Virus record (IMG/VR): IMGVR_UViG_3300048800_000030
Location: 1 to 30,417 of that record
DNA length: 30,417 bases
Reading direction: 5' to 3' (one strand)
DNA from: a virus
The notes beneath the pieces are model-generated. The model was not told where the DNA came from. It did not search any database and saw only the letters and a program-made list of their open reading frames with translations. A program made the translations under genes and the position numbers. This document shows positions 1 through 30,417 of the stretch, in pieces (position 1 is the stretch's first letter; each line of letters opens with the position of its first letter).

Positions 1-702
1 AGTCAACCCCCACACCCAGGGCTTCGCGCCCTTGCCGGTCTTCGGGTTGGGGTAGAGCAGTGTCTCGATCACTTTCCACCGGCCAGTATTTTTGTTTCTG
101 TATGTCGCAATTTCGTCGATCACAATTATGTCGATGTCAGGGCGCTGCGCGAGTTCCTTTGCGATGACGGCAACCCCGTCGTGGTTGATGATGTAGACAT
201 CCTTCGGCGAGGCGAGGAGCTTCTTGCGCTTCTCAGCGGTGCCATGCAGCACGCTGAACTTCCTATGCCCAAAGTGGAAATAGAGGGCATCACCCCACAC
301 ACGTTCGAGGGTGGAGAGCGGCGCGATGACGAGCGCGCGGTGCCCGTACCCGGTCTCGATCAAGTAATCAGCAGCCCAAATTGCGGATAGGGTCTTGCCC
401 GTCCCGATGTCGTTCAGGATGTACCCATGCGGGTTCGTGACGGCGAAGGCGGCGGTGGCGACCTGGTGGCCGAACGGGTCGGGGATCAGCGTCCGCTCCC
501 TCGGCCACCGGTAGTAGTGCTGGATCGGGCTATCGACCTGCACCCCGAGCAGCGCCAGCCTTGCCACAGTGTCAATGGTGTGCGGCATCCCCACGAACCC
601 CGGCGCCAGTTCGAAGGCTGACGGTATCAAGGTAACGAGCCGAGGATCGCTCGACTCGATAACCAGGGCTTGCAGGTCGGGGAAGACTTGGTGGGGGGTC
701 AT
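1..702 (-). CDS. DEAD/SNF2-like helicase, N-terminal part (cut by window edge)
   Basis: The reading frame stays open from an ATG at 702 to the window edge, giving the first 234 residues; the C-terminal helicase domain lies outside. Seen in the translation: a Walker A motif NDIGTGKTLSA at about residues 97-107, a strand and motif Ia-like ALVIAPLSTLERVW, and a Walker B/DEAD-type motif IIVIDEIATYRN at about 194-205. These are typical of phage superfamily 2 helicases of the SNF2 type, which move on or remodel DNA using ATP, probably in replication or repair here. The start overlaps the stop of the zinc-finger gene upstream (ATGA, 702-699), so the two are likely translationally coupled. The helicase family is well supported; the exact role is inferred. 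Confidence 0.85.
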   Translation of the reverse strand, partial: MTPHQVFPDLQALVIESSDPRLVTLIPSAFELAPGFVGMPHTIDTVARLALLGVQVDSPIQHYYRWPRERTLIPDPFGHQVATAAFAVTNPHGYILNDIGTGKTLSAIWAADYLIETGYGHRALVIAPLSTLERVWGDALYFHFGHRKFSVLHGTAEKRKKLLASPKDVYIINHDGVAVIAKELAQRPDIDIIVIDEIATYRNKNTGRWKVIETLLYPNPKTGKGAKPWVWGLT

Positions 703-920
703 GCTCGCGTTCGTGCCAGTCGCTCTATTTCGCCCTGGCAGTAGATGCACCGAATCCGGCCGAGTTTCAGGCGGTCGGGATGGATCAGATCGCCACACTC
801 TACACAGTGTGACCCATCAAACTCCGGGTGGCTCTCCGGCGCGGACTTCCCGCGGGCACGCCGCTCGGCGTCGGCGGTCCAGAGTTCGACTACGGAGTCG
901 GCAGCGTCAACGATGTCCAT
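699..920 (-). CDS. DksA/TraR-type zinc-finger protein
   Basis: A 73-residue protein with four cysteines in the C-terminal half (C39, C42, C58, C61), arranged as CVECGDLIHPDRLKLG and IRCIYCQ. That spacing and the Gly-Arg-IRC context match the DksA/TraR C4 zinc finger. Short TraR-like members of the family bind the secondary channel of RNA polymerase and alter promoter choice without ppGpp. A phage copy could redirect host transcription, but this is inferred from the family. TraR-type proteins carry an acidic DxxDxA-like tip near the N terminus, and here the start reads MDIVDAAD, which is compatible. A GGAG ribosome site sits just before the ATG. It overlaps the downstream helicase by 4 bases. 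Confidence 0.8.
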   Translation of the reverse strand: MDIVDAADSVVELWTADAERRARGKSAPESHPEFDGSHCVECGDLIHPDRLKLGRIRCIYCQGEIERLARTRA

Positions 921-1074
921 GATCAGTCTCCAGTACGCAAAGTTCTCCGAAGGCTCTGCTCACCTTCCAATCAATTACGTCAGCCCTCGCGATGTGAACG
1001 GCGGCGCTGCGCAGATGGTAGTTAAACCAGTAGCGGTGCCAGCGAAGGGTCAGGCGGGCGATCAGGATGGCCAC
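907..1074 (-). CDS. small hypothetical protein (GTG start)
   Basis: This 55-residue frame fills the space between the VRR-NUC nuclease gene and the DksA/TraR gene. It starts with GTG, overlaps the upstream stop by 13 bases and runs 14 bases into the next gene. A GGG lies six bases before the start. The product is basic and aromatic in its first half (LRWHRYWFNYHL). No family is recognised. The call rests on the overlap pattern of this operon, so it is tentative; the interval could simply be a short spacer. Confidence 0.4.
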   Translation of the reverse strand: MAILIARLTLRWHRYWFNYHLRSAAVHIARADVIDWKVSRAFGELCVLETDHGHR

Positions 1075-1433
1075 ACATTACCCATCAGTTCAGCGATCTG
1101 CACTTCCAGCCGGTCGAGATCCTCCTGCCCGTCGCAGCAGATCGACAGCCCGCCGGCCCCGGTCACGCCTTCCCAGAACAAGACCTGGTGCTTGCTCATC
1201 CCGCGATTTTGTTCGGTACGGCGGCCGGGGGCCTTGGCTTCGACTGAAACTAGCAATCCTATTCGCTTACCGACCATCGCCGGGGTCACGACAAGCGGGA
1301 CAACCCCCGTGCGGTCGTGGATTCCATGGATACCTAGCCCATTTTGCACGGTACACCATGAGAACGCACCCTTCGAGTCAAACCACTGGCGAACCATGTC
1401 TTTTACGTGATCTTCTGATTCGATCTTCTTCAT
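1062..1433 (-). CDS. VRR-NUC domain nuclease
   Basis: A 123-residue protein from the ATG at 1433, chosen because it overlaps the RNA ligase stop (ATGA); an upstream in-frame ATG at 1496 would lie deep inside the ligase gene. The fold signature of the VRR-NUC branch of PD-(D/E)XK nucleases is visible: GIHGIHDR with the metal-binding Asp40, then SVEAKAPG with Glu65 and Lys67, and a downstream Gln83 in SKHQ. Stand-alone VRR-NUC proteins are common in phage replication modules and cut structured or single-stranded DNA; the substrate here is unknown. Its place between an RNA ligase and a helicase fits a DNA repair or recombination role. Confidence 0.8.
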   Translation of the reverse strand: MKKIESEDHVKDMVRQWFDSKGAFSWCTVQNGLGIHGIHDRTGVVPLVVTPAMVGKRIGLLVSVEAKAPGRRTEQNRGMSKHQVLFWEGVTGAGGLSICCDGQEDLDRLEVQIAELMGNVWPS

Positions 1434-2137
1434 CCCTGCCTCCGTTCTGGTCCTGCATACCCCGCGGTCGCGCCGTGTCGCCGCCCGCCAGTCCACATGA
1501 TCCCGTTGGTGCGCTGAACCTTAACCTGCGGTACGCGGTCCTTCTTGACGTGTGCGTTCTTCGGTTCGTCATCGTGCTCGCAGGTCTGCTTGTAGTAGTG
1601 GCTCCCCGCGACGTGGTAGACGACGATGCCTTCGGGGTTCGCGAATCCAGGGGCGCAAGCGCTCCCCTTTAATCGAAGCCTAGCCAAGGCCGCTTCGATC
1701 TCGTTGGTATGGAACACGCCTTCGTAGAGCACCGACACGACGCCGCAGCACGCGGGTCGAACAGCAAGGTTCAGCCAGATGGAGGTGTTGAACAAGCTGA
1801 ACTGTCTATCTTCCAACCCGTAGCCGCGCTGGATGCCTTTGCCCCACCACTCGCCGAAATGACGGCCGGGGCCGAGGGTGAATAGTTCTTCGGCGTGGTA
1901 TTGAGCCCAACGAGCGAACCCGAAGTTGTCGTCATCAGGTGTGATCCACCGCGTCCGGGACCCGGCCTTCATCACAAGACTGCCGTCGGCTTCGGTATGA
2001 TTGTTGGCGATGATGCACGACTCGCCAATTTCACCAGCACCGATGAAGATTGAGGCGTTAGTGCCGTCGATCTTTTCAGTCACCACACACTCGCGACTGA
2101 GGCGTGGGATCTTGCCAAACTCTCGGAAGTCGGTCAT
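1430..2137 (-). CDS. RNA ligase, T4 Rnl2-like
   Basis: A 235-residue nucleotidyltransferase. It has the adenylylation motif EKIDGTN with the active lysine at residue 22, motif III HFGEWWG (Glu96), motif IV PEGIVVYH (Glu169) and a motif V-like YYKQT (Lys183). Order and spacing match Rnl2-type RNA ligases, which seal 3'-OH/5'-phosphate nicks in RNA using ATP. Phages use them to repair tRNAs cut by host anticodon nucleases. The start at 2137 is set by an ATGA overlap with the upstream small gene; 21 codons of open frame lie upstream but are unlikely to be used. No polynucleotide kinase/phosphatase was recognised nearby, so any end-healing partner is elsewhere or supplied by the host. A DNA-nick activity cannot be excluded from sequence. 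Confidence 0.85.
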   Translation of the reverse strand: MTDFREFGKIPRLSRECVVTEKIDGTNASIFIGAGEIGESCIIANNHTEADGSLVMKAGSRTRWITPDDDNFGFARWAQYHAEELFTLGPGRHFGEWWGKGIQRGYGLEDRQFSLFNTSIWLNLAVRPACCGVVSVLYEGVFHTNEIEAALARLRLKGSACAPGFANPEGIVVYHVAGSHYYKQTCEHDDEPKNAHVKKDRVPQVKVQRTNGIMWTGGRRHGATAGYAGPERRQG

Positions 2138-2370
2138 TTTATTTCCCATGGGTAAGTTCGGACTTGGTACTCCATCAGTGGGTGTGCCGCGTCCCACCAC
2201 AGCTTGATCCTGCGGACTTCGAGGATCGCGTCCGTGAGTCCGATACGCAGCCGGGTGGCTTCAGCCTGTGCGAGAATCTCGCCGGCAGAGTAACAGCGCG
2301 CGTTGGCATCGGGGGCGAAGGTGATGGAGCCGGTGATTAGTCGGGTGTCATGCTCGGGTAAATTATCCAT
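2134..2370 (-). CDS. hypothetical protein
   Basis: A 78-residue protein of no recognised family. The middle is probably helical (GEILAQAEATRLRIGLTDAI) and the end is rich in Trp and Tyr. It overlaps the nuclease gene upstream by 8 bases and the RNA ligase downstream by 4, so it belongs to the same transcript. Its fixed place before the ligase is the only hint of function. Confidence 0.7.
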   Translation of the reverse strand: MDNLPEHDTRLITGSITFAPDANARCYSAGEILAQAEATRLRIGLTDAILEVRRIKLWWDAAHPLMEYQVRTYPWEIK

Positions 2371-3061
2371 AGGGTCCTTTCGCTTCAGAGCACTTGCCCT
2401 GTTGATTTACGTTACATCGGGAGCACGAGTTCTTACCGCGCTTCGGGGCCGCCGGCCAGTGGTTATTCCTGAACGCGACCTGCAGGCGCTCGATCTCAGG
2501 AAGTAGACCCATCCAGAGTTCGGGAAGTTCCCGGCGGGCGTAAGTTTTGTCGCTGGTCACCCCATGCTTCAGCCAGATGTAAGCGGTATCCACAACCTCC
2601 AACTCAGGGAACTGGTGAAATGACGTGGCGGCGAACAGTTTCAACTGATCCTCGTCCAGCCATATCTGGCCCGCCTTCCAATCGCCAATGAACGCATGGC
2701 TGCCATTGATCACGGCCACGTCGTAGATCGACCGGCACCAGGCCGTGCTGTCGAAGTACCCGCACGGCTTGAACGCCTGATCCAACGTAACCCGAAGCTG
2801 CGTGTACTTGGCCCCCGGCGCGGCGAGCACGGCAGCAGCCATCGGCTCGTAGGGTGCGAACTGCGGCGGCAGCGGCGTGCCTTTCGCGATGCGTTGGGTC
2901 AGTGCGTCATCGATCAGGTTCCCCGCGCGCATTGCGGCCGTCTGGACGAACTCAATCCGATCAGCCGAGCCCTTCGGCGCCACGTTCTTGTGGTAGAACA
3001 TGCGCGGACATTCCATCCAGTCTTTGCGTCGGCTGTGGCTCCATGCGATCCAGTCTGCCAT
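2363..3061 (-). CDS. RecB/Cas4-like PD-(D/E)XK exonuclease
   Basis: A 232-residue protein from ATG 3061; a GTG at 3064 is an equally close alternative start. The N-terminal SHSRRKDWMECPRMFYHK is the SxSxxxxxxxCPxxFYY motif of the Cas4/AddB family. The catalytic core is Asp114 (YDVAVI), then GDWKAG with Asp127 and Lys129, then a QxxxF motif (Gln139), where the family usually has QxxxY. Cys18 plus three C-terminal cysteines (C213, C216, C224) match the four ligands of the family's 4Fe-4S cluster. Phage members are DNA exonucleases used in recombination or host DNA breakdown. The usual upstream His is not clear: the corresponding stretch reads RAGNLIDDAL. No cas genes are present. Confidence 0.8.
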   Translation of the reverse strand: MADWIAWSHSRRKDWMECPRMFYHKNVAPKGSADRIEFVQTAAMRAGNLIDDALTQRIAKGTPLPPQFAPYEPMAAAVLAAPGAKYTQLRVTLDQAFKPCGYFDSTAWCRSIYDVAVINGSHAFIGDWKAGQIWLDEDQLKLFAATSFHQFPELEVVDTAYIWLKHGVTSDKTYARRELPELWMGLLPEIERLQVAFRNNHWPAAPKRGKNSCSRCNVNQQGKCSEAKGPYG

Positions 3062-4248
3062 CACTTCACCCCCTCAATCATCGCCAGGTCGCAGCGATGC
3101 CGCTCGATCTCGCCATACTCTCTGTGATGCACGATCAGGCACATGTCCCGCCCGGCCCGATACCCTTCCCCCGCGTGCCAGGCGTCACGGGCGGCCAGCG
3201 TGCGGAACGCCTCAACCACGCAGCCGGGGTATTCTACCTTATGCTCGTGGTGGATGTGCCCTTGGTACCAGTGACGGTACCGGGTCGCGCCCCAGTCCTG
3301 CGGCCGGTCGCAGGCCATGATGCCGGGCATCGCCGGGAACTTGGCCTTGTCGCCGTGCGTGACGCCGATCAGCACCTTGCCGAAGCGGTAGTACCAGTGC
3401 TCTGCGGGCGATAGGTCAACCGTCACCCGCGGGTTGTTGTGGAAGTAGGCATCAAGCGCCAACGCGATAGCGAAGCTGGAGTGTTCGTCGTGGTTCCCCT
3501 TGACGATGCGCACGATCACGCGCTTGTGCTTCGACAGCGCCCGCTTCACGGCGTAGATGGGTATCCGCAGTCCGATCTGCATCACGCGGCCCCAACGGGT
3601 GTCCACGTCGAGCGTGTTGTTGCTGCGCAGGGTCAGGTTCTTGCTATTGTCCGCGTGGATCAGGTCACCCAACTCAAGGATCAGCCCGGTCTCGGCCGGC
3701 GGGGCGCTGTTCACGAGCCGGTCAACCGCACCCTGGATCTGGCGCTCGGCGATGTCGGCGTTGAAGTCGGCACCCGTTTCGGCGGCCCATGAGTACATGC
3801 CGATGTGCGGATCACCGATCGGGTAGACGGCGAGGAGGTCGGCGTTCGTGTGTTTCGGCGGGGCGATGAGCGGGGACATCCCCTTCGCGGCTTGCGTCAG
3901 GCTCTCGATCCACTCGCGTACCGCCTCCTCGACCTGCTTGGCGTCGAGTTGCGTCTTGACCCATTGGAGTTTCTGGTTCCCGAGGTCGTCGTAGAGGGTG
4001 CTCGTTCCCTTGACGACGAACGGCGCAACGGTCGCATGCACCATGTCGGCCTCAGGAGCGTACCCCCGGAGGGCGGCTTTCTTTTTGATCGCCGAGACGG
4101 CCGCGCTAATGACTTGAGGGCGCACACCCATTGCTTTGGCTGCGGCCATCTGGTTCGGGTGGTCCATGCACGCCTGCAATAGTTCCCTCTGCCGCGCCGT
4201 GCAGAAGTCCAGCAGTTGCGGGTCCGGCTTTAGCGCGGCAATGCCCAT
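3061..4248 (-). CDS. calcineurin-like metallophosphoesterase with N-terminal HTH
   Basis: A 395-residue protein with a full set of metallophosphoesterase motifs: GDPHIG (Asp146, His148), LGDLIHAD (Asp195), KGNHDEH (Asn252, His253, Asp254), THGD (His298) and GHIHH (His331, His333). All expected metal ligands are present, so it should be an active two-metal phosphoesterase. Residues 30-60 form a likely helix-turn-helix (NQMAAAKAMGVRPQVISAAV), suggesting nucleic-acid binding. Similar HTH-phosphoesterase fusions are frequent in phages and their substrate is generally not known. The start is fixed by the TAATG overlap with the kinase gene. It sits directly upstream of the Cas4-like nuclease, so a joint role in DNA processing is plausible but unproven. 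Confidence 0.88.
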   Translation of the reverse strand: MGIAALKPDPQLLDFCTARQRELLQACMDHPNQMAAAKAMGVRPQVISAAVSAIKKKAALRGYAPEADMVHATVAPFVVKGTSTLYDDLGNQKLQWVKTQLDAKQVEEAVREWIESLTQAAKGMSPLIAPPKHTNADLLAVYPIGDPHIGMYSWAAETGADFNADIAERQIQGAVDRLVNSAPPAETGLILELGDLIHADNSKNLTLRSNNTLDVDTRWGRVMQIGLRIPIYAVKRALSKHKRVIVRIVKGNHDEHSSFAIALALDAYFHNNPRVTVDLSPAEHWYYRFGKVLIGVTHGDKAKFPAMPGIMACDRPQDWGATRYRHWYQGHIHHEHKVEYPGCVVEAFRTLAARDAWHAGEGYRAGRDMCLIVHHREYGEIERHRCDLAMIEGVK

Positions 4249-4922
4249 TACGGCTTCACCATCGGTTCCGGCGGCTCGATCCGAATCGACGGGATGTTGG
4301 ACGACATCAACTGGTCGATGCCCATGTACAGGTACTCCAGGGTGTAATTGTTCCAGATTTCCCGCTCGCCGGGGAGGACAGGCAGCGGGGTTTCGGACTC
4401 GTGGGGGTTGACCGGCGCGGCGGCGTCGCGGTGGAGGTGCCACGTATTCCCCCCGAGATCATTGACCCACGCGCGCTCGTTCGGGAACCGGACGCTGGTG
4501 TTCACGAAGTATTGCGGTCGGAGTTCGGGGTAGGGGATTATGTGCTGGAAGTCGTACAGCCAGTCGTCGGCCTGCTGTATCCAGTAGTCCGGGTCGGCGG
4601 CGCGTCGGTAGGCAGTGCCCCAAATCTGTAATACCTCGCGTGGGCTCATCGCGTTCCCTTCGGAGAACCCCGGCATACAGCGTTGGATGACCCCTCGGAA
4701 ATCGAAATCGTTGCACTGGTCGGGAGCGAGATCGTAGGTGCCGACCTCCTTCGTCTCCCTGTCGCGCAGCAGGTCTTCCGACTCCAATCCGAACGCCGCG
4801 GCGACCTCGGCGTAGAGGGCGTCGCTGAAGCTGAATTTGATGAAGCCGTACCGTTCGACGAGATAATCTGCCGTCGCGTCTTTCCCTGAACCGGCGTGGC
4901 CGGCGAGTCCGAGTATGATCAT
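4248..4922 (-). CDS. deoxynucleoside monophosphate kinase
   Basis: A 224-residue P-loop kinase. The N terminus reads MIILGLAGHAGSGKDATADY, with the nucleotide-binding loop GHAGSGKD at residues 8-15. This opening, the FSFSDALY segment and the REVLQIWGTAYRR region resemble phage dNMP kinases related to T4 gene 1, which phosphorylate dNMPs to feed phage DNA synthesis. The start at 4922 is set by ATGA overlap with the homing endonuclease gene; 30 extra codons upstream in frame lie within that gene and are rejected. The adjacent DNA polymerase supports a nucleotide-supply role. Confidence 0.85.
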   Translation of the reverse strand: MIILGLAGHAGSGKDATADYLVERYGFIKFSFSDALYAEVAAAFGLESEDLLRDRETKEVGTYDLAPDQCNDFDFRGVIQRCMPGFSEGNAMSPREVLQIWGTAYRRAADPDYWIQQADDWLYDFQHIIPYPELRPQYFVNTSVRFPNERAWVNDLGGNTWHLHRDAAAPVNPHESETPLPVLPGEREIWNNYTLEYLYMGIDQLMSSNIPSIRIEPPEPMVKP

Positions 4923-5626
4923 GGTTGTTGTTCCTTCTTTAGATTGAATTTTGCTCTGCGTGCGGGAGACCACGTAACTCCTTCTTGCGCGAGTCTGCGT
5001 GCGGGAGACCAAGGTACGCCTTTACGAGCCTTGGATTTCGCTGCACATTGTTCCGGCGTCTGCTTAGATCCAAGGGCGTGTTGTTTACCCTGCATCCATG
5101 CCGACATAGCAGCGTTTTGTTCCGCAGTATGCTTGTTACCTAGCGAATATCTTTTACCAAGCATCCGTACAGATGTTGCTGCCCGCTGTTCCGGCGTAGG
5201 AACGTATCCGCAGCCATTTTTGTTTCCGATCAGTGCCGCCCGTTTTTTCTCACAAGTTTCAGGGGACTGAATAAGTCCTAAATGCGTCACGCGAAGTCGA
5301 TCTCTTGTGGCGGGCGATGCTTTTACTCCAAGCGACGACCCCGCTGTCGGGGATACATTGTATTCGGGCTTCACCTTGTCGAGCAGTTGCTGCTCGTAAA
5401 ATAGCAGCATCGACTTAGCGCAAGTTAATACTGGAAGAAACTTGAATGCCTGTTCCCCATACTTGTCCCATGCGCGTTGGAGCGGGATACTATGATGCAC
5501 CCCCCGTCTCAAGGCAACTTTGTGCTGTTTCCAACGCTGGGCAATCTTAATCGCTGACCCAATATACCGCTTGCCATTGACGGTATTCAGGATCTCATAG
5601 ATACCCGACTGGTTCACGCCTTGCAC
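4919..5626 (-). CDS. GIY-YIG homing endonuclease with NUMOD-like tail
   Basis: A 235-residue protein. GIYEILN (residues 8-14) and KRYIGSA (20-26) are the GIY and YIG strands, followed by Arg31, catalytic Glu78 and Asn90 (PEYNVSP). Residues 141-200 hold three copies of a helix unit of about 25 residues containing TPEQRAA, TAEQNAA and TPEQCAA, like the NUMOD3 DNA-binding modules of free-standing homing endonucleases such as T4 Seg proteins. A further 13-residue tandem repeat ends the protein (VPWSPARR / VTWSPARR). The gene overlaps the polymerase stop by 13 bases and the kinase start by 4. The ORF appears intact. It is most likely a selfish mobile gene placed between two replication genes. Confidence 0.9.
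   Translation of the reverse strand: MQGVNQSGIYEILNTVNGKRYIGSAIKIAQRWKQHKVALRRGVHHSIPLQRAWDKYGEQAFKFLPVLTCAKSMLLFYEQQLLDKVKPEYNVSPTAGSSLGVKASPATRDRLRVTHLGLIQSPETCEKKRAALIGNKNGCGYVPTPEQRAATSVRMLGKRYSLGNKHTAEQNAAMSAWMQGKQHALGSKQTPEQCAAKSKARKGVPWSPARRLAQEGVTWSPARRAKFNLKKEQQP
4955..5011. repeat. 39-bp tandem duplication in the endonuclease tail
   Basis: The 18-base sequence tctgcgtgcgggagacca occurs at 4955-4972 and again at 4994-5011, a 39-base period that keeps the reading frame and encodes the repeated WSPARR segment at the C terminus of the GIY-YIG protein. It looks like a recent in-frame duplication. Confidence 0.8.
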
Positions 5627-7689
5627 TCCGCATAAGTCTCACCAATACCACCCTCAGCAGCCAGGGGCAATCCTGTTGCCCACGCTGGCGTGGTTGCCAT
5701 TACTTTGTTCATGAACTGAAGCGCCAGTTCCCCATCATTAGCGGGGACTACGGTCACGATCTCGTCATGAGTCATCAGGACCACACGCAATTCCTTCGCG
5801 ATTTCAAGCATCTGCTCGCCCACGATGATGCGGTGCAGGCTCTGGATGAGATTCTCCGTGAGTAACGATCCATAGATTTTGGTCCGGCTCCTGCCGTCGA
5901 AGTAGGTAGCGTCTACCTGTTCTGACCACTCAAGCCCACGATAGTTCAATTTCATTTGATTGGGCATCAAAATAAATTCCTTGCCCGTCGTCATGATCCC
6001 GTGAGCGCCGAAGGTTACCTCATCCCCACGCATCATGTGTCCGATCACGGCGTCCATGCGCTGCCAGAACCCTTTACCCCGAGGCAGCCCAACCCCCGTG
6101 ATCATGGGGTAGCGGGCGCGGTACCGGTCCACAAGGGCCTTGGTTACCAGGCAATGCACGAATCGCTCATTCAGGGAAAGTCTCGATGGCATGGCGGCGA
6201 CTTCATTGACGCGCGCCGGGTTATTCAGGAAGGGGCCGGGGTCGATGCGCAGGGCCATCATGTCCGCTTCGGTGAAGATGATAGGCTTCGCGCCGAGTGC
6301 CCCCTTCGCAAATTCCATTGCGGCTTTCATATATCCGCTCCCGAAGCCGAACGAGAGGATTCCGACCTTGCCGACGTGGCCCGGTATCTTATCGGCGGGG
6401 TTATTCTTGCGGTCGATCGGGCGTCCGTACACCGTGCTGGCGTGCTCGCTGTACACGTCGCGGCCAGCGCGGAAGGCTTCTGTCAAATCATCCTGCCCGC
6501 TGCACCAGGCTAGCAATCGGGCCTCCCCCTGCGATGAGTCCGCGCACACGATAACGTGCCCCGGCGGGGCCTTGATGGACTGCTTGAGCACGGCCATCTC
6601 GGGGCGGTTCTCGTTGTGGTTGCTCATGTTCTGAAAGTTGGTTCCGTCCCCGCCTGACCACCGGAGTGTGTGTGCTCCGCAGTAGTTGAGGTAGACCGGC
6701 ATCGGCCCCCGGCTGGCCATGTCAGCGAAGCGCTGCGCCCGTGTCTCGACTATCCCCGATTTCACGCTTGTCCGCGCCTCTGCCAGTAGCCGCACCTGCT
6801 CATCGGGGTCATCAAGCAGTTTCTGCATGGCTGAGTCCGTGCGGGCAAAAGCATAAATCGGCTCCCCCGACGTGGGCGACTTCTTGGTCTCGGGCTCGAC
6901 CCCGTTGGCACGCAGGATCGCCGCGAACTTGTCACTGGATGCAAACGGTTTCTTGTCGATGCCGAGACCAGCGCACGCCTTGCAGGGTATCACACCACTG
7001 ACCAGATCAGGCGCTTGGCCGGTCCCGCTGCACACCGGGCAGGCATAGCCCAGGCGGGTCAGTAGTTCCTTCTTGCGTTGCCGTTCCGTCGAAACTGCGC
7101 CACGTAATCGGGATATGTCGCCGACGAGAACAGGAGACGTGAACATTTTCACGGTCAGATCAATCAGCGCCAGTTCGTCAGCGGGGAACTGTGGTAGGAA
7201 TATATCTGCCAGTCCCATCGTTATGCGCACGTCGCCGTGGGCACAGTAATGCCCGTAGGCTACCAACTCTTGATTTGAGAAATCCGCAAGGTGCTTGCCC
7301 TTACTCCATTTGGTGTCGTCGCCTTTCTCACCGAGTCCATAGATAGGAGCGAGTATCTTCAGACTGTTGCCGGCCTTATTTCCCCGGATTGCTCTCGCCA
7401 TCGATAGCGTGTCGATGAACATCGCAGGATGGACCCCGTAGTGGTGTGAAAGGATCAAGCCATCGAACTGGGCATGGTGCATCACCACGGCGGTATCAGA
7501 CCAGTCCACTTCTTCCTTTACCCACTGTTCGAACCGTTCGGGCAGGAGCCAGTATCGCGCGGGGCCGTCCTCGATACCAACCAGGATAGTCTCATAGCGA
7601 CTGTCCCTGACGTAAGCCTCGGTTCCAAGGTCGGTCACCGAATAGTCGGCGGCCCAGTAGCACTCGAAGTCAATCCCAATTATGTCCAC
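5614..7689 (-). CDS. family A DNA polymerase with 3'-5' exonuclease domain
   Basis: A 691-residue replicative polymerase from GTG 7689, which overlaps the upstream stop as TAGTG; no ATG is available near the exonuclease start. DEDD exonuclease motifs: GIDFECY (Asp7, Glu9), HHAQFD (Asp76) and an ExoIII-like YCAHGDV. Polymerase motifs: TLRWSGGDGTNFQN, motif A CADSSQGEARLLAW (Asp384, Glu389), motif B around Lys441 (HVGKVGILSFGFG) and motif C MTHDEIV (His641, Asp642, Glu643). Two CxxC pairs (C217/C220 and C236/C239, in CPVCSGTG and CKACAGLG) sit between the two domains. In motif B the Arg usually four residues before the Lys appears to be Gly, and the usual Tyr is Phe. There is no 5'-3' exonuclease domain. 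It should copy the phage genome with proofreading. Confidence 0.93.
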   Translation of the reverse strand: MDIIGIDFECYWAADYSVTDLGTEAYVRDSRYETILVGIEDGPARYWLLPERFEQWVKEEVDWSDTAVVMHHAQFDGLILSHHYGVHPAMFIDTLSMARAIRGNKAGNSLKILAPIYGLGEKGDDTKWSKGKHLADFSNQELVAYGHYCAHGDVRITMGLADIFLPQFPADELALIDLTVKMFTSPVLVGDISRLRGAVSTERQRKKELLTRLGYACPVCSGTGQAPDLVSGVIPCKACAGLGIDKKPFASSDKFAAILRANGVEPETKKSPTSGEPIYAFARTDSAMQKLLDDPDEQVRLLAEARTSVKSGIVETRAQRFADMASRGPMPVYLNYCGAHTLRWSGGDGTNFQNMSNHNENRPEMAVLKQSIKAPPGHVIVCADSSQGEARLLAWCSGQDDLTEAFRAGRDVYSEHASTVYGRPIDRKNNPADKIPGHVGKVGILSFGFGSGYMKAAMEFAKGALGAKPIIFTEADMMALRIDPGPFLNNPARVNEVAAMPSRLSLNERFVHCLVTKALVDRYRARYPMITGVGLPRGKGFWQRMDAVIGHMMRGDEVTFGAHGIMTTGKEFILMPNQMKLNYRGLEWSEQVDATYFDGRSRTKIYGSLLTENLIQSLHRIIVGEQMLEIAKELRVVLMTHDEIVTVVPANDGELALQFMNKVMATTPAWATGLPLAAEGGIGETYAECKA

Positions 7690-8069
7690 TACTTCCCCTT
7701 CCTCTTGCCGGTCACGAACGTCTCCACCGGCCAGCCGTGTATCCGCGCTACCGCCCGGTTCAGACGAGCGAAGGCGGTGTTGTGTTCCTGCTTCGTCTCG
7801 GTCTTGATTCGAACCTGGTGGGCGTGAATCATCTCGTGTGCGATGCACTCCATCAGGTCAGCGGTGGTCTTCGTGTAGTACGCACTCACCCGAATGATGT
7901 GGTCAGTGGACCGGCAGTACGTCGTGTGGTCGGCCGAGCGGTCGCGGTGCCGCGTCACGCTGAACTCCACGGCGTCGGACTCGGGGAGTTTCCACGACTT
8001 GAAGGGCGCGGTAGCTCGCAAGTAATCGTAGGCTGCGGCGAGGACTTGCGGGGTGAGGGGGAGGGTCAT
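7689..8069 (-). CDS. SprT-like zinc metalloprotease-fold protein
   Basis: A 126-residue protein from ATG 8069 (ATGA overlap with the HD gene). It has HEMIH at residues 78-82 within CIAHEMIHAHQ, and a third probable zinc ligand His96 in HNTAFARLNRAVA. This layout is that of the SprT-like family, whose best-known member SPRTN cleaves DNA-protein crosslinks. Phage copies are common next to replication genes. It lies just upstream of the polymerase, with a one-base overlap. The proteolytic role is inferred from the family; the C-terminal zinc ribbon seen in some members is absent. Confidence 0.8.
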   Translation of the reverse strand: MTLPLTPQVLAAAYDYLRATAPFKSWKLPESDAVEFSVTRHRDRSADHTTYCRSTDHIIRVSAYYTKTTADLMECIAHEMIHAHQVRIKTETKQEHNTAFARLNRAVARIHGWPVETFVTGKRKGK

Positions 8070-8602
8070 GTGCCAGTCAACTTCCGAAACCGATTCAGGA
8101 ATAATAGTTTCGCCCACTCAGGGTTGAGTGCAAGGATAACCACGTCGGCTGCGGGCTGTTGGAACCCCCACTGCCGGGTCGTCTTCGGCATGAGATCCTC
8201 GGCTTCAGTGCGCAGCACCGCCCAATCCGCAGCGTGAACTTCGTCTGGTATATCAACCGGGAGTTCGAACTTCTCGGCGATCGCTGCCCAGTTGAGTGCC
8301 TCGATCCTGTTGTAGTCGGGCAGCGAGCGCTTGAGCGGCCGATTGATGTCGTTGCAGTAGGCTTCGGTCGCATCGTGTAGGAGCCCGATCAGCGCATACT
8401 CTATCGGCACTACTTGGGACACGAGCACCGAATGCTCGGCTACGCTGTAGAACTCGCGGCAATGACCGGTGTAGCGGCAGAGCATGGAGAGCGCGTGCGC
8501 GATGTCCTCGATACACACCTCATCGGCGCGCGGGGCGGCGGGGTAGTATTGCAGCCCGGTATAGGTGCACATCCAGTCAAGTTTCGAGCGGTCTTGGGTC
8601 AT
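8066..8602 (-). CDS. HD-domain phosphohydrolase (YfbR-like)
   Basis: A 178-residue protein from ATG 8602 (ATGA with the microgene upstream); an ATG three codons earlier is possible. The HD-fold ligands are in FYSVAEHSVLVS (His57) and GLLHDATEAY (His76, Asp77), with a likely last Asp in EVHAADWAVL. This resembles YfbR-type HD proteins that dephosphorylate dNMPs, or related nucleotide pyrophosphohydrolases. A nucleotide-pool role fits the nearby kinase and polymerase. The exact substrate cannot be read from the sequence. Confidence 0.82.
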   Translation of the reverse strand: MTQDRSKLDWMCTYTGLQYYPAAPRADEVCIEDIAHALSMLCRYTGHCREFYSVAEHSVLVSQVVPIEYALIGLLHDATEAYCNDINRPLKRSLPDYNRIEALNWAAIAEKFELPVDIPDEVHAADWAVLRTEAEDLMPKTTRQWGFQQPAADVVILALNPEWAKLLFLNRFRKLTGT

Positions 8603-8655
8603 TTCCCCCACCCCCCAGGTATCCCCACAAGCCAGTACCAGAACCGGCGGATCAT
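8599..8655 (-). CDS. 18-residue microprotein
   Basis: ATG at 8655 overlaps the previous stop (ATGA), and the stop overlaps the HD gene ATG (ATGA). The peptide MIRRFWYWLVGIPGGWGK is basic at the start and strongly aromatic, so it could associate with the membrane. The evidence is purely the double coupling, which matches the rest of the operon. It may act only to carry ribosomes to the next gene. Confidence 0.45.
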   Translation of the reverse strand: MIRRFWYWLVGIPGGWGK

Positions 8656-8780
8656 TGCACTACCCACACTGCCAGCGCGACCCAATACGCACCAGCATCG
8701 TATCGGCCACACGTCGCGCACCCCATCCCGAGTAACACAAGAACGCACGACCAGGTAAAAACGAACGCGTGCCAAGTCAT
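8652..8780 (-). CDS. small membrane protein
   Basis: A 42-residue protein starting at ATG 8780 inside an ATGA overlap and ending in another. Two hydrophobic stretches (residues 5-23 and 29-42) flank a short polar loop with Cys and Arg, so it is a likely two-pass inner-membrane hairpin. No family is recognised. Confidence 0.55.
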   Translation of the reverse strand: MTWHAFVFTWSCVLVLLGMGCATCGRYDAGAYWVALAVWVVQ

Positions 8781-9010
8781 TGCACCACCCCCGTTGTGGT
8801 ATATCCACCCGTTAAAGTACACAACCCGCAGGCCACGTTGTGTGCTACGAGGTCGTACACGTTCTGGCCCCACAGGTGAACCTCACGCGCTTCGATGATC
8901 TCTTGGCAGAGCAGGGTGATCTCGTTCGTGGTGAGCTTGCCCTTCTGCAACGCTTCGATGCGGTGCAGCATGGGGTGGGGCTTGGCGAACTCGGGGCTGG
9001 AGATGCTCAT
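8777..9010 (-). CDS. hypothetical protein
   Basis: A 77-residue protein with a helical centre (MLHRIEALQKGKLTTNEITL) and a Cys-, Gly- and Thr-rich end. It overlaps both neighbours by ATGA. No family is recognised. Confidence 0.7.
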   Translation of the reverse strand: MSISSPEFAKPHPMLHRIEALQKGKLTTNEITLLCQEIIEAREVHLWGQNVYDLVAHNVACGLCTLTGGYTTTGVVQ

Positions 9011-9216
9011 GCATCAACCCTTCGACCATCGGCTCCATAGAATTTGTCGCAAGTCCAAAAGCCAATTGAAGATTGATCTACAGCCAGTAGATCGGCCAAG
9101 GATATAGGGGCACCCATCCAATGCTTTCCGCGTTCCCCGCATTCAGGACAAGTAACAATTTGGTCAGATAGGGTCCGGGCGGTTGCGCGGTTCTGGTATC
9201 GTTGCTTCGCGTTCAC
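9007..9216 (-). CDS. small zinc-ribbon-like protein (GTG start)
   Basis: A 69-residue protein. The start is GTG 9216, chosen because it overlaps the upstream stop as GTGA; a longer frame to 9564 runs inside the upstream gene and is rejected. It carries CPECGERGKHW (C23, C26) and a later Cys55, so it may bind zinc. No family is recognised. Confidence 0.6.
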   Translation of the reverse strand: MNAKQRYQNRATARTLSDQIVTCPECGERGKHWMGAPISLADLLAVDQSSIGFWTCDKFYGADGRRVDA

Positions 9217-9659
9217 AACCCATGCCTCCCTAGGAACTCCGCAACCTGTTCCTTCGACTCCCCGGCCGCGTGCATGTCGGTGAGCACGGCCCATAACGAA
9301 CGGTGGATCGCAGCACGGTAGGTCGGCTGGTTGATGACTATCCGCGGGATCAGGCGGTCGCGTTCGAGTTCCTCGGCCATCCTCGGCCAGGCACGGACGG
9401 ACGACCCAAGGTGAGGCCACTTCATGTGGAGCTTGTGCAGCATGGACTTGCACAGAACCTCGTGGGTTGACTCCCGGACGAACTCCCAGAAGTGCGGCAC
9501 GGACTCGGCCTTGAGCGAGCCAAGGTAGGCGGCGCCGAGGGGGTCGGAACCAACACCGCGCCACATGTTCGGAGATTCCTCAATCAAGAAATACCCATTT
9601 TGCACGGCTGCCGGAGCGATCTTGGCCCCCCGCGTTATGGCTTGGCTTAGGGGGATCAT
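9213..9659 (-). CDS. hypothetical protein
   Basis: A 148-residue soluble protein, mostly helical by composition, rich in His and Trp (HFWEFVRESTHEVL, MLHKLHMKWPHL). It overlaps the upstream membrane-protein stop by ATGA at 9659. No known motif was found. Confidence 0.75.
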   Translation of the reverse strand: MIPLSQAITRGAKIAPAAVQNGYFLIEESPNMWRGVGSDPLGAAYLGSLKAESVPHFWEFVRESTHEVLCKSMLHKLHMKWPHLGSSVRAWPRMAEELERDRLIPRIVINQPTYRAAIHRSLWAVLTDMHAAGESKEQVAEFLGRHGL

Positions 9660-9874
9660 TTGTCACCCCCATGCCCGAATAGGGTCTTGCCGATCAGACT
9701 GGCCAAGAGGAGCATCCCAACGAACAACCAGTAACTGGGATGGATAACCGCCTCGGGGCCGCCAACCCAAATCTGTGGGAGTACCCACGACCAGAGCGAC
9801 CACAGACACCACCATATTCCTAACACCAAAGGAATGAATAGCACAAGGAGTAATCCTATCACGAACAGCTTCAT
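9656..9874 (-). CDS. small membrane protein
   Basis: A 72-residue protein with an N-terminal hydrophobic helix (LFVIGLLLVLFIPLVLGIWW), a Trp-rich stretch, and a second helix near YWLFVGMLLLASLIG, ending in a polar tail. It is probably a two-pass membrane protein. ATGA overlaps occur on both sides. The role is unknown. Confidence 0.7.
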   Translation of the reverse strand: MKLFVIGLLLVLFIPLVLGIWWCLWSLWSWVLPQIWVGGPEAVIHPSYWLFVGMLLLASLIGKTLFGHGGDK

Positions 9875-10290
9875 AACCCGCGCTCCAGTTCGTCGCGGTT
9901 CAGTTCCTCAGACGCGATCTCGCGAACCAGCCAGCGCCCACGTTTAGGCATGGCCTGGAACACCCGCCGCGCGGCTTCCGACCGGCCGGGGTTGGGATAA
10001 GGCTTCGACTCATGCCGGCGCATGATGCCCTCGATCGTGCGGTTCTTGATCCGGCCCTTCCATCCATGCCCGTGGCTGACGTACGGCGCGAACTCGCCCA
10101 GGGCAAGCTGCAGGCCCATCAGGTCGCCGGCGGGCCACGAGGCGCGCAGGTTCATGATGTCGGTGTAGAGCTTGGATGCGTGCTTGAATGGGCGCAGCGA
10201 ACCGGTCTTGGGTTCCTGCTTCGGTACTGTACCGGGCGGTGCACGCTTCGCATCGACGCGGGCGTTCCACATCTCTTGCTGTTGGGTCAT
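9871..10290 (-). CDS. basic hypothetical protein
   Basis: A 139-residue protein, rich in Arg and Lys, with a disordered N terminus (RAPPGTVPKQEPKTG) and a compact C-terminal half (GWKGRIKNRTIEGIMRRHES). The charge suggests nucleic-acid binding, but no family is recognised. The ATGA overlap at 10290 fixes the start. Confidence 0.7.
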   Translation of the reverse strand: MTQQQEMWNARVDAKRAPPGTVPKQEPKTGSLRPFKHASKLYTDIMNLRASWPAGDLMGLQLALGEFAPYVSHGHGWKGRIKNRTIEGIMRRHESKPYPNPGRSEAARRVFQAMPKRGRWLVREIASEELNRDELERGL

Positions 10291-10586
10291 AGGGCACCCT
10301 TTTTCGGTAGCGCGCGGACTCGATTTATCCGGTCGATCACTTGGTCAATGGTCTGGTACCCCTGCACCGTGTCACCGTCGCCCTCGTTGATCAGCCCCCC
10401 GTCGTCCGACCAATACGCAGTTTCGGCGGTGGAAGACCCCTCTTTACCACAGGCTGCATCGTCCGCGCCAATCCGACGGTCGTAGTGGTCGCAATAATTG
10501 CCCGGACCAAACTGCACGGACAAGGTGTATCCGTTATCAAAGGTGATGTGAATCCCCTTCGCGCTACTAAGTTTAATCTGTCCCAT
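10287..10586 (-). CDS. hypothetical protein
   Basis: A 99-residue acidic protein. The N-terminal half looks beta-rich (KGIHITFDNGYTLSVQFGPG) and the end is helical and basic. A ribosome site GAGGGAAG lies close before the ATG. It is the first gene after the structured gap at 10587-10793, so it may be controlled by that element. Confidence 0.72.
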   Translation of the reverse strand: MGQIKLSSAKGIHITFDNGYTLSVQFGPGNYCDHYDRRIGADDAACGKEGSSTAETAYWSDDGGLINEGDGDTVQGYQTIDQVIDRINRVRALPKKGAL

Positions 10587-10636
10587 TCTTCCCTCACTAC
10601 TGTACCCCTGTCGGCCGGCGGGGTGCCCGGAAAAGA

Positions 10637-10789
10637 TAATTAGAAGGCCGTACTTGCCGCCAGCTTACGACTAGCGGTTTCCCCTGGTGGGGCGGACGAT
10701 TTGGTAGCGCGGTCGCGGGCCGCACCTTTGCCTGGTTACCAAGCCAGACTGTCTTTGTCGCCCCTATAACAAGTCGTGCCTTCTAATTA
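10637..10789 (-). ncRNA. candidate structured RNA, three-way junction
   Basis: Perfect 12-base inverted arms at 10637-10648 and 10778-10789 close this element. Inside are a 5-bp helix (10652-10656 with 10770-10774), a hairpin (10657-10663 with 10671-10677, 7-base loop), a 6-bp helix (10689-10694 with 10759-10764), and within it TTGGTA/TACCAA (10701-10706 with 10737-10742) and GCGG/CCGC (10709-10712 with 10720-10723). In the 7-bp hairpin one pair is U-G on the - strand but C-A on the + strand, which favours a leftward RNA. It starts a few bases after the stop of the upstream gene. It could be a processed RNA, a cis-regulator of the gene at 10586, or a transcription control element. No match to tRNA or a known riboswitch was recognised. 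The fold is by hand. Confidence 0.5.
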
Positions 10790-10793
10790 CCCT

Positions 10794-10967
10794 CTACTGC
10801 TCGTCAAGTGACCAGAGATCAACCAGCGCCTGCACTTCCCATTCCTCGTAGTCCTTCGGCACCACCTTGGGCAGCGCCCACCAGTGATCGGCGCCGGGGA
10901 CGTAGAACCCTGCGGGCTCCGCGAAGTCCTTTTCCTCTGAGCGCATCCATGCCGAAATCATTGTCAT
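10794..10967 (-). CDS. small acidic hypothetical protein
   Basis: A 57-residue acidic protein with many Trp residues (DHWWALPKVV, DYEEWEVQALVDLW). ATG 10967 is preferred because AGGA lies six bases before it. An in-frame ATG at 11024, overlapping the previous stop by 11 bases, would add 19 residues including a hydrophobic stretch (FVVIGVGYG). No family is recognised. It ends just before the structured RNA candidate. Confidence 0.6.
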   Translation of the reverse strand: MTMISAWMRSEEKDFAEPAGFYVPGADHWWALPKVVPKDYEEWEVQALVDLWSLDEQ

Positions 10968-11013
10968 GCCGTATCCTACACCTATGACCACGAACCTGCA
11001 CGGAAGTTCAATT

Positions 11014-11361
11014 CTACCAGTCATACCCTGTGATTCGGTACCGTGCTTGGTACTTCTTGTCAGCCGCCTTCCTTTCGGCCGGCGGGAGTTTGGGCGACTT
11101 GTGCACACAGCGTTCGGGCGACCCAGGCGGGTAGAGCACCTCCCCGGCCATCGGTATTTCGTTCTTGCTGTCGGGGATCGGGGCACCCATATCGAGTTTG
11201 ATGATGCGGCGACCGGTGGGTATGGTACCGGGAGCGTGCGGGGCGATCCAGTCGGGGACGCGGATACTCAGCAGGGCGTAGGCGAACCACTTGCGCGGCA
11301 GCAGGCGCGCGAGGCTGTCGGCGGCCTGGTAGTGGGTTACGGCGCGAAGGGTAGTGGTCAT
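11014..11361 (-). CDS. hypothetical protein
   Basis: A 115-residue protein, basic toward the end (ERKAADKKYQARYR). Nothing diagnostic is visible. The start is set by an ATGA overlap with the zinc-finger coiled-coil gene upstream. Confidence 0.7.
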   Translation of the reverse strand: MTTTLRAVTHYQAADSLARLLPRKWFAYALLSIRVPDWIAPHAPGTIPTGRRIIKLDMGAPIPDSKNEIPMAGEVLYPPGSPERCVHKSPKLPPAERKAADKKYQARYRITGYDW

Positions 11362-11954
11362 GATTTGATCTCGGGGAAGGCGTCGCTCAGTACAGATTTG
11401 ACAGCGGCTTGAAGCGGCTTCCGAGTCATCGGATATTCGGTTTCCAGAAATGTCATCAACTCAGTCTCGCACCGCCGCAAGTCCTCCACGCGCTGGGCCT
11501 CGGCTTCCTTGAGCGCGACTTCGGCGGTGGTGGCGCGTTCGGTTGCCTTGGAAACATCACTTTTCCATCCGTTAATTAGTTCAGTATTTTGTCGAATCGC
11601 TGTGACGTAGGAACTTGTCTCGCAATGTTCGCGTAGGCAATCGCGGTGAAAGTATTGTTCGCAGTCTGAGCAACGGTACGCACTTCCGATTGGCATATTC
11701 TTACCGCACCCACCAAGCGCATTGGCTCCTCCGCATTTTACTGTTAGCCGTTCTTCTTCATCCTCCCGCGCCTTGCGCTCGGCCTCAAGCTGCTTCCGCA
11801 GTTCGGCGGCTTCGCGCAACGATTCATCGAGTAATTGATAAGATTGGTATACCTTTGGATGGACAGAACAAGCATCTTGCTGTCGCAAATAGGCGTTAAT
11901 TCTGTCGGTCAAAGGGCTGTCTTTTGTAACAACAGGCGTCGGCTTAGTGGTCAT
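11358..11954 (-). CDS. coiled-coil protein with RING/PHD-like zinc finger
   Basis: A 198-residue protein from ATG 11954, which has GGGAGA before it; 21 further in-frame codons lie upstream. Helical charged segments (about 45-70 and 130-165) flank a cluster of cysteines and histidine: VKCGG, GGCGKN, YRCSDCEQYFHRDCLREHC. The C-x2-C then H-x2-C spacing is treble-clef/RING-like. Such fingers bind proteins or nucleic acids; in a phage the role is unknown and no ubiquitin link is implied. Confidence 0.65.
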   Translation of the reverse strand: MTTKPTPVVTKDSPLTDRINAYLRQQDACSVHPKVYQSYQLLDESLREAAELRKQLEAERKAREDEEERLTVKCGGANALGGCGKNMPIGSAYRCSDCEQYFHRDCLREHCETSSYVTAIRQNTELINGWKSDVSKATERATTAEVALKEAEAQRVEDLRRCETELMTFLETEYPMTRKPLQAAVKSVLSDAFPEIKS

Positions 11955-12099
11955 CTTTGTCTCCCAATAGCCACTGCCAAGCAAAACGCATATATCCGTG
12001 ACATACCGGGGAAACAATAGTCGGCGCTAACTTCGGATCGGGTACGGCTACCCATCGGAAGCTGCCGCACTGACATTTGTACAGGGCTTGCTTAACCAT
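11944..12099 (-). CDS. small cysteine-containing hypothetical protein
   Basis: A 51-residue product from ATG 12099, which has a strong GGGAGG site. YKCQCGSFRW and a later CHGY may hold a metal. It overlaps the upstream gene by 8 bases and the downstream gene by 11. Confidence 0.6.
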   Translation of the reverse strand: MVKQALYKCQCGSFRWVAVPDPKLAPTIVSPVCHGYMRFAWQWLLGDKDDH

Positions 12100-12349
12100 C
12101 TTTGCCTCCCAAGGCGGCGCGGCATTCTTCCGCAATGCGCATCCAAATATTTGGACGTGGGCCGTTTTCACCATCTTCTATATCTTCGCGGTCCTCGGCT
12201 ATGTCCAACACACTATTTAATGTGTCCCGCAGTTCCTTCACCTGTGCGTCGCGTTCGAGGTAGCAGACTGAAATCGTGCGGATAGGTAATTCGTCGTTAT
12301 GCGTTATCCAAAACTCAGCATACTCCAGCGCCTTCGCGTGGTCGTTCAT
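12092..12349 (-). CDS. hypothetical protein
   Basis: An 85-residue acidic, helical protein (DTLNSVLDIAEDREDIED). ATG 12349 is chosen because it overlaps the stop of the microgene upstream (ATGA) and has a GGAAGGTG site; an upstream in-frame ATG would lie inside that microgene. No family is recognised. Confidence 0.68.
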   Translation of the reverse strand: MNDHAKALEYAEFWITHNDELPIRTISVCYLERDAQVKELRDTLNSVLDIAEDREDIEDGENGPRPNIWMRIAEECRAALGGKDG

Positions 12350-12429
12350 GGCTTCACCTTCCGGTAGCTCTTCACCCAATAAGCGCTACGCTCTAGCCAA
12401 TACATTCGCCAGCGTTTTCCAGATTTCAT
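12346..12429 (-). CDS. 27-residue basic microprotein
   Basis: This frame starts in an ATGA overlap with the gene at 12426-13055 and ends in an ATGA overlap with the next gene, filling exactly the space between them. The peptide (MKSGKRWRMYWLERSAYW, then VKSYRKVKP) is strongly basic and aromatic. TCCCTCC on the + strand, a GGAGGGA ribosome site on the - strand, sits just before the ATG, supporting translation. Confidence 0.6.
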   Translation of the reverse strand: MKSGKRWRMYWLERSAYWVKSYRKVKP

Positions 12430-13055
12430 TTTCCCTCCTTCTGCGCGTCGGCGCGGAGTTCGGCTACCGTATCTAACGTCTTGTCGTAAGCATCGCCTAC
12501 TTTTTCGTGCGCAGACTTCCAAAACTCAACACGCTTTTTCAACAAGGCTATCTCCCGCTTGGCGGCTGCGAGTTCGCCTATGTAGCATCGCCCGTCTTTT
12601 CCGGCGCAGGGGCCATGTCCGACCATTACGGTATCAGTGCCGCAAGAGTGCCCTGTTGTGTAACAAATATCTACATTTAACGGTGTCGCCGCAGCATCGG
12701 GCGTGGCCGGCCTGTAATCTTCGCCGCGCCCAAAGTAGCAATTCCACTCTGGATGCAGCCGCTTAAATTCTTCATCTGCTGGTGTCGCCGCAGCCTCGGG
12801 CGCAGGCCAGCCTTTGTTCCAGTTATCCTTATAGTCTAGTGCAACCTCGCTCGGCGTGGCCGCAACTTTCAGCGCCGAACTTCCATTGGCTGCAAACTCG
12901 TAATCGCCGTCTGGCGTGGCCGCAGCAGTCAAATGCTCACCAGACGGGGACTCTTGCGCCGACTTACCCCCAAGGTGCGGGCCAAGCTCTACCACTGCCG
13001 CGAGAACGGCCGGCGCGTAGGCCAGGGCGAAAGAGTTCAGGCGGTCGGGGTTCAT
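12426..13055 (-). CDS. repeat-containing hypothetical protein
   Basis: A 209-residue protein from ATG 13055 (ATGA overlap). Four short AATP-type repeats (TAAATP, VAATP, AAATP, AAATP) punctuate the middle, probably as flexible linkers between unstructured segments. The C-terminal 55 residues are a charged coiled coil (AAAKREIALLKKRVEFW). Cysteines in CYTTGHSC and GPCAGKDGRC lie just before it. No function is recognised. Confidence 0.7.
   Translation of the reverse strand: MNPDRLNSFALAYAPAVLAAVVELGPHLGGKSAQESPSGEHLTAAATPDGDYEFAANGSSALKVAATPSEVALDYKDNWNKGWPAPEAAATPADEEFKRLHPEWNCYFGRGEDYRPATPDAAATPLNVDICYTTGHSCGTDTVMVGHGPCAGKDGRCYIGELAAAKREIALLKKRVEFWKSAHEKVGDAYDKTLDTVAELRADAQKEGK
12682..12926. 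repeat. four dispersed 12-14 bp in-frame repeats
   Basis: ggtgtcgccgcagc occurs at 12682-12695 and 12781-12794 (99 bases apart). The related ggcgtggccgca lies at 12853-12864 and 12913-12924. They encode the AATP linkers of the protein at 12426-13055 on the - strand. Confidence 0.7.
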
Positions 13056-13324
13056 ATCCTTGCCCAATCCCGCCGGTACCGCCCAGTCTCGTGTGCGTGG
13101 CAGGCGTACAGCTTCCAGAGCCGGATACGGTATCCGTTATACGCCATGCACGCTTGCGGGAAGGTCTCGCCCTTCAGCATCGCCTCGGCGTACTTCGCCG
13201 CGACAAGGTACGTTGTACCGGCATTGATCTTTAGCGCGCAGGTGAACACCGCGGGGAAACTGCGCCACGGGATACCAACCTTGCGCAATTCATTCTGCCA
13301 TTCGATTCGCTGGGCGAGGTTCAT
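13052..13324 (-). CDS. hypothetical protein
   Basis: A 90-residue basic protein with an amphipathic middle (YLVAAKYAEAMLKGETFPQA). ATGA overlaps on both sides fix its ends. No family is recognised. Confidence 0.7.
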   Translation of the reverse strand: MNLAQRIEWQNELRKVGIPWRSFPAVFTCALKINAGTTYLVAAKYAEAMLKGETFPQACMAYNGYRIRLWKLYACHAHETGRYRRDWARI

Positions 13325-13626
13325 ACCGGCACCGCCAGCAGGGCTAAAAGTTTCTTGCGGTTCAGCGGTTTGGCTTCTTCGGCGTAGCGGTAGGCGGCAT
13401 CGAGCGCCGCGTCCATTGCTTCGACCTTGGCCTGCAGATCATCGCGTTCCTTTTCCACTTCCTTGTAGTCCTTATCCGTGAACATGTCCCCAATTTGAGT
13501 TTCGTACTCCTGGGCTTGCACTTCCGCATCATCGACCGCTGCGTACACCGCAGCGACTTCCGTTAATCCCGCTTGGTAGTACAGGCGTTCCAGTTCCTCG
13601 TTGGATAGGTGGCGAGTGTACATCAT
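13321..13626 (-). CDS. coiled-coil hypothetical protein
   Basis: A 101-residue protein from one of two adjacent ATGs (13626 or 13623), both overlapping the stop of the small membrane gene upstream. Residues 30-80 are strongly charged and helical (DKDYKEVEKERDDLQAKVEA), suggesting a coiled coil. No known family. Confidence 0.68.
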   Translation of the reverse strand: MMYTRHLSNEELERLYYQAGLTEVAAVYAAVDDAEVQAQEYETQIGDMFTDKDYKEVEKERDDLQAKVEAMDAALDAAYRYAEEAKPLNRKKLLALLAVPV

Positions 13627-13703
13627 GACCGGCCCGCCCACCATACCACGAAGAACCAGGCGCCGACTACCACCGCCATCATGATCCACACGACGTTATC
13701 CAT
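13623..13703 (-). CDS. 26-residue single-pass membrane microprotein
   Basis: The frame starts at ATG 13703, 8 bases inside the upstream gene, and ends in the TGATG that begins the next gene. The product (MDNVVWIMMAVVVGAWFFVV, then WWAGRS) is almost entirely a transmembrane helix. Its placement matches the tight packing of this operon. Confidence 0.55.
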   Translation of the reverse strand: MDNVVWIMMAVVVGAWFFVVWWAGRS

Positions 13704-13878
13704 TGTTCACCTCATCCGCCTTGAGCCCGGCGTATTTCTCCGGGTACTCCTCGCGTAGTGTCGGCTCCGGCCCCTCGTTGATGACAGTTCGGGATCTGCC
13801 GCGGCGCCATAGTTCGAAGTCAAGCCGGGCGGCTTCCATCGCCTCTTGCAGTTCGGCGGGTGTGCGGGTGTCGATCAT
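13696..13878 (-). CDS. hypothetical protein
   Basis: A 60-residue charged protein (PAELQEAMEAARLDFELW then an Arg-rich patch). ATGA overlap upstream. No family is recognised. Confidence 0.65.
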   Translation of the reverse strand: MIDTRTPAELQEAMEAARLDFELWRRGRSRTVINEGPEPTLREEYPEKYAGLKADEVNNG

Positions 13879-14123
13879 GATGTGGCCTTGGCGATGGCGG
13901 CGCGGGCAAACTCTACTGCTGGTTTGTCAGGGGTGCGCACGCCCATTTGTGAGCCATTAGTATTCCTGTGCCCTGTATCGCAAGACGCTACCAACTGCCG
14001 CAGCGCCGCCAGCATTTCGGCATTGACGGCGCGTAGACGGTCAACTTCGCGGCAGGCGTCTGCCAGGTCGAAGTATTGGCGCAGCGCCGCATCTGGCGCG
14101 AGGCCCGGTGTGTGCTTGCTCAT
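13875..14123 (-). CDS. phage protein of the MSKHTPG type
   Basis: An 82-residue protein from ATG 14123, which has an AGGGGTGAA ribosome site; ten more codons are open upstream. The opening MSKHTPGLAP resembles many small phage and plasmid proteins that begin KHTPGPW, whose function is unknown. A helix with DLADACREVDRLRAVNAEML follows, then a short loop and the typical C-terminal ARAAIAKA helix of that group. Confidence 0.7.
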   Translation of the reverse strand: MSKHTPGLAPDAALRQYFDLADACREVDRLRAVNAEMLAALRQLVASCDTGHRNTNGSQMGVRTPDKPAVEFARAAIAKATS

Positions 14124-14127
14124 GATT

Positions 14128-14322
14128 TCACCCCTGATCCACGAGTTCATCAAACTTACCCTCGGCCCTGCGCATCGCTGCGATGAAGTTGGGCTGGTCG
14201 AGTACGAGCCGCTTCAGCGTCTTGTAGCGCCTGGCACCGCGCCGGGCATAGCACAGGGCTACAACGAGGGCGAGAGGGCCGAAGATGATGACCCCGCCTA
14301 GAATGATGTTGAGTACGTTCAT
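14128..14322 (-). CDS. small membrane-anchored protein
   Basis: A 64-residue protein with one N-terminal transmembrane helix (VLNIILGGVIIFGPLALVVA) followed by a basic cytoplasmic tail (RRGARRYKTLKR). ATGA overlap upstream at 14322. Function unknown. Confidence 0.7.
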   Translation of the reverse strand: MNVLNIILGGVIIFGPLALVVALCYARRGARRYKTLKRLVLDQPNFIAAMRRAEGKFDELVDQG

Positions 14323-14690
14323 GTCTTCATTCCCTCCTTGTAGTAACAGGCCAAGCGGGTGAACTTCGGCCGCAGAAAGTCCCGCTTCGCGAAGTCCGAG
14401 AATGCGAGCTTCTGCTTTCCTAGTGTATCCGGGCAGGCGATCGACTTTAGCCGGTTGATCTCCTCGCGCTGCGCCACGTTGTCCTCGTAGAGTTGCACCC
14501 CCACGTAGACCCCGGCGAGGATCACGAGGAGCAGGACCGTCTGGAAAGGCGAGACGGTGCGCGGGGCGGTCGGATGGATCTCGGGGTGAAACTCATCCCG
14601 GTGTGCAAGAACAGCCTTCACTGCCTTCGGATTGAGCTTTGGCGTGTACCGGCCGCACATCCGCGCCCACTCGCGTTCGGAGGGGCTCAT
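14319..14690 (-). CDS. membrane protein with central TM helix
   Basis: A 123-residue protein from ATG 14690, fixed by an ATGA overlap with the small gene upstream; the open frame continues to 14777 but that part covers the upstream gene. There is one transmembrane segment near residues 50-65 (FQTVLLLVILAGVYVGVQL), followed by a predicted periplasmic domain with two cysteines. No family is recognised. Confidence 0.65.
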   Translation of the reverse strand: MSPSEREWARMCGRYTPKLNPKAVKAVLAHRDEFHPEIHPTAPRTVSPFQTVLLLVILAGVYVGVQLYEDNVAQREEINRLKSIACPDTLGKQKLAFSDFAKRDFLRPKFTRLACYYKEGMKT

Positions 14691-14818
14691 GCCCGACCCT
14701 TCGCTTTCTCGCGCGACCACTGGGCGAGCAAGGACTTCCACCGAGCCGCGTACTGCCGCGCTAGATGGACGGCGCATACCGGCTTGCCGGTGTAGGGATT
14801 GGATGTTGATTTACGCAT
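14687..14818 (-). CDS. 43-residue basic protein
   Basis: The ATG at 14818 follows AGGAGGT at an ideal distance, the best ribosome site in this arm, and the stop overlaps the next ATG (ATGA). The product starts MRKSTSNPYTGKPVC and is basic and helical after that (HLARQYAARWKSLLAQW). Both ends make this gene convincing despite its length. Function unknown. Confidence 0.68.
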   Translation of the reverse strand: MRKSTSNPYTGKPVCAVHLARQYAARWKSLLAQWSREKAKGRA

Positions 14819-14852
14819 ACTACCTCCTGTGACTGTGGAACTACGGAAAGGT

Positions 14853-15167
14853 TCAAAGTTTATCGCTCCAGCTTAGTCGCTTGACTACCCGGAGCACATA
14901 CCCCAACCGGCGCAACTCCTCGGCTAGCAGGCGGTATTCTTTCGGCTTGGCGGGCACCGTTGCGGCCGGATAGATGCCCTCACCGTGCTGGCCAAGGTGC
15001 ATATAGGACATACACCGGTTAGGGTTAGCATCGGAATCGGGGAGCCAAGCTATCACGTCCCCGTTATCCTTCCACTTGCGGAAGATCACGCGGTCGGGTA
15101 GCGGTACCCCGCGCGGCGGGTGCATCTTATGGTGCGCGCGGTCAAGGGCAAGCGTAATTGTGCTCAT
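14853..15167 (-). CDS. hypothetical protein
   Basis: A 104-residue basic protein (FRKWKDNGDVIAWLPDSDAN; LLAEELRRLGYVLRVVKR). The middle, around DVIAWLPDSDANPNRCMSY, resembles small phage proteins of unknown role. ATGA overlap upstream. A 34-base spacer to the next gene holds that gene's ribosome site. Confidence 0.7.
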   Translation of the reverse strand: MSTITLALDRAHHKMHPPRGVPLPDRVIFRKWKDNGDVIAWLPDSDANPNRCMSYMHLGQHGEGIYPAATVPAKPKEYRLLAEELRRLGYVLRVVKRLSWSDKL

Positions 15168-15361
15168 AACGTCACCCTGAAGGCCAGAGCTTCGCTGATC
15201 TCGCCGGACCTCTGCAGCATGTCCACGTAGTCAACCCAGGCCATGCGCACATCGGCGGGGTAGTTGTTCTGGGTCTTGCCGGGCTTGCGAGTACCCGGCG
15301 CCCCCATCACGCCCAGATCGTTCCAGAATGCCGCGCGGACTGCGGCTTGAGTGGTTAGCAT
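15164..15361 (-). CDS. hypothetical protein
   Basis: A 65-residue protein, mostly helical, with a basic loop (GTRKPGKTQNNYPADVR). It begins immediately after the stop of the gene upstream. No family is recognised. Confidence 0.65.
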   Translation of the reverse strand: MLTTQAAVRAAFWNDLGVMGAPGTRKPGKTQNNYPADVRMAWVDYVDMLQRSGEISEALAFRVTL

Positions 15362-15363
15362 GG

Positions 15364-15762
15364 TTACATCCTTTCCACGTCATTAAGCTGTTGATAAAGG
15401 TCCGCGCCCAGGAACTTGCGCAACCGTTCGCCCTGCCGCGCACATACTGTATACGTCCGGTGCGCTTTCCGACTGTCGGTGTCATATCCATAATCCCCGC
15501 ACCAATCTTCGAACCCGCGCGCATTGTCTACCCCGGTCGCATCGGATATCAGGCAATCCAGCACTTCCGCAACCTCGGGTTCTTTGCCGTGGTGCCCCAG
15601 CCCCATGCTGAAGTAGACCGTGAACCGCCGGCCTTTGTGGCGCATGGCAACGCGCCAGTGGTCCATAGGATATTTGCTATCCTGTTCCATGTTCGGATTG
15701 TCGTCCGCCTGTTCTACTGCTGCGGTGATTTTGTTCGCTGCTACAAATTCTCGCATGTCCAT
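15364..15762 (-). CDS. conserved-looking phage hypothetical protein
   Basis: A 132-residue protein with a folded core (HKGRRFTVYFSMGLGHHG, EVAEVLDCLISDATG, FEDWCGDYGYDTDSRKAHRT). Proteins with this FSMGxGH...DxxCLxxDA...FEDWCxDxGYDxDSR pattern recur in phages and phage-like metagenomic contigs; no activity is established to my knowledge. AAAGGAAC precedes the ATG. Confidence 0.75.
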   Translation of the reverse strand: MDMREFVAANKITAAVEQADDNPNMEQDSKYPMDHWRVAMRHKGRRFTVYFSMGLGHHGKEPEVAEVLDCLISDATGVDNARGFEDWCGDYGYDTDSRKAHRTYTVCARQGERLRKFLGADLYQQLNDVERM

Positions 15763-15775
15763 ATCGTTCCTTTTG

Positions 15776-15961
15776 TCAGAGGCTCACAGGGCGCCCCGTT
15801 ACCCTTCTGGTAATTCCCAGATTGAAGCGCCTTAACTCCAGGGCGCTTGATATGGGAACTTGATTAGACTGTGGCGCAGTCCCGCGCGGCCCAGGGTGTG
15901 AGCATGATTCAGCTTGCGCCTTGGTTAGCTGCAATTCGAATCGATTGAATGAGGCAATCAT
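15776..15961 (-). CDS. small hypothetical protein
   Basis: A 61-residue protein containing LTKAQAESCSHPGP, a pattern also seen in longer phage and metagenome proteins, where it is followed by a helical domain. Here the rest is short, so this may be a truncated member. ATGA overlap upstream at 15961. Confidence 0.6.
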   Translation of the reverse strand: MIASFNRFELQLTKAQAESCSHPGPRGTAPQSNQVPISSALELRRFNLGITRRVTGRPVSL

Positions 15962-16323
15962 GCGTAGTTACCCCTTTCGACAATATCGCCCCAGCTTGCG
16001 ACTTGATACCGGCCGCCGGCCCAGCGAATTAGAGTTAAGGCGTATGTATCGCCCGTGTTAAGATACTCAAAGGCCGGGCTTGACGTGCAATCGCCCGGTT
16101 CTTCGCCCACGCGCCACACTGCTTCGGCGCCATAGGTTCCCGCTTCCACGTTTAAGGCGGTTAGGCGCATATAGGCCAGGCCGGGCGGGTTATAACACTG
16201 CCGCGCTAGCTCAACTGCCGCAGGGTGTTCCCGCACGGCGGCCGCCGATTCTAGCAGGCGCCGCAAGATTTTACCCTTGCCAGGAAAGGCGAGGTCTAGG
16301 GTTTTGATTGATGGCAAATTCAT
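15958..16323 (-). CDS. hypothetical protein
   Basis: A 121-residue protein from ATG 16323 (ATGA overlap), not from the longer frame to 16392. It has a helical first half and a likely beta-rich second half (YALTLIRWAGGRYQVASWGD). No family is recognised. Confidence 0.7.
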   Translation of the reverse strand: MNLPSIKTLDLAFPGKGKILRRLLESAAAVREHPAAVELARQCYNPPGLAYMRLTALNVEAGTYGAEAVWRVGEEPGDCTSSPAFEYLNTGDTYALTLIRWAGGRYQVASWGDIVERGNYA

Positions 16324-16727
16324 GATTGCCCCCCTGCCAGAGCTTCTAGCGCCAGTTCGGCTTCGACAACGCGCCGATATGGATCTCCCCACGGTTCGCC
16401 ATCACGGCCGAAATCGATACCGCCTAGGCTTGCAAGGATACGCGGCCCGATAGGCGCGGACTGCCGCGCTTCCTCGGCGCTGTAGCAATCGCACGCCCAC
16501 AACTGCCATGGATTACAGTTCCGGCCGCCGTCCTCATTGTCCGCTATCCAATCGGCGGATGTGCCAGTAGGGTCAACCTCCCAACTGAATGAATATCCCG
16601 TGTCGCGTGCTTTTCGTTCGGCGGCCGCGAGCTTGCGGGCACCCTGTATCCGGCCTTGCATGGGAGATTGAGTTGCGGGATCGTACGAGTAGCCGGCGTG
16701 CTTGAGGAAAAACTGATAGGCGTTCAT
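16320..16727 (-). CDS. hypothetical protein
   Basis: A 135-residue protein. The opening YQFFLKHAGYSYDPATQ, the GYSFSWEVDP segment and the SLGGIDFGRDGEPWGDPYRR region resemble a conserved family of phage and actinobacterial mobile-element proteins of unknown function. ATGA overlaps on both sides. Confidence 0.72.
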   Translation of the reverse strand: MNAYQFFLKHAGYSYDPATQSPMQGRIQGARKLAAAERKARDTGYSFSWEVDPTGTSADWIADNEDGGRNCNPWQLWACDCYSAEEARQSAPIGPRILASLGGIDFGRDGEPWGDPYRRVVEAELALEALAGGQS

Positions 16728-16930
16728 TTGAGTACCTCCCTATCGCGGTATGCTTTACCGGGTGAAAGGGCGCGCACAGTAACATCCATGCCCGCGAACC
16801 AATCAGCAGGCAATGCGTACTGTTCGGCGTGTTTGCGTAGTCCGCGATGCAACGCGGCAAGCGCATTGTCTGTTCGCGTACCGATAGCGTCAAAGGTAAA
16901 ATTTCGGGTTTCGAGCGTAACAAGGATCAT
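16724..16930 (-). CDS. hypothetical protein
   Basis: A 68-residue protein (ETRNFTFDAIGTRTDNALAA then a helical basic stretch and a beta end). It probably forms a small alpha/beta fold. Its neighbours at 16320 and 17133 appear to travel together with it. ATGA overlaps on both sides. Confidence 0.7.
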   Translation of the reverse strand: MILVTLETRNFTFDAIGTRTDNALAALHRGLRKHAEQYALPADWFAGMDVTVRALSPGKAYRDREVLK

Positions 16931-17136
16931 GATTGCACCCTGCGCTCGGGATACTGTATCGAGTATTCCACCTCAGCCGGCATGATGCCGCGCAACTGGG
17001 CAAAGCACATCAGCGCGTACGCCAGCGATCGGGTATCGTCGCCGCACAGTACATCGGACGTGATGCTGCAGTCCGTCCGCGGATCTGTCATAGATAGGCG
17101 CGCGGTATTGGTCTCATCGAGGATGTTGAAGTTCAT
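16927..17136 (-). CDS. hypothetical protein
   Basis: A 69-residue protein with a beta-like start (MNFNILDETNTARLSMTDPR) and a helix (DDTRSLAYALMCFAQLRG). ATGA overlaps on both sides. No family is recognised. Confidence 0.7.
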   Translation of the reverse strand: MNFNILDETNTARLSMTDPRTDCSITSDVLCGDDTRSLAYALMCFAQLRGIMPAEVEYSIQYPERRVQS

Positions 17137-17447
17137 GATTGCACCTCGACAAGCTCACCTATCGGCCGGCCGTTGCTGGTAGCCTCTGCAGTGTAGTATC
17201 CATCTTGTCCATCCCATTGCACACCGCGGAAACCGGCCGCGCGGGATAACTGCCTATCAGTAGGGTTAAAGGTTTCGAACTCGTGTGGTGTCCCCACGTT
17301 GAACACCTCGCGCCGGCATGCGATGGTAACAAGGCCGTGACCGTACCGATCATTGACATCAAAGCCGTCCCGAGCATTGCCCCATACATCATATGTCCAG
17401 AGCTTGAACGTACGGACCTTGACCGGTATGGCTTTCGAATTACTCAT
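17133..17447 (-). CDS. hypothetical protein
   Basis: A 104-residue protein with a predicted beta-rich core (KVRTFKLWTYDVWGNARDGF, DVNDRYGHGLVTI). It is the first gene of the tightly coupled chain after the 17448-17652 spacer and has a GAGGAG-like ribosome site before its ATG. Function unknown. Confidence 0.72.
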   Translation of the reverse strand: MSNSKAIPVKVRTFKLWTYDVWGNARDGFDVNDRYGHGLVTIACRREVFNVGTPHEFETFNPTDRQLSRAAGFRGVQWDGQDGYYTAEATSNGRPIGELVEVQS

Positions 17448-17471
17448 GATTCAACTCCTCGCGCTATTAGT

Positions 17472-17550
17472 GGTTAGCGGGTACCATTTGGGCATATGCC
17501 CCTTGCAGATAGTAATTAGTGTAAAGCGATTTACGTGCCAGATGCTAACC
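17472..17550. promoter_or_regulatory. dyad-rich leader upstream of the 17447 gene
   Basis: This part of the 205-base non-coding stretch 17448-17652 contains a perfect 12-base palindrome gggcatatgccc (17490-17501), a smaller inverted repeat gtaaa-gcga-tttac (17521-17534), and outer arms ggttagc (17472-17478) and gctaacc (17544-17550). Such dyads are candidate operators or RNA leader structures. No confident -35/-10 pair was found. Confidence 0.4.
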
Positions 17551-17582
17551 TATTGATTTATATAGTCCGAGATAATCGATAT

Positions 17583-17643
17583 GTGCCGCGATTGTTCACC
17601 TAATTGGGAATATCCTTTACAATCAAGGGTACAATCGCGGCAC
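17583..17643. repeat. 13-bp perfect inverted repeat, 35-base spacer
   Basis: gtgccgcgattgt at 17583-17595 is matched by acaatcgcggcac at 17631-17643. It lies 10 bases past the stop of the gene at 17653-18084. There is no T-run after either arm, so a classical intrinsic terminator is unlikely. It could be a protein-binding or RNA processing site. Confidence 0.55.
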
Positions 17644-17652
17644 CGTGTGACG

Positions 17653-18084
17653 TTATTTGGCATCGTTCTGGGCGCGCAACGCGTCTCTGATAACGTGCCA
17701 GTTATGGCGCCCGTTGATTACACCTCCGGCCGTGCATACGTGGATAATCTGATTGCACGATCGGCAGCCCGATTGGAGCCCGTCTGCCATCGGTGCGCAT
17801 TTGTTGAACTCGACCGGAGCTTTGCGCGCATGACAATGCGTGCACCTCTTACCGGTGAGCTCTAATTGCGCAAGTTTAGCTGTGCGCTTTGCTTCCTTGC
17901 GGCCAGCGGTCGCATGATCGAGATAGTGCTGGCGTGCAAATAGATAGGCGCGCACAGTTTTAACTGCGTCTCGTACGCTTAATCCTTCGCATAGGGAGCA
18001 TATATTCGATCCTCTATAGTAATCATTCCAGGGTTTAGCTAGTCCACAACATTCGCAGGTAACGGCCGGTTTAGCTTGAGACAT
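17653..18084 (-). CDS. double zinc-finger protein (endonuclease VII-like ribbon)
   Basis: A 143-residue protein, the first gene of the leftward arm. Two cysteine clusters are seen: CECCGLAKPWNDYY with ICSLCEG near the N terminus, and RCTHCHARKAPVEFN with GCRSCNQ near residues 80-110. The second resembles the C-x2-C...F...C-x2-C ribbon of phage HNH/endonuclease VII-type proteins, but the catalytic His-Asn-His part is not evident. It may therefore be a DNA- or RNA-binding regulator. A GGAG site precedes the ATG. Its promoter-proximal place suggests early expression. Confidence 0.68.
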   Translation of the reverse strand: MSQAKPAVTCECCGLAKPWNDYYRGSNICSLCEGLSVRDAVKTVRAYLFARQHYLDHATAGRKEAKRTAKLAQLELTGKRCTHCHARKAPVEFNKCAPMADGLQSGCRSCNQIIHVCTAGGVINGRHNWHVIRDALRAQNDAK

Positions 18085-18500
18085 GGTAAATTCTCCGTTA
18101 AAAGGTTAAAACGCTATATATACGAGTATAGCACGTGTAAAAGGTTCAGTGTATATTTTGACTGATAAAGATAGTATATTAGTATAAAGTACTCGTGAAA
18201 ATACGCAAGCGTATGATTGCGTAGGGTTTTGCGGGTAGGCGGCCGGGCGTTGATACAAGATAAACGTTGAAGTGCGAACTAAACACCTAAAAAATGGATG
18301 AGAGACTTCTATTCACGTGTTTTTACGTGTGTACGCGACACCTCGAACGTTTGAGAATTGTTTCCCTAGGTCTCCTGGAGGTATACAGTCATAACAGTGT
18401 ATAGTTATATATATATAGAGTTAAATCTTTTCTTAATGAATCAATGGGTTATCCGGCCGACCAGTACTCTATACTAATGGACTAATTTAATCAGCGAACA
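18085..18500. other. AT-rich non-coding control region
   Basis: No convincing gene is seen here. The segment is far more AT-rich than the rest of the window and includes tatatatatata near 18407-18417, a 6-2-6 palindrome atacgcaagcgtat at 18201-18214, inverted tataca/tgtata at 18382-18403, and two close TATACT boxes on the - strand (18173-18178 and 18181-18186). Together with the dyad array to the right it could be a DNA-unwinding region of an origin and the leftward promoter zone. Confidence 0.45.
18125..18133 (-). promoter_or_regulatory. leftward extended -10 promoter candidate
   Basis: On the - strand the sequence reads TGCTATACT, an extended -10 (TGn plus TATACT), about 40 bases before the ATG of the first leftward gene (18084). 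The -35 is weak (TACACT at 17-base spacing). It is a plausible source of the whole leftward transcript. Confidence 0.45.
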
Positions 18501-18725
18501 TAAGTCTATTACTATTAGCCAAATAACTTGTATTAACGCTAATCCGCCATGCGCCCAGCAGCATACATCCTCGCAGCTCGGCTACCGAGCGCGCTAACCC
18601 CATGATTTCATACGTTATTGCGGCTGGGCTTTCGGGCGTTGGGGGGTAGGGCGGCGAGGCCCCCGGCGGTTGTGGGGGGTCATATACGCGACAAAGCATC
18701 GCAGCCTGTACCCCGAACGGGGGTG
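18501..18725. other. non-coding stretch before the dyad array
   Basis: No gene is supported here. The left part continues the AT-rich region. From about 18640 the + strand turns G-rich with several GGGGGG runs. One isolated gtacccc half-site (18708-18714) lies ahead of the regular array. Confidence 0.4.
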
Positions 18726-18932
18726 GGGGGTACGTACCCCCTATATGTCCGAGGTACATAAATCTGTACCTCCAACCCCCTAAAAGTATACCCGCTAGGC
18801 GTTCGGGGTACGTAAAATTGTACCTCCTTAGCTTCGGGGGTACACAAAATCCTACCCCGTACCCTTCCGGGGTGCATAAAATTGTACCCCCTGCCCATAA
18901 ATTTGTACCCCGCACCCATTGACATGTGCCCC
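18726..18932. repeat. array of eight GGGGTAC/GTACCCC dyads
   Basis: The best copies are 22 bases: left arm GGGGTAC, an A/T-rich 8-base core such as ATAAAATT, right arm GTACCCC. They lie at 18751-18772, 18805-18826, 18837-18858, 18869-18890 and 18890-18911 (left arm decayed). A coreless 16-base palindrome lies at 18726-18741, and half-like copies end near 18793 and 18932. The right arms begin at 18734, 18766, 18786, 18820, 18852, 18884, 18905 and 18926, so steps are 32, 20, 34, 32, 32, 21 and 21 bases, near two or three helical turns. The last copy overlaps the -35 box of the rightward promoter. This suggests sites bound by a protein on one face of the DNA, as an operator or replication iterons. 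Confidence 0.75.
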
Positions 18933-18947
18933 CAACCGTGCTACGCT
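18919..18947 (+). promoter_or_regulatory. rightward sigma70-like promoter
   Basis: TTGACA (18919-18924), 17-base spacer, TACGCT (18942-18947), with the start expected near 18954. It is followed by TAAGGAGA and the ATG of the gene at 18974. The -35 box lies within the last dyad of the repeat array, so binding there should block this promoter. Confidence 0.7.
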
Positions 18948-18973
18948 AGTTCTTTAACCTAAGGAGACCCACT

Positions 18974-19324
18974 ATGTCCACTTCAACTGCACTGAATACC
19001 CAAACCTTCGGCCGCCTGACCGTTGACCATCTCGGTGTTATGAAACCTACGCCCTCCGGCAAAAATCGGAATCCCTATCTTGACTGCTACTGTTCTTGTG
19101 CCCCCGGTGCAGATGAAGTAGACGAGAATGGAAACGGCTTTGATGTGCCCGTCGTGCGGGTGCGTGCCGACCGCCTGACCTCCGGGCACACCCTTTCCTG
19201 CGGCTGCCTCCTGCGCGAGATGCGTGCCGCTCAGAAGACCCATTCCCCGCGGTACACCGATCTTGTCAAGTGGGCGGTTGGCGTTCGGGCGGAAATTCTG
19301 GGTAGGTACAAAGGCAAGATGTAA
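18974..19324 (+). CDS. phage FGRLTV...SCGCL zinc-binding protein
   Basis: A 116-residue protein, the first rightward gene. It shows TFGRLTVDHLG, then YCSC, VRVRADRLTSGHTLSCGCLL. This pattern (FGRLTV, a YxCxCDCG-like strand, L-SGxTxSCGCL) is common in small phage proteins, sometimes fused to AP2 or HNH domains, and is thought to be a zinc-stabilised nucleic-acid-binding module. AAGGAG lies at ideal distance. Its place right behind the array promoter would suit a regulator that binds the array, but this is speculation. Confidence 0.75.
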   Translation: MSTSTALNTQTFGRLTVDHLGVMKPTPSGKNRNPYLDCYCSCAPGADEVDENGNGFDVPVVRVRADRLTSGHTLSCGCLLREMRAAQKTHSPRYTDLVKWAVGVRAEILGRYKGKM

Positions 19325-19337
19325 AGCCCTTGACTAC

Positions 19338-19366
19338 TTGACACCCCGCCGCAAACCTGTCATACT
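19338..19366 (+). promoter_or_regulatory. rightward sigma70-like promoter with ATG at +1
   Basis: TTGACA (19338-19343), 17-base spacer, CATACT (19361-19366). The expected start, seven bases after the -10, is the A of an ATG at 19373 that opens a four-codon frame (MVSN, stop 19385-19387). The gene at 19416 follows. Confidence 0.7.
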
Positions 19367-19415
19367 TTTCTCATGGTCAGCAATTAAGCGGGCCTGTCAC
19401 AGGAGATAAAACCCT

Positions 19416-19556
19416 ATGAAAACTGCACTGGAAACCGCAATTAAAGCCCTCGTTGAAAAAGCTAAAGGCTCTGTGCCTTCACATGAGGCGATGCAACTCA
19501 CGCAGGCAGCACTCAACCTCGCACACGTTCAGGCGACGCTGAGAGAACCAAGATAG
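19416..19556 (+). CDS. small helical phage protein
   Basis: A 46-residue protein (MKTALETAIKALVEKAKGSV, then PSHEAMQLTQAALNLAHVQA). AGGAGATAAAACCCT precedes the ATG. Short helical proteins with this VPSxEAMxxTQAALNLAHAxA pattern are widespread near phage terminase genes and their role is unknown to me. Confidence 0.75.
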   Translation: MKTALETAIKALVEKAKGSVPSHEAMQLTQAALNLAHVQATLREPR

Positions 19557-19560
19557 CGCC

Positions 19561-19686
19561 ATGACCGCCCGCCGCACACTCACCCCCTGCTGGTCCTGCA
19601 GCGACTACGCTCACCACGAGCATCGCTGGTACTGGGCCGCGCGGCTGTGCGGTTGGGTGCAACGATTGACGGGGTATGGGCGATGA
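19561..19686 (+). CDS. small Cys/Trp-rich protein
   Basis: A 41-residue basic protein with CWSCSDYAHHEHRWYW, a possible small metal knuckle. Its stop overlaps the terminase small subunit ATG (ATGA), so it is likely translated with it. No family is recognised. Confidence 0.6.
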   Translation: MTARRTLTPCWSCSDYAHHEHRWYWAARLCGWVQRLTGYGR

Positions 19687-20195
19687 CCGACTTCCCCCTC
19701 CCCGCCGAGCAGTCCCCGAGCGAGCTTCGCCAGGAGTCGCGCCTCGCTGGCATCCCCGAGTTCTACAAGACCAAGCACGAGAGAATGGCTTGCGAACTCG
19801 CACTGCGGATGGAGGATGCCGAGGCGATCTTTCGCGCCTACGACTACACGCCGGAGCAGGCGGCGACGCTCTGCGAGTCGCAGGCGTTCATCACCCTGCT
19901 GGAGCGGGTCACGAAAGAGATCCAGTCCAGTGGGCTCACTTTCAAAACCAAGGCCAAGGCGATCGCTGAGGACTCCCTACCGTTCGCCTACGAGATGCTG
20001 TCGGACCCCAACTGCTCGTCGGCCGTGCGGCTTGGCACGATCCAATGGGTGGCAAAAATGGCCGGGCACGACGTGCCACCCAAGGCTGACGGGGCGGTTG
20101 GAGGGGGGTTCACACTCTCCATCACCTTCGCCGGGCAGGAACCACAGAAGGTAATATCGTCACACGAACCACTCACAATCGAACAGGAGGCATAA
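19683..20195 (+). CDS. terminase small subunit (putative)
   Basis: A 170-residue protein from ATG 19683 (ATGA overlap); a longer frame to 19647 is rejected. The N-terminal half is helical with an ALRMEDAEAIFRAYDYTPEQ stretch that reads as a helix-turn-helix, the DNA-recognition part of small terminases. The LSDPNCSSAVRLGTIQWVAK segment and the beta-like C-terminal FTLSITFAG match other phage proteins in this position. It would bind the packaging site and present DNA to the large subunit encoded at 23081. The call leans on both content and position. Confidence 0.7.
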   Translation: MTDFPLPAEQSPSELRQESRLAGIPEFYKTKHERMACELALRMEDAEAIFRAYDYTPEQAATLCESQAFITLLERVTKEIQSSGLTFKTKAKAIAEDSLPFAYEMLSDPNCSSAVRLGTIQWVAKMAGHDVPPKADGAVGGGFTLSITFAGQEPQKVISSHEPLTIEQEA

Positions 20196-20447
20196 ATGGA
20201 AAATCAGCACCGGCAGATCACGGGGTACCGCAAACTTTCACCGGCTGAAATCGACATACTCAATCGCATTAAGGCGAGCGCCGTAGGAGTCGGCGAACTG
20301 CTCAAGGCCATCAGCTATGGCAACCCCGGCGGTGGAGACGCACCGGAGGGTGTGGCCGATGCACGGTGGTACATGATCGCACGCACCCACTTCCAAGAGG
20401 GGTTCATGGCTTTATCGCGGTCGATTGCAAAACCCACCACGTTCTGA
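20196..20447 (+). CDS. acb2: Acb2-type anti-CBASS cyclic-nucleotide sponge
   Basis: An 83-residue protein. The start ENQHRQITGYRKLSPAEIDI, then LNRIKA and Gly-rich middle, and the end ADARWYMIARTHFQEGFMAL followed by SRSIAKPTTF match the Acb2/Tad1-hairpin family pattern (HRxIxGYRxLs..EIdxxNxIK ... aDxRWxxIxxTHxQxGFMALxRaVAxPtxF). Acb2 proteins form oligomers that sequester cyclic di- and trinucleotides and so stop CBASS effectors from killing the infected cell. All of the conserved landmarks I recall are present, so it is probably active. It lies between the terminase small subunit and a run of small accessory genes, with one base between it and the terminase stop. Assignment is by motif recall, not by search. 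Confidence 0.85.
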   Translation: MENQHRQITGYRKLSPAEIDILNRIKASAVGVGELLKAISYGNPGGGDAPEGVADARWYMIARTHFQEGFMALSRSIAKPTTF

Positions 20448-20456
20448 GGAAGGAAG

Positions 20457-20687
20457 ATGGATAAAGAGATGCAAGCCGCCGCCCGCAAGAAAATACAGGA
20501 CGAATGGAAGGCCCGGCGGGAAGTTCAAATCAGGGAGTTGCAGGAGTATAATCTTCGATACCCCTGCGACTTCTGTCGGGATTTAGAACATGGGAGCGGT
20601 GACGGTTCGGCCTACGGGTTGGCGTTTGACTCCCATACAATCAAATGTCCTGAGTGTGGGTCGTGCTTTTGGTCTGATGAATCGTAG
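20457..20687 (+). CDS. small zinc-ribbon protein
   Basis: A 76-residue protein: a charged helix (ARKKIQDEWKARREVQIREL), then CDFC at about residues 37-40 and CPECGSCF near 64-71, a possible two-knuckle zinc ribbon. A GGAAGGAAG site precedes the ATG. Function unknown. Confidence 0.68.
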   Translation: MDKEMQAAARKKIQDEWKARREVQIRELQEYNLRYPCDFCRDLEHGSGDGSAYGLAFDSHTIKCPECGSCFWSDES

Positions 20688-20713
20688 TTTAACTAGATAA
20701 CAGGAGAATCAAA

Positions 20714-20965
20714 ATGCACTACCGAAACGGAAGGGAAGCAAAGAACGGCGACCTCGTAATCTCACTGGACGGATATGGCAACGCTGCCATCAACGCAATT
20801 GGTGTGTTGCACAGCGCGGTGTTAGGCAACGACTACTGCAACGGCAGTATCGCGCCGATTCAACCGACGAACAAGGGCGCCTGCATAGTCGATTGCCTGC
20901 ACATTGAGGATGTGCTGGCCATTCTTGCCGAGAAGGGTTTGGACAAGCGGCCGGAGGGGAAATGA
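20714..20965 (+). CDS. hypothetical phage protein
   Basis: An 83-residue protein. The opening YRNGREAKNGDLVI and the later GNDYCNGSIAP and DCLHIEDVLAI resemble small phage proteins with an SH3/KOW-like start and no known function. AGGAGAATCAAA precedes the ATG. Confidence 0.72.
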   Translation: MHYRNGREAKNGDLVISLDGYGNAAINAIGVLHSAVLGNDYCNGSIAPIQPTNKGACIVDCLHIEDVLAILAEKGLDKRPEGK

Positions 20966-20966
20966 C

Positions 20967-21200
20967 ATGAGCGTCAACGGATGGGAGCGGGACGAGTTGA
21001 TCAGTTTCAATCGCCGCATTGAGGCGCTCGAAACGCTGGTGCGTGAACTCGATGCCCGCACCGGCGGTCTTGTTCGTCTTGGCCCGACGGAGCACTATCC
21101 CGACGCGGATGAGATAAACCGTGTCACGAAGAGGATTCTTGACTCGATTCCCCCACTCAAAGCCGAACCAACAGGACTGATTTCCAAATTAGGAGACTGA
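20967..21200 (+). CDS. hypothetical protein
   Basis: A 77-residue protein from ATG 20967, immediately after the previous stop; a longer frame begins at 20904 within the upstream gene. The N-terminal half is a charged helix (RIEALETLVRELDAR), probably a coiled coil. No family. Confidence 0.68.
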   Translation: MSVNGWERDELISFNRRIEALETLVRELDARTGGLVRLGPTEHYPDADEINRVTKRILDSIPPLKAEPTGLISKLGD

Positions 21201-21201
21201 C

Positions 21202-21306
21202 ATGAAACTCAAACCAATGGCCCGCGCGGTTCACAACGCTCTCCAGTACATCGGTGAGCAGTGGCGAATCGCCCAGTGGCATCGTGAGCATGGAGGTGGA
21301 CCATGA
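21202..21306 (+). CDS. 34-residue basic protein
   Basis: Preceded by AGGAGACTGAC and ending in an ATGA overlap with the next gene. The product (MKLKPMARAVHNALQYIGEQ, then WRIAQWHREHGGGP) is basic and helical. Function unknown. Confidence 0.6.
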   Translation: MKLKPMARAVHNALQYIGEQWRIAQWHREHGGGP

Positions 21307-21554
21307 GTGATCTTGATAAAGCGGTAGCGACTTCAGACACGATGATTGCGCAGAAGCAAGCCGACGCAGCGGCTCACGCCGCGAGCATGGGGCTCGACCT
21401 CACGACGGGTCTGCCGATCACGCCGGATACCGTGCGGGGGAACGTGATCAACCCGAACGCCGTGGCGCCGGGCACGAGCGACCCCAACCGCGAAGGGGCC
21501 AGTCGCCAGCCGGGAACCACGAACCGTACGATCAACTCGAAGGACACGCGGTGA
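21303..21554 (+). CDS. hypothetical protein
   Basis: An 83-residue protein, Ala-rich and helical at the start (MIAQKQADAAAHAASMG) and disordered at the end (Pro, Asn, Thr, Gly, Arg). ATGA overlap upstream and GTGA overlap downstream. No family is recognised. Confidence 0.65.
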   Translation: MSDLDKAVATSDTMIAQKQADAAAHAASMGLDLTTGLPITPDTVRGNVINPNAVAPGTSDPNREGASRQPGTTNRTINSKDTR

Positions 21555-21619
21555 GCGCTGAAGCCGCCTTCGGTTGGGTATTACTTGCAGTAGTCGTTGT
21601 TTATTTACTTTTACGATAA
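21551..21619 (+). CDS. 22-residue membrane microprotein (GTG start)
   Basis: GTG overlaps the previous stop (GTGA). The peptide SAEAAFGWVLLAVVVVYLLL then Arg is a single hydrophobic helix. TAAGGAGA of the next gene overlaps its stop. Confidence 0.5.
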   Translation: MSAEAAFGWVLLAVVVVYLLLR

Positions 21620-21629
21620 GGAGATTCAC

Positions 21630-21854
21630 ATGATCACACTGGTACAGTTAGAACAGGACATCAAAGACGAAGTCGCGAAGCTGGAGAAACTCGTAGGCGA
21701 CGATCTCGCGTACTTGAAGGCGAAACTGATAACCGTCTTCGCGCACCCGACGGTTGTGGGTGCGGCGAGCACACCCATACCCGAGATCACGCCCGATCAG
21801 GTTGCATCCCCTGTACCTGCCCCGGCGCCCACAACGGTTGCACCGGGGGTCTGA
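21630..21854 (+). CDS. hypothetical protein
   Basis: A 74-residue protein from ATG 21630, which has a TAAGGAG site. A charged helix (LVQLEQDIKDEVAKLEKLVG) is followed by a Pro/Ala/Thr-rich tail. The helix-plus-linker shape suggests a scaffold or adaptor-type part, but no family is recognised. Confidence 0.68.
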   Translation: MITLVQLEQDIKDEVAKLEKLVGDDLAYLKAKLITVFAHPTVVGAASTPIPEITPDQVASPVPAPAPTTVAPGV

Positions 21855-21855
21855 C

Positions 21856-22041
21856 ATGCCCTGGACCCCCGAACAATTCAGAGCCAAGCACAACAAGAAG
21901 CTCTCCCTCCCCGCGGCCAAAGCCGCTGCGGCACAGGCGACGGCGATGATTCAGCATGGCGTGAGCGAGGGTGTTGCCATCGCGGTCGCGAACAAGCACG
22001 CCAAGAAAGGGTTGGGCATGACGGGAGGAAAGCCAAAATGA
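21856..22041 (+). CDS. small phage protein of the PWT...AIxxAN type
   Basis: A 61-residue basic protein. PWTPEQFRAKHNKKLSLPAA, then a helix ending GVSEGVAIAVANKHA, is a pattern common in small phage proteins that start PWT and end EGxAIRxAN. Function unknown. Confidence 0.7.
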   Translation: MPWTPEQFRAKHNKKLSLPAAKAAAAQATAMIQHGVSEGVAIAVANKHAKKGLGMTGGKPK

Positions 22042-22115
22042 ATGCCGTTGTCGGGATGCTGTTTCTTATCGTTATGGGCTACTGTGCCGTCTCATGGTGG
22101 CTCGATCATGGCTGA
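22038..22115 (+). CDS. 25-residue membrane microprotein
   Basis: ATG overlaps the previous stop (ATGA), with GGAGG upstream. The peptide MNAVVGMLFLIVMGYCAVSW then WLDHG is one transmembrane helix. It overlaps the next gene by 8 bases. Confidence 0.5.
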   Translation: MNAVVGMLFLIVMGYCAVSWWLDHG

Positions 22116-22338
22116 ACCTATCGAACTACGCCGCATCGGCGTGATGACCCCCTTCGACGAGGCCCGCGCCACGCTCGCCCGCTGGGAGAAGGAGTACCCC
22201 GAGACGACACACATCGCGCTCATCGTGCATGACCCTGAGAGCTTCGAGTATCAGGTCACAGGCGCAGAGCACTACCCGATGAGCATCTCCGAGATCGCGG
22301 GGATCTTCTACCGCGCGGCTCAGTTGGCGGCGGACTGA
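22108..22338 (+). CDS. hypothetical protein
   Basis: A 76-residue protein from ATG 22108; the frame is open upstream but covers the microgene. A helix (PFDEARATLARWEKEYPETT) is followed by a beta strand (HIALIVHDPESFEYQVTG) and a final helix. It ends TGATG at the next start. Confidence 0.68.
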   Translation: MAEPIELRRIGVMTPFDEARATLARWEKEYPETTHIALIVHDPESFEYQVTGAEHYPMSISEIAGIFYRAAQLAAD

Positions 22339-22592
22339 TGGCGCACGCGAGAATTTTGATTCATCCGCGCTGCGTCGCCGGCCCCGCCGCGGGCGCCCTC
22401 GCCGCCCACCTGCAGGGGTTGGGCTACGACGTGAGCAAGGTCGTTGCAGGCCCGCCGAACGCCCGAGGGCGGTGCGAGTTAGTGCGCATACTGGAGGAAG
22501 GGCCGGAGGGGCTGCGGCTGCAACGATTCGACATGACTGAATACTTTCACAAGGTCGGCGGCGTGGCGCCGGCACCAGGGGAGGCGGCATGA
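22338..22592 (+). CDS. hypothetical protein
   Basis: An 84-residue alpha/beta protein (ARILIHPRCVAGPAAGALAA, then HLQGLGYDVSKV). Overlaps by one base upstream and four downstream. No family is recognised. Confidence 0.68.
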   Translation: MAHARILIHPRCVAGPAAGALAAHLQGLGYDVSKVVAGPPNARGRCELVRILEEGPEGLRLQRFDMTEYFHKVGGVAPAPGEAA

Positions 22593-22714
22593 ATTTGATT
22601 CAGGGGTACTGGCGCACCACGGCGGGCCGGTACATCCCTTCATTCACGGCCCCTACGCTTATCCACCGGCTGTATCGGTGGGCGGTATTCAACGAACGAT
22701 GGGAGGACGCATGA
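22589..22714 (+). CDS. 41-residue hypothetical protein
   Basis: Starts and ends in ATGA overlaps. It is rich in Trp, Tyr and Arg (IQGYWRTTAGRYIPSFTAPT, then LIHRLYRWAVFNERWEDA). Function unknown. Confidence 0.6.
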   Translation: MNLIQGYWRTTAGRYIPSFTAPTLIHRLYRWAVFNERWEDA

Positions 22715-23121
22715 CAAACCGAACCTGCAACAACTGCGGCTGGGTGGCGTTCGGCGTGAGTCGCGAGTTTGCCGAGACCGAGGTCGCGCGGTTCAACAAG
22801 TTCTATAACGAGTCCCCGCCCGAGACCAAGGAGTGCTACGGTGGCCCATCGTCGATCGCGCACTACGAGTGCTGCAGCCGGTGCGGGAACGGACTCACGG
22901 AGTTTCACGACAGCGAGCCGGGCGACTGCCCCGACGGGTGCACGCTGTCGCCGATTATAGTGGAGGCGGCGAGAGTTGCGAATCGCACACGCCGCGAGCG
23001 GCTGGACCGGCAGGAAACCCAGGCACTCGTCGATCGATACCTGAACATACCCGAGTATCCGGCGCCTGCTGTGACGGGGTATGAGGTTACGCCTGCGAGT
23101 GGGGTACAACTTGTCAGTTGA
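22711..23121 (+). CDS. zinc-ribbon hypothetical protein
   Basis: A 136-residue protein from ATG 22711 (ATGA overlap). CNNCGWVAFGVSR near the start and ECCSRCGNGLTEFH near residue 55 form a possible zinc ribbon, followed by DCPDGC and a helical C terminus. It overlaps the terminase large subunit frame. No known family. Confidence 0.7.
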   Translation: MTNRTCNNCGWVAFGVSREFAETEVARFNKFYNESPPETKECYGGPSSIAHYECCSRCGNGLTEFHDSEPGDCPDGCTLSPIIVEAARVANRTRRERLDRQETQALVDRYLNIPEYPAPAVTGYEVTPASGVQLVS

Positions 23122-24571
23122 CGCCAAGTTCCCGCCGGTCATCTCCGCGTACATGCAGTCCGATGCGCGGCACCGGTTCATCCTCGGGCCGTTTGGTTCG
23201 GGGAAGTCCGTCGGATCGCAGTGCGAGATCCCTCGCCGCGCGGCGATGCAACGGGCGTCACCACTCGACGGCAAGCAGAAAAGCCGCATCGCCGTGGTCC
23301 GTAACACTATGCCGCAGCTTCGGGACACGACAATGAAGACGTGGTTCGACTGGTTCCCAAACGGTTCGCTCGGCACCTATCACGGCATCACCAAGACGTA
23401 CCACATCAAGAAGGATGAGATGGATTGCGAGGTCGTGTTCCGCGCGTTGGATGACGCGAGCGACGTGAAGAACTTGCTCTCGTTCGAACTTACCGGCGCC
23501 TACTTGAATGAGTTTCGCGACATACACCGGGACATCGTCGAGGCGCTCGACGGCCGGATTGGCCGGTACCCTCGCATGAATGATGGGGGGCCATCGTGGA
23601 CCGGGATGTGGGGCGATTCGAACATGCCGGAGGAAGGGTCGTACTGGTGGGGGATGTGCGAAGGCATGGACCCCGACGACTTGAAAGTCAAAAAGCCAAA
23701 CGACTGGGCGGTGTTTAAGCAACCTGCCGGCGCGATCCGGCTCGCCGACGGAACGTACACCGAGAACCCGGCGGCCGAGAATAAAAATAATTTGCCGGTG
23801 GGGTACTACACCAACCTCGTGACGGGCAAGACCGATGAGTACATCCGTGTCTACGTGATGTGCGAGTATGGGCGTTCGAAAGGTGGGAAGCCGGTGCACC
23901 CCATGTTCAACAAGGACGTGCATGTGGCGAAGGGGCTTCTGATACCGAATAAACAATGTCTGCTTCTTATTGCGGCGGACTTCGGCCGCACTCCTGCGAT
24001 GGTGCTGAAACAGCAGGACGCGATGGGGCGCGTGCTTACGTTTGACAGCATCGCGACTTTTGGCATGTCGATCGAGCGCGCAATAGAGACGCGGCTGTTG
24101 CCTTTGCTGCGGCGCAAGTATGACGGGTTTGATATCGCAGCGACCGGCGACCCAAGTGGCAATGCTGGCGGTCAGGCAGAGGAAGCCAGTTGTGCCGACA
24201 TCTTCCGCAGGTATAGACGCAAGGGCATAAATAAGGTAAAACTCGCCTATACCAATAGTCCAATTTTACGCCAGGCATCGACTGATTATTTCCTTTCCAT
24301 GCTTGTTGATCGTGGCATGCCTGCGTACTTGATTGACCCTGGCTGCGACGAACTGATTCGCGCGCTCGCGGGCGGGTACCAATTCAAGAAAACAAAAGAT
24401 GGCAGGAACTCCAACGACGTGGATAAAAACGATGACTCGCACGTTGGGGAAGCGAACGAGTACGGTGACCTTTGGTTTCAACGGGGGGAGCAGCGCAAGG
24501 CAAATCTACGCGAGCGTGAGACTATTGAGATAGCACGGGTGCAGCCGAACGCATATAATGGCCCTCGTTGA
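23081..24571 (+). CDS. terminase large subunit
   Basis: A 496-residue packaging motor from ATG 23081; GTG 23099 or TTG 23111 are alternatives that reduce the overlap with the gene before, and TTG gives a start close to VDAKFPP. The ATPase domain has Walker A FILGPFGSGKS (about residues 33-43), the VVRNTMPQLRDTTMKTWFDW segment, and a Walker B-like GAYLNEFRD. The nuclease domain has LIAADFGRTPAM, ATGDPSGNAGG and NDDSHVGEANEYGDLW, giving the expected acidic metal ligands. It pumps phage DNA into the prohead and cuts it. Confidence 0.92.
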   Translation: MRLRLRVGYNLSVDAKFPPVISAYMQSDARHRFILGPFGSGKSVGSQCEIPRRAAMQRASPLDGKQKSRIAVVRNTMPQLRDTTMKTWFDWFPNGSLGTYHGITKTYHIKKDEMDCEVVFRALDDASDVKNLLSFELTGAYLNEFRDIHRDIVEALDGRIGRYPRMNDGGPSWTGMWGDSNMPEEGSYWWGMCEGMDPDDLKVKKPNDWAVFKQPAGAIRLADGTYTENPAAENKNNLPVGYYTNLVTGKTDEYIRVYVMCEYGRSKGGKPVHPMFNKDVHVAKGLLIPNKQCLLLIAADFGRTPAMVLKQQDAMGRVLTFDSIATFGMSIERAIETRLLPLLRRKYDGFDIAATGDPSGNAGGQAEEASCADIFRRYRRKGINKVKLAYTNSPILRQASTDYFLSMLVDRGMPAYLIDPGCDELIRALAGGYQFKKTKDGRNSNDVDKNDDSHVGEANEYGDLWFQRGEQRKANLRERETIEIARVQPNAYNGPR

Positions 24572-24580
24572 ACTTTTCCC

Positions 24581-25144
24581 ATGAACACAAGTCATACTCA
24601 GATGGATACCAAAACATGCAAGCAGTGCAGCGCAGAAAAGTCTCTGAATGATTTCTACGCGAACGCCAAAGCAAAAGGTGGGTATGGTCAGGTTTGTAAG
24701 CAGTGTATTATATCCAACACTGTAGCGTGGAAAAGGGCTAATCCTGAGAAAGCGCGTGGATACGTTCGTAAATGGAATAAGGCGCACCCAAGCAAGTTGC
24801 GTACAGCGACAGATCAGTGGTGTGATAGGAACCCCGAGCGTGTGAAGAAAGCATCCGAAGCATGGAATAAGGCGCACCCCGCCCAAAATAATGCGCGCAA
24901 CAGTCGTCACCGCGCTGGCAAACTTCAGGCTACTCCCGCATGGGCCGATTGGGGTTTGATCGACGCGACCTACACGATGGCCACAGCGATGACCCGGCTA
25001 ACGGGTGTAAAATATCATGTTGACCACATCGTCCCGCTTCGGTCGAAGCTGGTGTGTGGGCTGCACGTAGGGTGTAACCTACAACTATTACCCGCGAAAG
25101 AAAATACTTCCAAGGGCAATCGTCATTGGCCCGACATGCCATAA
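24581..25144 (+). CDS. HNH homing endonuclease
   Basis: A 187-residue protein. An N-terminal zinc ribbon (CKQCSAEKSLNDFYAN with CKQC) is followed by a repeated basic segment (KWNKAHPSK and AWNKAHPAQ). The HNH nuclease core is YHVDHIVPL, VCGLHVGCNLQLLP, AKENTSKGN. Lower GC than its neighbours and insertion between the large terminase and portal point to a free-standing homing endonuclease acquired as a mobile gene. The ORF appears intact. ATG 24602 is an alternative start. Spacing to both neighbours is a few bases, with no overlap. Confidence 0.9.
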   Translation: MNTSHTQMDTKTCKQCSAEKSLNDFYANAKAKGGYGQVCKQCIISNTVAWKRANPEKARGYVRKWNKAHPSKLRTATDQWCDRNPERVKKASEAWNKAHPAQNNARNSRHRAGKLQATPAWADWGLIDATYTMATAMTRLTGVKYHVDHIVPLRSKLVCGLHVGCNLQLLPAKENTSKGNRHWPDMP

Positions 25145-25152
25145 GGAAAATC

Positions 25153-27222
25153 ATGGAAATCACTTTATCGCCCACCTTCGACGAACTCAAACTGAACGAA
25201 CTTGGCCGCCGGCTTACCAGCACGTTCGCGATTTACGAATCGGATCGCCGCGCGATTGAGGAGCGGTGGTTGCGGAACCTTCGTCAGGTCAGGGGCATCT
25301 ACGACCCCGAAATTTTATCGATGATCCCGGCGGATAAGTCGAAGGCATACCCGAAGATGACGGCATGGATGGTGCGCGGCACGATCGCCCGGTTGATGCA
25401 ACTTCTTTTTCCGATGACCGAGAAGAACTACGGAGTGAAGGAATCCCCACTACCCGACCTCTCAACCGCCCAACTGCAAGAAGTCCTGGACGGTCTCGTT
25501 GCACAGGGTGGGCAGTTGAATGACACCGTCATCGAGAAGGCCATCCTCGCATACGCGAAGGGTAAGGCCGAACGCATGGAGGTCAAGGTCTCCGATGATC
25601 TGATGGAAATGGAGTTCCTGACTTTGGCACGCAAGGTCGTGCGCTCTGCGGTGATCTACAACATCGGTGTACTCGAAGGCCCGCTGCATCGCGCCGTGAA
25701 GTCGCGCACATGGCAGCAGGACGTGAACACCGGCAAGTGGACGGCGATCGAAGTTGACAAGTACAAACCGTTGTTCGAGTTCACGCCCGTCTGGTCTTAT
25801 TTTCCAGATATGACCGCTATGAGTGCCGAGAAGCAGGACGGCACATTTATCCGGCGCATCATGCTCCGGTCGGAAGTGGAGGCCCTGGGCCAGCGCCCTG
25901 ACTTCCTCACTGATCGAATCAACGAGTATCTGCAGAAGAACGAGTTCGGTAACTACCGGGCAAGGTGGTGGGAGTCCATAATTAAGGGCGAAGCCAAGAG
26001 CGCGCAGTACACGGTGCAGGGCAAGGAGAGCCGCAAGTATGAGGTGATAGCCTACTACGGCGGGGTTAGCGGGCACGAACTGCGCAGTGCAGGGGTGACG
26101 GTGGCCGACGCCGATCTGGGTAAGACCGTCATCGGCAACGTGTGGATGATCGACGGTGTCGTGATCAAGGCGAAACTCGCGCCGCTTGGGCAGACCATCA
26201 ACAGTCACCATGTGTTCGTATTTGAGGATGACGACCTATCCATTCTTGGCAATGGGCAGCCAGATACGTTGCGCGATACACAGTTATCGTTGTGCGAGAC
26301 CGTGCGTGCGATGCTCGACAACGCATCGGTCATAGGCCCGATGTGCGAGATCAACACTGACATGGTTACGCCGGGGCAGGACCTCACGATCCGTAAGAAC
26401 ATGACGATCTTCCGCGAGAGCCAGGGCGGGCAGTCCGATGCAATCCCGGCGGTGCGCAATGTCAGCATCGACAGTCACCTGCCTGATCTGCTGCAGCTTG
26501 CCCAACTGTTCCTCGGCTTCGGCGATAAGGAGTCCGGCCTCCCGCCCGCCTCGCTGGGTGACACGTCGGGGGGTGGCAGCGAGGCTCTGCGCACGACGAA
26601 GAACGCGAGCATGTTCCTCGGTGCCGCGGCGCTACCGATTCGCGACACCGTGCGGAACTTTGACACGTTCACCATTTCAATGGTCTCCGCGCTCGTCGCA
26701 TGGAACGAACGCTATGATCCAAACCCCACCCGTGATGGGGACCACGATGTGATCGCACGCGGGTCCACCAGCCTGATTGCGAAAGAGGTACTCGCGCAAA
26801 ACCTTGAGAACTTCCGCGCCGGGCTCACGCCCGATGACATGCCCTACGTCAAGATGGGCGAACTCCTGAAGGCCCGAGCGAAGGCGAACGACATCCCTGT
26901 TGATGATATCATGGAGGACGACGACAAGGCCGAACAGAAGATCAAGGCACAGCAGGATGCACAGCAAGCGCAGTTGCAGAGCCAGCAGTCGTTGATCGAG
27001 GCGCAGGTCAAGGAGCTACTCACCCGCGGGCTTGAGCACGAAGCGAAGGCGCAGTCCGAAGGCGCGAACGTCGGGATCAACGTGTTCCAGGTTCTGCTCG
27101 ACGCGATTACCAGCGGCCGCAAGGTCTCGGCGGACCACGCGAAGAACCTGATCGCCGCGCACCAGGCTGACTCCGCGCGCATAGTGGCGGAGAAACCGGT
27201 ACCCACAGGAGGCAGTAAATGA
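25153..27222 (+). CDS. portal protein (head-tail connector)
   Basis: A 689-residue protein from ATG 25153, which has AAGGAAAAT before it. Length, position directly after the terminase and the segments KAYPKMTAWMVRGTIARLMQ, SLCETVRAMLDNASVIGP and GDTSGGGSEALRTTKNASMF match phage portal proteins. Residues 600-650 form a Gln-rich coiled coil (KIKAQQDAQQAQLQSQQSLI), as often seen at portal C termini. It should form the dodecameric ring through which DNA enters the head. Confidence 0.88.
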   Translation: MEITLSPTFDELKLNELGRRLTSTFAIYESDRRAIEERWLRNLRQVRGIYDPEILSMIPADKSKAYPKMTAWMVRGTIARLMQLLFPMTEKNYGVKESPLPDLSTAQLQEVLDGLVAQGGQLNDTVIEKAILAYAKGKAERMEVKVSDDLMEMEFLTLARKVVRSAVIYNIGVLEGPLHRAVKSRTWQQDVNTGKWTAIEVDKYKPLFEFTPVWSYFPDMTAMSAEKQDGTFIRRIMLRSEVEALGQRPDFLTDRINEYLQKNEFGNYRARWWESIIKGEAKSAQYTVQGKESRKYEVIAYYGGVSGHELRSAGVTVADADLGKTVIGNVWMIDGVVIKAKLAPLGQTINSHHVFVFEDDDLSILGNGQPDTLRDTQLSLCETVRAMLDNASVIGPMCEINTDMVTPGQDLTIRKNMTIFRESQGGQSDAIPAVRNVSIDSHLPDLLQLAQLFLGFGDKESGLPPASLGDTSGGGSEALRTTKNASMFLGAAALPIRDTVRNFDTFTISMVSALVAWNERYDPNPTRDGDHDVIARGSTSLIAKEVLAQNLENFRAGLTPDDMPYVKMGELLKARAKANDIPVDDIMEDDDKAEQKIKAQQDAQQAQLQSQQSLIEAQVKELLTRGLEHEAKAQSEGANVGINVFQVLLDAITSGRKVSADHAKNLIAAHQADSARIVAEKPVPTGGSK

Positions 27223-27464
27223 GTACGATAAAAGCCGAGCAGCACGCACAAGAAGTCGCCGTGTTCCTCATGCGGAACGAGGGGGGATTGCAGAATCTTC
27301 GCTCGTGGCTCTATGGCAGGCGGGATCAAATAAATCGCGACTGGCCGGGGCAGGTTGGGGAAGACTTGATCCGCCTGCAGGGAGCGGCCAAAGAAGTGGC
27401 CAAGTTGATCCGAATGATCGACGTAGGCCCGTCAATTAAACCTACTGAGGGAGCACCGTCATGA
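27219..27464 (+). CDS. hypothetical structural-region protein
   Basis: An 81-residue protein, helical, with LRSWLYGRRDQINRDWPG in the middle. It is coupled to the portal and to the scaffold-like gene by ATGA overlaps. Its position suggests a head-assembly or connector-associated role. Confidence 0.7.
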   Translation: MSTIKAEQHAQEVAVFLMRNEGGLQNLRSWLYGRRDQINRDWPGQVGEDLIRLQGAAKEVAKLIRMIDVGPSIKPTEGAPS

Positions 27465-28384
27465 CCGAACCGACCGTACCTGTTGTTGATGATTTTGACA
27501 CCATCTTCAATCAGGTGGTTGCCGAACTTGAGAACCCGCCCGTAGTGCCCCCTGTGGACACTCCCCCGGCCACCCCACCCGCTACGCTGCCCGAGACGCC
27601 ACCGGCTGCCCCGGTAGTGCCCCCCGTGGACACTCCGCCGGCCACTCCGCCGGCCACTCCGCCTGCGACCCCGCCTGCGACCCCGCCTGCGACCCCTCCG
27701 GTGCCCCCAGTCGCCCCCGCGGCGCCCGCTGCACCGCCACCGGCGCCAACTCCCCCGCCCGCGCCCCCACCGGAAACCCCGGAAGCCAAAACGGCGCGCG
27801 AGGCGTTCGAGAAAACTATCGCCCCGTACGAACCCACGGCAGACGAAAAGGCGGCGATGGAGAAGTTCAAGGCCGATTTTCCCGGCGAGCACGCGGCCGT
27901 CGAGTCGCGGTTCAAGGCTGAGAAACAGGCGTTCAATGCGCAGGTGTACGAAGCTGTGCAGAGCGTCCTGAAAACGGTCGCTCCCCGCCTCGCGTCCGTG
28001 GAGCAGACCACGACGAAGGCAGCGTTCGACACACACTTCGCTGCGCTGCACACCGCGCACGCGGATTTCGACGCCGTGGTGCCGAAGGTTGCGGAGTGGA
28101 TCAAGACCCTGCCCTCCTACGCCCAGGTTGGTGCACAGGCCGTGTACGATGGCGGTACTACACAGGAAGTGATTGCGTTAGTAACCGACTTCAAAAAGGC
28201 AACCAACATGACTCCAACTCCTCCTGCGCCGCCTGCCCTACCGGCCCCGCCCGCGCCGCCAAGACCCGACGGCGCCGATCTCACGCCAGTCAGTTCGCGT
28301 CGGCCGGTGACCACGCCGAAGGGAACTCCAGATCCCAACGATTTCCAAGGTGGGTGGGATCAGGCCGTGGCCGAACTCAGGTAA
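27461..28384 (+). CDS. scaffold-like protein with Pro-rich linker
   Basis: A 307-residue protein. Residues 12-23 (FDTIFNQVVAEL) and 295-306 (FQGGWDQAVAEL) are a matching 12-residue motif at both ends. Between them lie a long TPPATPPA-type linker (about residues 27-108), a charged helical core (about 109-245) and a second Pro/Ala linker. Location between portal and capsid, helical core and flexible linkers fit a scaffolding or internal head protein. The repeated end motif could be a capsid- or portal-binding peptide. No catalytic protease motif is seen. Confidence 0.72.
   Translation: MTEPTVPVVDDFDTIFNQVVAELENPPVVPPVDTPPATPPATLPETPPAAPVVPPVDTPPATPPATPPATPPATPPATPPVPPVAPAAPAAPPPAPTPPPAPPPETPEAKTAREAFEKTIAPYEPTADEKAAMEKFKADFPGEHAAVESRFKAEKQAFNAQVYEAVQSVLKTVAPRLASVEQTTTKAAFDTHFAALHTAHADFDAVVPKVAEWIKTLPSYAQVGAQAVYDGGTTQEVIALVTDFKKATNMTPTPPAPPALPAPPAPPRPDGADLTPVSSRRPVTTPKGTPDPNDFQGGWDQAVAELR
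27542..27700. repeat. tandem repeats coding TPPATPPA
   Basis: A 72-base unit beginning gtagtgcc recurs at 27542 and 27614 (PVVPPVDTPPATPPAT twice). From about 27644 to 27700 follow near-identical 12-base units (gccactccgccg, cctgcgaccccg). These sit in the Pro-rich linker of the scaffold-like gene and could vary in copy number. Confidence 0.75.
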
Positions 28385-28385
28385 G

Positions 28386-28414
28386 TTGCACACAAATCAA
28401 AAAGGTGCCATACT
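28386..28414 (+). promoter_or_regulatory. late promoter with ATG at +1
   Basis: TTGCAC (28386-28391), 17-base spacer, CATACT (28409-28414), then aatcttATG with the ATG at 28421, exactly the expected first transcribed base. It lies just after the scaffold-like gene and before the decoration-like gene. Confidence 0.6.
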
Positions 28415-28420
28415 AATCTT

Positions 28421-28477
28421 ATGGGAATCCACACGTTGATGCACAAACTGAACCTTTTTGAAGGGGTATTGTCATGA
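28421..28477 (+). CDS. 18-residue leader peptide
   Basis: MGIHTLMHKLNLFEGVLS starts at the predicted first base of the transcript (leaderless), and its stop overlaps the ATG of the decoration-like gene (ATGA at 28474). It may serve to couple translation. It could also be a chance frame. Confidence 0.4.
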   Translation: MGIHTLMHKLNLFEGVLS

Positions 28478-29295
28478 CCATCATGTCCAAACTCGCCGTT
28501 TCTGCATCACTTGTCGATTTCGCCGTAAAGCAACTTCTTGGCGATCATGTGGCGGTCGATACTGTCGCCGCGACGGGGTCGCTGATCTCCGACGCCGCAC
28601 TCATTAAGTCGGGCCGTAACGTCGTCACCGCTGCCAACGGAACGAAAGCGGTCAAACTCCCGAAAGCCGAACCGGGCTCCTTGGTCGAGATCGTGAACAC
28701 GGTTGCCAACCAGACCCTCATCGTATTCCCCAATCTTGCCGCCGACCAGATCAACGCGATCACTGCGGGGAGTTCGTTCAGCCTCGTAGGTGGCGCGCGA
28801 GGCGCGTTCCTGTGTGACGTGGCTGGGCATTGGTATGTGGCTGCTGCCAACCTGACCGGCACTTCGACTTCGGCTACGACTTTGCAATTGGATCAGGCGA
28901 CAATTCCTTCGGCGGGCGTAGAAGTCGTTACGGCTACCAACGTCATCGCCGCGACCGAGAGCGGGCTGACGTACTTCCTGAATAGTGCGACCGAGTTCGT
29001 GTCCACGCTTCCGGCGCCCGCAGCGGGGCTCAAGTTCTCGTTCATCGTGACTGCGGCGCCCTCCGGCGCGAGTTACACGGTGGTTACGAACGCAAGCGCC
29101 AACATCATCCGTGGATTGCAGTTTAGCTCCGCAGGCGACGCAGGCGACAACGGGCAGACCGACGACACAATCACTTTCGTAGACGGCCAGGCTGTCGCCG
29201 GAGACCGTGTGGATGTGGAGTCCGATGGCACTAACTGGTTCGCGTATGCGTTCAGCAAGGTCGCGGCTGGCATAACCTTCACGACTGCTTCGTAA
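28474..29295 (+). CDS. head decoration-like protein
   Basis: A 273-residue protein, rich in Ala, Thr, Val and Ser, predicted all-beta. Two halves appear related: each has a strand pair ending LPxxxPGxxxxIV or LPxPAAGLKFSFIV, then a stretch with N and I/V residues, and a final GHWYVAA or NWFAYA strand. Position before the major capsid and the beta-repeat make a decoration or head-fibre base protein likely. AAGGGGTATTGTC precedes the ATG; MSK at 28483 is an alternative. The exact family is not identified. Confidence 0.65.
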   Translation: MTIMSKLAVSASLVDFAVKQLLGDHVAVDTVAATGSLISDAALIKSGRNVVTAANGTKAVKLPKAEPGSLVEIVNTVANQTLIVFPNLAADQINAITAGSSFSLVGGARGAFLCDVAGHWYVAAANLTGTSTSATTLQLDQATIPSAGVEVVTATNVIAATESGLTYFLNSATEFVSTLPAPAAGLKFSFIVTAAPSGASYTVVTNASANIIRGLQFSSAGDAGDNGQTDDTITFVDGQAVAGDRVDVESDGTNWFAYAFSKVAAGITFTTAS

Positions 29296-29303
29296 GAATG
29301 ACG

Positions 29304-29323
29304 GCCCTCGGTGATCCGGGGGC
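29304..29323 (+). terminator. hairpin after the decoration-like gene
   Basis: gccctcgg-tgat-ccgggggc forms an 8-bp stem (one G-T) with a 4-base loop, followed by tgtgttat, only a short T-rich run. It may partly terminate or stabilise the upstream transcript. It abuts the promoter for the capsid gene. Confidence 0.5.
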
Positions 29324-29325
29324 TG

Positions 29326-29334
29326 TGTTATACT
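29326..29334 (+). promoter_or_regulatory. capsid promoter, extended -10, ATG at +1
   Basis: TGTTATACT is an extended -10 (TGn plus TATACT). No -35 is seen because the terminator hairpin occupies that region. The next bases are aattacATG with the ATG at 29341, the expected transcript start. Confidence 0.55.
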
Positions 29335-29340
29335 AATTAC

Positions 29341-29391
29341 ATGAGCGATGGTTCCACAGTTGAGCCCTCACTAGAAGCAAAAGAAATTTAA
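29341..29391 (+). CDS. 16-residue leader peptide
   Basis: MSDGSTVEPSLEAKEI begins at the predicted first transcribed base and stops before the AAGGAG of the capsid gene. It is likely a by-product of the promoter layout, possibly translated leaderless; its significance is uncertain. Confidence 0.3.
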   Translation: MSDGSTVEPSLEAKEI

Positions 29392-29409
29392 CTCAACAAG
29401 GAGTCTCTC

Positions 29410-30408
29410 ATGACTGACATTCTCTTGACTGGCGACATCTCAAATCGTACGGCAGCGTACGTGATAGTGCCGCTACTGAAACGCCATGACGCGAACATGC
29501 TTCTGGAGCGGTTCGGCCAGGCGTTTGTGATACCCACCCGTTCAACCAAAGTCGCAGTCTTCCGCCGCTACGAGGCCCTGGCCTTGGCGATCACCGCGCT
29601 GGTCGAAGGCGTGACCCCCTTCGGCACCAAGCCGACGATCACAGATTATAGTGCCACCCTGCAAGAGTACGGTGATTTCCTGGCCTACTCCGGGTTCATG
29701 GTGGACACCCACCAAGATCCGATTCTGCAGGAATACGGCTCCCTCGCCGTGCAGCAAGCTGCGGAAACCATCGAGACCCTTCGCTGGAACGTGGTCAAGG
29801 CCGGCACGCAGGTCGGCTACACCAACGGCGGCATCACCACGGTCAACACTCCGATCAACCTGAACGCCCAACGCACGGCGACCGCAGCGATGCTCCGCCA
29901 GCGCGCGAAGCCGATCACCAGCATGGTGTCCTCAAGCCCCGACTTCCGCACGGAACCGGTCGAACCTGGTTTCGTTGGTATCCATCACACGGACCTGACG
30001 AACGACATCCGCAACATGCAAGGGTACATATCGACCAAGCAGTACGCGAACAACACCAAGTTGTTCCCCGGCGAGCACGGCGCGGTGGAAGACGTGCGCT
30101 ACTGCCGTAGCGTCCTGTACACCCCGTATGCGGGTACGGTCAGCGTTTACGGCGGTGCATCGACCACGATGCGCAACACCGGCGGGTACGCGGACGTGTA
30201 CTCGGTTCTGTACATCTCGGCCGACGCCTACGGTATCGTGGCGCTGAAGGGCTCAAACGCGATGTCGCTGATCGCCCACAACCCCGGATCGTCCGGCTCG
30301 GCTGACCCGCTGAACCAACGCGGGACACTTGGATGGAAAGTTGCGACCACGAGTGTAATCTTGAACGATAATTGGTTATATCGGCTACACTGCGCAGCGA
30401 CTCTGTAG
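29410..30408 (+). CDS. major capsid protein, N4-gp56 family
   Basis: A 332-residue protein, complete in the window. The N-terminal arm region PLLKRHDANMLLERFGQAFV then PTRSTKVAVFRRYEALALAI, the later LQEYGDFLAYSGFMVDTHQD, the central FVGIHHTDLTNDIRNM and the C-terminal VYSVLYISADAYGIVALKG and GTLGWKVATTSVILNDNWLY are typical of the HK97-fold capsid proteins grouped with N4 gp56. It should form the icosahedral shell. CAAGGAGTCTCTC precedes the ATG. Its own promoter upstream suits high expression. Only nine bases remain after the stop. Confidence 0.88.
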   Translation: MTDILLTGDISNRTAAYVIVPLLKRHDANMLLERFGQAFVIPTRSTKVAVFRRYEALALAITALVEGVTPFGTKPTITDYSATLQEYGDFLAYSGFMVDTHQDPILQEYGSLAVQQAAETIETLRWNVVKAGTQVGYTNGGITTVNTPINLNAQRTATAAMLRQRAKPITSMVSSSPDFRTEPVEPGFVGIHHTDLTNDIRNMQGYISTKQYANNTKLFPGEHGAVEDVRYCRSVLYTPYAGTVSVYGGASTTMRNTGGYADVYSVLYISADAYGIVALKGSNAMSLIAHNPGSSGSADPLNQRGTLGWKVATTSVILNDNWLYRLHCAATL

Positions 30409-30417
30409 GATCGCGAG

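Follow-up and report, generated by a model that had tools for sequence, protein, structure and literature searches.

A helically phased array of directional sites overlapping a candidate phage promoter: a possible lineage-specific operator

The window analysed here, a 30,417-nucleotide stretch from a 30.4 kb virus contig (IMG/VR record IMGVR_UViG_3300048800_000030), carries an array of GTACCCC and GGGGTAC arms at positions 18708..18932 of the plus strand, delimited by dyad counts, repeat finders and a scoring matrix. The array is genuine and above chance, and it consists of multiple copies of a single site, the last of which overlaps the -35 box of a candidate rightward promoter, P1. Its best explanation, and one that may well be right, is that it is a lineage-specific cooperative operator of P1 that was acquired together with the gene behind it, ORF 18974. 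As an operator-like element the array is ordinary in kind; the interesting part is its suspected binder.

Dyads of 22 bp with the form GGGGTAC-N8-GTACCCC, allowing up to three mismatches, occur five times within 18700-18935, compared with a mean of 0.17 in 5,000 dinucleotide shuffles of the same stretch, none of which reached five. Over the whole window there are 11 such matches against 1.3 expected, and two repeat finders also recovered the 32/32/21-bp repeat families. These results bear out an earlier sequence-only reading that had placed an array of eight GGGGTAC/GTACCCC units at 18726-18932. Eight right arms are present, starting at 18734, 18766, 18788, 18820, 18852, 18884, 18905 and 18926, but the first of the eight units (18719..18740, plus strand) is partial, having no A/T core, and two arms had been missed, GTACCCC at 18708-18714, which is out of phase, and GTACCCT at 18859-18865. 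Core and right arm occur together in seven copies, and the total copy number is seven to nine. The copies diverge from one another by up to about a third, with arms and core still conserved. A coding repeat was ruled out (the 32-bp step is no multiple of three), and a search of the array region for known RNA families gave no match at E 1.

Alignment of seven copies defines the conserved unit as CATAAA-n-TTGTACCCC, a directional combination of core and right arm with invariant positions in both. An inverted, GGGGTAC-like left arm is found in four dyad copies, all on the plus strand: GAGGTAC-ATAAATCT-GTACCTC (18751..18772 in the matrix register), which as a single strand gives a hairpin z of -5.8, GGGGTAC-GTAAAATT-GTACCTC (18805..18826), GGGGTAC-ACAAAATC-CTACCCC (18837..18858) and GGGGTGC-ATAAAATT-GTACCCC (18869..18890). 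In the three copies that follow at 21-22-bp steps the left arm ends in CCC instead, leaving half units of core and right arm on the same strand: CTAAAAGT-ATACCCG (18773..18794, the corrected register of the third unit), ATAAATTT-GTACCCC (18890..18911, in direct orientation at a 21-bp step) and ATTGACAT-GTGCCCC (18911..18932). Because core and right arm are conserved and the left arm is variable, the site counts as directional and its inverted half as optional, in agreement with the earlier suggestion that the units have a direction.

The right arms follow one another at steps of 32, 22, 32, 32, 32, 21 and 21 bp. Two of the steps reported previously, 20 and 34, arose because the third unit had been read at 18786, 2 bp too far to the left; with a matrix derived from the six other copies, position 18788 scores 8.1 and position 18786 -5.3. 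The remaining steps stand. At a period of 10.6 bp the corrected register gives a resultant R of 0.95 (p about 5e-5 against random steps of 18-36 bp), a p value that is optimistic because the null leaves out tandem duplication, which repeats a step for free, without selection. The earlier register gave R 0.88 and p 0.002, so that the helical phasing first noticed there is tighter after correction.

P1 (TTGACA-N17-TACGCT, 18919..18947, plus strand) matches the promoter consensus, with its -35 box at 18919-18924, its -10 box at 18942-18947 and an extended TGC before the latter, and is a candidate active promoter judging by these boxes. Its TTGACA lies within the core of the last copy, ATTGACAT, and the array therefore overlaps a promoter element, as had been claimed for the first rightward promoter. 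The segment around the -10 box, 18932-18949, matches 6528-6545 of the relative L041 (z 4.3). The array had also been said to lie at the divergence point. It is inside the divergence gap, 18085-18973, but occupies the right end of it, about 580 bp from a plausible leftward -10 box (TATACT, minus strand, 18125-18130). To the left of the array, leftward genes encode polymerase A, an exonuclease, an RNA ligase and many small proteins; the rightward block begins with small genes and continues with terminase, a portal-like head-tail adaptor and the major head protein. A second rightward promoter, P2 (TTGACA-N17-CATACT, 19338..19366, plus strand), is conserved in the relatives L043 and L002.

Relatives were gathered via their terminase proteins. 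Two long ones measure 56.7 and 63.8 kb, which suggests that the window is part of a podovirus-like phage of about 60-66 kb. Isolated phages are remote: the major capsid protein is 33-36% identical to those of Rollin, Y3 and StenR_269, and a nucleotide search of phages with 17000-20500 gave no match. The search of related phages for the array unit that had been proposed found it absent, but even the nearest relatives are only about 50-56% identical in the small terminase protein, and the searches made yielded no close relative in which conservation of the spacing could be compared. Six relatives (L043, L046, L008, L011, L007 and L012) have the corresponding slot with neither the array nor gene 18974. 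Alignments of the array to relatives reach z values of 2.0 or less, except for 4.1 to L048 over a G-run, and those of the ORF 18974 gene about 2 or less.

The surroundings are shared. Reading the divergence regions of about a dozen relatives revealed a common plan of an AT-rich zone, a G-rich element with TTGGGGGG, a small hairpin, a dyad and the small terminase gene. The dyad, TGTAAAG-N2-CTTGACA with up to two mismatches, is present upstream of the terminase genes in most of them and often ends in a -35-like TTGACA. In the window the G-rich element (TTGGGGGG...) and its hairpin (GCGA...TCGC, 18688-18702) form a conserved left flank at 18635..18702 (plus strand) with local matches to L043, L046, L007 and L048 (z 3.5-5.8), and 18620-18660 matches several relatives weakly (z 3.5-5.8). 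The right flank, 19316-19385, matches L043 (z 14.5) and L002 (z 12.5) and includes the window's version of the family-wide dyad, TGTAAAGCCCTTGACT, at 19320..19335 (plus strand), on the stop codon of ORF 18974. A second copy in the window, TGTAAAGCGATTTACG, lies at 17520-17535. Array, P1 and ORF 18974 are thus set between the conserved G-rich element and the family-wide dyad, and on the simplest reading of these comparisons they would have entered as one piece of about 600 bp, a cassette whose left boundary is soft; loss of array and gene in all relatives stands as the formal alternative. Because many relatives carry the TGTAAAG-N2-CTTGACA dyad over promoter boxes, operators are usual at the array's slot.

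Several other elements of these regions deserve record. The motif TCAAYGNNYTR, in the AT-rich part and always in one orientation, has 16 copies in 14 regions against 0.17 in shuffles (window 18441-18451, plus strand; L043 7570; L041 6012; L048 7028; L046 761; L008 870; L007 674 and 729; L011 286 and 362; L012 8361 and 8462; L003 541; L047 201; L018 4589 and 4664) and may serve this phage family as an origin or as a regulator site. Many relatives carry tandem 9-bp units, often inversely repeated and with a unit sequence that differs from phage to phage (lag-9 z 3.5-5.8; L043 ~7520, L041 ~5900, L011 ~256, L012 ~8110, L003 ~690, L015 ~1100, L008 ~500, L021 ~3190); none were seen in the window. 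Direct-repeat arrays also lie between the AT-rich zone and the G-rich element in L041 (6137-6291, 28 bp) and L047 (343-425, 22/9/13 bp), with sequences unrelated to that of the window array. The two ends of contig G002, positions 1-773 and the last 773 bases, each hold a copy of part of the terminase gene; the copies are 94% identical and reflect a diverged terminal duplication or else the joining of two strains during assembly.

Searches of public collections for the array itself returned little. GGGGTNCNNAAAATTGTACCCC had no match in IMG/VR, GGGTNCNNAAAWTTGTACC had 13 single matches and no clusters, and CATAAANTTGTACCCC had 32 matches, one per record. The composite pattern GTACCYC-N{8,13}-GGGGTAC-N8-GTACC gave 13 matches, all with N10; genome-collection matches to it have mixed gaps, as by chance. 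Only one of the 13, L146, fits the grammar of the window, and the other 12 represent a conserved intergenic element of marine phages, GTACCCC-N10-GGGGTAC-N8-GTACC, in which the N10 has an AATT-like centre and after which comes CATATACG (L141 8334, L144 2524, L147 2892, L151 9543 and relatives). This element was considered as kin of the array and rejected: its A/T core sits in the opposite dyad, between GTACCCC and GGGGTAC, the reverse of the arrangement in the window, and it is therefore probably unrelated.

The sequence-only reading had left open whether the array is an operator, a set of replication iterons or both. The operator half is the better supported, by directional and phased sites, the last of them on a -35 box, in a slot where relatives carry dyads over promoter boxes. 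We envisage that a phage-encoded DNA-binding protein would occupy the directional 16-bp site CATAAA-n-TTGTACCCC repeatedly, that spacings of 21-22 or 32 bp, which keep the copies on the same face of the helix, would let neighbouring proteins touch, and that occupation of the last copy would cover the -35 box and shut off P1. The position of the last site, on top of the -35 box, and the alignment of the copies along one side of the helix speak for a cooperative operator, with silencing of P1 more likely than activation.

The likeliest binder would be the product of ORF 18974 (18974..19324, plus strand), encoded directly behind P1 and so repressing its own promoter. It is a 116-amino-acid, free-standing zinc ribbon (CxC ... 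SCGCL) that weakly matches an HNH endonuclease family. A profile search found 40 distant loci, mostly of HNH-type homing proteins, that share this zinc ribbon (FGRLTV ... CxC ... SCGCL); at most of these loci the protein continues from the ribbon into a YGGRGIxVCxRW nuclease part, before which ORF 18974 stops. By this comparison ORF 18974 corresponds to a GGRGI/HNH homing endonuclease reduced to its zinc ribbon, with the nuclease part gone, and as such may bind DNA. Its AlphaFold2 model reaches a mean pLDDT of 72.5 with a 27-row alignment (42 in a prediction without alignment), and comparison of this fold, of middling quality, returned no DNA-binding neighbour (best E 0.9).

With the array missing from relatives, a lineage-specific binder is to be expected, and ORF 18974 fits: viral and genome contigs yielded nothing closely homologous, and no relative has a zinc-ribbon gene at its position. 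A GTACC array was absent upstream of all the distant homologues examined. The homologues' enzymes are expected to bind as monomers, yet four copies of the site are dyads, and we regard ORF 18974 as perhaps the binder, a tentative assignment. Another binder is possible, because no known family could be assigned to many of the other early genes in the window. The product of the first leftward gene (17653..18084, minus strand), an endonuclease VII-like zinc protein, had been named as a candidate beside that of ORF 18974; it is a poor one, as a relative of it occurs in L003, which has no array, and only ORF 18974 is confined to the array-bearing phage. A more specific proposal, which we consider unlikely, is that a homing endonuclease stripped of its nuclease has become a dedicated regulator, zinc ribbon and phased sites travelling as a self-regulated cassette.

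Of the competing explanations, that of replication iterons survives best, although we think it rather unlikely, a little more so than the travelling cassette. The repeats would bind a replication initiator, and the AT-rich zone to their left would melt. Iteron plasmids combine direct units with inverted units over a promoter, and the array likewise has directional repeats at near-constant spacing, with direct units at 21-22 bp and inverted units over P1. The gene behind it, though, encodes a zinc ribbon, and no Rep or initiator gene was recognised among the scanned window genes, many of which are small and without family. The vicinity of the array contains no perfect DnaA box, and DnaA-box matches in the window, 30 where 25 are expected, are not enriched. 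Cumulative GC skew, proposed earlier as a check for an origin, has its minimum at 19-20 kb, where the orientation of the genes would by itself put it. The relatives manage to replicate with no such array; they have a different conserved zone in common and keep their own AT-rich zones. The iteron half of the earlier suggestion accordingly fared poorly, and it is retained at this level because of one unrelated record. G011 (L146), a GC-rich phage record (69% GC), has the arm grammar R-17-L-15-R-17-L-15-R with 32 of 35 letters, equal to the window; the highest score in any other record is 25. Its GTACCCC/GGGGTAC arms (L146 3292-3362, equivalent to G011 7423-7493), with the 17/15-bp grammar of the window array, have a perfect DnaA box, TTATCCACA, beside them and stand ahead of a gene whose product carries a DnaB N-terminal domain. 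G011 was, however, found by searching for the arms, and it has no convincing homologue of any window protein.

Nearly as well placed as the iterons, and likewise rather unlikely, is an early-to-late switch in which an early phage protein other than the ORF 18974 product binds the array and activates or represses rightward late transcription. The array does precede a rightward block with terminase, portal-like and capsid genes, and phi29 protein p4 acts through multiple inverted repeats, with A-tracts, that are placed between the early and the late promoters and in part cover -35 boxes (PMC3100819). Against this, the conserved P2 (19338), which has no array, already precedes the terminase genes, relatives that would need the identical switch have no array, and the window genes scanned include none with a recognisable p4-like product.

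It is improbable that the array comprises sites of a host-encoded regulator, or that its A/T cores act as UP elements or bent DNA, with no phage protein involved. Counting upstream from the inferred start, phased A/T cores do occur at about 50-57 and 71-78 bp, and a host factor that is widespread could account for the similar arm grammar of an unrelated phage. UP elements or bending, however, would leave the conserved GC-rich GTACCCC arms unexplained, and no known host motif was recognised, a literature search for the sequence giving nothing relevant. A packaging or recombination site, or a neutral tandem duplication without function, is marginally less probable again: the small terminase gene is close by, 32-bp steps can come from duplication and the arrangement of a dyad about an asymmetric core of 8 bp is reminiscent of recombinase core sites, but relatives, in which a packaging site should also occur, do not have the array, no recombinase was recognised adjoining it, and copies that differ by up to about a third with arms and core conserved are unlike a fresh duplication. 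Hairpin promoters of a virion RNA polymerase, suspected in StenR_269 (PMC10747016), were also considered and rejected; none of the five large proteins scanned in the relative G001 is an RNA polymerase, and its 2674-amino-acid protein has an ADP-ribosyltransferase domain only.

If the zinc ribbon does bind the array, a selfish homing gene would have turned into a phage regulator carrying its own control region, and would provide a natural regulator that is small and comes with a phased operator. The comparison with relatives further brings to light two conserved control elements, the TGTAAAG dyad and the TCAAYGNNYTR motif, in little-studied podovirus-like phages of about 60 kb.

Known systems share parts of this organisation. 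Like iteron origins with an autoregulated Rep promoter, the array combines direct repeats spaced 21-22 bp apart with inverted copies over a promoter and an AT-rich neighbour; unlike them, it has no perfect DnaA box and no recognised Rep gene and is not conserved in the phage family. The phi29 p4 sites are likewise several imperfect inverted repeats with A/T tracts between divergent blocks, some over -35 boxes. They are four in number, however, with the consensus CTTTTT-N15-AAAATG, which the window units (GGGGTAC-N8-GTACCCC) do not match; the phages are unrelated, and the window array, being absent from relatives, probably serves one gene. Closest in position are the TGTAAAG-N2-CTTGACA dyads of the same phage family, which occupy the same slot, often have a -35-like end and sometimes come in two copies, but differ from the array in sequence, in being 16 bp long and mostly 28-31 bp apart where doubled, and in being family-wide; the window keeps its own at 19320 besides the array. 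For the proposed autorepression the nearest parallel is I-TevI of phage T4, a homing endonuclease that is an autorepressor via an operator at its own promoter (PMC2988022), the operator lying over the late promoter of the gene. Of the two proteins only I-TevI is known to bind, and it is a GIY-YIG, intron-encoded nuclease with one operator, whereas ORF 18974 is neither GIY-YIG nor intron-encoded, has HNH/GGRGI kin, is free-standing, has lost its nuclease part and faces a phased array of sites. In both, nevertheless, the DNA-binding part of a homing endonuclease, putative in the case of ORF 18974, is encoded behind a promoter; as in I-TevI, the gene for a homing-endonuclease-type zinc protein lies directly behind a promoter with a box covered by candidate sites, and a free DNA-binding part of this kind could repress alone.
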